NCBI GenBank assembly: GCA_021399445.1
Contig: JAJTUQ010000005.1
Location: forward strand, 5,084,001-5,148,000
Direction: 5' to 3'
DNA from: Xylogone sp. PMI_703
Lineage: Eukaryota > Ascomycota > Leotiomycetes
Length of the DNA: 64,000 bases
This document shows positions 1-64,000 of the stretch, piece by piece. The notes under the pieces were generated by a model. That model had not been told where the DNA came from and made no database searches. It saw nothing but the letters and a program-made list of their open reading frames with translations. The translations under genes and the position numbers were made by a program. Within the stretch, counting starts at the first letter, position 1. Each line of letters starts with the position of its first letter.

Positions 1-1
1 C

Positions 2-271
2 GCCTGCAAAGGCCAGGGCTGCTCAGACGTGCATCTCTCGGGATTTCATGCTTCGTGGTCTGGGGAAGGGATCTCGCTGGGTGGATCGAATCCGGGAGTA
101 TGGTTCTGCCCTGCTGCAGAGATGATGTACGTGAGTGCGAACGGACTGTTTTTCATATCGAGATTTGAGAGAACTGACAATAATCGTCTAGTTGTCGTAC
201 ATCTACAAGTACTACTGCATAAAAGATGCTCATTATTGAACCAACCATGCGCTCCGGACATACCTCCGTAA
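2..271 (+). CDS. Possible 3' end of a gene entering from the left (unrecognised)
   Basis: An open frame runs in from the left edge without a start and ends at a stop at 269-271. The first 40 codons look protein-like: Cys residues, Gly/Ser/Trp-rich text with SGFHASWSGEGISLGG and GVWFC. After a GTGAGT at about 130 the text looks less like coding sequence, so the true last exon may end there. I do not recognise the family. It could be a chance open frame. Confidence 0.2.
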   Translation, partial: ACKGQGCSDVHLSGFHASWSGEGISLGGSNPGVWFCPAAEMMYVSANGLFFISRFERTDNNRLVVVHLQVLLHKRCSLLNQPCAPDIPP

Positions 272-1402
272 CAAAGTTTGCACTGTTTGACACTTGTCAT
301 GTCATAGCCAACCAGCTGGTTCTGCTATATGCACAAAGTTGGGATGAGGTACATTAGTACGTCTGGTAGAGTGGTGATGAGAGGCCGATCAGAGGTGATA
401 ACTGGTGATGAGTGGTGGTGAGTCGCTGGGGAGCTGGTAGGGAGCTGGGAGGCGAGCCAACAATGGGATGAGTGCCCTGCGACCACTGCGACCACGGTGA
501 CCTCCTAGGCGACCGAGGGGTTGCATTTGACTCTTTTCCAGCAATAATGGGGTTGCATTGTGCGTTCTTCAGCTCTTCCCAGCAAACCAGCCGCTGGATT
601 CTCCCATGTCCGGTGCTGTAGAAAAACCCCGCTGTTGCTGTACGTGCCACAACGATCCATCACCGCGGTACCAGGAGTCACATCCTTCATTCAACAGCCG
701 TCTGCAACACACACAGCACATAATACGGTGTTTGCACTATTAAAGTCCAGGCAAGATCCCCCTCGATCACCTAATGAATTGACATCGCAATGGGTCATAG
801 TATCTACCTTTACAGCCCAAGATCCCCCGGATTCCAGGCTCGCACGGCCTGGACAACCCGCCCCCAAAACGCGCCCCGAACGCGCCCAAAACCGCCTTTC
901 CCCGGACAAACTCTTGTGCGCCAACACCGCAATGGCGCTGGGCATTGTCTTTGCGCGAAACTTACCGTCCTCAACCAAGTTTCCTTCACCTCCTCTCTCC
1001 CTAAGCAGCTAATTAGTTCCCTCAATCCAATCTCCACGGGCTCCACCACCGCTTCAAGTCACCAGCGCCGCCATCAAAACCGTTCATGCCATTCCCGTGG
1101 TAAAACCCGGCTCGAGCCGTCCTGGGATGCAGCTTGAGAGGCTGCGCGGAACCCACCTGCCGTTGTCCGGAACTGGGGTTGCACGTCAGCAGTCAAATCC
1201 GTACGGACAAGTCCTACCGGCATCTGGACTCGAGTGACCCCGGGGCCGTGGTTTAAGGAGCACGCCTGGCACCCCTTCGCGGCCCTTCCTGCCCATTGAC
1301 TCCATCCAGCTTCTCTTCCCGTTGAGATCGCTGTGTTTGCGCGAGAGACCCTCGAAGCAAATCCCCATACTCGATCCGTGATCCCGATCCACTGTATATA
1401 CA
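272..1402. other. Intergenic, upstream of the MFS gene
   Basis: No convincing gene. Overlapping open frames on both strands are short, lack protein-like composition and look like chance frames in moderately GC-rich DNA. The right end should hold the promoter and 5' leader of the permease. A TATA-like TGTATATAC lies immediately before its ATG, too close to act as a conventional TATA box. Confidence 0.4.
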
Positions 1403-3035
1403 ATGGCCACGATCGATGACGAGAAGGTCACGCCTATGGGTGTCGTCGAGCCCTCCGTGAGCGAGGACGATAAGAGAGCTCTGTCCGATGGGGACTATGC
1501 CGGAGCCCATGCAAAGACGGACGAGAGGGAGATTGCCCTGGTGCGCAAGCTGGATATGAGGATCATGCCAGCTCTGTTCGCCCTATACTTTTTGTAAGAA
1601 TCACCGTGATAAACCAATTCTGTCGTCTCATTGTCGGGTGTGGCGTATCAATTGACTAACATGACCTTGTGGATCATCAGGAACAAGCTAGATCAGAATG
1701 CGATTGCAAATGCCAAGTTGAACGGGCTTCAGAAGGATTTGAAGTTGAAGGGCACCGAATACAACACATGTATCAGTATTCTCTATGTGGGGTGAGAACT
1801 GTAACCAATCTCATAGCATCATCACCATCATGACCCATCCGTTCATGTACTAGGAATCATCATTCTGACCAGTAAATTCCAACAGATATCTGTTCATGCA
1901 GATTCCCTCCAACATGCTCCTGTCTTCGAGGAAGGTCCGCCCATCCATTTACCTGACCATCACCACCATGCTCTGGGCCATCGTTGCCGCCTCAGAAGCC
2001 GCCGTCAAGGACTACAAGGGCCTCGCATTGGTCCGATTCTTCCTCGGAGCCGTCGAGGCTCCATTCTATCCCGGTGCCGTCTACCTGCTCTCCATCTTCT
2101 ACACCCGAAAGGAGATTGCTACTCGTGTGTCTATCCTCTACGCTGGTAACATCGTTGCCATTGCATTTGCTGGACTCATCGCCGCAGCCGTGTTCTCGAC
2201 CTTGGATGGCACCCACGGCATCAAGGGTTGGCGATGGCTGTTCATCATCGAGGGAGCCGCCACCTTCGGAGTAGCCATCATCTGCCTGTTCCTTCTTCCC
2301 GACTACCCGCTCACGACGAAATGGTTGACCGAGGAGGAACGACAGCTCGCTCACGAACGCCTTGAGCGTGACACTGTAGGCCTGGAACCCAGCAAAGGTG
2401 TTCGTGCTGGATTCCTCCAGGCTATTCGGGATCCCAAGATCTACGTCTTCATGATCATGCAGAACATGCACCTCAACGCCACCTCCTTCAACCAGTTTTT
2501 CCCAACCGTGGTCAGCGCTCTGGGATACAGCTCGACTATCACCCTCCTCCTCACCTCCCCTCCCAGCGTCTTCGCCTGCCTCTTCGGCTTCGCAATCGGT
2601 ATCTCCTCGGGCAAGTTCAATGAACGAACCTGGCACATCACCATCTGCATGGGGTTGGCAACAGTTGGATTCATCATCTCCGCCACCACTCTCAATATCG
2701 CCGCTCGATACATCTCCTGCTTCATCTTTGCCGGTGGCGTCTATTCTGTCAATGCCGTCATCCTAGGCTGGATCGCCGCGACTCTGGGCCAGACACCCGA
2801 GAAGAAAGCCGTATCGCTGTCCATCGTCAATGTCGTCTCCATGGCCTCCTTCATCTACACGCCCTACATGTACCCGGACTGGGATGCCCCCAAGTTCGAG
2901 ATCGCCATGTCATGCAACGCCGCATTCTCGGTCACGTCGATTATCTGCGCGTGGGTGATGCGGTTCTGGCTACAGCGCACGAATAGGAAGTTGAAGGATA
3001 AGGATCCTTACAATAGCTTGTTCTTTGCTTACTGA
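1403..3035 (+). CDS. MFS anion:cation symporter, Dal5/allantoate permease family
   Basis: Three exons, 1403-1593, 1681-1791 and 1886-3035, joined at GTAAGA...CAG and GTGAGA...CAG, give 483 aa with closed phases. The protein has the 12-TM major facilitator layout. The first membrane segment carries LNKLDQNAIANAKLNGL, and YLFMQIPSNM follows in segment 2; both are signatures of the fungal Dal5/TNA1 branch (allantoate, nicotinate, other organic anions). The Lys/Asp/Glu-rich N-terminus (about 60 residues) is cytosolic. The second intron lies within codon GGA of the YVGYLF stretch, which fixes the splice choice. Proton-coupled uptake of a carboxylate at the plasma membrane is the family role; the substrate cannot be told from the sequence. 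No metabolic partner genes are adjacent. Confidence 0.9.
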
Positions 3036-6000
3036 GTTTGTTGATTTTTGTTCTAATGTCGTTTTGCATAATATTGTCTGGCGGAGTTTATGTATATCTG
3101 TCACTCTCATCGACCGAGACGAAAAGGTGTGAATTCATGATATGGATTGTTTCTGGATGAAAGGAGATGCACGTATCGCGGCTTTTGGAGGGTGAATGGA
3201 GTAAGTTATCTTGGGATTAGCATTAGATCGACTGAATCGTATTCTATCTTTCTGGCTTTAGGCTTGTAGCATCTTAATTCAAGCCCCTCGAACGGATGAT
3301 CCATCATTGCTGTCTGTTGCCATCTTCTGATGACTCTCGTTTGTTGTGTTGTGAATGTGCACTGCCTTAAGTATGGTACCATGTACGACGCATCCATATA
3401 TACATCGGTTCGGAACGGTACTCTACTTTGAATGTCGGCGCCCGATATTATTTCTGGATTAGACGCTTAATACAGATCCATCACAGTCACACTAGATTCA
3501 GCCTGAACAGTTTGTAGAACAAATCAGGATATCACAGATTCTTTGAATCGAGAAACGAATTAAGTGACTTGGTGTTGTCGTGTTGTCTTTTATTCCGCTT
3601 TTGCTATCCTCTACCAGTACGAAGGGCTTTCCCTGGCTTCAAGGTCGATACAGTTGGCCTCGAGGGAATTGTTTTTAATGTTTGCCTTTAGTGAAAATAA
3701 AGCTAATCATGGATCTTTCGTTACAGAGTATCTGGACCAATCTTCGCGACGATATTCAGTACTAGAATTTGGGAACTTTCGAATTACAATTCAAACTCAA
3801 ATTGACACTATCACAAAGTCTAACGATACTCTCCCTCAAAGAATATTAGAGTCATCTACATATTGCAACGCTCTGACAATACCTCACCATCACTTGTCAC
3901 AGTCGCGACATAGCCTTTCGGTGGCCTAGAACCTCCAAAATAATTCCACGCACCGTTACATTGGAACTGCGCCGCAGGGTCGTACCGAGCTGTTGAAAAA
4001 AAGGAAAATGAGAAAGAGACAATTACTGAGGGGTGAAACTACAGCAACGGTAAATAACGAAAAACCAACAAAAAACGCCCAGTGTTACTTTACTTATACT
4101 GGAATTGGAAAGTAAGAAAGAACTTGGCTTTTCGGGCTTTCGTGGCTTTCGTGTCCGATTTTGCTCGTGGCTAATAGTGTACCCCGAAAGTGGTTGATGG
4201 AGATTTTACTCTTGGCTTCATGGAAATTGGGTAAAACCCTATTTCTTACCTCTCATGATTCTGGTACAGAGAAAGTAACGAAAGGAGAAAAGGGTCGGAG
4301 TAGGATTGGCCAAGCTGTTGTGAAACCAGAAAGAGCAGGAATAGAGGACACCGAGTAACCGGATGCTACTTTGCTGTTCCAGGACACCGTATCGCATCGC
4401 ATCGCATCGCATCGCGTGACGGACAGACCGTTGGAAACCGAGGTGTCTGTGTACCTGTACGCTTCTGTCCCCTCATGGTATACTGTACGTTGGAAAGGAC
4501 CGATAGGATAGGTGACGTGAGTCGGCGTCAAGGCCTTGATTGGGACGATCACCAGTAATCAGTATCAGCGGTCTAGAAGAATCAAGTATTTGTAATGATG
4601 ATGGACGGGTCGGGTATGGATGTCGCTGCTGCTACTGCGCTGGATGTGTGTGTTGCGCTATAGTCGCAGGCAGATATAGTACAGCACCTCAACCATAGAA
4701 GCAGTTGGAATGCGGGACTCCTGAGATTTGCGATGCGTGCTTGCGTGGCTGGAAAGCATTGATCATGCTGGATATGGCAATGCGAGATGCCTCGAAGTCA
4801 TGTCCATGCGCTTACGAGCGGGAACTCCCTTGCGGGTGAATGCATCACTTGGCTGATCATTGATATGTCAACTGGAGCAATTTTTGGAGCGCAGATGGTA
4901 ACTGGATGTGGTGAAATCAAACGGCAGCTGCAAACTGAAGCTGCAAATCGATTCCAATCCAGATATTTGGCCGAAGAAACTTGTCAGTTTGGTCGAGTCA
5001 TGAACCGTACCTTTGCGTACAGAAACAGCGGGTTCCTGAGAGATCCAAAGACACAATCGCATTGGTGGCCTCCATCTCTCTCATCCCTTTTGAACTCATC
5101 CTAAGGCGCCACCGATCGGTCAACCCGGCTGGATTCAGTTTCAGGACAACGGGGATCTGGATCTTATCGCTCAATAGAACTAACAAGCCACTCGGAAGTA
5201 TCAAGACCTTCCAGAAGCATATGACACATTTGATTCGAGATCCGGGAGTCTCACTTCAATCTCCGATCTTAAGCCAGGTTCTCATCTCCCCACATGGCCG
5301 GAGAACCCTTGAACGCTCCAAAAACTTCATCTCGGAAACTATTTCGGGCCTCGTCCACCGCACAGGACAATTGGTGAAGAAAGCCGCTATGATTAAGGTC
5401 TCAAGCCATCAAGCCACGAGCCGTATCCGTCGTCGTGTCTTGGCTTGAAGCAAGAGACTTTCTGCTCGGTACCGGGGAGTTGGGAAGGACTGCATTTGAC
5501 TTGTCGCGGGAGGTGTCTCCGTTTCAGGGTCTTCAGCCGCTGCTGCTCTGCTTCCCCGGTGGTGTTGACGCCTAATCTGCGCCCTGTTTCTGCTGGCTGC
5601 CGGCGTGGTGGCGCTCTTGAGACGTGGTAGTGGTCGTGGCCATGGTGTCGAGCGGTTGCATATGGCCTGGCGGATCGATGATGTGATGTTGCTGCGAAGA
5701 TGTCGAGAGAGGAAGGTGCAAAGGTGTTGGAAAGGAAGCGATGAGTGTCATTGGGCAACAGAGGGACCGAGGGTCTGTTCATCTGGAGTTGGATACTGGG
5801 ATGCCTCCGCAATGTCCATATATAGGCAAAGATAGAGAAGAAGGGAAAGGCCTGCGACGGATCCAGCCGCGTCAACTGAAGCACCACGGCACGGAATAAC
5901 CCGCGCTCCTAGACTGGATCAACTCGATCAACCGCGCGCGCATTCCAGCTCACAGCACAGGATACGTCCCGTTATTGACTTGGCCATGTGAAAGCATCGT

Positions 6001-7540
6001 GATGAATACATCAAATGGTGAAATCTCACAACTGAGATATGGTTCTTCTTCCTCGCACAGATCTGGGTTTGGCCTGGATGATCCGCGGCCAATAGATCTA
6101 CACACCGGGCCCCGAGTGAAGAGGCTAGACAGGCTACCGCAGAGGGGTGGATTCAAGGTGAGCAACAGCGCAGCACTAACTGCTGCTGGAAGAGCGAGAA
6201 GAGCTAAAAGGCCTCGGCACCCCACAGCGCCAGCACGGTCCCGTCAGCAGCATCCAACGGTCGCGAAACAACCAACAAACAGGCAAAACCGATCTCTCCA
6301 CCAACACGCCGGGCACATCCAGTGCTGTGGACAATGACCACACGGTGGCAAGGCTGCTCCTTTCTGCTGTCTATGCTCGGAAACGAAACGGCCACGGCAA
6401 GCAGTCCGATTTGTCATGTGAGTGTATACAGTGATAACCAGCTGTTGAAATTGATAGACAGATCGCTGACAGCAAATACGGTATCACAGAACCCTTTAAA
6501 GAACAACAAGAGGTGCTTCGACAGGCCAACCCCGCCAAGCCTCATCATCCAGTAACCATGGGCTCTTGAAAGGGACAGATCTTCGGACTCGAACACTTGC
6601 GACAGCCAACCAGCAGCTGCAGATGCGCTGAAAGAGGCGTTGACAACACGAGGCAGGACCATCGCTGGACAGAGTTTAGGGGAAGGTCACAGCGTTGCAT
6701 TCGGCAACCCCCTGAGGGCCCTAGGAAGCACACGGCTTTAATGCCGCAGTGCCTCTTTGTCTGCGCATATGCAGTCAGCAATTAGGGTCCTCTAGGTGCC
6801 TCTTGGTTGCTCTTTCCAGTCCTCTCAAGGCCCTTCAAGGCGCTCAGGTCCCTCTCTGGGGGCGCCGGTGACTGGGCTGGTGGTGCCGGAAACCATGCTA
6901 GGGCCATGCCGCGAGCACCTTTCCTCGTGTCCCCCTTCTGCAGTCTTCGCACGCATTTTCTGACGCTTCTTCTTCACTGCGACCCCAGCATGCAACCATC
7001 GAATGTCAGTGCCCCAATCCCACTAGGGGCATCTGCCACCGTCCACCGTGGACAACCGCCAGACACCCATCGCAGGCACAGCGCAGCCAGGTGACGGCCA
7101 GTGAGCAGGTACAAAAACCAACCAGCGAGCCAGCCCGCTCCCGATCGCGCCGCTTCGACGAGGGAAAGAAAGAGGGGATCGAGGCATGATTAAATCCCCT
7201 TCGGGAGAAACATAAGTCCGGGGCGGGGAAGTTTTCGCAAAGAGCAACCGCAGCATACCACGAGTACACCATCAGGCCGTGATACCTTACCGGCAAACAT
7301 CATCTCACTCGAAGCAAGAGTGGGTTCAACTTGGCGCAAGACTACGACCCCATATTCCACCATTATTCCCGCTGTGCGTGCTCCAGCTCTTCTCTCACGG
7401 CAAACCAGGGCGCTTCCTTTTCCAGGGCCCCTTTTTTATTCCCGCACTAGCTGACGGGGAGGCTCATTTGTCCGCCGCCCCCAAGCCATGAGCCACTGAC
7501 TTTGGAGACGCCGGCCCCCTATGTCAGTGCTCAACATCAT
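3036..7540. other. 4.5-kb stretch without a recognisable gene
   Basis: Open frames here (for example around 4787-5104 and 5393-5887) are short, mostly lack good ATG contexts, and none resembles a known family or can be extended by splicing into one. A perfect pentanucleotide repeat lies at 4391-4415. The last kilobase is probably promoter and leader of the Zn2Cys6 gene. A non-coding RNA or a fast-evolving small gene cannot be excluded. Confidence 0.4.
4391..4415. repeat. Pentanucleotide microsatellite (ATCGC)x5
   Basis: Five perfect tandem copies of ATCGC followed by GTGAC. No coding frame of interest overlaps it. Confidence 0.95.
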
Positions 7541-8982
7541 ATGGTAAGATCACTAAACACACCGGCAGAGCTCGGTTTTCAGCCCCAATCATTCTCATTA
7601 GGGCCTTGGTTGGAGATAAGAAAGATAAACAAAACTTGGAGAAGAGAAAGCACAAAGAGGGAAAGCCCCAAGAAAAGAGAATTAACCTTAAACCTGATTA
7701 GAGCAATTGTGGAGTTCGTTTGGTTGACGCGGACTTTTCTTATCTTAGGAACAACTCAATCCCATAGCTTGCGAGCTCTGCCGTGCCAAAAAATGCAAAG
7801 TAAGTTTTTGATATCTTTTTTTTTTTTTACTTCTGAATTGTATTCCCTCACAATATTTTTATTTCTCTCCCCGCCGTCTGATCTTCACCTGTTCAAGTTA
7901 CATTGCATTACGTCCAGAAATGTTAACCACGGGATCTGCCTCCTTCTAGTGTGACCGTAGACTGTAGGTAGCGTTTCATTGCCCCAAGCAGAATATCACC
8001 CTCCATTCCAAAAAAAAAAAAAAATAAGACCATGTGTTCACGAATGATTCATCTCCGTCTAGGCCGCTATGCTCCCAATGCAGCTCGATTGGTGCTCTGT
8101 GTCAGTACCCGCAGAGCAATAAGAGGTGAGTATATATAAATTTCTCGTTCTGCATGATTCTTGCATCGCGGTGTTGAAAGAATTAACACTTTCGGGTGCT
8201 ATGACAGGGGAATCCCAGCAGGGTATATTTCCAGCTTAGAACAGCGATTACTGGAGACCGAGGTCGCATTGTTCGAGGCGTTGTCGGTCATCAATAATCC
8301 TCAGTATCGAAACGATGAGACGCACACGGAGTCGAGCCTCGCTGGCGTGCTGTCCGACCAGAGCACGCGACAGTCCAAGGAAGCCAAGATTGAAGAATGG
8401 AAACGGCTGCCATTGAGGACCTCGGCGCAGCGGCAGACCTGGTGGCGGGACCGCGTCGCGATATCCAAAGGTCGAGGTCGAGATAAAGACAGTAGCAACA
8501 GCTCCGGAATGGAACCATCAACGTCGCCCGCAACTACCGAGAATCACTGGAGCGGGCCCTCACCAGGCAGCGGACAGCAAGGCAGTGCTACGACACCTGA
8601 CCAGCAGCATCTTCACCATCAGCAGCACCACGAGGATGCGGATTACCGCCAGATGAGCCCCAATATGTACGGGGTGGTGATGAGTGGTGGATCGGAGAGC
8701 ATGCATCGGCCCGGCACGCAGGAGTCGCCATCACGGCATGCGATGGCAGGTGGCGGCGAAGGGTGGGAGCAGGCGTCGATGCCATGGCATCCAGGCGAAG
8801 GTCATCCTGGAGGAAGGATAGGAGCAGCAGTAGTAGATGGGGATACCGATATGGAGGGAGGATTCAGCAGTCACCGGGAGAACAGCGGCAGTGGGAGGAG
8901 TGGCAGCGGGGACAGCGGGGCAGGACGATATACGGGCGCAGGGCAGGATAAAAAGTCGATGCAATTGCGAAAGTACTTTTAA
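7541..8982 (+). CDS. Zn2Cys6 transcription factor with a 14-nt micro-exon
   Basis: Proposed exons: 7541-7543 (ATG only, followed directly by GTAAGA), 7749-7799, 7950-7963, 8063-8125 and 8208-8982, giving about 301 aa. The zinc cluster is at residues 9-36: C9-EL-C12-RAKKCK-C19-DRRLPL-C26-SQ-C29-SSIGAL-C36, exactly Gal4 spacing. C19 comes from the 14-nt exon, without which the phases do not close. A linker and short coiled coil (GYISSLEQRLLETEVALFEAL) follow, as in dimerising C6 factors. The remaining C-terminus is low complexity, rich in Ser/Gly/His/Gln; no fungal_trans middle domain is visible. It is therefore a short nuclear DNA-binding protein. The cluster exons are secure; the start exon is my inference from phase and position. 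Target genes are unknown. Confidence 0.75.
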
Positions 8983-10911
8983 GCATTTTTTTAATCATCC
9001 TTTTCTTCTCATTCTGTGTTGTGTATTGTTATTGACAAGGGAAAGAAAATTGTGGGCTTTCATGGTCACGGGGTGTAGTATGGGTTGTGGTACGGGTCGG
9101 CAGTACTGTGCTGTGCATTTGATAGTTTATGTACAGAAGGGACACTGGTAACTAGGGAAGAGTACAAAAAAGGGATGGATGGATGGGAATCTTGGGATAA
9201 GATAAAGAGCATATGGTTGCATAAATATTTACATATGAGATAATATGAGGTGAATCGTACTCTTTTATTTTCGCCTGCCTACATACAGTAGAGCGCAGTA
9301 CAGTAGTACAACCGCTGAGATGGGCCCAGAACAGAATAGCCTAAAAGACTGGCATACCCGTACCGTATCATATGCAGAATAATTACTGTGCTATTTTCTT
9401 CGTCTTTTTATTCTTCAAGAAGGCACTGTAAATACTGTAGCATGCGTGCTAGCCGCGAATTGCGCACTTCAAGTAAAATTCTTAGTGAGATTGCGCGAGA
9501 ACTTTGAAAACAGTTGCATTGAAAAAGTGAGGCGGTGACTCGGGGGAGGTGACATCGTGTTGTTGGTGTTGGTGCTGCCGAGGTGCATTTGCAGGTTAAA
9601 GCGCACTGTGCTGTAGCGCTGTAGTGTAGCACTGTAGCACTGTAGCACTGTAGGATTGTAGCGCACTGTGAACAGAGTAGCATTGTAGTCCGGTGCTGTA
9701 GGAAGGGGATGTACGTACGGAGCGATAGTGGAGAAGAGTCTGGACGGAGAGATGGAGAGATCAGCGAAGAAGTCTAGGAGAGAGCGAAAGTGAAACAAGT
9801 GAGATCAGAGAGAGACATGATGTTGAAGATGTGCTCTGTGCTGGTGCTCGGTGGTCTGGCCTGCGGTCTGGGTCTGGGTGATGCAGGGTGATTAATCATT
9901 GGTATGTTACCGCGGATGTACTGTGGAGGTACCGTGGATGTACCGGATGTGTGGATTTGTCATTGGCGAGGTACTTGGATGGGACTTCAAGCGGTACGAG
10001 GTACAATGCAGCCGAGAGCGAGAAGGAGAGGGAAGAGAATTGCGTGCAGATTAGCGCTCATCACGTGCATGGGTGCCCCGAACGCACGGATCTGCCAGCA
10101 GCCATTGAAGGTCAAGAGTCCCAGTGTTGGTTGTTGTTGGTTGTTGGTTGTTGTTTTTGCTTTTGCTTGTGCTTCTGTCTTGTGTCGGGGCAGAGAGATG
10201 AAAAGGGAAAGAGAAGAGACAGAGAAGAGACAAAAGGGTGGTGTAGTGTTGGTTTGCAAGGACAAGGACAAGCGCTGTAATAATACCCTACACGCCTAAT
10301 GACCCTCGATTCCCAGTTGCCGTAGCACAGAGCTTTCTGCACTTCATAATATTCCGTGATAATTAACCAACAAAGCACACATATACCCGTAATTAATATC
10401 TCACCCTCACCACGCTCAACCCCCAAGGCCCAAACCGCCCAAAACACACTCGGGCGCCTCGACGGGGAAGCCGGGTCTCCCTTTCCACTCCCATCTTAAG
10501 TGCTCCATGGCTGCCACCGCCGTGACTTGACGCTTTAACATCCTCTCTAGTTCCCTTTTCTTCCCCGCATTCGCACTAATCCATCAAATCATTCCTTCAA
10601 TTCATCAATCAATCCAAGTTAGTTGGTCGCTGGGCTTGGATTTCGCGATTCGGGGTTGCAAAGTTCTCGAACTTCACTTCACTTCACTTGCTTTCCTTCC
10701 TCTCCGTCGCTCTCATGATCTCTCTCTGAACGACATCTACGACCCTCAAACCTCCCTCGCCATCAGGGCACCGTGCCCGTCCTGTATTAATCACGGCTTG
10801 ACGGACAGGCGGACGGACAATAGACAAGTGAGAAGCAGGCAGGAAAGAAGAGAGATAGGAAGGCAGTGAGGTAGACAAAGAGAAAATCCGAAACACAGAA
10901 GAACCACCATC
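8983..10911. other. Intergenic, includes short-repeat tracts
   Basis: No convincing gene. It holds a GTAGCACT-type tandem tract at 9601-9700, GTTGGTTGTT-rich sequence near 10125-10165 and a CTTCA repeat near 10670-10690 just upstream of the next gene. Open frames across the tracts are repeat-driven. Confidence 0.4.
9601..9700. repeat. Degenerate octamer tandem repeat (GTAGCACT-type)
   Basis: Three perfect neighbouring copies of TAGCACTG, flanked by diverged copies such as GTAGCGCT and GTAGCGCACTGTG, form a tract of about 100 nt. It is non-coding. Confidence 0.75.
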
Positions 10912-13290
10912 ATGGCCATCGGCGGCTCCCCCAGCAATACTCGACGGTACTCCGACGCCGTCGACCACCTCTCCTCCGAGCACAACCCCGTCGATGGCGA
11001 ACCTCCCACGAAGCGCCGCCGTGTCTTCCTCCAGACCATGGGCCAGCAGTTGCGAGGAGTAGGTATGTCCAAAGATGCCCCTCGCGACGACCCCGAAAAC
11101 ACCTCCCAGGCCTGCGCCGTCGACGCCGTCTTTGCTTCCGATCGAGCTCCAAGCCGCCAAGTCAACCAGATCCAGACTCCCGAGAGCGACGCTGTACCTG
11201 GTGAAGACGACCACAATTCGACCGGCGGCTCCATCAGCGCCTCCAAGCAGCTCTGGCAGCCAGGTGAAGTCGCCGCGCCGCGATCCGACCCAGGCGTCAT
11301 CACCTTCGACGACCTCTTCAACTGGACCCAGAGCTACTTCGACAATTGGCACCTGGCCTACCCCTTCCTGCACGCGCCCACCGTCCTGAAATACTTCGAG
11401 CGCGTGGCTCAGACCGGCATACCCGATCCTACGCAGACTCCCTCCAACGAACTCATCGTCCTCAAGTCCATCATGTCCATTGCCCTCGCCGACCGCCGCC
11501 AGACCGGCACCATCATGCGACCCGTGCCTGCCAACCTCGTCTTCACTTCCTTCAACGATAGCATCCATAGCGTACAGCAGGCCCTGTCCGAGGAGAGTTC
11601 CATCGAGGCCCTGCAGGCCATTGTCAGTGTCCAGCTGTTCCTCATGTCCATGCTGCGGTACAATGCTGCCTCCCGTCTCCAGGGCCTGGCTGCGCGCATG
11701 GCCTTCCAGCTGGGGTTGCACCGGTGTCCGATGCGGTACTCCTCGTTTCCCCGGAGCGAGGCTCAGCTGCGGAAGCGTTTGTTTTGGTCCATGTACTGCA
11801 TCGATCGGTACATATGTATTCGACTGTGCGTGCCCCAGACGATTCGAGATAGTGATGTCGATGTGTGCTGGCCAACATCGGAGCAGCATGGGGGGAATGA
11901 TGCTGAGAAAGCAGGTATGCACACTCCTCTAACTTTGAGTTTCTATCCCATGAATTTCTTGATTTGGTGAGAGTCTAATGTTTTGCCTTTTAGAGTACGA
12001 TGATAGGCTGGATCTCTTGATATTTCTATCCCGGCACGCCGAAGTTAGAGGTTTGATCATGGAGCTAAGGAACAGGTCCGATTCGCAAAGCCAGGTCGAG
12101 ACGGACGAAGCTGTCACTATCAACGCCGAGCTTAGCAAGTGGTGGAACGATGTCGAGACGTATCTGGAGTCGAGCAGCATGAATTCGGTACCATTGAGCA
12201 AGTATCACGAGGTCACGCTGGTGGTTCTCAGGCATGAGGCCATCATCGCCATCAACAAGCATACGATTGCGACGGCAAGAAAGCCTTCGACGTACAATGC
12301 CGCCCTTCAGAACTGCATTGGTGCATCGAGGGCGATTATTTCGGCTTTGTACAGGGTCTTGGAAGTATCGGGAAGGTTAAACTCATCGGCAACACACGAC
12401 GATTCCGAAGAGACCGCTTTATTCTGGCCTTCATTCACATGGGCGGTCTGGATGAGTGCTTTCATCATGATATATGCTGCGAATGAGGACCAAGCCCCTG
12501 TGGATGTAGCTACTAGGTAAGCCATGATTACCATGCGTCTATTCGAGTCTGCTCGAGCGCACGTGACTTCCACGTGAGATCACTAACATCTGCGTCTAGG
12601 CTCGCTGATCGAAGTCTAATAATATTCAAGCACCTAGGCTTGAGAGGCAGTGCATGGCCTAATGCCTGTGCGACTGCCATAGCAGACATGCGGGGGCAAC
12701 TGATCGAGAGGAGGAACCAGCTGAAGACCGCCAGTGCAGCCGCCTCGGAAAAGAGCATGGCATTACGTGGTGACGCCAAACGACCGCTTCGAGGCTCCAT
12801 GCCCATCGAAGAGAAGCGCCCTGAATCCGTCCCATCTACCCCCAACACAGCCGTAACCCAATGGCCTCAGCCTAACGAACGTCCAAACTATATCTCCCAC
12901 CTTCCGGGACCCCAAGTGCGTGCCGACTCCATCAGCATCAGAGACATACCCAACCCGCCAGATTATACTTCACGAACACCTGTCCCTACCGGCACGATAG
13001 TTAGCACGCCAGGCTCCGTCTCGCGTGCCGATACCTCTTCATCTTCCCAACCGCCTCCTCAAGGAGTCAACCAACCCCTTGCCGTGCGACCACCGAACTG
13101 GATATCGTACTCGGACTTCCCCCCAAATCCGAATGGGTACATGAACATGGGCATGGTGCCGCAAAACGGAATGTGGCAGCAATATGCAGCGGGGATTCCA
13201 ATGCTGAACGACAATGAGACGGAGGTGCACTACAGCATAGACATGCCATTTTGGCTTAATAATACGCAGTTCAGAGGGTATAACGGGTAA
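10912..13290 (+). CDS. Fungal_trans-domain transcriptional regulator lacking a zinc cluster
   Basis: Exons 10912-11914, 11994-12516 and 12600-13290 give 738 aa with closed phases; the ATG has a strong context (CACCATCATGGCC). A basic stretch KRRR near residue 35 could be a nuclear signal. The fungal-specific TF middle homology domain begins around residue 125 (DLFNWTQSYFDNWHLAYPFLHAP) and includes the characteristic LAARMAFQLGLHR and LRKRLFWSMYCIDRY segments at about 255-300. The C-terminal 200 residues are Pro/Ser-rich and disordered. No Zn2Cys6 or C2H2 motif is visible in the protein or in frames just upstream. It may be a regulator without its own DNA-binding domain, or an upstream exon may have been missed. 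An open frame of 412 codons on the opposite strand is an antisense shadow. Confidence 0.88.
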
Positions 13291-15031
13291 TAGGTGATCA
13301 CCGTCATCCCTGCGAATACCTTCTCACGCCTCCTCTTTCGACCTTTCATTCGGACGGTTGTATATTTTCTAATTAATGACTGCGGAACATAACTAATTTT
13401 CTCTCTGTTTTCAACTCACCTGGACAAAAACCACCATTTTTGGTTTCCAAATTTTCTTTTTCACTGGGAGGCTCGGAGTTTACATAGCGAACTTTTCTTT
13501 TATATCAAACTACTGGGAATCCTTACATCTTACCTGGAGATGGGGGTGGGCTGGCTGCAACGTGTATTTTATGGCAGGCGGTGGCCTAGTTTAGCGTACA
13601 TTTTTTCTGGGACGAGGTATAAGGATCTAAAAGTTAGGTTTCGGACTCTAGATTGGGTCTTGGGATGTGTATTCATCCTATGGGATATGAAATATATATT
13701 TGGATCTATTATGAAAGTATTTTTTGGATTTTTGAATGCCTTTTCTTGTGTGGAAGTGAAATATTTTCTTCCTGTTTGAGTAAAAGGAAGTCAACCGGAT
13801 CTATGGATGTTTTGGGATTTCGAAAAGATTGGTCTGGCGTCATCTAAGACTCAAATTTTTGTAGCAACTGGAGACGAGAAATTTCTGAACGTTCTGGCAC
13901 GCAGATTCCTTCTTTCCTTGGTTTTCGAACCATATATATATTTCCATCCACGCCACGAGATGGTTACGACTAATCTTGCCTTGTCCATCATACGTCCGAA
14001 TAAACTATGCTGAGCCCTTCTGGTATGACAAGGCTTTCAATTCCAACCAATCACCGTAACAATGCAGCTTTCACATAAGTAGTCTGGGTCTTCTGACGTC
14101 AAGCTACCTAATCAAATCACATCAACTAAATCAACCAGCCACAACGCAAGCCACATTCCGGAAACAATTCCCAGCCAGTACCCTTGACTAAGCCCGGTGA
14201 GGACAACCTCTGACGCCATGAGGCTCGTTGCCGCGCCCTAAACTAGTCTAGTCGCCGGCGTTAATTGCCGTTGTGCATGAACTGCTCGGGAGGCGCTGTG
14301 GCTTGATTTGGAGGTTGTGAAAGTTTGGATGGTTGGACGATTTCTTGATGCGGTGCGAAGGGAAAAAATGAAAGTGGAGGAAGAGTCGTGATAGTTACAT
14401 ATAATGCGGGATTTTATATTAGGCTAGCTGAGATTTGGTTCGTGTTGATGGAATAAGATGATGTTATGGGAAAATATATATAATAAATTATGTTATTTTT
14501 TTAACCTGTATTTTATTATTTACGCTTTTTCGTTATCTTTACAAAAGATCATATATACCTTTTAGATTATAGGAATATTCAAGTGCTGATCAAATTTACT
14601 ACACTACAATGATAAAAAAAAGAGTAACACAACTACACATCGATCAAGATCATTTTTTGTGTTGGGATCGGAGTCCGGAATCCATTCCCGGCAGCCCAAT
14701 TTGGACATGTCAGACTCTGAAGTAGAGCACATATTTGTGTATATATAACCACACCTGTCCGCTATACAAGAGTTAATTGAGCAGTTAGTTTCCATTTAAA
14801 TTATACAATCGTACATTGCTACAAGCCGTAGTCTTTCCGACACTTCGGATCCGTAGCAGCTTCAATGTTCTTCCGCCTTACTTGGCTTTAGATGCTCACA
14901 CTCATATTTACTGTATACAAAGCATGATTATAATGAGAAATGACTCTAAGGGTCAAATTCTTTTGTACTTTTATTTGTACTTGTTTAAAATGGCAAAATA
15001 CATATCCTCAGATACAGCTCGGGATCACCGC
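13291..15031. other. Intergenic between convergent genes
   Basis: AT-rich sequence between the 3' ends of the regulator and the PL4 lyase, with homopolymer and TATA-rich tracts around 14400-14600. It should contain the 3' UTRs of both genes. No coding frame is supported. Confidence 0.4.
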
Positions 15032-16892
15032 CTAGTTCCACTCAAGCTTCAACGCATCCCAAATGATTCCCCTCCAGCGGTGATTCTGCGTAAGCGTCCT
15101 ATAGACATTCGATTAGTGCTAACTCTCATAGTTAATTCTGACTCCAAGTGTAGAACTTACAAGTCCAACCTATTAGCTTTATCGTATAGGAAGAAGTCGC
15201 TCGGGATCGTGAATCTCGAAGCATAGTAACCCCCCGACGTAGTGGCACTCCGATAGAGCGCTCCATCGGTAGCAGTCTCACTGGAGATAGTCCCGACCAA
15301 GAACTGATTCATACTCACATTCAAGCCCGTTGGGACCACTTCAGGCAGCGTACTCGAGTCATGACCCAGTCCATAGCCGTTCTGGCTAGTGTACCCAGCA
15401 AAGGACAAAGTAAGAGTCGCAGTACGCCCTGGAACCGTGGCCTTATCGAAGATGACCGTCCAGTTCCCCTGCGCGCTCTGAGCAAAGTACCAATCCTCCG
15501 GCTTGTTCGTGCCGATGGCGTAGATGAGGTTCGCGGGCGTGAAGTCGCTCAGCCCGTGCTGCATAGGCGCGCCGCCGTACTTGAAGCCGAGGGTCTTCTT
15601 GTCGAAGTCGCCGATGCGCCATGCGATCTCGCGGGATGGGATGGGCCACTTGATGGTTCCTAGATTGACGTTTTGGTCCCTGTTACTGAAGGAGACGGCT
15701 GTGCCGTTGAAGATGTTGTCTACATCCGCGATTTTCCCGCCGTTGGCCCAGGCTAGGAGACGGTAGGACTTTTGGCGTCGTACGTCGTCGAAGGTGAATG
15801 AGCCGCTGGCATCGGCGTATGTTGTGTATTGGTAGTTCGATCCTTGGTTGTTGGTTTCCCATCCGTTTTCGTCGCCGAGGAAGACCGCCGCGCCGGATGC
15901 TGGACGACCGTCGCTGAGGACTAACTTGCCCTTGACGCTGCCTCTGTTTTGGTAGTTCTTGTCTTTCAGCCACTTGTATGGCCAGGCGGCATCTTCTTGC
16001 TTTGATCGTCTCTCGGCGTCTTTCAAGTCGCCGTCGTTGATGTATAGTAGCCATGGGCCCCACATCTTTCCTACGGGGATGGCATTGCTGAACTCGGAGT
16101 TGTAATGGCTTCCTGTGACAGTCTATGTTAATAATACATGATTTGGTGGCTCGTGAAGGGGAAGATCTTACCATGGTACATGTGTAGAAGCACGGTATCA
16201 TCAGTCGCACTCTCTCGATGCAACATTAGCTCCTGCTTCAGATGGTCACCGATATAATAGTCCTTTGATGGAGCTATAATGTATGCTCCCACTCCGTGGC
16301 CATAGACACCATGGAAGTCAAGACCTCTCACAAAGCAGGAGAAATCGTATTTGGTGATGTATGACCCATTCCGTCTTTGCCAGGTTTCATCCTCAACTTT
16401 GTAGCCGGTCTCAATATCGACAATGCTGGGAAGAGGCGCATTCTTGATGTTGGTGCGACCCCATGTGAACTGCAAGGGGTCGAATCGGTAGAGACTCCGG
16501 ACTTCACCTTGGTTACCCAAGTTGTTGTTGATCACGTACTGGTAATGGCCTGCAAGACCGCTGAAGAGAATATAGTGTACTGTTGCATAGTACGACTCGA
16601 ACGCGACATGGATCATGCTGCTGCTCTTCTCGATAACTGTAGGTCCAGTAGTGAAATTGAAGGTGGTTTTACCGCCAAAGTCTGAGTATCCTCCTGTCGC
16701 ATTGCGAACGATTTCCCGGCCTTTCCATTTCATGGAATAGGCATATCCTTTGCTGTTGATTGTCATCTCAAAGGAGTCGCCATTGGAAACCTGCCACACT
16801 GTTGAGTTTACTGTGGTCAATGATGGCTTACTCGCTGCTGATGACCAGAAGTTGAGGCTTAAAGCCAGGGCGTAGAGAATGGAGGACCGCAT
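15032..16892 (-). CDS. rglB: Secreted rhamnogalacturonan lyase, PL4 (RglB-like)
   Basis: Minus-strand exons 16172-16892, 15161-16112 and 15032-15098 give 579 aa with closed phases. A signal peptide lies at residues 1 to about 21 (MRSSILYALALSLNFWSSAA). The N-terminal two fifths is the PL4 beta-sandwich catalytic region. A fibronectin-III-like domain follows (GKLVLSDGRPASGAAVFLG), then the C-terminal carbohydrate-binding-like domain ending WDALKLEWN. The last exon is only 67 nt, and its acceptor was chosen because it alone restores this ending. Family role: beta-elimination of rhamnosyl-galacturonate bonds in the pectin RG-I backbone, outside the cell. Together with the GH2 and RglA-like genes just downstream it forms a pectin block on one strand. 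The B versus A assignment rests on domain order and is a family-level call. Confidence 0.88.
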
Positions 16893-17904
16893 GGCTGCGT
16901 ACAGTATCCCAGCAATGCCCTGGTGATGCTCCTTGGTTATAAAATCAGATTACATGGGTTTCAATGTAGTATATATATTGTCTACTGCTAAATAGCCACC
17001 ATGATAACTGTCAATTAGATGCCTGACTCAATTGATGCCGGATCTACAGCATTTTCGCCCAATCTTGCACCGAGCTACGACGTCCTTTTCAAGAATAGTA
17101 TCATATTCATAGTTGTTAGCTGAAAGACTATGGAAGAGTGGATATGTGTTCTGCATCCCGCAGTACAACGGCAATTGAGAGGATCAAACCGCCCCCATAA
17201 TTCATCCAATGTCCTACCCCGCGGGGTGCATAGAATGGGGTAAAGCTACAGCTCCAACAAGCTACTCTCATCCCAGCCAGCGCACTCCCGTTCCTGACCC
17301 GGACTGATAATGGACCGAGGGCGGGGTACCTGGGACCGATGATCTGGAGCTGCAGGATGGCGGTGGATTTGCTTGGCTCAGCACGGTAAGGAGGTACCTT
17401 TGCCAAGCCTGCCCGGCAGTTAAAGAACGGCTGCGTGTTACCTACCAAGTTTAGATGCCCAGACGGCCAACACGGCTCATGTTACTTATTCTCCACCAAC
17501 CGGAAGGATACCGACTGGGGTGTGGTTATTCAAATTGTAGTTTTGCCAAATTGCATCTATGGAAAAGGTATCCTCCTCCCCGGAGTTGCGGTCAATGAAT
17601 AGAGCTGCCCTATCGAGTAGTATTGGTGGCTTGGGTAGACCCCGGACATTGGCAACTGCTACGCATGGAACAAGATTTAACCGTAGTATGCAGTCTGAAA
17701 ATTTCTGCTCAAAAGATTTAGATTATTCTATTGAAGAGAGACGATTTAGCTGTTGACTGAAGTTGGTATTAAATGTGGGTCTAGTAAAGGGTTTGATTGT
17801 TGATTAATCACTATTGACATACACTTTGTGTCTGACTATGAAATAAATAATGTAATAACTCTATGTCCAAACTGAGACAATCGTTACGCTTAACAGACCT
17901 TTAC
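16893..17904. other. Intergenic, promoter side of the RglB-like lyase
   Basis: No supported gene. The left end should hold the lyase promoter, including a CCCCGCGGGG palindrome about 330 bp upstream of its ATG. The right end holds the GH2 3' region. Confidence 0.45.
17216..17227. promoter_or_regulatory. Palindromic candidate CreA site
   Basis: ACCCCGCGGGGT is a perfect 12-nt palindrome containing GCGGGG on both strands, which fits the CreA consensus SYGGRG. It lies about 330 bp upstream of the RglB-like start. Carbon catabolite repression of pectinase genes by CreA is established knowledge; its action here is inferred. Confidence 0.4.
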
Positions 17905-20664
17905 TCATAGTTGAAGAGTAATGTTCTTTTGGGTTTGGCAAGGTTGGTTGTACATTGAGAAGCCCGCATTTACCAAAAGATTGAGAGTGGATGAGTTACT
18001 CGCTCCAGCCACCTTCCATGTAGCCTTGACGGATTCGCCTGGAGGCACAGAGCTGAAGGTTGATATGGAAGTGCCAATAGTATTTACGCTCCCCTGACCG
18101 GCACTCCCTCCAGGAGTTTGTTGGTTTAGGGTAAGGTGGAGACGCATATCATTGAGTGTTGGTGGGCCCGTGGGAACATTTCCACGTGGACCTGGAGCAG
18201 GTGAACTGTTTGGGTTCTCTTTTGACGTGATATTGACTTCGGCATCGCCAATAGTAGGATGTGAGACTTTTACAGTGATAACTCCCGACTGGCCATCGAG
18301 AGTTCGAATCAGTACACCGCCGACACCGCCGTTGTGCCCCAATGGGAAGGCACCGTTAGTGAGCGTTGCCGTGATGGTAGCAGAGTTCTCATCAGCAGGT
18401 TCTACATCCACGTCAACAGTGACTAATTGACCCACCCAAGTACCTGGACCAGTGACAGTGATCTGGACATTACCCTCCGTATAAGGCCGAGGGGCTCCGT
18501 ATAGGTCCACAACACGGAATGTTAGCAGACTAGCATCGACACCATCAGCCAAGAGTTCGTTGTCTTGTGAGTTGATTTCAAGACGATCTCCCTCAGTGCT
18601 CCCAGAGAAAGATCGTGATAGAGCAGTCTTGTTCCCAACGTAACCATCTAATCGAAGGGTAGGAGCACTACTAAGGTTAAAACCATGAGCGAATGGTGTC
18701 GTGTCTAGATAGAACGGCGGATATTTTGTATGAGGGAAGTCTCCGATTGCCGCCGTTAAAGTGGCATAATGTGCGCCATTTATAAAAGCTTCGATACGAT
18801 CACAGTTAGACCAGATCATAGCATATTTTCCTAGTTCAGTAACTGGTGACCTTGTGCCAAAGTCCCAGAAGAAGGCTGGCTCCATGATAACTCGCGTCTT
18901 TGGATCAACTTGAGAGAGGTAGAAAGCGGCTCCTGGCTTAAGAACCCGAAATGTATCGGCTACACCTGCCCATGCGATGTTATCGGGCTGGGCATGGAAT
19001 GCTGTGTCATAGTCGAATGCTAACCAGCTGAGTGCCCCGGCATAAAATTGACTAGATGCTGCAACGTTGTGTACTTGGGCATGGGCTCTAGCTTGGGTGT
19101 GGAGGACAGTCTGGTTTGCAACCCACTGATATTCTCCAGGGAGGCCACCTCCTCCAACAGATTCAGTAACAAGGTATGGAACCATCTGGACCGGCGGTAA
19201 CAGGGATCCATTGCCATTGATGCCATTGTAGTCATCATATGCATAGACTTCTTGTTGATAGTTGACAAGGGTACGGAAATTGTCTTGCTCTGATAACGCA
19301 CCGACACTACCTGACGTCTGCCGACTGTCATCAAGGCTCTTCGCAACATTCCTGGTTTGAGCATATAGAGTAGGCCATCGAGGAGTTTCATTGACCTGCA
19401 CGGCCCAGAGGATAACAGAGGGCCGATTTCGATCACGAATAACCATGTCATGGACGTTTTGTACAACCAGGTTCTGCCATGCGGTATCACCAATATATTG
19501 CCACCCGGGAGTCTCATCCCATATCATGATGCCTAGTTCATCACAAGCATCTAGGAAATCAGGAGACTGAGGGTAATGAGAACCTCGTACCATGTTGCAG
19601 TTGAGTTCCTTCAAAATTTCTGCATCACGTCGTTGCAGTCTGGCCGGCATGGCCATCCCTGTATAGGGGTAGAGCTGATGACGATCAAGTCCAAATATCT
19701 TGAATCGTTTCCCATTAAGGTAGAAACCATCCACTTTGAAAACAGCTTCCCGGAATCCAATAGTCTGGTTTACGCTGTGTTCTGGCTGGCCATTCACTTT
19801 CACGGTACCCACAACTTGATAGAGTTTTGGATGATCAGGTGCCCATAGCTCTATTGATGATCCAGCGGCAAATCGAAGATGTGTCGTATTTTGACCAGTA
19901 TTAGTCAAATTGATTTGCGTAGAAGTATGAGAAAGTACGACTTCTCCATCTGTCAAATTGAATGACAGTTCCACTGGGCTTGATGGGATTGTTGCTGAAT
20001 CAATGGTGCATTCGATTTCAATTGAACGATAGGACTCCAATACATTTTCCGGCTTAGCAAAGAGGTCTGAGATGAACGTCTGTGGAACCGTCCGTAGCTT
20101 TACACTTCGATAGAGACCACCAGGCTCGAGATAATCGATTGAACTGGCTCCGTCTGGGCTGCCGTCAGGAGGGACGCTCAGCCATCGAGAGTCAACAAGT
20201 ACAGCGAGGACATTATCTGTCTGTTTGACATATTGTGTTATCTCGTATGAGAAAGGCAGATATCCTCCGAGATGCTGAGGTAATTGATAGCCGTTGATGG
20301 TAGGTGTAGCAGCAGTGAGGACTCCGTCAAAGTCTAAAAAGGTCCGTGTATTTGCTGGTCCAGAAGGAAGGTTGAAATGCCTTCGATAGATCCATTGATG
20401 TTGCCAACTTTCAGATGAGAAATTGCTCCATCCTAAAGGTGTTGCACAGTGAGGTATGGTGACGGCTAAGAACTCGGTGTCGTCAAAATTGGGGCTCTCA
20501 CTTCCTGGTAAGTAGACGCCACCAAAGAGCCAGCCACGATCTAGAGATACAGTTGAGCTTTGAGCTGGAGAGGCAACATTCGTGTCGTTGACGGAGCCTA
20601 ACTTCGTGGCTTCAGCCACTGCCTCCGTGAGGAGTAGCCCCAGGAGTGCTATTGGTACATGCAT
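17905..20664 (-). CDS. Secreted glycoside hydrolase family 2 protein
   Basis: Single exon, 919 aa, starting at the ATG at 20664; the signal peptide MHVPIALLGLLLTEAVAEA follows directly. The GH2 order is visible: sugar-binding jelly-roll (about 40-195, with WLFGGVYLPG and EPGGLYRSVKL), immunoglobulin-like domain (about 200-305), and TIM barrel from about 306 (GFREAVFKVDGFYLNGKRFKIFG). The likely acid/base is E426 in VNE and the likely nucleophile is E501 in VTES; both are present. C-terminal beta domains and a Pro-rich linker follow (SPAPGPRGNVPTGPP). Family enzymes are beta-galactosidases, beta-glucuronidases or related. Its place between two rhamnogalacturonan lyases suggests it trims RG-I side chains or lyase products, but the substrate is unproven. 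Confidence 0.9.
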   Translation of the reverse strand: MHVPIALLGLLLTEAVAEATKLGSVNDTNVASPAQSSTVSLDRGWLFGGVYLPGSESPNFDDTEFLAVTIPHCATPLGWSNFSSESWQHQWIYRRHFNLPSGPANTRTFLDFDGVLTAATPTINGYQLPQHLGGYLPFSYEITQYVKQTDNVLAVLVDSRWLSVPPDGSPDGASSIDYLEPGGLYRSVKLRTVPQTFISDLFAKPENVLESYRSIEIECTIDSATIPSSPVELSFNLTDGEVVLSHTSTQINLTNTGQNTTHLRFAAGSSIELWAPDHPKLYQVVGTVKVNGQPEHSVNQTIGFREAVFKVDGFYLNGKRFKIFGLDRHQLYPYTGMAMPARLQRRDAEILKELNCNMVRGSHYPQSPDFLDACDELGIMIWDETPGWQYIGDTAWQNLVVQNVHDMVIRDRNRPSVILWAVQVNETPRWPTLYAQTRNVAKSLDDSRQTSGSVGALSEQDNFRTLVNYQQEVYAYDDYNGINGNGSLLPPVQMVPYLVTESVGGGGLPGEYQWVANQTVLHTQARAHAQVHNVAASSQFYAGALSWLAFDYDTAFHAQPDNIAWAGVADTFRVLKPGAAFYLSQVDPKTRVIMEPAFFWDFGTRSPVTELGKYAMIWSNCDRIEAFINGAHYATLTAAIGDFPHTKYPPFYLDTTPFAHGFNLSSAPTLRLDGYVGNKTALSRSFSGSTEGDRLEINSQDNELLADGVDASLLTFRVVDLYGAPRPYTEGNVQITVTGPGTWVGQLVTVDVDVEPADENSATITATLTNGAFPLGHNGGVGGVLIRTLDGQSGVITVKVSHPTIGDAEVNITSKENPNSSPAPGPRGNVPTGPPTLNDMRLHLTLNQQTPGGSAGQGSVNTIGTSISTFSSVPPGESVKATWKVAGASNSSTLNLLVNAGFSMYNQPCQTQKNITLQL

Positions 20665-21264
20665 AAGTGACACCAAGTTCTTGGACTACGTAGGAGGTAG
20701 AGTAGAAATTGAAACCTGCGAGTGTTCTTGGCATCAACATGTTCAGATTAAATAAATATCAAGAACAAACTACAGACGTGGGGTATATCCCGGGATTCTC
20801 CAACTCATGGTACCGTGCCGATGTACCCGGTAAAGACGAGAATCAAAAAGGTAAGATCTTCATCTATTGAAAGCTAACAAAACCTGGAGTCAAAATATGC
20901 TCCAATCATCAATATGAGTTAGAAGCTCCAGAAGCTATTCGGCGGAACGGCAGCCGAAGGTCTACTCAACCCCGCCTCTAACCTCCTGCAGCCCAGTGAA
21001 GTTACATCTACTCGGAATAAGCTGTAGCCAACTAATATTTCATCAGTTATGCCAATTACGTCAGTATTAAGCTTTTGATGTGTTATAAGGTTGCGAGTTG
21101 AGCTGATTGATATTTCTTCTGTAGATACATGTAGGTAACGCAGGTAACAAGTATCTCGGAGGCTACAGATCAACGATACCCGGTATCAAATTCATACCTT
21201 GCTGTAGCAACACCGTTCGGATCGGTGAGTCGCAACATTTCAGGCACCATTTCACCAGGAGGCT
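20665..21264. other. Intergenic between GH2 and RglA-like genes
   Basis: 600 bp containing the GH2 promoter (right of its start at 20664) and the 3' end of the RglA-like gene. No coding frame is supported. Confidence 0.4.
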
Positions 21265-23073
21265 CTAATGGAAGAGCTCAACTGCATCAAAGATCTCGAG
21301 AGACGAATGTAATTAGTATTCCAGTGTATACAGTAACTGGGGGAGGGTTAACTCACAAAGTTTGGACTCAAAAAGTCATCGCCACTGCTACCAGAGATGG
21401 CCGCAATGGAGATGGTATTTGTTCCTTGTACTAGTGTCCCTGCAGGAAGGGAACAGTCATATACCTCTCCATATCCACGGTATGCTCCTCGAGTGACGCC
21501 TCGGCTGTCAATCTTGCTTGGTGCAGCCGGTGCAGAGCAAGCGTGACCATTCACTGTTGCTTGTGGTCTGGCACCGGCATAAGATAGAGTTGTTGCTATC
21601 CGGAGAGTTGCTGAGTTGCTGATTGCCGAAGAAAGGGTGAATGAGATTGTCTGTGGTGAGTTTACGTCCTTGAAGAGAGCCATGGGGAAGTTGGATAAAG
21701 AACTAGATCCAACGCTGTATGTTCCTGGACTCCAGGAGGACATGCGACTGTCAGATGGATGCATGCGAAGCTGGTTTGCGGCGTTTCGGAATCCGGTGGG
21801 CTGTCCATCGTAGTCACCGATCTTGAACACAGTGGTGTGCGAGCTGGTAAGGATGGTGTTGGTAGCTGCGATGTTCTGTGTCGTTGTAGCTTGAGCTGTG
21901 ACTCTGACGGTCGCGGTAGCAGCCTTGAACTCATCCTGGTACAGTACCATAGTATAAGTACCGGCAACTAAAGCTGGAGACGTGAAAGAGCCAGAGGAAG
22001 ATGCATAAACCCATGATTGGTAGTCATTGTTATACCAATGGACAACTATAGGAAAGCTTGAAGAGACTCCGGACGCGGTTCCTTTGACAAATCCACGACC
22101 TGAAGCACCAACATAACCTGTGAGACCAAGGTCCTCAAAGAAGGATGTATCGACCTCTGAAGATTTGGGTATTCCGCTTCTTGAAAAGCTCAAAACATAT
22201 GGTCCATGGAAGCCCATTCGGTAACTTTCCGTTTGAACATGTCCAGAATTCATGTAGAACGTAACCGAGTGATAGTCACCGCCGTAGTTAAGATTAATAT
22301 CGCGGAAGAATGGACCCCCGGAACTCTTCTCACGAGACTGGATCGAAGTCACGAAGCAGGCATGGACAGATGAGTCCGAGGCGTAGGCGCAATATACATC
22401 ATCGTCAATGAATCGTTCAGATGAGTAGAACTATAAAAAAGTAATGATTAGACCATTTTATAAGAACTAATTTGGAGAATGTTTAGACGGGGAATGACGA
22501 ACTTTGCTGCGGGTCTGGCCATTAACCAAGAAGACGTCGGATCCCTCTATCGATGTCCCACCAGCAGTATTAGAAACATCGCCTTCCTTATATGCTTGCG
22601 GAAGACCCGTGAGACGTGCGATGAAGCGTAGCTCTCCAACGCTGGGTTCAGAGACGGTGTATGTGCCCATATAGATGGAACTTGATCCATCATCAAAAAT
22701 ATAATAATGAGTCAGATCGAAGTCACTATTATCTGCAACGACCTTTACAATGACATAGCTGCCTTGAGTACGATATCAGTTAGTACTTCACTCGCAAGAA
22801 ATTGAACGTCAAATAATACTCACCACTGGTTGTATAGGAAACAGTCGCAGTGCCCAAGCCAGAAGCAATATGGCTATGGGTGCTCTGATACTGGTATTCG
22901 GTGCTGCGGTACTTGATGGAAGTCAGGTCGCCGGATGAGCGACTTACGGTAACGACAAAGCCATCGGTACTGCCGGAGTCAATGGTATAGCTAGAGCTGG
23001 ACGTAGTCACACTGATACCGAGTACGGTTGCGCTCCAAGCACAGAGTAATGCAAAAATCAAGGGACCAACCAT
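21265..23073 (-). CDS. rglA: Secreted rhamnogalacturonan lyase A, PL4 (RglA-like)
   Basis: Minus-strand exons 22824-23073, 22503-22762, 21357-22430 and 21265-21294 give 537 aa with closed phases. I start at the second Met because the signal peptide ([19 protein letters not shown]) follows it immediately; an upstream in-frame Met adds 15 residues. The catalytic region contains [13 protein letters not shown] and MGFHGPY, matching the Lys and His regarded as catalytic in Aspergillus PL4 lyase A. FnIII-like and carbohydrate-binding-like domains follow, ending [10 protein letters not shown] from a 30-nt last exon. The second intron uses the uncommon donor GTTCGT. Role: endo-cleavage of the RG-I backbone outside the cell. 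It is the most upstream gene of the three-gene pectin block; all three read leftward. Confidence 0.93.
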
Positions 23074-23987
23074 CTTGCTAAGGTTGAAGAAGCATTGACT
23101 CTTTTTTTCTGTGAGCATTCATTTATATCCACATCATACATTATATATCCTACTGGAGTCGCAATATACGCCAAGACGAGTTAATATGCAGCTCGGGAGA
23201 TAATGCCCCTATTACTCCCTCGCCACAGTATATTCCTTTGCTATGGGGAAATTGTGGAGATGTGAAGTCTGCCAGAATAAGGGGATAAGCTTAAGCTGAC
23301 TGCAGCCACTCCCGAATTCCCCGTAAACGAGCACTACCGATCTGAGAGCTGTTAGTTGGCCGGTGGAATTAAAACCGAAGTAAGAAAATTTGAGAGTCTA
23401 GATTGTGTCTTCGGATCGTCATTATAGAAGCACCGCCGCGTTCCTGAATCTTTTCAAGGGTAAAATAAATAAGTAATTTGTTTGAAACAACATTTTTGAG
23501 ATATGATTCGTGCAAGAAACCGACTAATTAAAAATCGTCACATCTTTATAGCGAGCTGTGCTCAGACGAACTAACCATGTGGACCATCGTACATACGCAC
23601 CATTGAAATCCATTGAAATCCAGGACCGAGGAAGCCGAGCCTATATTCACAGTAATATATAGTTATCACTTTGCAGCTAACCGACATGACTGGTGATAGT
23701 CGCGGCAATATATTCTTTAGCCGTTAGAAGGTCCTCGGTTGGTTAATCTAACTAAGGCATTGTACAACTTCTTGGAGAAAAGACCAACGGATTCAATTTA
23801 TTTTGAGGTTTATCTAGCAATATGATTCTAAAGATATGTGCTATTTCTTTCAATAGTCGATAAACTCCTGCGTCTGCTAAACCGTGCTATTTACGTCTTG
23901 CCAGGAGCCACTCTCAGACGAATGTATGAGACTATGCGGAAGGAGTGGCTCGTAAGAACCACAACCGGGCATTAACTACTCTCCTCT
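23074..23987. other. Intergenic, RglA-like promoter
   Basis: About 0.9 kb between the RglA-like start and the 3' end of the flavin-reductase-like gene. No supported gene or clear regulatory motif. Confidence 0.4.
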
Positions 23988-24763
23988 TTACTCATCTTTC
24001 TTCCCTGCACATGTATCGCTAGACTCGACGGCACCTGAAAGTGCCGCCAGGCTTGCCGAATCACCAGGCATTAATGGCGGCATCATCTCAAACACATTAT
24101 CAATTGCGGTGTATTGATGGTACCCGAGACGAGCCAGTGTAATTGATACCGAGTTGAACTTACACCGTCAGGAGTGATAGACATGAATACCAACAACACG
24201 TCCAATAACAATATATGAGTGCCCGACTAGGGAGTTACCTGGGATTCGTAATATATAGTGAACCTTGCATTCAAAGCTCACAGGAGACTCAGCCACGCGA
24301 GGGGGTCGAACAATTCTGCTAGGAGCTTTGGTGACATTCGCAATATTGAACTCATCCTCAGTAGTCTCCAAAGCGGAGGCGTTCACGGACTCTCTCAGGT
24401 CATACCTAGCGACTACTGGTCAGACTGGCGTTTGTCACACGGAGAGGTGTATTTTTCAGAAATAGCGGAAAGGTAAACGAACGTTGCCATATTCCAGATG
24501 AACTCCCCTGTCTCTCTAGCATTGACCACGGAATCCTTGCTGCGTTTCTTGTAGAGCGACTGATGACCGATAGACAAGATAGTGGGTGGATCAAATGAGA
24601 CATTGTTAAACTGGCTGTATGGTGCCAAATTATCCTGTCCTTCACTACTTGTTGTGCTTATCCATCCTATTGGACGAGGTACTACAAATAACTTAAACGG
24701 CTCATGTGGTATACCGGAGCTTTCGCCTTTGGGCGGCTCGTAGAAAAGATCAGGACGGGCCAT
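23988..24763 (-). CDS. Flavin-reductase-like (DIM6/NTAB) protein with an in-frame stop
   Basis: Exon 1, 24483-24763, encodes the FMN-binding split-barrel start: VPRPIGWISTTSSEGQDNLAPYSQFN, then SFDPPTILSIG and ETGEFIWNMATYDLRESVNASA across the intron (donor GTTCGT, intron 24406-24482). Exon 2 continues with HSYIVIGRVVGIH, then meets TGA at 24168-24170. The same frame resumes beyond it with LARLGYHQYTAIDNVFEMMPPLMPG and ends at 23988. The whole frame is 232 codons with this one stop. A neighbouring frame reads SITPDGV across the stop, suggesting two compensating indels. The family binds FMN and is often an NAD(P)H:flavin oxidoreductase. Beside UbiX and UbiD it could supply reduced FMN, but the stop makes it truncated, a pseudogene or an assembly error. 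Confidence 0.7.
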
Positions 24764-25704
24764 GGCTGAGTAGTAACAAAAATACAGGGTCGAGACTGAA
24801 CTGTCAATATTAGATACGAAAGCTCTTTCTTGTTCGAGGCCTTTTGAGGTGCTAATTTATTTAGGGTGAATAGCAAAGCTTTTTAAAAGGTAAAATGTAA
24901 GCCCCTGGGAGGGGTATTTCACATTTAGAACACTTTACAACTCATAAAATGTTAGCATCATGGAATTCAAAGAAACCGAACGTAGCCGCGATTACTGAAA
25001 AAGGTCCTCGGGCCCTTAGAATTCACGCTACCAGTTCCTGTGGGTTTACTACTCTCCCACCTACTCACAGTACGTAACGTATACGTACGGGTGAATCGGT
25101 GGTTTGGTAGTTGAATGGAATGGTGTATTGAAGTGGGTGTGGGAAGGAGGAATATATATACTTCCCTTCCCAATTAGTACTAGTGCCTAATCACACGTGA
25201 CCTGGGTCCCAACAGTTCCCATCCAGTTCCCCGCACTCTTGACCGCTTAATCCAACTCTTTCATCATGGTGTTGGAGCGGAGTCATTCTTACCCCGTTTA
25301 AAGAAGGCCAACATAGATCCTGATACATCCATTGCAAGGCGGTTTAAGCGTCGGCCTTAATCTTTAGCTCTGGCGTATATTCATTATACTTAGCTTTTAG
25401 TGGTTGATGCCCAATCGAAAAGGAGATTTATATGACAAGATGATGGATAAGAATCAAAACATTTCCAGCATGAATATGTAACTCAGTTGCAACTATATAA
25501 AAATGTGTATTCAGTTTCTGAATTCAAAGAAATAAACAAAATTCGATCTTGAATCCTCAGATTATAAATAAAAGTCATTGCATTCATAACCGTGGCATTA
25601 GACGGCCAACTGTATGGTAGTCAAACCGTTCATGCTGGCCTTGCCTCATTTGTGTATCGGCCAGAACACATTCAAACTAGCTAAGCTAAATCTGGCTTTC
25701 ACTA
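24764..25704. other. Intergenic with a hairpin-rich repeat element
   Basis: Contains the flavin-reductase promoter, repeat copy A (about 25051-25190) and the 3' region of the tautomerase gene. No coding frame is supported. Confidence 0.4.
25051..25190. repeat. Hairpin-rich element, copy A
   Basis: Shares with 31195-31345, in the same orientation, stretches such as GAATGGTGTATTGAAGTGG, GTACG and GGACTAGTG/TACTAGTG-type ends. Two successive stem-loops can be drawn: CCACC...TACGT paired with ACGTA...GGTGG (25057-25102), and GGGAAGG paired with CCTTCCC (about 25141-25171). It looks like a MITE-like relic. Confidence 0.6.
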
Positions 25705-26359
25705 TTACACGATAGCCCTGAGGTCCTCTCTTCCCTCTATTTCCTTCAACATGGCTGCAAACATCTCATCACGTCCCATCTCTGCCCGTTCCTTAAAGTA
25801 GGACATGTAACTCTTCAACCATGTCTTTTCTTCGCCCGTCTATATTAATCAACATAAGTGGTGTTCACATAGAAATAGGGGGGAGGAAGCCCACATACCC
25901 CAGGTAGAAGAACCCCGTTCTCCCTTGCGCCAATAACGGCAGTCCAAGATATGATATGGAGCTTTTTAGCTTTATCTTCAGTTGTCGCTGGATGCAATGT
26001 GCTATCATATTTCACAATCTTATTCCATTCCTTTTCAATCTCTTCAGACAGATCATCAAACATCTTCTTGGTGCGATCTGCTCCCATCCGAACCAAGGCC
26101 AAGATACGATTTGGAGAAGCAGGCTCTGTTGGCGTGCCTGCAACGTAGAAATCTCCCTGGGGCTCTGTGGCGATGAAGCGAATGTTTACAAACATAGAGG
26201 GAGTGTGAAACATGGTTGAATGCAAACGCGTAATAGCTTCGGCTACACGGTCCTTCTGTTCCCTGGTGAGAGGATAGGAATGTTGAACCTGAACTTCCAA
26301 ATCAGCAAATGACGGGACTGTATTTTGTGTGCTACTATACTGACATCGTAGAGTGGCAT
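25705..26359 (-). CDS. Tautomerase-superfamily protein (cis-CaaD / oxalocrotonate tautomerase-like)
   Basis: Minus-strand exons 26345-26359 (15 nt, MPLYD), 25899-26288 and 25705-25839, all phase 0, give 179 aa. After removal of the initiator Met the chain begins Pro-Leu-Tyr, providing the N-terminal catalytic Pro of the superfamily. The MPLYDV start, the LHSTMFHTPSMFVNIRF stretch and the RTKKMFDDLSEEI region match the fungal Tautomerase_3 / cis-3-chloroacrylic acid dehalogenase-like family. The C-terminal exon (TGEEKTWLKSYMSYFKERAE) is helical. Enzymes of this group act on alpha,beta-unsaturated or keto acids. Next to a UbiX/UbiD decarboxylase pair, a role in processing an unsaturated or aromatic acid is reasonable, but the substrate is unknown. 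It is divergent from the UbiX gene, with an 889-bp shared upstream region. Confidence 0.85.
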
Positions 26360-27248
26360 GGTGATTGTAAACACAATGAATTGAGCGGCAAGAGTATTCA
26401 AGAGTATTGTATCAAATTTGATAATGAGATATGCAATGATGGATGGCCAGAGTAGCTGACGGGCCTCATTTTATAGCCATCCAACCCCGGCAATGTACCT
26501 ACCCCATGATGAAAGAATGGTTTAGAAAACGGGGATAACGCAAGTTGCGTTAATTCCTGGTGTCGGATGATGCATGGAGACCTAGGATATCGACATACGT
26601 GTTTCCATTCTTGTGTGTCAAGTGGAGGGCGTGAGAAAGCGGCATTCAACGAATTGCTCTTTTACACTAGTACTAATTAATAGATCACTTAGATTTCGGT
26701 CACAAAGTTGTATCATTTTATCGTATATAGGAATATGGTATACATTATTTGATATTGATATAGTATGCTTAACGGATATTGACGAATGTATTTTTGGGAA
26801 CTGTGATAGTAATTACTAGGATCTATTGTATAAACCGGAACTACGAAATTTGCGAAGGTTTTGAATGATATATCGTCATGAAAGCTATTTGAACTGTTTA
26901 AATCTGGGTAGTTAGACATATCATCCCGAAGGGAGCTAAGAATTTGAATTCAAAGATATTGCCCTTTTTAGCCTAGTGAACAACATTCAAAAAGATACAG
27001 ATCAAGGGATATAACTTGGAGGTGAGCTCGGCCTTGAATAAAGCGCGAACCCGGATATCGGCACCTGTATTGATCTGCTGTGGGACCTAGCAGATATGCA
27101 GTTGTGACCGACAGAGTTTATACGCACCTCATAGAATGATTGATTACGGCAATATATTATAGTGAAATTACCCCGAGATAAGCCACAGCATAAAAACTTA
27201 TTTTCCCTTTACTTTTATCTTTGACTGTGAAGTGGTTCTAATTTCTCA
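26360..27248. promoter_or_regulatory. Shared upstream region of tautomerase and UbiX genes
   Basis: 889 bp, AT-rich, between two divergent starts. A single bidirectional promoter could coordinate both genes. I see no specific operator that I would name. Confidence 0.4.
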
Positions 27249-27884
27249 ATGGAGAATAACCAGCAAATATCAGCTGATAATAATGACAATAGCATCGGAT
27301 ATCCTCATTCACAACCGCGTAAGAGAATAGTTGTTGCCATAACTGGTGCAACAGGGGTCATATTGGGCATAAGAGTGTTGGAAATGTTACGACGACTCAA
27401 TGTTGAAACGCATCTAATCATGAGCAAGTGGGCTGAGGCTACTCTGAAGTATGAAACTGACTACACGACATCAAATGTTCGGGCTCTGGCCGATCATGTA
27501 CATCACCACAGCGATATGGCGGCGCCAGTATCTAGTGGTTCATTTTATACTGATGGGATGATTGTGGTCCCATGCAGCATGAAAACTCTTGCTGCGATCA
27601 GTACAGGACTGTGCGATGACCTCATCTCTCGAACAGCGGATGTCATGTTAAAAGAGCGCAGGAGGCTCGTTTTGGTGGTACGGGAGACGCCATTAAGTGA
27701 CATTCATCTTAGGAATATGCTCTCCGTTACGCAGAGCGGGGCTGTTATTTTTCCTCCAGTTCCCGCGTATTATATCAAACCGGGCTCAATCGAGGACTTA
27801 GTAGATCAGAGTGTAGGAAGGATGCTGGATCTGTTTAACCTTAATACTGCTAACTTTGAGAGATGGAATGGGTGGAAGAAGTAA
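27249..27884 (+). CDS. Flavin prenyltransferase, UbiX/Pad1 family
   Basis: Single exon, 211 aa. After a short Asn/Ser-rich leader (possible organelle or cytosolic extension) comes RIVVAITGATGVILGIRVLE, the flavin-binding start. Then follow VVPCSMKTLAAISTGLCDDLISRTADV and RRRLVLVVRETPLSDIHLRNML, both diagnostic of UbiX/Pad1. C-terminal FPPVPAYYIKPGSIEDLVDQSVGRMLDLF completes the fold at the usual length of about 200 aa. The enzyme joins dimethylallyl phosphate to reduced FMN, making prenylated FMN, the cofactor of UbiD-type decarboxylases. The UbiD-type partner lies 1.4 kb downstream on the same strand. In Aspergillus the homologous pair (padA1/fdc1) decarboxylates cinnamic and sorbic acids. 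Confidence 0.93.
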   Translation: MENNQQISADNNDNSIGYPHSQPRKRIVVAITGATGVILGIRVLEMLRRLNVETHLIMSKWAEATLKYETDYTTSNVRALADHVHHHSDMAAPVSSGSFYTDGMIVVPCSMKTLAAISTGLCDDLISRTADVMLKERRRLVLVVRETPLSDIHLRNMLSVTQSGAVIFPPVPAYYIKPGSIEDLVDQSVGRMLDLFNLNTANFERWNGWKK

Positions 27885-29290
27885 GAACATTTGTTCATGA
27901 CATAGTATTAGAGAAGGCGTTCAAATGACTATTTTCGAGATTCTTGATAACTACTACTTTCTTAAAAGTAGATAAGATAGACAGAGCTCAGTTCCAAATA
28001 TATAAAATATTACCTGATTAGGGATATGCCTCATGCAGTCGTGAAATCAGGAAAAGACGTTACCAGTACTCTTTGCAGGTCCCGAAATAATTGCCGCCAT
28101 CTATTTTCTGGGGTTGTGCTACAAGGGATGAGTGAAAGAAAGCTCGAGTAGCGGGAGCCAATAGTAATCAGTTCTAACTTGTCATATCACTTCTTACGTC
28201 CGTAAGCTCAAACCAATCAGGGCTCTTGAGTAAGCTACTGTCCTCTTTATGTTTAATAATCTTACCCCTGAACCGAGGCAAGGAGTATAGCGGCTGGTTG
28301 TTTGTAGATGATCTACGGTACTATTCCTGAATAAATCAAGTTACATCGGTGCTAGACGCGGTTGTTTATTGGAACCTACTCAGGGCTGGCATGTTTGAAT
28401 CGTCACCAGACTTTCAGGCATTTCATGCATTAAGGCTTATCACAGAATAAATCTATTTTAGATTGTATTCGGAAAATATTTTAATTACCCTTGACTGGAG
28501 TTTCAAGCCATAACATGCGTAATATTGCTGCATCCTCTTGTAGTTTGAGCACAAGGCTCATTAAGCCGAACTTTAGATGCAGTGTCACTGTCCAGTAATA
28601 CCCTCTACTCATACTAATGCCAATTACAGTGACCCAACGATTCAGAAGTGCTTCCAGATGTGGTGCTCCCACCCCAGGTAGCGTGACTATCGCTACTTGT
28701 ATTACAGTATGTCAAACTCGTGAGTCGGATACAAAACCGGCAGTTGAAGAAACAGACATTTGAGTTACTATGATTTCGGTCTTCGCTCTTTGGTATAACT
28801 CCGAGAATGGATCATTGAATGGGTTTTGAAGAAATGAAATGCCGTATTGCCGGAATCTGGGGATCTTTCGTGCGTAATGACGAGTTCGTGGAGGAGTGAC
28901 CAGCTCTCATATGCACTTTTGGTAACAATCTGCTTCGCGGGGTCCCACATTACATTGTAAATTTTTCCCAGGATAATGTGTAATGCATATTCAAACATCA
29001 TCTAGTTCAACCAATGATTTGTAAATAGGGATACCGCATGGAGGACTTGACTTGTGTGTTCTGATGCTGATAGGTCAAGCAAGAATAGGAGCAGCTGCCT
29101 AAGTAAGTAGAGCTTGTTCAGATATATATTGCATCCTTCTTTCTTTTTATTCAAGCTCTCATACTTGATTTGGCTGAAAATTATAATTGTTATAGAATTA
29201 TATTTTGAAGTCCCTTTCCTACCACTATCGTTCCTAGTTGGATCGCCTCAAGTTTCAAAGCTTCAACAGTATATTCCAATCACACCAGAC
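27885..29290. other. Intergenic between UbiX and UbiD genes
   Basis: 1.4 kb. Two minus-strand open frames (28481-28672 and 28768-29001) have mildly protein-like composition but no recognised family and no clear joining splice sites. They could be a decayed gene. The right end includes the UbiD promoter. Confidence 0.35.
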
Positions 29291-30892
29291 ATGGACAAGA
29301 CGGATATCAAGCCTGATCCTACATCCTTACCAGTGGATTTAACAAATAAAGAACCTCACCTGAATTTTCGAAGCTTCGTGCAAGCACTGCGCGAAGATGG
29401 AGATTTAGTTGACATACAACAGGAAGTGGATCCTGTTCTCGAAGTGTCAGCCATCACACGACGTGCTCTAGAGACCTTAGACAAAGCACCTCTATTCAAT
29501 AATGTCAAAGGAGCCCATGACGGGCTATTTAGGATTCTAGGCGCTCCAGCATCCCTTCGGAAAAACAAGGCTGATAGGTTTGGTCGGTTGGCGCGTCACC
29601 TGGGGCTTGAGCCAACGGCAACAATGACGGAGATTTTTGACCATATCCTTGGGGCAAGGACTAAAGAGCTAATCCCACCGGTAGTCGTAAAGGATGGTCC
29701 ATGTAAAGAGAATAAACTCTTTGGCGATCAAATAGATCTCACGAAGTTACCCGTCCCCTTGATGCATCGATTTGACGGCGGAAGGTATTTTCAGACATAC
29801 GGCATGCACATTTTGCAAACACCGGATAAAAAGTGGACCAACTGGTCAATTTCCCGCGCAATGGTTCACAGTAAAACCCGTCTAAGTTGCCTTGTTCTTC
29901 CACCGCAACATATTGGACGAATATATGCTCAATGGGAAGAGAAGGGAGAAGATATCCCATGGGCTTTGGCACTCGGAGTACCCCCTGCCGCAATTCTTAT
30001 TGCCGGGATGCCCATTCCCGAAGGGGTCGCTGAAGGAGAATACGTCGGTGCCATTACTGGAACTGCACTAGAAGTTCTGAAATGCGAAACGAATGATCTC
30101 ATGGTACCAGCGAATGCTGAGATAGTGCTAGAAGGAACAATTTCAATCACAGAAAAGGGTGATGAAGGACCATTCGGAGAGATTCACGGCTATACTTTTA
30201 TTGAAGCTCCACGGAAAATGCCACTTTGCAATGTCAAGGCCATCACGTACAGAAACGAGGCTATTCTTCCGATATGCGTTCCCGGAAGACCGGTTGATGA
30301 GACGGTGTGTATCTCTATATAAAATTGTTTTGCACTGAGATTGCTGACTAAGATTCTATAATAGCATACCCTTGCGGGAGCGTTTTGCGGTGCTGAAATC
30401 CGTTACCGATTACAGGACGCTGGCCTGCCGGTTAAGGAAGTGTTCACTCCGTATGAAACCCAGACCCTCTGGGCAGCTGTCCAAATTGATGGTGCCAAAC
30501 TCCGCGCCATGAAGACAACCCCGAAAGATCTTTGTGAAAATATCGGCCGCGTCATATTCTCTGATCGGTCAGGTATGTTTGAGCACCACATCCTGGTCGT
30601 ATCTGATGATATCGACATCTATGACTTTAAAGATGTTATGTGGGCGTACACAACTCGGTGCCGGCCAGGAGTAGACGATTATTATTTCCATAATACGCTT
30701 GGGTTTGCTTTGGTGCCATACCAGTCTCAGGGCGAGGGTCCGCCCGATGTAGCTACAAAGATCGTATCTAACTGCCTCCTACCGGTTGAATATACGAGCG
30801 GTCCGAATTGGGAGACAGGGGATTTTGAACGCGGGTTTCCTGAGGAGCTAAAACAGAAAGTCTTGTCTAATTGGTCGAAATTTGGATTCTAG
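29291..30892 (+). CDS. fdc1: Prenyl-FMN-dependent decarboxylase, UbiD/Fdc1 family
   Basis: Exons 29291-30304 and 30365-30892 (GTGTGT...TAG, phase 0) give 513 aa, close to the approximately 500 aa of fungal Fdc1. I start at [10 protein letters not shown]; the frame is open further upstream, but that text is hydrophobic and unlike the family. Conserved blocks include [39 protein letters not shown] (cofactor/Mn/K site, with the key Arg in NWSISR), [11 protein letters not shown] and [10 protein letters not shown] (the two catalytic Glu). The C-terminal half has [14 protein letters not shown] and [15 protein letters not shown]. All catalytic residues look intact. Role: reversible non-oxidative decarboxylation of cinnamate-like or other alpha,beta-unsaturated acids, using prenyl-FMN from the neighbouring UbiX. 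Confidence 0.93.
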
Positions 30893-31614
30893 AAGCTGAG
30901 AAATCTTGCACACATTCAATATTTAGCTGAAAGCTAGATATTGAAATTATGAAGCTCACTTGCGTAATTGACGTTAGTAAACCTTTTGAAGAACTTGGCC
31001 AGACTACATTATCTTATCTCTTGGTCTCTCATTGAAGTGACGTATGAAATAGTGACATATGGAATATACCTGTGTTTTCTGATATTCTTGGCTGATTAGG
31101 TTGTAAAAGCGTGGGAGGGCTAGTGGTTCTAGTTGTCCCTGGTTTTGTGTAATACTTTATCATACAGTCATTATATTCTAGGGGAATGTGTGGCTACACC
31201 CCACCACCGATAATACGTCACGTATTACACGTACGTATTGATATGGTGGTTGGTAGCTGAATGGTGTATTGAAGTGGTGGTGGAGGAGAGAGTGTATATG
31301 CTCCCTCCCACCTTCGCTACGACTACCTATTTGGGACTAGTGTACATATTGCCGGGAGAGTGGCCTTTGCGTGCAGTCACATGACTGCCAACAGAATGCT
31401 TTCACTAGAAATATCAATTTAATTATCTGTAACTTGAGCGTAATCGATTCTTCCTGCATCTGACGTCTCCAACGATGCTAAACAGCTCCGCGCGTCCTTC
31501 TCTCTTTCCCCGACTTCCTCAAAATCACCGATATAGGCACATCATTAGAATGGCCGCTGCACCCCTCTCGTCGTAGATGTCTTTTAATTGGAGATATCAA
31601 TCCTGTGCTCGACC
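30893..31614. other. Intergenic with repeat copy B
   Basis: 0.7 kb between the convergent UbiD and HET genes. It contains the second hairpin-rich element at about 31195-31345 and no supported gene. Confidence 0.4.
31195..31345. repeat. Hairpin-rich element, copy B
   Basis: Related in the same orientation to 25051-25190. ACCACC...ATACGT pairs with ACGTAT...GGTGGT (31203-31250), and GGTGGTGGAGGAG pairs with CTCCCTCCCACC further right. The centre contains the palindrome AATACGTCACGTATT (31212-31226). Confidence 0.6.
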
Positions 31615-33456
31615 TTAAGTCAAGAGGGCGTAAACCGTCAATGCATCCATTCTGACATTTAATCTCGCACTGTTGTCTTGAAATGTCGAGCGATTACTCG
31701 TAAAGTGTGTTTTGTTATCCACATCAATATTGTCTGCGAGTATTGCTGTGCCAATAGCTTGCACACCTAGGAGCATATTATGCTTTATTTTTGCTCGGAT
31801 GATTAGAGCTCGCTCAACTCCAGGGATCCGGTAGACCAGGTCCCCTGGCTGGGCTAGGCTTGACGCAATTCCCATTTTCGAAGTCGTTCCCCCATGCATA
31901 AAACTCTTAATGAGAAAGAGAGAGGCATTCCTAGAAGAGCATAGAATATCGTTAAGAGGCGTCTCGCTTCTGAGTGGTGCCGAAACAAGTTGGTTGGATT
32001 TTATCGCCTCAATCTCGCTCACGTAGCTCTTAGGTAGATAGTAAGAATCATCTGGTCTCCAACCAACATTACTGACGTGACCGAAGCACATCGATGCTAG
32101 CCGGGTCTCATCAGACTCCATAATGGCCCGCATCAATGTATCATTTTCGCGGTGGGCTTCCCCCAGTTCCTCTCGGAAGTTTTCCTGAATTTCGGCAGCC
32201 CACTGATCGGCTTTTTTTGCACTCGAAGTTATATCTACAGTGGAAGGCCCAATCACCGTGATATACCCGACGATATAACTGTGGAGCTTGAACACTCGAG
32301 GATTATCGGGGTTATCCATGGCGAGATCAGGTCGTGACTCGCACGGCTGCAAGGTTTGCGCAAGGGGTTTAAGGTTGGTCCCTTTGAGAAGACGCTCGAT
32401 GAGCCTTCCGAATGGAACAATATCGGCCTCTGCAAGTAGCCCTCGGCGATTCATATATTCCATTGTATCCTTCCAGACCTCGATGAGGGACTTTTCATAG
32501 GCCATAGGAAATCCAGCAGCATCGGCTGCTACACCCACCAAGCCGTATATCCTGTCTCTTGGCTCTTTGCAAAATGCTGTTTGGTGGTCTTCTAGGAGCT
32601 TGCGGAGAGTATGGCTACCAGAGGATTTTCCTTGAACTAGTCGATTCAACCTCAAAGGTCCCTCGCAATGACTGTTATGCTGAGTTACGAGATTGATGAA
32701 GACACCCCAACTTATGGTCGAATTACCGAAGCAAACCTGTTTCTGACGTGCTCGCCCAATCTCTTGGATTGTCCACAGTCTATTCCAATATCCATCAGCG
32801 CACAACTCCCTAACCATCTCTTCTACCTCATTGTTTGTACAGATCTCTGGGCTCTGCTGTGGAGATGATATTCCAGAACTTGATTTGGTGGCAGGTTTCT
32901 GGGCAGTCTCCAATTCCTGCTGCTCGCCTTGGTCCATGACAATGTCATGGCTAGTTTGAGTCTTAAGCCATGACTGATACTTTGAGTACTTCTTTCCCAG
33001 CCAAATAGTAACAATATCCGCCCTGAAGTATATCCATCTCATCATTGTCAAGTGCCTATTACGTTCCGTAATATCATCTTGATTAATGCAAATAGCATCA
33101 ATCCATAAAGGTTTGTCGTTATTCGAGTTTCGGAGATAATCCAGAGCATCCCAGAGATTCTGTCCAACGTAGAACTCAGAACCATCGAGTAAAATCGCCT
33201 TTTTGACAGTCTCATCCCCGGGCATGTATGATAATGCTTTGAATTTCGGCCTTTCAGCAAATTTAGCATGGATTAGTTTGCAGGATAATTGGCAGTCATG
33301 GTCCGTAGCTGGCTCTATTAACACAAGCCTGATAGAGCTTGCATCTGGATCTGCATCTAAGGGCTCGTATTTGAAGACTTTCCGAGGTCGAGTTTCATCG
33401 TCAATGGTTGACATGGATTCAGACCTTGGCCGGCGTCGCGGTTGAATTGTTGCCAT
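31615..33456 (-). CDS. Heterokaryon-incompatibility (HET) domain protein
   Basis: Single exon, 613 aa from the ATG at 33456. The HET domain lies at about residues 65-250: the KALSYMPGDE block, LWIDAICINQDDITERNRHLT, then MMRWIYFRADIVTIWLGKKY, and later YWNRLWTIQEIGRARQ. The first block normally reads ALSYxWGD; here the Trp is replaced (YMPGDE), an unusual change. The C-terminal half includes PRDRIYGLVGVAADAAGF, typical of HET proteins, then a variable region. HET domains trigger cell death or growth arrest when genetically different hyphae fuse. The second Met (residue 15) is an alternative start. It lies at the edge of the repeat-flanked decarboxylase block. Confidence 0.9.
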   Translation of the reverse strand: MATIQPRRRPRSESMSTIDDETRPRKVFKYEPLDADPDASSIRLVLIEPATDHDCQLSCKLIHAKFAERPKFKALSYMPGDETVKKAILLDGSEFYVGQNLWDALDYLRNSNNDKPLWIDAICINQDDITERNRHLTMMRWIYFRADIVTIWLGKKYSKYQSWLKTQTSHDIVMDQGEQQELETAQKPATKSSSGISSPQQSPEICTNNEVEEMVRELCADGYWNRLWTIQEIGRARQKQVCFGNSTISWGVFINLVTQHNSHCEGPLRLNRLVQGKSSGSHTLRKLLEDHQTAFCKEPRDRIYGLVGVAADAAGFPMAYEKSLIEVWKDTMEYMNRRGLLAEADIVPFGRLIERLLKGTNLKPLAQTLQPCESRPDLAMDNPDNPRVFKLHSYIVGYITVIGPSTVDITSSAKKADQWAAEIQENFREELGEAHRENDTLMRAIMESDETRLASMCFGHVSNVGWRPDDSYYLPKSYVSEIEAIKSNQLVSAPLRSETPLNDILCSSRNASLFLIKSFMHGGTTSKMGIASSLAQPGDLVYRIPGVERALIIRAKIKHNMLLGVQAIGTAILADNIDVDNKTHFTSNRSTFQDNSARLNVRMDALTVYALLT

Positions 33457-34176
33457 ATTGCTTATAACAGTGTCGAATTTCTATTTTGATTGAAAGGAAG
33501 ATGCGTCTGCGATAAGACGAAGTGGAGCAGAAACTGCTTCAGTTTGGAAATGGGCTTTATTCACGCAAATAAGCTAATTTTAGGCTAACTGGCCTAGTCG
33601 TAATTTATAGCGACCAAAGAGTCAAGTCTGACGCGTTAACCACTGATACAGTTTTGCTAAGCACACTGCGCCCGCTATGCTATCGTAAAGATGATGTTAA
33701 AGTGAGGTTTGCGTTCTACTTTGGTATTTTCTAGGCAACCGCAGCTTTGGTCGCCCTTATCACGTCCAAAGGCTTGAGTAGAACTATAGCGAGAAAAAAC
33801 TTTGAAATGAAACTCTAAAATTGTTATTCTTCTAATATAGTCTCTCATTTGATCGTATCCTAGCTTTGTGAGGCTCCTCTCGCAAAAGCTCCCTAGAAAT
33901 ATATTCTAAACAAGTGATTCCAAGTTATTGCTATTGCAAAGCATCGTAGAATCTGGTGATACATAGTCCAACACTATGTGAAAATCAGCTAGAACGTTGC
34001 TTCATGTTATGAAGGATGTTAGATGTCGTGAACTACGATATCCTGTCCATTGCGCCTATTATTATTGGAGGGAGGAAACCAAAGCACAAAGCGTGAGATT
34101 ATTGGATATACTCACACTCTTGGGGATGAATATAAGTACACAATAACCAGCCTTTTTAACCAGTCTATTTTTTTTT
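33457..34176. other. Intergenic, AT-rich
   Basis: 0.7 kb upstream of the HET gene and downstream of the C2H2 regulator. Nothing beyond presumed promoter and 3' UTR sequence is visible. Confidence 0.4.
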
Positions 34177-37100
34177 TCAACAAGAGTCAAATTGCATGAG
34201 ATCACCACTCATGGCACGTAGGCACTGCGAGAAAAATACCGGACTCCATCGTCCAAGCCCGTCAATCATATCAGCAAAGTGGACAAAAATCCTAGCTGCC
34301 GTGTTGTTTCCCGCAGGGTGAAGGTGGCCTGAGAGATGTGGAGTTCCACCATGCTGGATAAAACGTATAACACCAGCTGTTTCTTCAGAAAAGCTGACAC
34401 CATTGACTTGTGTGTCACTGAGGATTGGAAACCCTACTAGCCCAATTTCTTTCCAATCAAAGTTACTTAACAGATCTAAAGAATGCTCCTCTATAGAATG
34501 CAGGTGGGAGGGAATTGTAAGATAGTACAAGCCTAAGATGATGGCAGCTCTAAATGTTCCAACAGCTGTGCTGAAGCTTACGTGATCACTAAGCCTTCGA
34601 TGCTGTAGTAAGTTGAAGATCGCTCCGGCATGGAGGCAGGCCCTGCGTGCCGTCGCTGTCGTTGCCCATTTTGAAATTCTTTGTAATGCCTCGGAGGAAA
34701 TACTCGACCCATGCAACCCGAGAGCACACTCAAATAGTTGACTATCCGAAGCAAGCATGACGCAAGTGCTATGCCATAAGATAAGAGTGTTTATATCATG
34801 TGGCTCTTGCGATTTTTGAGAACAGGGAAAGAGCTGAATTGTTTGAGTGATCAATGTCTTGTTAAGGCTGAGGTTTGAGCTCAGAGAGAGATCTTCGTTG
34901 AAATTGCCTACAAAGTCTTCAAATCGATAATTTTGCCCACCTATTGTGGCCAAAATAAGAGATAGAACACAACAAATCCCCTGGGTAGACATTTCAGTTT
35001 TATTAGTAGTATCGCCTGAAATTCCAGTAAGTGGTAAATGTGGATTGTTTCCTCTCTTTACCAGCCGTAACCAAATTGCGGCAGTGTCTGCTTCATATAG
35101 TATATCTTCAGATGGCTGAAAAAATTTAACCAAGGAGGGTTTGATAAGCGACGGCTTGGAGAAGCGCATCGTGCGATAACAATCAAAATTGATAAGTCCC
35201 ACAACTAGGCTATTTGGATCATTAGTAGTTGAATTGTAGGTGATAGATGCGAGACAAATACCGTTTCACAGACTCTGCCCTTGCCCATGTGGTCCACTGG
35301 ACTTCTAGTGGCGCGGTATTACAAAGAAAATCGGGAAGAAGAAAAGTCTCGGTGGCTGCAAATAGACCGTTGTCTTCTGCGGTCTATCAATCCATTAACA
35401 AGGTGTAGTATTTCCACGAGTCATCTGCCTCACCGTAAATAAAGTCGCGGTTAATACGTCAAGTTGGGTATCCATTCCTAGTTTCTATATATGACAGTTA
35501 GGGGATCGTGGAGGATGTAGTAGATGTTAGAAAGGGTGGTAATGGACTAACCTCCAAGAGAACACCGAGGTGTAGAGTTAGGAGCGCTGTGGTCATTGCA
35601 TTTAGAGATTTTATCGGTTGCTCCGGATCATTAGACAATGACTGGAGCTCGTCGAGAGTCATAGACACTAGAACCTATCGCAGATAAGTATACTTATGCT
35701 AGCGCCACTAAGTTTTGCAACTCGATGCAGGATGTAAGCCTTACTGGGAAAGTTTGGGTAACATATTCAGGGGCACCTTTGGAACGAAACATGAGAAATC
35801 CGAATAACAATGCAGCGAGGAGGAATGAGGGTGAGGCTGCTTCTGTCATGAATGTAGCAGAATGAACGATTGGTAACTTTCCGGTGCAATTCCCAAAGTA
35901 AACGTCTAAAGCGATATCTAGCAGAGTAGTAGTCGGGATATCTCCCTGGGAAATTTGGCTGAATGTATTAGTTAGACAAGTACTTTCTCTCTCAGGCCGG
36001 TTAGAGGATTCCGATAATGATGAGAACTTGTGCTTATTGCTTCTCAGGGCTGCTTGAAGTCGCTGACGAGAGACTTCATTGAATTTTAACCGCTTAGCGC
36101 GACCTCCCCCAATGTAATTGTTCGCATCCCTATTGCATAGCAGATTCATCCGTTTTGATTTGAGTACACCCTCCCATAGCTCCCCACCAGCCCTATGCTG
36201 TGTAGCAGACGGTAGTGTCCAACATTGTTTTGTCTTCGTGAACGAGATGGAAGTGATCTTTCTGGATAGGACATCGCGATTCGCAGTAGGTTCCGATACT
36301 CCAGGGTTGTCAGGTTTCTGTGGTCGATAGTTTATAGAGCTGGCTGGGGATAGCATCAAAGGTACTGTCTGTTCCTCTGATAACAATGACTGGCTCAGTT
36401 GTTGGTGAGGACGAAGCTGATAAAAATTAGGATCTAACGCCAGAGGAAAGGGAGTGAGTCTGGAGATGAAATCTCCGTCTTGTCCGCCCCAGTCTGGAAG
36501 GGTTCTAAACCAATCATCCTCAAGGTTCAACAACGGGTCTGTTTCAACCTCTACACTCGTTTGAGCAGTCGGCCAAACATCAAAGGAGTGTTGGCCAGGA
36601 CGGGGGACTATCTGTGGGGATTGTGGCGTATTTGATGACTCTATGTGCGACTCTGATGTATGTGATGGGGTGCATAAATTCATTATATCTGCTTCGGGTG
36701 TCGGACTTGAGAGGCTTTGTAAGGGTATTGAAGCACTGTGGGATGTGGATGAAGATGAAGATAGTTTTATGTCTCGGCCTTTAATCCCGGTGTGAGTACA
36801 CTCAGCATCTTTGCAACTAGTATCCAGATACTCACTATTTGGATCTTTGTCTTTCGAAGATGGTGTTCCTTCTTCTAACGAAGAAATATCTGGACCATGC
36901 TGAGCAATGGAATTATCGGTTGTGGTATAGTTAACCCAGGTGCAGCCGGCTTGCACGTGAGATTTGGTGTGACGATGCAAAACATCACTAGAAGATTGTT
37001 AGCCGACATACCTGGAAGTTCGACGAAGAGTTTGCTGCATCCCTTCTTCCAAATGATTTCCCACAGTGTGAGCATCGATAAGGCTTCTCCTTAACATCTG

Positions 37101-37229
37101 AATTGCGTTCAATAGAAAGATCTTCAATAGAAAAAGAAGCTATGTAGACATACGCGAACGTTCGTGCCGCTTGAGGTGCTCATTCTTTTTGAACACACGG
37201 TTGCATAGTTGACATGCTTTAGGCGTCAT
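34177..37229 (-). CDS. C2H2 zinc-finger / fungal_trans transcription factor with a GG 5' splice site
   Basis: Seven minus-strand exons: 37154-37229, 37043-37097, 35745-36987, 35552-35674, 35434-35484, 35262-35383 and 34177-35209, giving 900 aa with closed phases. Finger 1 (C6-QL-C9...H22-ERS-H26) is split by intron 1. Finger 2 (C34-SH-C37...H50-TKS-H54) is split by intron 2. Intron 2 (36988-37042, 55 nt) has a CTAAC branch site and TAG acceptor but begins GGATGC instead of GTATGC. Reading through it hits a stop, so without GG splicing only a stub is made. A Ser-rich linker follows, then the fungal_trans domain from about residue 385 (DIALDVYFGNCTGKLPIVHS). It is a nuclear regulator if expressed, divergent from a P450 it may control. 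Confidence 0.8.
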
Positions 37230-38127
37230 ATTTGACGGTAGCCTGGTGGGCCTTTAGGCGGTATTCAAAAGGTACCAATAGCAAAAAAGAGCGGACTTTG
37301 CTCCAGGAAATCAAGATGGAACATGTTGTAGGAATCAGGCGAGATTGACTGAAGAGGATAGCCCAGGCTTCACCATGTACAATGGAGTACACTACGGAAG
37401 CCTTTTCACATCCACCAACTGCATGTAAACTTAGTGCCGCAATATCTTCAAAGAGTATCCCAACTATTTTCTTCCATTTCCCCGGTACTTGCGGGGTTAA
37501 GTACTGGGTATTTACCGGGATCATTTGTACATTACCATTCGGCAACTACGGAATTGTAGATTGCGAGTCATCATCAAAGTTATAGATCAGAAGATGCTAA
37601 CATTACAAATTTTTAGATAATCACTGGCCGACTTCAAGCTGGATCTTCAGAAAGGAAGTAGATATGTGAGGGGCAAGGCAACGAGAAAGCGAGTGTAACG
37701 AGCATTGGTATCATTAAAATGGCTATCGAGCGAGTAAAATATTCATTTTACATTAGTGGCTTATCGAGCTTTGATATAAATTATTCTGCGCATTTGAAAG
37801 TGTACATCGCGGAGATCATCCGTGGATCTCTGAGTTGTTGTAAAGTAGGGATGTAGTTACATTCTATGATGATTACGGATTAGGCAATTCTACTGTGGAG
37901 ACTTTCACTCAACCCAAATCCGTCTTAGCGGATGTGGGGATCCTGTATCTGATGGGGTTTCCCCACGGGGTAGATGTGGGGCTGCCTTCGGACTTCTATC
38001 AAGGCCATGACAGTGATATTGAAAAGCAGGTCGATAGAAAATGTGAGATTCTTTATATTCCGTCTTCTTCTTTTCATCCAGTTTTTGTGATTTATTCAGA
38101 GGCACATCTTGGGCGTCTCTAGTAAAG
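37230..38127. promoter_or_regulatory. Shared upstream region of C2H2 factor and P450
   Basis: About 0.9 kb between two divergent starts. No coding frame is supported. A shared promoter is plausible from the arrangement, with no identified operator. Confidence 0.4.
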
Positions 38128-39953
38128 ATGGAGAAAGTACTGGATACTGTCGGTAGTCTGCACTTACTCAGTGTCTTCAGCAAAACTGCCAGAAGCAAAG
38201 ATTGGAACACTATTTTCTCCACTGTGAGAACTTCAACTCTCCTCCCTGCAATTGCGATTGCATTTGTAACGTTGCCCGTTATCTGGCTTGTAGCGGACTA
38301 TGCTCGCATTTTGCTGCTTCGACGCAAACTCCCACCAGGACCATTTCCTCTGCCATTATTTGGGAATTACTTTATCGTACCCAAATACAAGCCCTGGGAG
38401 ACTTGGGCTGAGTGGTCCAAGAAATACGACAATCCTATGATCACTGTATGGTCCGGCCACAGACCATATATTCTATGTCACGATGCTTGGACCATTTCAG
38501 ATCTCCTAGAAAAGCGAGCTCATCTGTACTCATCACGACCGAGAATGTATGCTATGGGGGATATGATCGATGCCACGGAAACGAACCAGGTCTGCCTTGT
38601 TTATGGAGATAAGTGGCGTCTTCATAGAAGGCTCATGGTCAGTGACCAGTCAATTGATAAATGTCTAGAGAAGCTGACTAAAGTATTTTCCTGTCTAGCA
38701 TACTGCAGTGGGAAGCCAGGCTGTTCGAGATCACAGATCATTCCAAGGTAATGAGTCCAAAGTCTTGACTAGGGATCTTCTCGAGAATCCTGACAACTTC
38801 GTTTTGGCTATTGAGAGATACTCCTGCTCAGTAGTCTCTATCATTGGCTGGGGTCGACGGATTGACCGTATGAATGACACCGTGGCTCAAGTTGCGCTTA
38901 GCATCATGGAAGGAGTTGATTTGGTAATGCCCTGCTACCACATTGTTGAAGTCATTCCCTGGTTGCTCAAAGTACCAAAATGGATTTATTCCATCCCGTC
39001 AAAATTCAGGGCTGGTGCCAGAATGAGCAAAGGGTACTTCATTGATTTATCTCGCGAAGCAGCTGACAAGGGAGATAACTTCGCAAAGCGTCTGATAACA
39101 AGCCAGCAAGAGCACGGAATGGATGATGGGGAAATTGGAACACTTACTAGCAATCTGATTGGGGGCGGCGTCGACACAACTAGCGGTTCAATTATTAGTT
39201 TCATCCTGGCGATGTGCGTCTGGCCGGAAATCCAGCGAAAAGCCCAAGAAGAGATTGACCGGGTCGTTGGAAAAGAGAGGTCCCCTACATGGGAAGACGA
39301 ACCCTCGCTTCCATATATCACAGCCTGTGTGACAGAGGTCCTTCGCTGGAGGACAGTTACCATCTTAGGAGGGATTCCTCACGCCCCAATCAAGGATGAC
39401 GAGTATAGAGGATATCTGATTCCTGCAGGTACACCCGTTGGAGGCAACGTTTGGGCCATTCATCGCAACCCTCGTGAATTCCCGGCACCAGACTCATTCC
39501 GCCCAGAACGATTCCTGAACGGTCTTGAGCGGCCATATCCAACCAAGAAGGGACATAATGCTTTCGGATGGGGGCGGCGCGTATGCAGTGGCCAGCCGTT
39601 GGCAGAGCAAGGTCTCTTCTTGACAATTGCACGATTGTTGTGGGCCTTTGATATTCTACCAGGACTGGATGAAGACGTGAGTAGAAGGCGATATGTTTGA
39701 TCAATACGTAGTCGTGAAGGATTGGAGCTGACATAGTATTTTCAAATAGGGTAACGAAGTTACGCTGGACATCTTTAAGTACATTTCGTGCGAGAACACG
39801 AGACCGGAGCCGTTTAAAGCACGTTTCATCCCTCGAACAGAACACATCGCGAGATTGATTCGGAAAGAAGCGGAAGTTGCCAGAGAGGAGTTGAGGATAT
39901 ATGATGGAGAGACTAAAGTTACGATGGGTCAAAGGCCTGCAAACTATCATTAA
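38128..39953 (+). CDS. Cytochrome P450 monooxygenase
   Basis: Exons 38128-38637, 38699-39676 and 39750-39953 give 563 aa; phases 0 and 0. An N-terminal membrane anchor (about residues 35-65) is followed by the Pro-rich hinge KLPPGPFPLPLFG. Visible motifs: C-helix WRLHRR; I-helix GGGVDTTSG (oxygen-activation Thr); ExxR in TEVLRWR; PERF; and the heme loop FGWGRRVCSGQPLA with the Cys ligand. The protein appears complete and functional. It resembles the fungal OrdA/O-methylsterigmatocystin oxidoreductase-like group in its heme and I-helix text, but the substrate is unknown. No secondary-metabolite backbone gene lies in the window. It is divergent from the C2H2 regulator. Confidence 0.93.
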
Positions 39954-40764
39954 GAGGCCAGCATAAAGGCGCTGTAGCTTCGAAGAAAATTGTAACCATA
40001 ACCATATATGTGTTTGATTCTACCGCCAAATAGCTTCCTCCAGTCCATGAGGGAGAGAAGATACATCGAGATAGTAAGTCCATTACGATACTTGTGTCTA
40101 TTTTAATATACTATCACCATATTGCTTGACACGTATTTCAAGGAGTCTAGGATTAAAGCCCGACTGAATAACGGCTCATATCTCGGAACGAGAAGAATGA
40201 AATAGCTACTGATATCACAGCTTTCCTGGTATATATATAGTTTTGGGGCTTACTCTATCGCTCAAGCTCCACAAAATTGCTAGGATCACGCTGTTTCAAT
40301 GTATTTAGGACTCTACATTTAGTCTTAAGACTGCCTTCTCCACATGGTCCACTTCTAGATTTTCCGGAATCTCCCCGTAGATCATCATGTAAGAGGAACT
40401 TTGAATCAAAATAGTTATCCAGCATTAGAAGGTATCTATCCCGAGCTAATACAATGATTATTATGCCAACATTGAGTCTACTAACAGACTAAACCCTTTT
40501 CATAGACTCAGATCGACTCTCATATCAATATGTGTATTCACACGTATATGAGGAGCCGCTTAATATTGAATTTCACCCCGAAGCACTGATAAGAGATAGT
40601 GATATTCAGTGTTAACCGACAAGCTTGATTGGCGTGCGACAGAACTGTGCCTCTGAATGAATCGTCAATTCAACTTTGAGACATGCTTTAGAATTCTCTG
40701 TGATCCACGAGTTCTGAAACAATGTAAACATTTATTTTCTAAAAGCTAAAGCTAATTTACAACA
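39954..40764. other. Intergenic between convergent P450 and NLR genes
   Basis: 0.8 kb, AT-rich, no supported gene; presumed 3' UTRs. Confidence 0.4.
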
Positions 40765-43105
40765 TTACGACCGTTTAGAACGTTTAACAGGAGAGTCTTC
40801 AACTTCTCTCTCCCAACTTGTTAATCCAGCAGACGACTCGATAGTGTAGGGGTGGTTAACACCTAAGATCCGCTTGCGGAGCTGAACACATTCCTTCATC
40901 AGATTAATAGCCTCCATATCTCGACCCATGTCTTTCCACGTAAGAGAAAGATTATTCATGCTCGTTAACGTGTCAGGGTGCTCTTCCCCTAACACTCCTC
41001 TTCTCATCTCTAGCGCTTGCTCCCCTAGCTGTTCTGCTTCTTTCCATCGTCCTTGATTCCAGTATGTCGATGCTAAGTTATCCATACTGATTAGTGTATT
41101 GAGGTGCTCTTCCCCTAGCACTCTCCTACTTATCTCTAGCACTTGTACACCTAGTTGTTCTGCTTCTTTCCATCGTCCTTGAGATTGGTATGTTAATGCT
41201 AAATTATTTATACTAATTAGTGTATCAGGATGCTCTTCCCCTAGTACTCTCTTTCTTATCTCTAGCACTTGTACCCGTAGTTGCTCTGCTTCTTTCCATC
41301 GTCCTTGATTCCAGTATGTTGATGCTAAATTATTCATGCTAATTAGTGTATTGAGGTGCTCTTCCCCTAGCACTCTCCTTCTCATCTCTAGCACTTGTAA
41401 CTGTAATTGTTCTGCTTCATTCCATCGTCCTTGCTCTCCGTATATTAAACCGACCATTGCCATACTGGTCAAGCTATCTTTATGATCTCGGCCAAATAGT
41501 TTTGTGTACATTTCCATCGATTCAACAGCCAATTTTTCAGCGTCAAATGGGGCTCCCTTTCTCAATGCATACCAAGCTGCGTGATATTGTAGTAAAGCCC
41601 ACTCCTTTAGAACATCTTCAGACTCTGGTTGCTGTTCCGCCGCAAATTTTGCATGTGGGAAAAGCGCCTGGCACTTTCCCCAATTTTCAAATTTTCCTGT
41701 CGGAAACTCTGCACACAGGTTCTGAATGAATTTCTTTCTCCATCTTTCCAGCTGGTTATTAAATTCGAGCCATTTTCTCATTGATAGCTGCACAATCCTA
41801 TGCATTTCAAATGTCGATGCCTCTATTGACTTTTTTATGAACTGTTCTCCAGTTATGGAAACAAACGAGTAATTTCTTAGCATAACCAAATCATCTTCAA
41901 ATTCATCAACGTATTTGGTGTCATTACCTGATTCCTGGCTTTGCTGGTTTTGGATAGACTTTTCGGTTTCTAATACATTTCGAACTAAATATTCAGGGAT
42001 CCCCTGCCTATCAAACATGCTCATGAATGACAGTAGGTCAGCTGCTGATGGCCTTGTTTGGCGGATGCGATCAAATGATATGTGCCATGTAATGATAATG
42101 GAGTTCTTAGCCTCATCGTCTCGTCGAAGCTGTCCCGCTTCCATATCTAAAAGGCTTGTTTTCTGATTATCGCTTTCTCGGAACTGTGCGAGGTATCGTT
42201 CTACCGAATAACGAGGCCCTCTTTGAGAGATATATGCCGCAGCTTGAACAATAGCGAGTGGCATAAACTCCAGCTCAGTTACAAGCTCAACAGCATCTTC
42301 GCTTTGACCCTGCTCACCTAGTTTCTTCTTTAATAAGACCAGTGCATCAGGCTTGCCCATGGGGAGGAGCTGAATAATTTCGTTTCTATCTACAAGCTTC
42401 AAAGCTGCTTCTGTGGTTCTACTTGTAATGAGGACTGATCCATTTTCGCCTTGAGGGAGATAATGTTTTAATTTTTTTGAGACCGGGCCTGAATTAGTGC
42501 TCTGGTCGCCAACCAAGAAACTAGCATCATCGACATTGTCAAGGATGAGTATCCACTGCCTTTTGCTGCTGCATAGCCAGCTATACACCAACTCAAATAT
42601 GTTGGCGCCTGGGTTCTGTCGGCCACGTATCTTCGCAAACTCCGCGATCTCCCGATAGCCTTGCTCAAAGCGTGCAGCATTGCTAGCGTGAACCCAAAAA
42701 ATCCATATATTTGGCAGCTGCTCGCGGATTCGGTAGGCACACTCGATGGCGAGTTGTGACTTCCTTCTCAGTTGTTAGCATTCCAAACTACGGTAGAAGA
42801 CATTCTCCGAAGAACACCACACCCACCCAACACCACCGAGGCCGACGAGAGCCGTCCAAGATCCTAGAGTGACACTTCTCTGATGAATTTGATCAAGTAT
42901 ATCTACACGGCCAATAAAGTCAGGGTCGCGACGGAAAGGGACGGTGAATGCTGGGCTCGGTGGAGATTCCGCTCGTTCTGAGCAGGACCCTCGTCAGCAT
43001 CCGCACACTTTAGTTGCCGTTAAACCTACCGGGAATAAAATGAACACCACCATTGATAGTAGCGGCTTGAACGCCGTAGTTATCACTTGCAAACGTAGCA
43101 TTCAT
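40765..43105 (-). CDS. NLR-like receptor: N-terminal amyloid-type motif, NB-ARC, TPR repeats
   Basis: Minus-strand exons 43030-43105, 42827-42977 and 40765-42763 give 741 aa with closed phases. Residues 4-23 read TFASDNYGVQAATINGGVHF, a motif shared with the C-terminus of the divergent neighbour. The NB-ARC domain starts with VPFRRDPDFIGR, has the P-loop GLGGVGKSQ (K77), Walker B ILILDNVDD (about 147-155), SVLITSR, and MPLAIVQAAAYI. About five and a half 42-residue TPR (kinesin light chain type) repeats fill roughly 491-725. There is no N-terminal enzymatic effector domain, only the short motif, which fits receptors that activate a separate effector by templating an amyloid fold. Family role: ligand sensing by the repeats and NTP-driven oligomerisation. 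The second intron (GTGGGT donor) splits the P-loop. Confidence 0.9.
40975..41478 (-). repeat. 126-bp tandem repeats coding TPR units
   Basis: The string GTGCTCTTCCCCTA (or one-base variants) recurs at about 40977, 41103, 41229 and 41355, exactly 126 bp (42 codons) apart. The copies are very similar along their length. They encode the TPR units of the NLR-like receptor. Confidence 0.9.
43031..43105 (-). other. N-terminal amyloid-signalling-type motif of the NLR
   Basis: The first 25 codons include TFASDNYGVQAATINGGVHF. Aligned without gaps to TFGTQNLGVQAYTINGGVNF in the adjacent gene, 14 of 20 positions are identical. The pattern N-x-G-V-Q-A-x-T-I-N-G-G-V resembles HET-s-related amyloid motifs (HRAM); the class name is inferred. 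Confidence 0.75.
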
Positions 43106-43344
43106 AGGATGCCGTAATCTATAGAATCGATGGAGTGGGTGCAAAAGTTGAAGGATGGAATGGGTGTTAAGGCTGGCAGGCTGAATCTGCTCGCATTCAG
43201 CCCCCTGCGAATGTCTAGTCCGAATTGGACCACGTATGCATGCATTTCCTCAGCCTCACACCAAGCACCACTTGCTTCAACGACTCCCTGTGCAACTGAG
43301 GGTGTTGAGTTTGGCCTCGCATCCAATTTTCATCAGTGACCGCA
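43106..43344. promoter_or_regulatory. Compact divergent promoter of NLR and HeLo-like genes
   Basis: Only 239 bp separate the two start codons, which makes coordinated transcription likely, as in other fungal NLR/effector pairs. Confidence 0.5.
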
Positions 43345-44229
43345 ATGGCCGATCCTCTTAGCATCACCGCGAGTGTAGTTGGCATCACGGGCGCCGCTTT
43401 GCAAGCCGTAAGATTTCTTCTGGATGAGTTGCGGGACGTTAATGATGCTCCAAAAACAATCAAACGCTTGGCGGATGATGTGCAATCTGTTGACGCGGCA
43501 CTTAGATTGCTTCAAGGCATAGAGGATAGAGAATGGAATTTACTGGGTACAAGTATAGTAGAGCAGTCAAAGACGACCGTTAGCAACTGTACGCAAGCAT
43601 GCCAAGTCTTTAGGACCGACCTCCAACGGTGGACCAGGCGCTCCCAAGAGGGGAAATTGGCATGGCGAGACCGGACGAAGGTCGGATTTCTTAAGCAAGG
43701 ACAAATCAAGGCTATGTCAGAGCAACTTCAAAATTGCAAACTCACTATCAGCAATGTTGTCAGCATAGCAGTCCTGTAAGTAAATCTAGCCTGTTTCTCG
43801 GTGTAGAGGTTCCGGGTAACCATGTGTTACAGATATAGCTCCGTCCGCCATAGCCACATTACGGAGGAGATTAGGAACTCAATATCCAAGAAGCAAGGCG
43901 AGGTTGAATCTGCCATCGCTACAGCAAATAAGCAGCTGATATTGGTGGAGAGCAAACTGGAAGAGCTTAGCCGCAGCAGCGACAATGATGAAACAGTTGA
44001 ACCAACGGGGAGCAAAGCCGATGTCGCGAAGCAGCTCGAGGAAGGGCGTAAAGCGCTCAATGTGTCGCGGGAGCTGTTGAATGAGTTGCTGGCTAAGGCA
44101 CAGGAAGAAGTTGTTGCAAATGCCGCGGCCAGAAACCAGGGTAGTTCAATCACAATAACATTTGGCACTCAAAATTTGGGTGTTCAAGCTTATACTATTA
44201 ATGGCGGAGTCAATTTTAGAGGACACTAA
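43345..44229 (+). CDS. HeLo-like cell-death effector candidate with C-terminal amyloid-type motif
   Basis: Exons 43345-43775 and 43833-44229 give 275 aa with closed phases; the start is MADPLSITASVVGITGAALQ, the typical opening of the fungal STAND N-terminal/HeLo-like (SesA-type) helical domain, spanning about residues 1-140. A helical, coiled-coil-prone segment (about 145-245) follows. The last 24 residues carry TFGTQNLGVQAYTINGGVNF, nearly the same as the N-terminus of the divergently transcribed NLR. In characterised systems (HET-S/NWD2, HELLF, HELLP) the receptor seeds amyloid folding of such a motif, and the HeLo or HeLo-like domain then targets membranes and kills the cell. That function is inferred here from architecture. 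Only one motif copy is seen, whereas HET-s has two. Confidence 0.85.
44155..44226 (+). other. C-terminal amyloid-signalling-type motif of the effector
   Basis: Last 24 codons before the stop, including TFGTQNLGVQAYTINGGVNF; Gly/Asn/Gln-rich with alternating hydrophobics, 14/20 identical to the NLR N-terminus 1.05 kb away. Confidence 0.75.
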
Positions 44230-45801
44230 GCATCTTTTTTCTAAATATGATGAGTTTAGGAGTGACGAGTAAATAAGCATTAAGTGTACAGTGATAATCA
44301 TGGCTCTCATCAAACGAGGATAATAAGCTCCTAGTGACGGAGTTGGCAGGTAGAGTGTATCATACGCTCGCATACTTTCCCTTCGGCAGCTAGTGTTAGC
44401 AAGCCATCACACTCCGTATTTCAAATTCCTCCTGAGCCTACATGCAGATCTTAGTATCGAGTCTCGCCTTAGGCGTCGTTCGCTCTCGTACGAGACTCCC
44501 AGCGAGTACGATTGATCAACGCGACACTCCAGGTGTCAATTAATAATTATATAATCGATTTATCGACCTTCGTATTTGAATAATTAACATATGTTTGGCT
44601 ATTTCTATGATGTCCGAACCATAGTACTTTACGTAGTCATAATGAGATTATAGGACCTTACGGTGCTTCCCTTACAGACCCAAAGCCATCTAAGCTAAAC
44701 TTGAAGGCAATTTAGCTCTGTCCATGCTCTCTCATTCTTCTCGAAGTTAACAGTCTCTTGCAACAACAGCGTCTGAAGCTCAATTCTGTTTCTTAAGTCG
44801 TCAGATCTAATAATTCAATGTTACCTCGGAGGCTTGTAAAGTCCGAGGTTGGCTACCCGTGATGTGATACATCCCGAAAGTGGTTAACTCTTGCGTGGTT
44901 GGTGAGTGATACAAACGCCCTTCGGATCGGTTGGCAAAATACCTCCCGAAGTGATCTTCCACATCCAAGAGACTTGAATCATGAACGTAGATTAGTTTAG
45001 CACCCCTGTGACTTTTATTCCCGCTACCATAGTTAGAACTGCTGTGATAGGGTCAATTAGCCACCGTAACTTGAACGCTGAGAGATCTTTAAAGTTGTGC
45101 AGCTCCAGCGTCCGAAGCTCCAAATGAGCCGGACGAGATGGCCGTATAATACATGGGGTCTTATTGGAGTCATCAACACTCAAGTGTAGAATTTATTACA
45201 TGTTCATGACTATTTTCCTGGCAGAGAGGGACTCCGAAAATGTCAATTATACCGTGAACAGCACCGTAGATATGTGTCAAGAGATACAACTGCCGTCGGA
45301 TAGATAAGGTCGACACCGGGGAATTTAGTCATGCATGCGTCGTTCTGGGGCCATGGAGAAGGCGGGGTTTAGTGCGACGGATGTAGGCCAAGAGTGCCAG
45401 GAGATCCCGTATGGAACCTATGCATGGGGAGGCACACTGGTGGAGGTATCACCAGCGCTGCTAAGCGTCCAGTAACAGTATATTGATCCGCACATTGCAA
45501 TCATACAGCTCGGAAGAACCGCAGAGGCGACTGTTAGGGCCAGAGACTATAGAAGCCTTTCCAGTACATTCTACAGGGTGAACATAGAATGCAGATACCC
45601 GACGGCTGCATAGGATCTTAACCCTAAACAATCATACTGAGTGTCTTTGGAGTTTCTGTTTCTTGATTTTCCAGATTTACCCCAAAAGATTAGGTTTCGA
45701 GGTAACGTCAACAGAGCAGATATATATCCGCTTGCTCCAGATGTTCTGTTCTCTTTTTTTCAATTCTCTAGATATTCTTCATCTAATGTACCAAGACCAC
45801 A
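44230..45801. other. Intergenic, no supported gene
   Basis: 1.6 kb. A 63-codon minus frame at 44992-45183 has Leu-rich text but no recognised family. The right end should hold the P450 promoter. Confidence 0.35.
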
Positions 45802-47329
45802 ATGTTAACAGCTTCCGTCCCGCCGCTCTATATCTGGGGTTTTGCAGCGTGCATAGTAAGTATTAACTATATAAACCCCAGAAGATTCTAATCTGTGTTT
45901 ATAGGCCTGGGTACTACAGTGCCTCTATCGTCTTACATTCCATCCACTAAGCAAATTTCCTGGTCCTAAATTTGCGGCATGCTCACCCTTGTACTTTCTA
46001 TATTGGATCTACCTTGGCCGATTCCCTGAGCAGTGCGAAAGACTGTTTGATGTATACAAGACAGACGTGCTACGCGTCGCTCCGAATCAACTAGTCTTTC
46101 GGAGTCCCCAATCCCTTAAGGATATCGTGAGCCGGAGTGATGTATACCGCGGTGACTTTGCATTGCGAGTAATCGGGTTTGCGGCCACCAATGTGAGCAA
46201 CATCAGAGACCCCGATCAACATAAACGCAAACGCAAATTGATGAATCCCGGCTTCTCCAATGTCACTCTGGCAAAACAGGAGCCGGAGTTGATCCTGCCA
46301 ATCGTGGAGAAGCTGGTTGATAGGATCAGTGCCGCTTGCGGCAGACAGATCAATATGGCAGATTACTTCGATTGTGTGACATCTGATATCATCGGTAGGC
46401 TGTCCTTTGGCGCTGACTTCAAGATGTTGGATGATCCCGAGCACCACGAATTCTTGCATGTCCTCCCAAATGCTTTACGCATGTCTGTTATTGCACAGTG
46501 TATTCCAGAGGTGTACCGTTTTCTATCCTCCATCTATCGATACGGGCCAAGATTTTTGACCCCTAAGACGTTCCGGGGCGTGGTGGATTTTGCCTGCAAG
46601 CATATGCGAGAACGTGCAGCGAGGGACAAGGCTGGAAGTGATATTGAGCAACATGATATAATGAGCATTATAATCAATGGCACAAAGCACCTTACGAACG
46701 AGAATGACAAAATGGATCAGCATGAGATGATGGGTGAAGCTACCACTCTCGTCACTGGAGGCGGGGACACCGTAGCAACAGCTCTCACGGTAACCATGTG
46801 GAATCTGGGACGGCATCCATCCATTTTTAAGGAGTTAACCTCCCAGGTTCGCACAACGTTTACGTCCTATGATGAGATTACTTCCAAAGCAGTTGCAGCC
46901 AAGATTCCCCTAGTAGACGCGGTGCTTAACGAGTCAATGCGTCTTAATCCCGTCTTGCCTGGACCAATGTGGCGCCGCACTGATCATCCCATCACTGTTG
47001 ACAATCAGACCGTGCCCGCTGGCACCGAACTCGGAGTGGTGCGGCTGTCCGTCTTCCACAATAAGGAAGCATTCCATAAGCCAGACCAGTTCATTCCCAT
47101 GCGATGGATAGAAAACATGGGCGACAATCTCGAGGCATTTCAGCCCTTTGGCCTTGGTCCGCGGACGTGTATAGGCCGGCATATTGCTATGGTCGAGATG
47201 CGTCTTATTCTAACAAAACTGCTCTGGAAATTTGACTGGGAGTTGCTCAATGAGGAGTATGATAACCCGGAGTATGTGGTGCTTTACCGGTCGCCATTAT
47301 GGATGAAGGCGAAGTCTCGCTCTGACTAA
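45802..47329 (+). CDS. Cytochrome P450 monooxygenase (short N-terminal anchor)
   Basis: Exons 45802-45855 and 45905-47329 (49-nt intron, GTAAGT...TAG, phase 0) give 492 aa. The first exon supplies the start of the membrane anchor (MLTASVPPLYIWGFAACI), followed by the hinge FHPLSKFPGPK, typical of many fungal secondary-metabolism P450s. Visible motifs: I-helix LVTGGGDTVATAL, ExxR in NESMRLNPV, PMRW, and the heme loop FGLGPRTCIGRHIA with the Cys ligand. It is complete at normal length. The substrate is unknown. No terpene cyclase, PKS or NRPS gene is nearby, so it may be an orphan or part of a cluster outside the window. Confidence 0.93.
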
Positions 47330-48732
47330 GCTTGTGAATTTTGATTTTCCCGTCTTAAATTTGCGAGACGTTTTTCTAAGCCTGATCGATTTGTAGTTGG
47401 TCCAGTCATAGCATAAAGTATTAGTTGCTGTCATCAAGAAAACAAACCGTTCTTGATGTCGGGACATTTAGGAGCCAGAGGGCTGTGAAAGGCAATGTGC
47501 GTGTGATAGTATTCCACTACAATATTGAAAAAAATTGGGCATTTCGCGAATATCAATATATTCAAAATTAGCTACCTTGTAAATTAAAATCAGACAGTGC
47601 ATGTTTTGTTAAGAGGTGACATTGTAATGAAGCATTTACTCATTGATGGCAACTATGGATAGACCTACTGGTGAATGATGATCATGGGTAGGTAAAGTAT
47701 ATAGTAAATTATTATATAATGTGATATAGAACACTGAAGACTCTTTGAAAGAGCAGACAACAAGTAATTAGACGATATATTCCATGCATAATTATTACAC
47801 GTAGCATCGGGGTTTAGCACCAGTCCAGAGCTTTACAGCACTACCTGGTAGTTGCCGCTCAGCCGTCCGTCTCATCCCGGCCGGACCCTCATCACCGCGT
47901 CCCAGCAGTCGGTACGTAGAGATCTCCCGTCGGAGCCTTGTATTGACCCGAGTGACACTCGCTTCAGATCGACCAACGATCAACAATTGATAATTATTGA
48001 TAGGAAAAGGACCGGTATCGGCGGTTCGGAAGCGATTTAGTTATGGACCCAAAGGAGAGGGCTCGAATGAGAGGCGACGGCAACGGAGGCTGCTCCTGAT
48101 TAACATTGTCGAGCGTCTTATGAAGGAACAGCCGCTGAAAAGAAGCCTGGCTCTTGATCCCCTGAGATTAAGTAATTCCTAACCATTGATGGGTTGTGCA
48201 ATACGGAGCATTGCGGTCGATTTCAGATCATGAAACTTCAGACATAATTATTTCTTTTTGAGCTTGGCACTGGTCACGGAAGGTAAGTGGGATATATGCA
48301 TTATCTATTTACTAGCGGGTAGACATATGTTGAATCCGGATCTGGCTCTGGATGGGCAGAAGAGTCCAGCAGCGAGCAGGAATAATTTTTATGATGCTTT
48401 GACCGTCATTATGTGTATCTAGATCATCATCCATAAATTAAAAAGTAATTAATAAATAAGATTTAAAAAAATGTCAGCGTCGTATTGCCACAGTCTCCAC
48501 TTCCCTAGATTCATGCATGAGACTCTCGGTTGGGGTATTAAGCTTATATTCATGTCTGACAAGGACCGGAAAGAACCCACCCTAACTAATCTCCCAACTG
48601 CATGCTGTTCTTAAAAGTTTGGACGCTGCGATATCGCCCCTGAGGTCTCCCGCTTAATGATTGTTGAGCGTCTTCAATCGTAGGTTACGAAAATCGCAGT
48701 CTCGCCAACCGCGTTTAGATTCTGCAACGACC
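47330..48732. other. Intergenic, no supported gene
   Basis: 1.4 kb of partly AT-rich DNA between the P450 and the 3' end of the Ser/Thr-rich gene. Short frames (47795-48182) have no protein-like signature. Confidence 0.4.
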
Positions 48733-49554
48733 TTACAGCGCCCAAAGACCGGCCACGCAGACCACAATAATCGAAATGTAAATATCAGCATGGAGCCTAG
48801 TGCTGTCGCCAGTTCCGGACGTAGATGTTGGTGTTTGCGTATTCTGGATGCTCGGTAAGGGAGCGGTAGGAGTAGCAACTTGCGTTATGGTGAAGTCCGA
48901 TGTTGGAAATGGAAAACTTCCAGACCCGTCTGTTGAAGGTGGCGCATTCGCATTCGCATCCGTAGAAGCATGGCTAGCTGATGAGGCTGTATGGGTGGAT
49001 GTACGTTTGGGTGATGTTGATTTCCGCGCTGGACTTGTCGACGACGTGTGCCTACTAGAGGTCTTTGTTGCGGTGGTAGTCGACGCTTTCGCAGCGGCAG
49101 TGTTCCAAGCCGTTGCCACTGAACGAAGGCTGGAAGGCACTGGAGCAATAGTAAGGTGGTATATATTGCATACACTGGTCAAATAAGCCAGATCGTCGAA
49201 GTAGTTGAGGTTATTTGCTTTTTCACAGTCATCGCAGCTGTCATTGTAACCCTACAAGTCAGCGAAACGCCCCTTAATATTCCCGGCTACAAAACACCTG
49301 AGCACTCACGCGTGTAATACCGACAGCCACCCAGATCCACATAAGCATTGATTGAAGGCATCGTTACTTTGCTTCTCAGCATCGGTGCAAGTCTCGTCCA
49401 TATCGAGCCACGCATCGCAAATACCTTCGAAGCCATAGCAGGGATCACTGTCCAATTTCCAGAGGGGACTAGAATCATTTCCCAGCCTTACCGCGCCATG
49501 GACGAAGACGGTGGTCAAACATGTAAACCGGAGTAAGGCCAGAACAAGCAACAT
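48733..49554 (-). CDS. Secreted Cys- and Ser/Thr-rich protein, probably surface-anchored
   Basis: Minus-strand exons 49321-49554 and 48733-49251 give 250 aa; I use the splice CTGTCG|GTATTA...TTGTAG|GGT because it keeps the frame. The signal peptide is MLLVLALLRFTCLTTVFVHG. The mature N-terminal part (about 30-105) has regularly spaced Cys, with DPCYGFEGICDAWL, CTDAEK, CLCGSGW, SCDDCEKANN and SVCNIY, suggesting a disulfide-stabilised domain. The next 100 residues are Ser/Thr/Pro/Ala-rich and probably O-glycosylated. The C-terminus is hydrophobic (ISIIVVCVAGLWAL) and fits a GPI-anchor signal. It is a cell-wall or plasma-membrane surface protein by features; I do not recognise a named family. 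It is divergent from the membrane protein gene. Confidence 0.75.
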
Positions 49555-50102
49555 TGTGGAGAACGAGGCACTGAAACTGGCGGCGGGACGAGCGGACACT
49601 ACCCAGGCGCAACTGGATAGTCTGAGGCTTAAATAAAACTCTAATCAACCAGGCTGAACCATCTTGGGTGCTTGTTCCTACGCAGAGCCATAGAAGAGGC
49701 GGGTCAGAGTCTAGTATCACGACCTTTCCCGCGTTGACGGTGGCTCAACAAGGGTTGGTGATCCTTCGCGCGACGACTAAACAAATCCTCGCAGAGATGG
49801 ACCATCTTGGCACCTTCAGGCATCAGCGAAAAGGCGCACAGTCAGCCAATCCGACACAGCGCGGCCCGGACATGGAGGCTGAAAAGGCTTAATTACATGC
49901 CGTCTGAAGTGGACGGCAATACTGGTCGTTGAGTGAGCCGTGTGCGATAGTGTGCATGCAGTTGTGCCTCCGCCCCCAAGGTCAAGTCTTATTTTAGAAC
50001 ACCTCGAAGGGTGGTCCTCAACTCTATATACTCGGTTGAATGCTGCTGCTCCCTAGAAAGCTGAGCCTCAAGATTCACTTAAAAAATAAGTAAGTCGAGA
50101 AC
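49555..50102. promoter_or_regulatory. Divergent promoter region of two surface-protein genes
   Basis: 548 bp between divergent starts; no coding frame is supported. Confidence 0.4.
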
Positions 50103-52766
50103 ATGGTCGAACTCTCGGTTGGAGACGTCGCGGGTCTTATCGCGCTGGGACTCTTCATCGGTATGGCTTGGTTTCTTCATGCTTCTTCCCCTGAAATCTC
50201 GCATCACTCAGACTGACCGAAAATTGCAGCACAGTTTCTGGCTCCAAATCTGCTACTCTTTTTTGCCGCTGGTTTTGTTAAGGAAAGAGAGACGGCGGGA
50301 ACATGGTATGGCTGAACAAACATCGTTCATTCACCCATCATTGATGTCTTCAGACTGATTTCAACACAGGAGTGTGGTTGGCCGCACGCTACAGAAGTCA
50401 TATTGGCCCGAAGCCCTTGCCACGGATGCTACGAGGTCCCGTGGAGTTTCTAAAAGGATCCTTCTGTCGGCCTATGCCGTTCCTCTGATCGCAATCTTAT
50501 GCGCCGTCACAGGAGTCGTCACCCCCCTTGGCCTCTACCAGGCCCTCGAGCAATCGCATAACAAAACAGTACCTTTTGCATACACGAGAGACAGCTCACC
50601 CTTTGGCATTGCAACGCCACCGAGGAGCAATCTTCCTTTCTCCCGCACCTGCTCTCAGGGGCATGGTCTTTTCGGACAAGGCCCAATTCCATGTCCTTAC
50701 TCAGACACTGTGGTAATATTTTCTGGGAACTTGACTGAGCTGTTGTGGAAATTGCCATATGGATATAATACGACTGTGCCTCAAATTGTCAAGGACATAT
50801 ACTCTAGTGGGACGCGGAATCATCCCACCATCTCCAACTTCTTCGATATCCAGTGGCGACAGTATACCTTGGGGACTGATCCTCAGAAGAACAACGGATC
50901 CGCCTTTCTCGTTGGTTCATATCGTCCGATCGTTAGCATAGTCTTAAACAACGATATAACAGCCATTGAAGGACTTGTCGTGGACACGAAAACTGGCGGT
51001 ATCGGTTTCCGGAATCATACTCTTCCCCAGGGCTTGGGCCCCGGAGCAATCTGGACAGAGGATTTGCTTTTCATCGAGCCAGAAACAAGTTGCGTAAATC
51101 TCAATTTGAGCATTGATTTTACTGTCAATATGAACAAAAGTGCAGATCTGACCCCCTTCACCGAGCTGAATCTGGTTGACCACGGCGGGTTCGCTGCCCT
51201 AAATACGACGTACCCAGAATACGATCAATCCGATGCGCAGAATAACCCAGTTCTCACCGCGCGAGCCTACAAAGCCGCGTTTCTGAATAACATATATTCA
51301 ATGGCCTACATGAACGTGACCAGTCTTCGCTCCAACGTCACCGGCACCGAGCCGTTTGAATATCTGAAATCTTACATTGGTAAGAAGTTTCCCTTGCAAT
51401 ATGATAGTTCCGAGGTCTACGATGGCCTATCTGTTTCTAGAACATACGGGAAATATCTGCAAATCGACTCATTCGAGAACGACAATACTTACACCAACCC
51501 ATTCAATATCACGTCAGAAAATTTTGATGAAATAAGTGAGTGTATAGCGATTCTCAAATATATATCAAATTTACGGAATTCTGATGTATTTCTATAGATA
51601 TTCTTTGCTCTGGTGTAGGTGCGCCGGATATTGCAAACATATCGAACATATATGTTTCCTGTGCGCTCATCCATGGTGCGCCACTAAGGACGGACGGAGG
51701 ATCACCCTTCAGATTCGAGGGCGGGAGTAAATGGACAACACCTCTCTACACTTGCGCCTCCGCTCTGCGAGCAACAGTTAAGACCGTAACATTTAACCTT
51801 AACGGTACTTCCAGTCTTGGGAACCTCTACGTCAAGGAGTCTGTCGACAAGCGATACCATGACAACGCAAGCGTTCCGCTCTGGGGTGTGGAGAGTTCGG
51901 GTCTCGCAATGGATGGGATAAGCCCCGTCTGGGGAATAGTCGACCCTGCATACGAAGCATACCCCAATATATCATTAGTTCGGAAGCCTTCACTATACTT
52001 GCCAGGTTACTATGACGAGGCCGGATTGACGTCTGGAATCGCTGGGGGATTCATTGAGAATTTACCAGGCTCGGATTTTGGACCGTACGCTATGAACTCG
52101 ATTCCCGACTCACTGGTTAGCCCCTCAATTGACTACAGCGGGGCTCAGAACATGGCAATATTCTTAAAATGGCAAAATCTTTCTTCAACGCCTGAGGATA
52201 TCGGGTCAATCATCAACTTAATCTGGACAGACCTTGCTGCCGGAGCCGTTGTTGGCACGAAAGGTGCTGTCAATCCTGCTGGTACATCCAACGCTCCTAT
52301 AGCAAGGACTGTAGCTCCTATCGTGAACAAAATCAAATACCATGTGGCATTCGGCATACCGGCCTTCATTCTTCTCTTTGTTCTTGTGCTCATCATTCTA
52401 GTCGCCCTCATCTCAGCCATAACCGGACAATCAAGTACGGCCCAAGTTCGAAAAGTACTACACCAGACATCCCCAGGGAGGATCCTCACAACCGTTCTCT
52501 ATCCAGAACAATCTAATTTATTTATGAGGACTAGGGAATGGACTAGATCATTCGCGAAGGTTGAAGTGGATATATCTGAAGTTGGGCAACCTTTGAAGTT
52601 GTCGTATGGCGATAGTAAGAGTGAGAGTGTGGTTGCCAACACCAGGGAGATTGGCCCGGAAGAGAATGCTGAGAATAATACCCTGCTGACAACAGGGGAA
52701 AACGTGCAGAGGGTACGGTTAGCTAAAACGACAGTCGCTCGGAAACCGCTGCCAATTTCGAGTTAA
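50103..52766 (+). CDS. Large fungal membrane protein with extracellular domain (unknown function)
   Basis: Exons 50103-50160, 50230-50305, 50370-51535 and 51598-52766 give 822 aa with closed phases. Membrane segments are predicted at about 8-40 (ALGLFIAQFLAPNLLLFFAAGF), 70-95 (LLSAYAVPLIAILCAVTGVV) and near residue 690-720 (AFGIPAFILLFVLVLIILVAL). The roughly 590 residues between the last two are rich in N-glycosylation sequons (NKT, NLT, NTT, NGS, NHT, NVT) and Cys, so they should face outside. The C-terminal 100 residues are cytosolic. This layout recurs in uncharacterised Aspergillus and Fusarium membrane proteins. A second in-frame acceptor 21 nt downstream of the third intron's 3' end would remove seven residues (NILCSGV). 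Function unknown. Confidence 0.85.
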
Positions 52767-52885
52767 ACATTATTAATTTGAGCGCCCCTAATTGATGGAT
52801 TGATGATTTATTGGACTGATGAATAATTTATTTTATGAAAGACTGATAGTTGTAATGAGTAGTACGAATATAGGCAATCTAAGCT

Positions 52886-52975
52886 ATGGAATCGAAATGA
52901 GTCAACTCGTGTATGATGTCTAAGCGCATACGACATTTTTAACATTCTTGTGAATAGAACATATATAAATGAGAA
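52886..52975. repeat. Decayed direct repeat, left copy
   Basis: Matches 56260-56340 in the same orientation: ATCGAAATGAGTCAAC versus ATCGAAATGAATCAAC, then CTAAGCGCATACG versus CTAAGAGCATATG. Several differences are G-to-A or C-to-T, the direction expected of RIP. Confidence 0.55.
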
Positions 52976-53144
52976 TTTTAAAAAGTCATAACCTATTAAC
53001 CTCTAGTAACCTAGGGAGTATGCTTAAGATCGAGAACAGTTTATAACAAGATGAATAATGTTTCTAACCTCCTATACTAACCAAGTCTTCCATGCCCAAG
53101 GCATTCTTATCCAGAGCATTAGGGTTGACTAACGAAGCAATAAC

Positions 53145-53325
53145 CAAAACCAAAGCCGTTCTATTCGGACCTGTAAAGCCTAAGGAACTAGAACTCTAGG
53201 TTCCTACAGCCAAGGGACTCACATCTCAAGTATCTATATCCAAAGCTAACGCCTCTCTGTTCAGACCTGCGGCTCTTAGGAGACTAGCACGCTACAGGCC
53301 CTTACAGCCAAGGTTCCTGGCAGCT
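53145..53325. repeat. Degenerate two-unit tandem repeat
   Basis: Units of about 85-90 bp share, in order, CCAAAGC, TTC.GACCTG, TAGGA.ACTAG, CTA.GG and TACAGCCAAGG. Non-coding by appearance. Confidence 0.5.
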
Positions 53326-53958
53326 TATTCGGGTGGTCATTGTTTCCCCAGCAGCTACCGCCAGGCAGCTCTCACACGCCGTCTAGGTCAAAGAAACGCA
53401 AAGCATCCCCATCTCCACTATCAGAGTTATCTTCCGACCATGATCCTGCACTGATCTACTATGGCACTTCTCATCCGGAGGATACATCTCGTGATAATCC
53501 GGCTGCAGCAGACAAATCCACAATCACTATAGAATCTGACGATGACCATGCACCCAGGCTTGGACCGCCGCGACTCTGCACCGCCTAGCCGTGGCCAAGA
53601 GCTCGCTGACTAGCTCTATACAGTTACAAACGCGAACTGTTTCTTATGAACTGGAAAAGGCTTTAGACAGGGTTCTGAAGTAATAATAATAACAAGGTCA
53701 TATCCAATCACCCATCTCTCTTTTTACCGTATGAATGACTGAGGGCTTGAGATGTTACATACGATAGTGGATCCGTGGTATTCTCAAGAACCGATGGCGT
53801 GTTATCAACGATCACTTAGCCCATAGTCAGCTGGACCTTGGCGGGGTTTAGTCTTGGAGAGTTCAGGCTCTAGGCACTCGTTTCTTAGTTAACAGATAGG
53901 TAGCTCGTACTTCTGGGTTTCAATTCAAGCTATACTACTCGAAAGCCAGTCGCGCCGC

Positions 53959-55338
53959 TTAAACTGTGAGGTTAACCGTCTCAGTGTCTGCTGCTTCCTT
54001 ATCCTTGGTGATTGCGCCTTGCCCGACAGTTTCCGAAGAAGGCTTTTTTAAACCTGAGTCTACTGAATCCACCGCCTCCATCGATGTGTCAGCCTCCAAG
54101 GAGTACTCCCAACCCCAGGCTTCCGTCTCCATGGAGCTGTCCAAATACGCTTGGGCCTGGTCCCCGAATCCGTCGTCGTCGTCGTCGTCATAATCTAGAT
54201 CCAGTTGGTTCACGTCCGCGGCCCCAGCCATTCCAACGATCCTAGCTAAGAACCATTGCATTTCTAACAACTTAAGCGACGGTAGTGGTCTTTCCTTAGG
54301 ATCGTCGGTAGTCATTAGGATCTGGTCTCCCGACTTGATGTTTCCTCTCCCACCACTGTAGGCCACCTCATTATCTTTAATTAGGTCTGGTGTCTCTGGC
54401 GGCAAAGTGGACGGTGGCACCTTTTCTCCTCCTGTATGCTGTGGTTGCCAGAAAAATTGCAGGGTCAGAGTTTTGCTATCCTTGGATAATGACACTGGAA
54501 ATAACGCAAACCTCCCATTATCCCAAGCTCTATGTAAACTTGGTTGTAAGCAAATTAGGTTTATAGATGACTCTCCCTTAGGGCCACCATCTTCATTGAA
54601 GATCTCAGCCTTCCAGCTCTTAACGGTGTCCTGCGGCCAGAACATGCCAAGCATTTCAAATAAATGTTCTCGCCGGGTGCGATGCTTCGCCTTGGAAAGG
54701 CAGAAGGGAAAAATATGAGCCACGTCGAACTCTCCATGGTACCCGGATAATGCGCATCTATAGCCATCTCGAGCCTTTGCCTATACATCAATTAGAGGGA
54801 TTTTCCATGGTAGGTCCTATGGCAACGTGGAATATCATACCGCCTCCTTGGCAGGTGTCGATCGGTGTCCTCCTGCCGGCCCACGGGCCATGGTAGGCGA
54901 ACTGCCTAGGCCTGCGAGAGATGGATGAACTTTCATGGGAGTCACTTCAACTGATCCGATACTGCCACGGTCCGAATCAAATCTTTGAGCCCTTATAGGA
55001 TAGATTTGAGTGGTTAGTCTGCTTCAAGAAGCTCCGTGATAATATGCAAGATCTGCCTTACACGAGCGACACATCGTCGCTATGCCTATCCTATGCGCCA
55101 AGAGCATTGCTACCGCTGAGGGGCCTTTCTCTGCACACTCTACGGCCACCCTCAGTTCCTTCGTGTTGCAAAACATCAATGCAGCCCATAGCTGGGCTGG
55201 TGCCGTCTCTACTCTCTTTTGGAGTCTCTCAAGTAACGCCTTTCTAACTACCGTTGGTTCATTCTTCTGCTCTATCGGCCAACTTGATGATCCAGCCTCT
55301 GCCACAGATGCCGTAGTCATGGACCTGGTATTAACCAT
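53959..55338 (-). CDS. HNH-type (HNH_2) fungal protein
   Basis: Minus-strand exons 55062-55338, 54946-54991, 54841-54901 and 53959-54780 give 401 aa, with all phases closing; introns are 70, 44 and 60 nt. The HNH-like core is ARDGYRCALSGYHGEFDVAHIFPF (about residues 131-155), then FEMLGMFWPQDTVKSWKAEIF and NLICLQPSLHRAWDNGRFALFPV, where the His/Asn/His-type residues of this fungal family lie. A run of Asp (54169-54187 encodes it by GTC repeats on the plus strand) and an acidic tail follow. Family members are often called HNH nuclease-like; their role in fungi is not established, but they are abundant in accessory regions. A paralogue lies at 59435-60097. The two small middle exons are inferred. 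Confidence 0.7.
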
Positions 55339-56403
55339 GGTTTCGAGAGTGAATTAAGGCAAGGAGGTCTAAAGAACACATCGAAAACCAGACGGACGGG
55401 GGATAAAAGAGAAGGATTCAGTCGGGAGAAGACTCCAAGACCTTCCTTCTTTTCTCATCCCTCCTTCATTGCTCTACACTTCTGGACTGGGTGCCTCCAT
55501 GCCGCCTATCCAATCTGCCTTTCTCCCCAGTCCAAACTACAATAGTCATAAGATATCTTATTGAGGAAGAAATATGGAAAGGCTCGGTCAAGTATAGGGC
55601 TACTAATGCAAGCTAAGAGCTCTATATGCTCTCATGCACCCATCCTTCCATACTCAGGAACCAGGGGAGTGGGCCGTGGTGGTATTGTTCTCGAACAATG
55701 TGGCTCATTCCCCCTGGCGGTACCTGGTAGTGGTGCACCACTAAGGCTATGACGTGCATTAGCTTCCCGCCTGGCCCTGGCTTCGTGGCTCGTCACCCTG
55801 GCCATGGAAGGAAAACGGGGTAATTAGGATTGTCCTCCTATGAAGCTATAAGTAGAATTAATCCGTCATGACCATGGAGAGTTACAGTATATATATAAGA
55901 TTAGGGAATTTAAACCACTTTCAAGGCGAAATATCACTGCACAGCTCAGCTTAATCTAGTTGAGTTGGAATTAGTGAATTAGTCCTAGGAAACTGGGAAT
56001 GTTAAGATTTATTCTGCCATGGTGGGCTATGGTGTGTGGTATGCCCGGGAATCGACGTAAGCACCAGCACCCCCCTTGCACTCTACGGTGCCACGGTCTT
56101 ATAGACTGACGCAGGCGGAACCAAAATCGAGCCGCACTTCTCAACCGAACTAGTACTATTATGGCTGGCTCGGTCTTGGCTCTCGCAAGTGATAGGGCGC
56201 CACAACAGTTGGCACTAATCAGTGTGCCTGGCTACTGGAGCAGGGGCCAAAGGGCTCCGAGATATGAAATCGAAATGAATCAACGTACGTATGAAATCTA
56301 AGAGCATATGTAATCGTTATGCTCCTTGATACATATATTTAACCCTTTCCTTCCTTTGATTGATTCGAAAATGTACACACTGAGCCTAAAGTGTTCCTTT
56401 TTC
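55339..56403. other. Intergenic, decayed sequence
   Basis: 1.1 kb with no supported gene. Contains the right copy of the direct repeat (56260-56340) at its right end. Confidence 0.35.
56260..56340. repeat. Decayed direct repeat, right copy
   Basis: Partner of 52886-52975, about 3.4 kb away in the same orientation; the pair brackets the first HNH gene and the tandem repeat. Confidence 0.55.
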
Positions 56404-58494
56404 TCAGACCAATGATAAAGGCACGTAGTCAATCGAGGTTCCCATGAGAAGCTGACCATCCATGATACCATGGGCATAACATTCCCCTATAAGCATGAAT
56501 GAGGATATATCTATTGTTGGCCGCAGGATAAAAGGGGTCCGGCCATTTTCTAGGACCCAAACCTCGTCGCCGGGCATGGAAGATACGTGGCCGTAACCAA
56601 TATCATTTTCCGTCGTCGTGAATAACACACGGTTGTGAAGGACAGCAGCTGCCTCAAACCTTTGCATCGGTTCCAAGCTGATGTATTGCTTGAGTTCCTG
56701 ATAGGCGTTTCCACTATATGCCACCTCTAGACGATTCCGCCAGATACCACCCTCGGATACGTCGGGTAGTAGCATTTCTGCTTTGTCTTGCTTAGATAGC
56801 TGTGTGAGTTCTTTACAAATAGTAGATAATTGCTCTGGATAGCTTTCACTAGACGTTCGCAGAATGAAGAGGTACTTCAGGATCCAGTCGTGGAAGCAAG
56901 CTCCAAGTTCTTTCGGTGCAGGTCTGGAATAAAGCTCCGAGTCTCCGACAATAGTTCTCCAAAGTGCCTGGACTCGATCCTGCCCATCTCTCAATACTAG
57001 TTGTAAGGTACTGCATATATCTATTATAGAAGAGAGTATCTTTTCGGAGTCATTAGAGGCAAAGTCAATACTACAAGTAGCGAGCTTCCCTAGACGGCGG
57101 CCCCTTAGATGAAGTTTGGAGCCCTGAACATATCTCTCTGCAGGTACAGCTTTATCGCAAAAAGCAGTATTGTATTGCGGAATCCCTGGTCGCCTGCGGT
57201 TAAGCCCAAGTCGTTTATCCATTACGTATCCTGCCATTCCATAGAGATCTGGTACCCAAGATGGAAGCCCTGAGATGGAGCGACGATTAGGATCTTGCAC
57301 CAACGAGAGTATAGACAGGTCAGGAACTGTCTCAATACATATTTTTATCACCCTCTGATACACCTCAACAGCACTGATGTTATAGTTAGCAGTTAACGTA
57401 TGTGAGTCTCGTAACTCTGGCATCTGGTCAACAATATTCTCGACGATCCCGAGGATGCTATAGATCATGTCCCTTGCATCTGAGCACTGGAGCATGCAGC
57501 TCCTATACAAGATCTCTACCCAAACAGCGCCAATACCAAATGAATTGTATGAGGCTATACATTCGGATTTCCAGCTCCTGGGGTCTGACAGTACCGATTC
57601 TATGAATTCGCGAGCTAGAAGGGCCCTGCCGGGCTGGTATCCAGTTGCCATATAGCGCCTGAGATATTGGCCCCAACGTGATATGCGGAAGTACTTCACG
57701 AGGAATCCCAATTTGTACCAATCGAGCCTTTGATCCCCGCACAAGACTTCAATGCTGTTGGCGAGTGCCGTCTCTTGCAGAGTCCAGCGGCGGTAGAACC
57801 AAGATCTCCGAAAGAACTGCGTCCAAGCGAACCACACATCTAGCATGGTCACCTTGAGCCCGAATTCCTCCAAATATGAGTCATCATTCGGATCATGGCT
57901 TTGAAGGTCCGCCTCAGTTAATTTGCCTTCCGTAACCAAGTCAAATATAGGACCAGCAAAGTTGTTTTGTATTTCTAACGCGGCAAGAGAATCCTCCCCA
58001 CCTCTCCCAAGCCACACGATGACTTCTGCTGCGTTGCTGTAGATTTTGGGCATCAAAGCTACCTGACTGGATCGCTCCGAGACATTAAGTTGGTCGATAC
58101 AAAGACGGTCAATCCAGATATACCCTTGCTCCCCACTTGCTCTCAATTGCAAAAGTGCCTCGAACAAGTTCCGGCCTACTCGAATAAGCTCTCCGTTACA
58201 TTGAACCATAGAATCTTCCGAGTACCAGTCAAACGCACGCTCCTGAAACTCTATGTCCGAAGGGAATGGCTGGCCGATGGGATTGAACACCTGGTCTGGA
58301 GGGAAAGGGTTGCCCCAGGTGTATGACAGTGCTTTGTAGGTAGGACATCTGGCTAAAGCGAAGGTCTCTATGTTGCAAGTGACTCGATCTTCGTGGTCAT
58401 TATCGTTTCGGACTTTCAGGAGGCGAATGGATGGCTGCATACCATCGAGTGGAGGGAGCGGATGCCCAGTGCTGCTGATATTACTTGGATCCAT
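56404..58494 (-). CDS. Heterokaryon-incompatibility (HET) domain protein
   Basis: Single exon, 696 aa, from the ATG at 58494 (MDPSNISSTGHPLPPLDGMQ); the frame is open for 12 codons further upstream but without ATG. The HET domain lies at about 50-250: YKALSYTWGNPFP, then after a longer than usual insert GYIWIDRLCIDQLNVSERSSQV, MPKIYSNAAEVIVWLGRGGEDS and WFYRRWTLQETALANSIEVLCG. The conserved SYTWG and IWID.LCI blocks are intact, unlike in the HET gene at 31.6 kb. Later ARDMIYSILGIVENI and DLSILSLVQDPNRRSISGLPSWVPDLYG are classic HET-protein text. It is expected to act in self/non-self recognition and cell death. It sits between two HNH-type genes. Confidence 0.93.
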   Translation of the reverse strand: MDPSNISSTGHPLPPLDGMQPSIRLLKVRNDNDHEDRVTCNIETFALARCPTYKALSYTWGNPFPPDQVFNPIGQPFPSDIEFQERAFDWYSEDSMVQCNGELIRVGRNLFEALLQLRASGEQGYIWIDRLCIDQLNVSERSSQVALMPKIYSNAAEVIVWLGRGGEDSLAALEIQNNFAGPIFDLVTEGKLTEADLQSHDPNDDSYLEEFGLKVTMLDVWFAWTQFFRRSWFYRRWTLQETALANSIEVLCGDQRLDWYKLGFLVKYFRISRWGQYLRRYMATGYQPGRALLAREFIESVLSDPRSWKSECIASYNSFGIGAVWVEILYRSCMLQCSDARDMIYSILGIVENIVDQMPELRDSHTLTANYNISAVEVYQRVIKICIETVPDLSILSLVQDPNRRSISGLPSWVPDLYGMAGYVMDKRLGLNRRRPGIPQYNTAFCDKAVPAERYVQGSKLHLRGRRLGKLATCSIDFASNDSEKILSSIIDICSTLQLVLRDGQDRVQALWRTIVGDSELYSRPAPKELGACFHDWILKYLFILRTSSESYPEQLSTICKELTQLSKQDKAEMLLPDVSEGGIWRNRLEVAYSGNAYQELKQYISLEPMQRFEAAAVLHNRVLFTTTENDIGYGHVSSMPGDEVWVLENGRTPFILRPTIDISSFMLIGECYAHGIMDGQLLMGTSIDYVPLSLV

Positions 58495-59434
58495 GGTAGG
58501 AGATAAAGAGAGCCCGAAGGGATAGACCAACTAGGATATGTCTTGACACCCTATCATGCAGAAAGTGAGAGAGAAAAAGATCAATTGCTCAAGGCATATT
58601 CAAGTCGATCATGACGAGGACTTGTTGGCGACTTGGTTCAAAGCGCTGGTTTAGTTCACGAGCTGAGCATTGATGGAAGTCGGTTGTCGACTGTTTTAGG
58701 ATAACACTGTGGACGATCTCGGCAGTCCCACTAGTGGCTATCAAAGACTTAAAAGTTTCTACATTTGCCTTTCTGATAAGACAAATTGAGGTTTTATTCA
58801 GAGTAAATCGTAATGAAAATAATCGAATGGATTTTAATAGCCTCATTTACATATCATTTCTTTACACAAGAATTCGAATTATCAAGTATTTAAGGGTATG
58901 AATCAGATGTCTGTGACAAATCACGGATGCCTGATTCTTGTTTCAAGCCTGAGGTATTAACTATTGCCAAGTCACCAAGCTCCGCCGCCAAGTGCAGCAA
59001 GCTCTCGCCAAGGAATGCTGGGGTCACAAGTGAATCGTCTCAGCGCATCCACTTACTGGAAGCCTCAAAAATTCACTATGATACAACCACAGAATTTCGT
59101 TGCGATTCATGGAGGCCGTGACTAGATTCACTTCTCACAACATCTTATTTAATCCCTTATCTCCTCTCCTTCCTGCGAGAAATCTCTAATTCTACACCAA
59201 TCTCCAGACAACTTTTGTAGGTGTTGATGGCTGCACCAGAGTATTCTGCCTGGCATTGCTGGTGCACCGCTCCGATTCTTGCAATGAGAGCACCAGTTAT
59301 CACCGAATTCACGACGACGATGTACAATTTAATGGAGCCTTCGAGGGAAAAAAGAGGAGAGCTTAAAAGACCGCTGAGAAAGTAAGATCAACAGAACTTT
59401 AGATAGGTAGGAATGGTGTACTCACTTGTCCTAG
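58495..59434. other. Intergenic upstream of HET and HNH genes
   Basis: 0.9 kb between divergent genes. Probably contains the 5' exon(s) of the HNH gene: an ATG frame runs from 59227 to a GTAAGA donor near 59382, but its phase does not match the downstream exon. A minus frame at 58589-58846 has no recognised family. Confidence 0.35.
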
Positions 59435-60097
59435 GGCCGAGAGAGAGACAAGAATACTTGCGTCTTGACGGGATGCACCGTGAGTGTTGAGGGAGCGCAT
59501 ATTTTCCCGTATTACCTTATCGATCCCCGCGCGAGTCTGAGCACCGTAGGATACAGGCAGCATCTATGGGATATATTGAAGATATTCTGGCCCCAGAACA
59601 GAGTGGACACCTGGTTTCGTCTGCTATACGATGAAGATGGCGAGCCCTTACCAGACTCCTCAATGAACGTGATCACCCTGACCAGTACCCTACACTCCGC
59701 ATGGAACAAAGGCATCTTTGCCTTCAAACCGTCGTTACCATCCGCCGATGGTATGAAGATCGAACTGGGAATCTTCTTCTTGGACAAGATGGACAAGCCA
59801 GCCAGGACCAATATTCCCTGGACCCAGTCACCACCAGAATCGCCGAGGTACCTAGATGGGCTGTGTGAATTTCGCAATGAACCCTCTCCGTCCAAGCAAA
59901 TTCTGTCGGGTGACAAGATTATAATCACCACAGAAGACCCTCAGAGATATACATTATCAAGCTACGAACTGTTAGAGATGCAGTGGGTCCTCACTCGTCT
60001 CACTCGTATGGCTGGCGGTGCAGAGGCCAGGGAGTTAGATAATGAGGGTGATGACAATGAAGGTATTGCAGGAAGATGCGATAAGTGGCCCTGTTGA
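59435..60097 (+). CDS. HNH-type (HNH_2) fungal protein, 5' exon(s) unresolved
   Basis: From a CTAG acceptor at 59431-59434 the frame reads GRERDKNTCVLTGCTVSVEG, then AHIFPYYLIDPRASL and continues to a stop at 60097 (220 residues). The core CVLTG...GAHIFPYYL, LWDILKIFWPQNRVDTWFRLLYDEDG and NVITLTSTLHSAWNKGIFAFKP parallels the HNH gene at 54-55 kb block by block (FEMLGMFWPQDTVKSW, NLICLQPSLHRAWDNGRFALFP). The C-terminal ITTEDPQRYTLSSYELLEMQWVLTRLTRMAGGAE is also shared. It is therefore a diverged paralogue. The N-terminal exon could not be joined in phase, so the gene may be incomplete or have an extra small exon. Function unknown beyond the HNH family. Confidence 0.65.
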   Translation, partial: GRERDKNTCVLTGCTVSVEGAHIFPYYLIDPRASLSTVGYRQHLWDILKIFWPQNRVDTWFRLLYDEDGEPLPDSSMNVITLTSTLHSAWNKGIFAFKPSLPSADGMKIELGIFFLDKMDKPARTNIPWTQSPPESPRYLDGLCEFRNEPSPSKQILSGDKIIITTEDPQRYTLSSYELLEMQWVLTRLTRMAGGAEARELDNEGDDNEGIAGRCDKWPC

Positions 60098-60337
60098 TGC
60101 ATTGCAGAGAGAATTTAGGATGCAGGAAGAGCTCTATACAAAGGGTTTGGCTGGATCACTCATCATTTCCAATTTTCCTTACGGAAAAAGATTAGTAGTG
60201 CTAAGAAAGTAAATAAAATATCATCCCCTCGTCAGTTATCACTCTCTTAACTCGTGCCTATATTAAAGAGGAACAGTCTCTTTTATCTTGAAGTAGATCT
60301 TGTTCGACTACAGCTTACTCATCTCTGTTGCTAATCT

Positions 60338-61803
60338 TTACATTTCATTGATCAATTTCCTGAACCCTTGCAGAAGATCAGCTGTGAGATCCTGCCATGC
60401 TTCAATCCCGATGCTTAGTCTCAGTAAATTCTTCGGTATAGTCTCGTCTGTCATGGTCCGCCACTCAATCAAACTCTCTACGCCCCCAAGACTGGTTGCG
60501 TGGTGGAAGAGGCTCAATTTCGAAGGAAGTTTCTTGGCCAGATCGACGCTTTTCATATGTATCGCGAAAACAGGCCCGAATCCATGAGGCATCTGCTCCT
60601 TGAGCCAAGGGAGATCTGACTTCTGGAGAGAGGCATGCTCCACTTTATCGACAACCTTCCGAACAATTTCTCTTTCATCCTTATCTTCTAGAGCTTCCAT
60701 TGATACGGAAGTCTGTAGGGCAGTAGCCAACCACGTAACCAGCCTTTCGGCGTTGCCACTCTGTCTTTTAATCCGGACATCCAACGTCCGTAGACTTCTG
60801 ACGCCCAACCAACCCTCGAAGTTGCCCATGACGTACCCTAAAAGTGCTCTATCACTCTTCAACTGCTTCAGCCACTCTGTGTTGCGAACTGCTAGAACAC
60901 CACAGAGCATATCGCTATGGCCTCCGAAGTACTTCGTTCCTGAATGCATCACGATATCCGCACCAAGTTTGAAGGGGTCTTGCAATGGTGGTGGAGCGAA
61001 TGTACTATCGATCATCAGAAATGCCCCCCGTGAATGTGCTTTGTCGGCATAATATTCAATATTAAATGCCCGACCAGTAGGGTTGACCGGTGTTTCAAGC
61101 ATTATCAGGTCACCAGGATGAAGGTCTTCGGCAGGACAATCGAGTGGTAATTTCTTCATGCCCGAAATGCGATGATGGACGGAGATTGCACCGTGGTGGC
61201 CATGATAACCGTCGCCGATGGAAACTCTGCCTGGGTTCAAGAGGGTGAGTGCAGCATGCGTGGCGGTGAGACCAGAAGCATAGCTTACGGTCGGAGCAGA
61301 AAGTAAGGAGGCGAGGATGGTTTCGAAACGAGTGGTGTTCGAATTGGAGTGGCGAGAGTAGATGTGTTCTGTGACGGCTAAAGGCTAGATACTTGACTTA
61401 GATACTGTTGCAAAGCATCAAGGGCGAGAGGTAAAGTGAGATTAACAAGCACTTGGTTGGATAGAGACGGTTATATCAACTGAAAGAAACATCTTATATA
61501 ATTCCAAGACTTATGGACAGATTGAGGGGCATAGAAGAGGGACGGCAAGGAAATAAAAAAAATCACAAATCAAATAAAAAGTAGAGCTAAGTTTACCTTC
61601 TCATGTCTCTCATCCCAGCTCACTAACTTGTCGGGATCTTCAGAATACCGGTAGGTGGTTGAAACATGCATTGGAGGAGCGACATCATTAACAACATTGA
61701 GGACATTATCTGCATGGATAGCAGCCGTAGAAAGGCTATAATGCTGTTCACGTGGCTGAGCGTGGGTACTGTCGTTCAAATGTCTGCCTATGATTGCAGC
61801 CAT
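60338..61803 (-). CDS. Cys/Met-metabolism PLP-dependent enzyme (cystathionine gamma-synthase/lyase family)
   Basis: Minus-strand exons 61597-61803 and 60338-61384 give 417 aa. The 212-nt intron is long for this window; its acceptor (ATCTAG) was chosen because it keeps phase and yields [23 protein letters not shown], the family's conserved start. Then [25 protein letters not shown], the PLP-phosphate and lysine region [17 protein letters not shown] (Schiff-base Lys near residue 220) and [12 protein letters not shown] follow. C-terminal [15 protein letters not shown] and [18 protein letters not shown] match the family. Length is close to the typical 380-420 aa. Role: gamma- or beta-elimination/replacement on cystathionine or related sulfur amino acids in the cytosol. 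Which reaction cannot be told by eye. Confidence 0.92.
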
Positions 61804-63303
61804 AATTATCACTGAACTTATTTGACGACTGTATCAAAATAAAAAACTTTCTGAGATATATTCAATCTCCAAAGGAGGTGCTAATACACAGAGATAATGA
61901 GAATCTTCATGCTGTCAGACTATAGCACTTGTATTTATATTCAACCTATGCCCATAGTTCAAATTATGTGATAAACCAAGTGGAGTTGAGAAGTGTCATA
62001 AATCGTTTCCAAGACATTGGCACTGATGTCGCAGAATAGAACAAAAGTCAAATATAGGGCGTAGTAGGGTATTGTATCTGCTATTTGCCATTGTTTTGCA
62101 ATGTAAACGAATCATTTTGCTTGCCGCCTCTCGCGCCGCGTTGAGATTAGCTCGAGTAGCTTGCTTAACTAATGTTGCTTAGCTAATAAGTTATACATCA
62201 ACAAATAGTTAACTAACGAAAATCCTAGCACATTAGCTCATCAGGTGTACTGGCACGTTTCCTTATATCCAACATCATTTCAGTGTAAACGGTCGTTACG
62301 CACGGTGCGGGCATGGGCAGAAACGGCAATGAGTTATCTCCGTATTTGGTCTAACATATCCCCAACTAGGAAGGCAAGGAGGCTCTACACCCACACCGCA
62401 GGGGGCCACACCAGTTCTTTTCAAAAGCAGTGGTGGAGATGATTCCACACATGAAACCTACCATTTACTATAAAGCCATTTTCGATTACAGGTACCTCGA
62501 CCCATTTTGTCAGACGGTGAGAGGATCTATGCCTTAGTCACCGTAATTTCCTTATTCGATCCAAAGATGCTTACCCTGAACCCTGGTGAGTCGACCATCA
62601 GGATAGTAAGATACCCGAAATCAGTATGTTCACCAATGCCAAAACCATCCTACTCGTTCTGAGTAGCTGGGAATGAGTCATCTCCAGGCACCGCTAACGG
62701 GGCGTATTTAAAGCAACGAAATAACACCATAAGTTCAAAGTCAAGTAACGTTCACACAGTCACAAAAGCTCTTTAACAACATAATCATAAAAATAAAAAT
62801 GTAAATATCCTTAATAGTTACTAAAAGAGCAAATGTATGATAATATAAGAAGTAGCAAAGATTTAAAGATTAATAATACTATTAAAGGTTATTATCTTTA
62901 CTTATTAGAATTCGTTTTATCTTCTCGCCTTGTTAACTATATAACCTTTATGAATAGTAAGAGCTTAAGCATATACAATAAGGTTAATATAATAACGACT
63001 ATTAACATGAATACTATTATTAATAACGATTTTGTTATTCCTCAGATCAGGGGTAGTATTAAAGGGGTCTCCTGGCAGGTTTAGCGGACTTATAGTGAGA
63101 CGTCGAAAGAACATTAAAAAGTTGTAATATGTCAATTGATAAATACTAACAAGTTACGTTAATAGCTTAATTGAGTTTTAAGTTATAAAATAAGCGAGTT
63201 TTCCTTATCGAGGAAGAATTAGAATTAGAATGAGAAGCCGAAAATGGCTACTGAGCTCTGAAGTTCAAGCACATCATTCTAGCAGCTAGTACAAACTGGT
63301 GTT
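61804..63303. other. Intergenic, becoming very AT-rich
   Basis: 1.5 kb. The left end holds the PLP-enzyme promoter. From about 62740 to 63240 the sequence is strongly AT-rich; an 83-codon frame (62833-63084) is Asn/Ile/Tyr-rich and looks compositional. Such tracts next to a retroelement are typical of RIP-decayed DNA. Confidence 0.4.
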
Positions 63304-63894
63304 ATGAATCCATCCGCGATTTGTGCAAACATCAATCACAGTCTAGTTCTTTTAGGCTTATTCTTTCTGGTAAGTGGCTTTGGCTCCTCCCTCATGCTAC
63401 TTACCGAGAGTCTTCAACGCCTTATTATCCTTGGGCCAGATATCCTTAAGCAATCACGATGGCAACTCTGTACCAGCATAGGAGAGGAGTTAGGGAGAGG
63501 GAATGGAGTCAACATTGCAAAAATCGCATGGCTGAGCAAGAAAGAATTAAGGAAAGCGTATGGCTCGATGATAGTATTCGTAATAAGGTGGGAGGAGGCT
63601 GATAGACTACTACGTGAGAACAACTTTCATGCAGCTGGAGAGTCGGCCTACACTCTTCCCTTCGAAAGAAGAAACAGGGTAGAGCAATGCTACAATTGTC
63701 AAGAATTGGGACACAAAGCTTTTAGCTGTAAGAAACCGCAAAAGTGCGGAAAGTGTGCCAACGTAGGGCACCGGCACAGTGAATACCAATCGCAAATATT
63801 CAAGTGCGTACTATGCCTGGACCCATATGAATCCTATAGTCCAGCCTGTCGCATGCTCCATCCTCCACGATATGAATACTTCGTAATATTTTAA
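63304..63894 (+). CDS. LINE ORF1 (gag-like, CCHC zinc knuckles), likely N-truncated
   Basis: 196 codons from an ATG. The family-like part starts near VNIAKIAWLSKKELRKAYGS; then EEADRLLRENNFHAAGESAYT leads into the zinc knuckles CYNCQELGHKAFSC and CGKCANVGHRHSEY. In the second knuckle the last Cys is Tyr. A third Cys group, CVLCLDPYESYSPACR, follows. Tad-type ORF1 is usually several hundred residues longer at the N-terminus, so this copy is probably truncated or decayed. ORF1 binds element RNA. Confidence 0.7.
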   Translation: MNPSAICANINHSLVLLGLFFLVSGFGSSLMLLTESLQRLIILGPDILKQSRWQLCTSIGEELGRGNGVNIAKIAWLSKKELRKAYGSMIVFVIRWEEADRLLRENNFHAAGESAYTLPFERRNRVEQCYNCQELGHKAFSCKKPQKCGKCANVGHRHSEYQSQIFKCVLCLDPYESYSPACRMLHPPRYEYFVIF

Positions 63895-64000
63895 AAATAC
63901 TACAACTGAGTATGCGAAAAGAAAAAGCAGCCCAGCACAGTTTAGTGAAAGAGAAGGGTCTACAAGATTTTAGGATTATAGTAGTATTAGAACCACACGC
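63304..64000 (+). mobile_element. Tad-like non-LTR retrotransposon (LINE), 5' part, runs off the right edge
   Basis: ORF1 zinc-knuckle text (63304-63894) is followed at about 63894-64000, in a different frame, by ILQLSMRKEKAAQHSLVKEK and GLQDFRIIVVLEPH, the usual start of the ORF2 endonuclease domain. The order ORF1 gag-like then ORF2 EEP endonuclease is that of Tad-clade LINEs. The element continues beyond the window, so its state cannot be judged. Confidence 0.8.

What the first reader, a model, noticed from the sequence alone, without database searches (positions are those of the whole stretch)
43031..44229. Divergent NLR / HeLo-like effector pair sharing a 20-residue amyloid-type motif
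Seen: two genes with starts 239 bp apart. The NLR has no N-terminal effector domain but opens with TFASDNYGVQAATINGGVHF. The neighbour has a HeLo-like/SesA-type helical domain and ends with TFGTQNLGVQAYTINGGVNF. 14 of 20 positions match without gaps, at opposite protein ends and in otherwise unrelated proteins. Established: NWD2/HET-S and HELLF- or HELLP-type pairs use exactly this layout, where the receptor motif templates amyloid folding of the effector and triggers cell death. Inferred: this is such a regulated-cell-death pair. The motif looks HRAM-like but may be a distinct subclass, with one copy instead of the two in HET-s.
Basis: partly seen in the sequence, partly recalled or inferred. 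Interest (0 to 1): 0.92.

Follow-up and report, generated by a model that had tools for sequence, protein, structure and literature searches.

The report
Fungal amyloid-signalling receptor and effector pair
Two neighbouring genes of the fungus Xylogone look like a known kind of cell-suicide switch, in which an immune receptor passes an amyloid shape to a membrane-attacking partner; what is unusual is that both partners lack the same normally conserved core glycine.

Summary
Two divergent genes start 240 bp apart (43105, 43345). The NLR opens with TFASDNYGVQAATINGGVHF and the PF17111 (HeLo-like) protein ends with TFGTQNLGVQAYTINGGVNF: 14 of 20 identical; the best of 1000 shuffles gave 10. Amyloid templating of an effector by its neighbouring receptor is well supported by homology. 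HRAM is not: this is the HELLP/PNT1 (PP, RHIM-like) kind. The effector is 42% identical end to end to a Podospora HELLP, the receptor is motif-NB-ARC-TPR like PNT1, and intron phases agree. The motif is kept in 120 of 126 listed effectors of 240 aa or more and 114 of 120 listed receptors; 15 effector-receptor pairs appear to share a contig. New is a detail: both Xylogone partners lack the second glycine of GxQxG, the only such case among the 15 pairs, and Arachnomyces has Q to E in both. Cognate motifs match better than non-cognate ones (15 of 20,000 shuffles as good; 0.088 without these two pairs), which is suggestive of partner-matched amyloid cores, no more. No amyloid or cell-death activity was tested.

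The parts
43030..43105 (-). NLR exon 1: start codon and receptor amyloid-type motif MNA-TFASDNYGVQAATINGGVHF-IP (motif 43096-43037)
   Evidence: identical N-terminus in the deposited protein P0121
42978..43029 (-). NLR intron 1 (52 bp, phase 1), directly after the motif; pnt1 of Podospora has a phase-1 intron at nt 95-148 of its ORF
   Evidence: PMC7885112 passage
42827..42977 (-). NLR exon 2: linker and start of the NB-ARC domain to the P-loop
42764..42826 (-). NLR intron 2 (63 bp) inside the P-loop codons (GLGGVG^KSQ); no counterpart in Podospora pnt1, which has one intron
   Evidence: PMC7885112 passage
40765..42763 (-). NLR exon 3: rest of NB-ARC (24.2 bits, cut-off 23.5), DUF7779 (27.0 bits), TPR array (TPR_10 256 bits)
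40977..41433 (-). TPR tandem array at DNA level, period 126 bp, 3.6 copies, 85% matches
43106..43344 (.). 239-bp intergenic stretch between the two divergent start codons
43345..43775 (+). Effector exon 1: PF17111 (HeLo-like) domain
43776..43832 (+). Effector intron (57 bp, phase 2, nt 432-488 of the ORF; Podospora hellp: 47 bp at 429-475, same phase)
   Evidence: PMC7885112 passage
43833..44229 (+). Effector exon 2: end of the helical domain, linker, C-terminal motif, stop
44158..44217 (+). Effector amyloid-type motif TFGTQNLGVQAYTINGGVNF; predicted without structure (pLDDT under 50, residues 246-275)

Best explanation
An HELLP/PNT1-type regulated-cell-death pair that signals through a motif derived from the PP (RHIM-like) amyloid motif. 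Proposed course: (1) an unknown ligand binds the TPR array of the NLR; (2) the NB-ARC domain oligomerises; (3) the clustered N-terminal 20-residue motifs fold into an amyloid; (4) this seeds the homologous C-terminal motif of the neighbour; (5) the neighbour's HeLo-like helical domain moves to the membrane and kills the cell. Shown here: gene structures, domains, shared motif, homology to HELLP and the PNT1 layout, conservation of the motif in both partners in many listed relatives, shared contigs, correlated divergence of the partners. Inferred from published work on Podospora and Chaetomium: every functional step.
For: Motif match beyond chance and kept despite codon divergence. PF17111 effector, NB-ARC and TPR receptor. 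42% identity, 60.5% similarity over 276 columns, E 3e-69, to P0275, a Podospora pseudocomata protein of 271 aa that fits the start and end oligonucleotides printed for P. anserina HELLP and differs in one residue at the residue-214 one. Same intron phases as hellp and pnt1. Motif in 120 of 126 effectors of 240 aa or more and 114 of 120 receptors. 15 pairs on 14 contigs of equal length, three of them (besides Xylogone) with consecutive locus tags. Effector and NB-ARC distances correlate, r 0.75, 0 of 5000 permutations as high. Profiles made without the Xylogone sequences hit both Xylogone motifs: effector profile 23.3 and 17.9 bits, receptor profile 16.1 and 7.8 bits for receptor and effector. 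Published: PNT1(1-31) and HELLP(214-271) form prions, convert each other, and trigger HELLP (PMC7885112, passages).
Against: The strict PP core NxGxQxGxN is met only in its first half in both partners, and the second glycine of the RHIM-shared GxQxG is missing; its effect on amyloid formation is unknown. The effector motif scores low (7.8 bits) with the receptor profile. Receptor relatives were fetched with a query that contained the motif, which favours motif-bearing hits. Structure search did not tie the effector to MLKL or HeLo. The second NLR intron has no counterpart in pnt1. No transcript or functional data.
Confidence: 0.87

Rival explanations
1. An HRAM (HET-s-related) pair with a single repeat.
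For: Same gene layout and motif positions; similar length (20 against 21 residues); single HRAM copies are known in some effectors (PMC9815663, section 24).
Against: Two repeats 6-18 residues apart characterise the 155 analysed HRAM effectors (PMC4518210, passages); the effector profile finds one motif in this effector. Whole-protein homology and receptor layout point to HELLP/PNT1.
Confidence: 0.05
2. A decaying pair: loss of the core glycine in both motifs has made the pathway silent, and the genes are on their way out.
For: A core residue conserved in 109 of 120 effectors and 103 of 114 receptors is lost in both. The genome also holds two effector copies with stops and an NLR relic.
Against: Both frames are open, the P-loop is intact after splicing, the two motifs match each other better than either matches any other listed partner (14 against at most 13 and 12), and shared residues survive codon change.
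Confidence: 0.06
3. The 14 of 20 match is a recent copy or gene conversion between neighbouring genes and carries no signalling meaning.
For: The genes are neighbours, and 14 of 20 is above the mean of the other 14 pairs (11.6).
Against: 8 of 14 identical residues differ in codon; the motif is found at both places in many listed relatives from several classes of fungi.
Confidence: 0.02

Closest known systems
HELLP/PNT1 of Podospora anserina and HELLP-SBP-PNT1 of Chaetomium globosum (PP motif; PMC7885112, passages)
   Same: Neighbouring genes, PF17111-type effector of about 271-278 aa with one C-terminal motif, NB-ARC-TPR receptor with N-terminal motif, intron position and phase, end-to-end effector homology (42% identity to P0275).
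   Different: Motif lacks the second glycine of GxQxG and the GxN half of the strict PP core in both partners; one more NLR intron; no SBP-like lipase seen nearby; within-pair motif identity 70% against the published 32-48%.
NWD2/HET-S and FNT1/HELLF (HRAM systems)
   Same: Receptor-effector gene pair, motif at the receptor N-terminus and effector C-terminus, amyloid templating as mechanism.
   Different: Two repeats in the effector and another motif class; NWD2 has NACHT and WD repeats (PMC7885112, passages).
RHIM of mammalian RIPK1/RIPK3
   Same: Core G-x-Q-x of the motif; PP and RHIM prions partly cross-seed in Podospora (PMC7885112, abstract and passages).
   Different: Different proteins around the motif; the second glycine of the RHIM core is absent here. 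RHIM letters were not compared here.

Membership tests
HELLP-type effector | PF17111 (HeLo-like) domain, about 270 aa, homologous end to end to HELLP | tested here: met
   83 bits for PF17111; 42% identity over 276 columns to P0275
HELLP-type effector | Single C-terminal amyloid motif shared with an adjacent NLR | tested here: met
   Residues 253-272; 14 of 20 to the NLR; one domain hit in the effector with the effector profile
HELLP-type effector | Intron position of hellp | tested here: met
   nt 432-488 here, 429-475 in P. anserina, both phase 2
PNT1-type NLR | N-terminal motif, NB-ARC, TPR repeats | tested here: met
   NB-ARC only just over its cut-off (24.2 against 23.5)
PP motif | Strict pseudopalindromic core NxGxQxGxN | tested here: not met
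   NxGxQ met, GxN not met, in both partners. Only 1 of 84 effector and 45 of 114 receptor motifs among the relatives meet it strictly; 54 and 46 have NxGxQxGxxN. The pair is filed by whole-protein homology and layout, its motif as PP-derived.
PP motif | GxQxG core shared with RHIM | tested here: not met
   GVQAY and GVQAA; glycine present in 109 of 120 effectors and 103 of 114 receptors
PP motif | Forms amyloid or prion and activates cell death | not testable with these tools
   needs peptides and cells
HRAM | Motif repeated twice in the effector, 6-18 residues apart | tested here: not met
   one motif in the effector; definition from PMC4518210, passages, which also says 'generally (but not always)' twice
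HRAM | Match to HRAM1-5 sequence profiles | not tested
   no HRAM alignment was held
Sigma motif | About 40 residues built of three-fold repeats | tested here: not met
   20-residue unrepeated motif; definition from PMC5485727 section 5
PUASM | FxGxGxQxxGxGxF with a PNP_UDP effector domain | tested here: not met
   PF17111 effector, pattern not matched by either 20-mer; definition from PMC9815663
HeLo/MLKL four-helix fold | Structural match to MLKL or HeLo | tested here: inconclusive

The most novel reading that the evidence does not exclude
PP-type receptor-effector pairs carry a partner-specific amyloid code: core residues change together in both proteins, so each lineage keeps a private seeding channel. 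Xylogone (second glycine of GxQxG lost in both) and Arachnomyces (Q to E in both) would be two natural cases in which residues thought basic to the RHIM-like core were replaced in receptor and effector alike while signalling was kept, with motif positions 9, 13 and 18 as the main carriers of the code.
Probability: 0.35. Interest if true: 0.62.

Novelty: new variant of a known kind. Interest (0 to 1): 0.4.

Why it matters
It adds a HELLP/PNT1-type death pathway from a leotiomycete and shows the kind over several classes of fungi. If the joint loss of a core residue is functional, natural pairs like this one would show which residues of a RHIM-like amyloid set partner specificity and which are dispensable, a question shared with mammalian necroptosis.

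Tried and rejected
HRAM, sigma and PUASM were considered and set aside (membership test). Gene conversion as cause of the match was set aside on codon differences. A third partner (SBP-like lipase): none of the 10 open frames scanned around the pair has a lipase domain, and a 28-residue motif query found only the two window copies in the genome; that query also missed the motif of the two dead effector copies, so it does not exclude a third partner. Other PF17111 places of the genome: 17 matches, of which the 10 best were given loci (several are exons of one gene); the motif was seen only at the window gene. Fold search gave no useful match; a PDB sequence search with the effector alignment gave two chance-level hits, E 0.17 and 0.95. 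A loose scan for second motif copies flagged 17 of 120 effectors; by my reading these are overlaps or helical stretches without NxGxQ, save that P0279's call is unclear. Statistics against my reading: cognate matching falls to 0.088 of shuffles when Xylogone and Arachnomyces are both left out, 0.0079 without Xylogone, 0.0119 without Arachnomyces; with 14 pairs it was 0.013, and 0.09 without Xylogone. Shuffles ignore relatedness.

Full report
WHAT IS THERE. The window lies in a 50.1-Mb fungal genome, contig 21 of 5,548,043 bases. The effector is identical to a protein of Xylogone sp. PMI_703 on a contig of that length; Xylogone is a leotiomycete. The minus-strand NLR starts at 43105, the plus-strand effector at 43345. 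Spliced models give 741 and 275 aa. The first NLR intron follows the motif; the second sits inside the P-loop codons, and splicing gives GLGGVGKSQ. The deposited NLR agrees except for one missing 42-residue TPR. It was not resolved.

THE SHARED MOTIF. TFGTQNLGVQAYTINGGVNF (effector, residues 253-272) and TFASDNYGVQAATINGGVHF (receptor, residues 4-23) agree at 14 of 20 places; the best of 1000 shuffled protein pairs reached 10. Eight of the 14 shared residues use different codons, so the match is kept at protein level. A degenerate DNA pattern of the core has exact matches at these two places only in the genome, none for the reversed control.

WHAT FAMILY. Pfam gives PF17111 for the effector, NB-ARC and TPR for the receptor. 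A search with the effector listed 120 of 139 relatives; one with P0077 listed 120 of 191, 61 of them new. Of these 181 sequences 126 have 240 aa or more, and 120 of those carry the motif near the C-terminus; the six without are P0063, P0105, P0257, P0282, P0283 and P0285, of which P0285 ends in a related but divergent stretch. The motif was located by a hand-made score, so the exact counts depend on it. P0275, from Podospora pseudocomata, has the length of P. anserina HELLP (271 aa), agrees with the start and end oligonucleotides printed for HELLP in PMC7885112 and differs in one residue at the residue-214 one. The window effector is 42% identical and 60.5% similar to it over 276 columns; the paper gives 56% similarity between the two experimentally studied HELLPs. 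Podospora hellp has one 47-bp intron at nt 429-475 of its ORF and pnt1 one of 54 bp at nt 95-148 (passages). Here the effector intron is at 432-488 and the first NLR intron at 77-128: same phases, 2 and 1 by my arithmetic. The receptor search (region 1-110, so partly selected for the motif) listed 120 of 626, and 114 of the 120 open with the motif. A review names PNT1 after PP-NB-ARC-TPR (PMC12881547, passage). So by homology and layout this is an HELLP/PNT1-type pair, not an HRAM pair. Its motif is PP-derived but does not meet the strict PP core (NxGxQxGxN) or the full GxQxG.

LINKAGE. In some searches fifteen effector-receptor pairs on 14 contigs share the contig length to the base, Xylogone included. 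Besides Xylogone, three have consecutive locus tags (Coleophoma BP6252_09458/09459 by tag of P0042 and P0165, Trapelia MMC30_009216/009217, Arachnomyces FQN54_008954/008955). For the rest a shared contig is inferred and adjacency was not checked. Only 120 receptors were visible, so 15 is a lower bound, and how often the genes are unlinked is unknown. Effector-domain and NB-ARC distances over the 15 pairs correlate (r 0.75, 0 of 5000 permutations as high), as expected if the partners are inherited together or simply follow the species tree.

WHAT IS UNUSUAL. The second glycine of GxQxG is present in 109 of 120 effectors and 103 of 114 receptors. Xylogone lacks it in both partners (GVQAY, GVQAA), the only such case among 15 pairs; in three other pairs the receptor alone lacks it. 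Arachnomyces has E for the central Q in both partners. Each Xylogone motif finds its best match among the listed partners in its own cognate (14; next 13 and 12). Over 15 pairs cognate motifs share 11.8 of 20 residues, non-cognate ones 10.7; 15 of 20,000 shuffles did as well (20 of 20,000 with another seed). The excess lies mainly at motif positions 9, 13 and 18 (0.47 against 0.24, 0.47 against 0.22, 0.80 against 0.59). Without Xylogone and Arachnomyces the fraction is 0.088, so the evidence is suggestive only; shuffles ignore relatedness and the pairs were gathered mostly through Xylogone queries. Concerted evolution of receptor and effector motifs is already published for HRAM (PMC4518210, abstract and passages). 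I saw no such count for PP in what I read; the searches were made, and I read outlines, sections or passages of six papers (PMC9815663, PMC5485727, PMC7885112, PMC4518210, PMC12881547, PMC8086366), the others only as listings. A search for Xylogone together with NLR found no paper.

HOW IT WORKS. By homology: ligand at the TPRs, NB-ARC oligomerisation, amyloid folding of the receptor motif, templating of the effector motif (low-confidence, unstructured stretch in the model, residues 246-275), membrane attack by the HeLo-like domain. In Podospora, PNT1(1-31) forms prions that convert the HELLP motif, and foci-bearing PNT1(1-31) strains give a barrage with full-length HELLP, which the paper marks as data not shown (PMC7885112, passages). 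None of this was tested for Xylogone. Published within-cluster PP identities are 32-48%; here it is 70% over 20 residues, a shorter stretch, so the figures are not strictly comparable.

SURROUNDINGS. P450 genes lie on both sides (frames 38699-39700 and 45905-47329), and HET-domain frames about 7 kb and 12 kb away. Elsewhere in the genome there are two effector copies with stops, 99.7% identical to each other over the 3.3 kb compared, and an NLR relic. The dead effector copies keep GLQIG, which fits loss of the glycine in the line of the window gene.

Noticed in passing
L013 (G000:C3:63541-67056) and L014 (G000:C7:257079-260492): Two further copies of the effector gene, with stops in the matched frames, 99.7% identical to each other over 3269 bases (all that was compared), so probably a recent segmental duplication of an already broken copy; both keep the motif core GLQIG.
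   Followed up: partly
G000:C21:2626206-2626810 (-) (L034, L060): Relic of a PNT1-like NLR: an NB-ARC piece 66% identical to P0131 with one stop, and a linker-like piece with two stops; no motif seen.
   Followed up: partly
window 31615-33480 (-) and 56404-58530 (-): Two frames with HET (heterokaryon incompatibility) domains flank the pair at about 7 and 12 kb.
   Followed up: no
window 40977-41433 (-): TPR array of the NLR is a 126-bp tandem repeat (85% matches); the deposited protein model omits one unit.
   Followed up: partly
names of the effector relatives: UniRef and Pfam names call these proteins azaphilone pigment biosynthesis cluster protein L (PigL_N), which hides their likely cell-death role.
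   Followed up: no
window 53959-54780 (-): A frame with an HNH_2 endonuclease domain.
   Followed up: no
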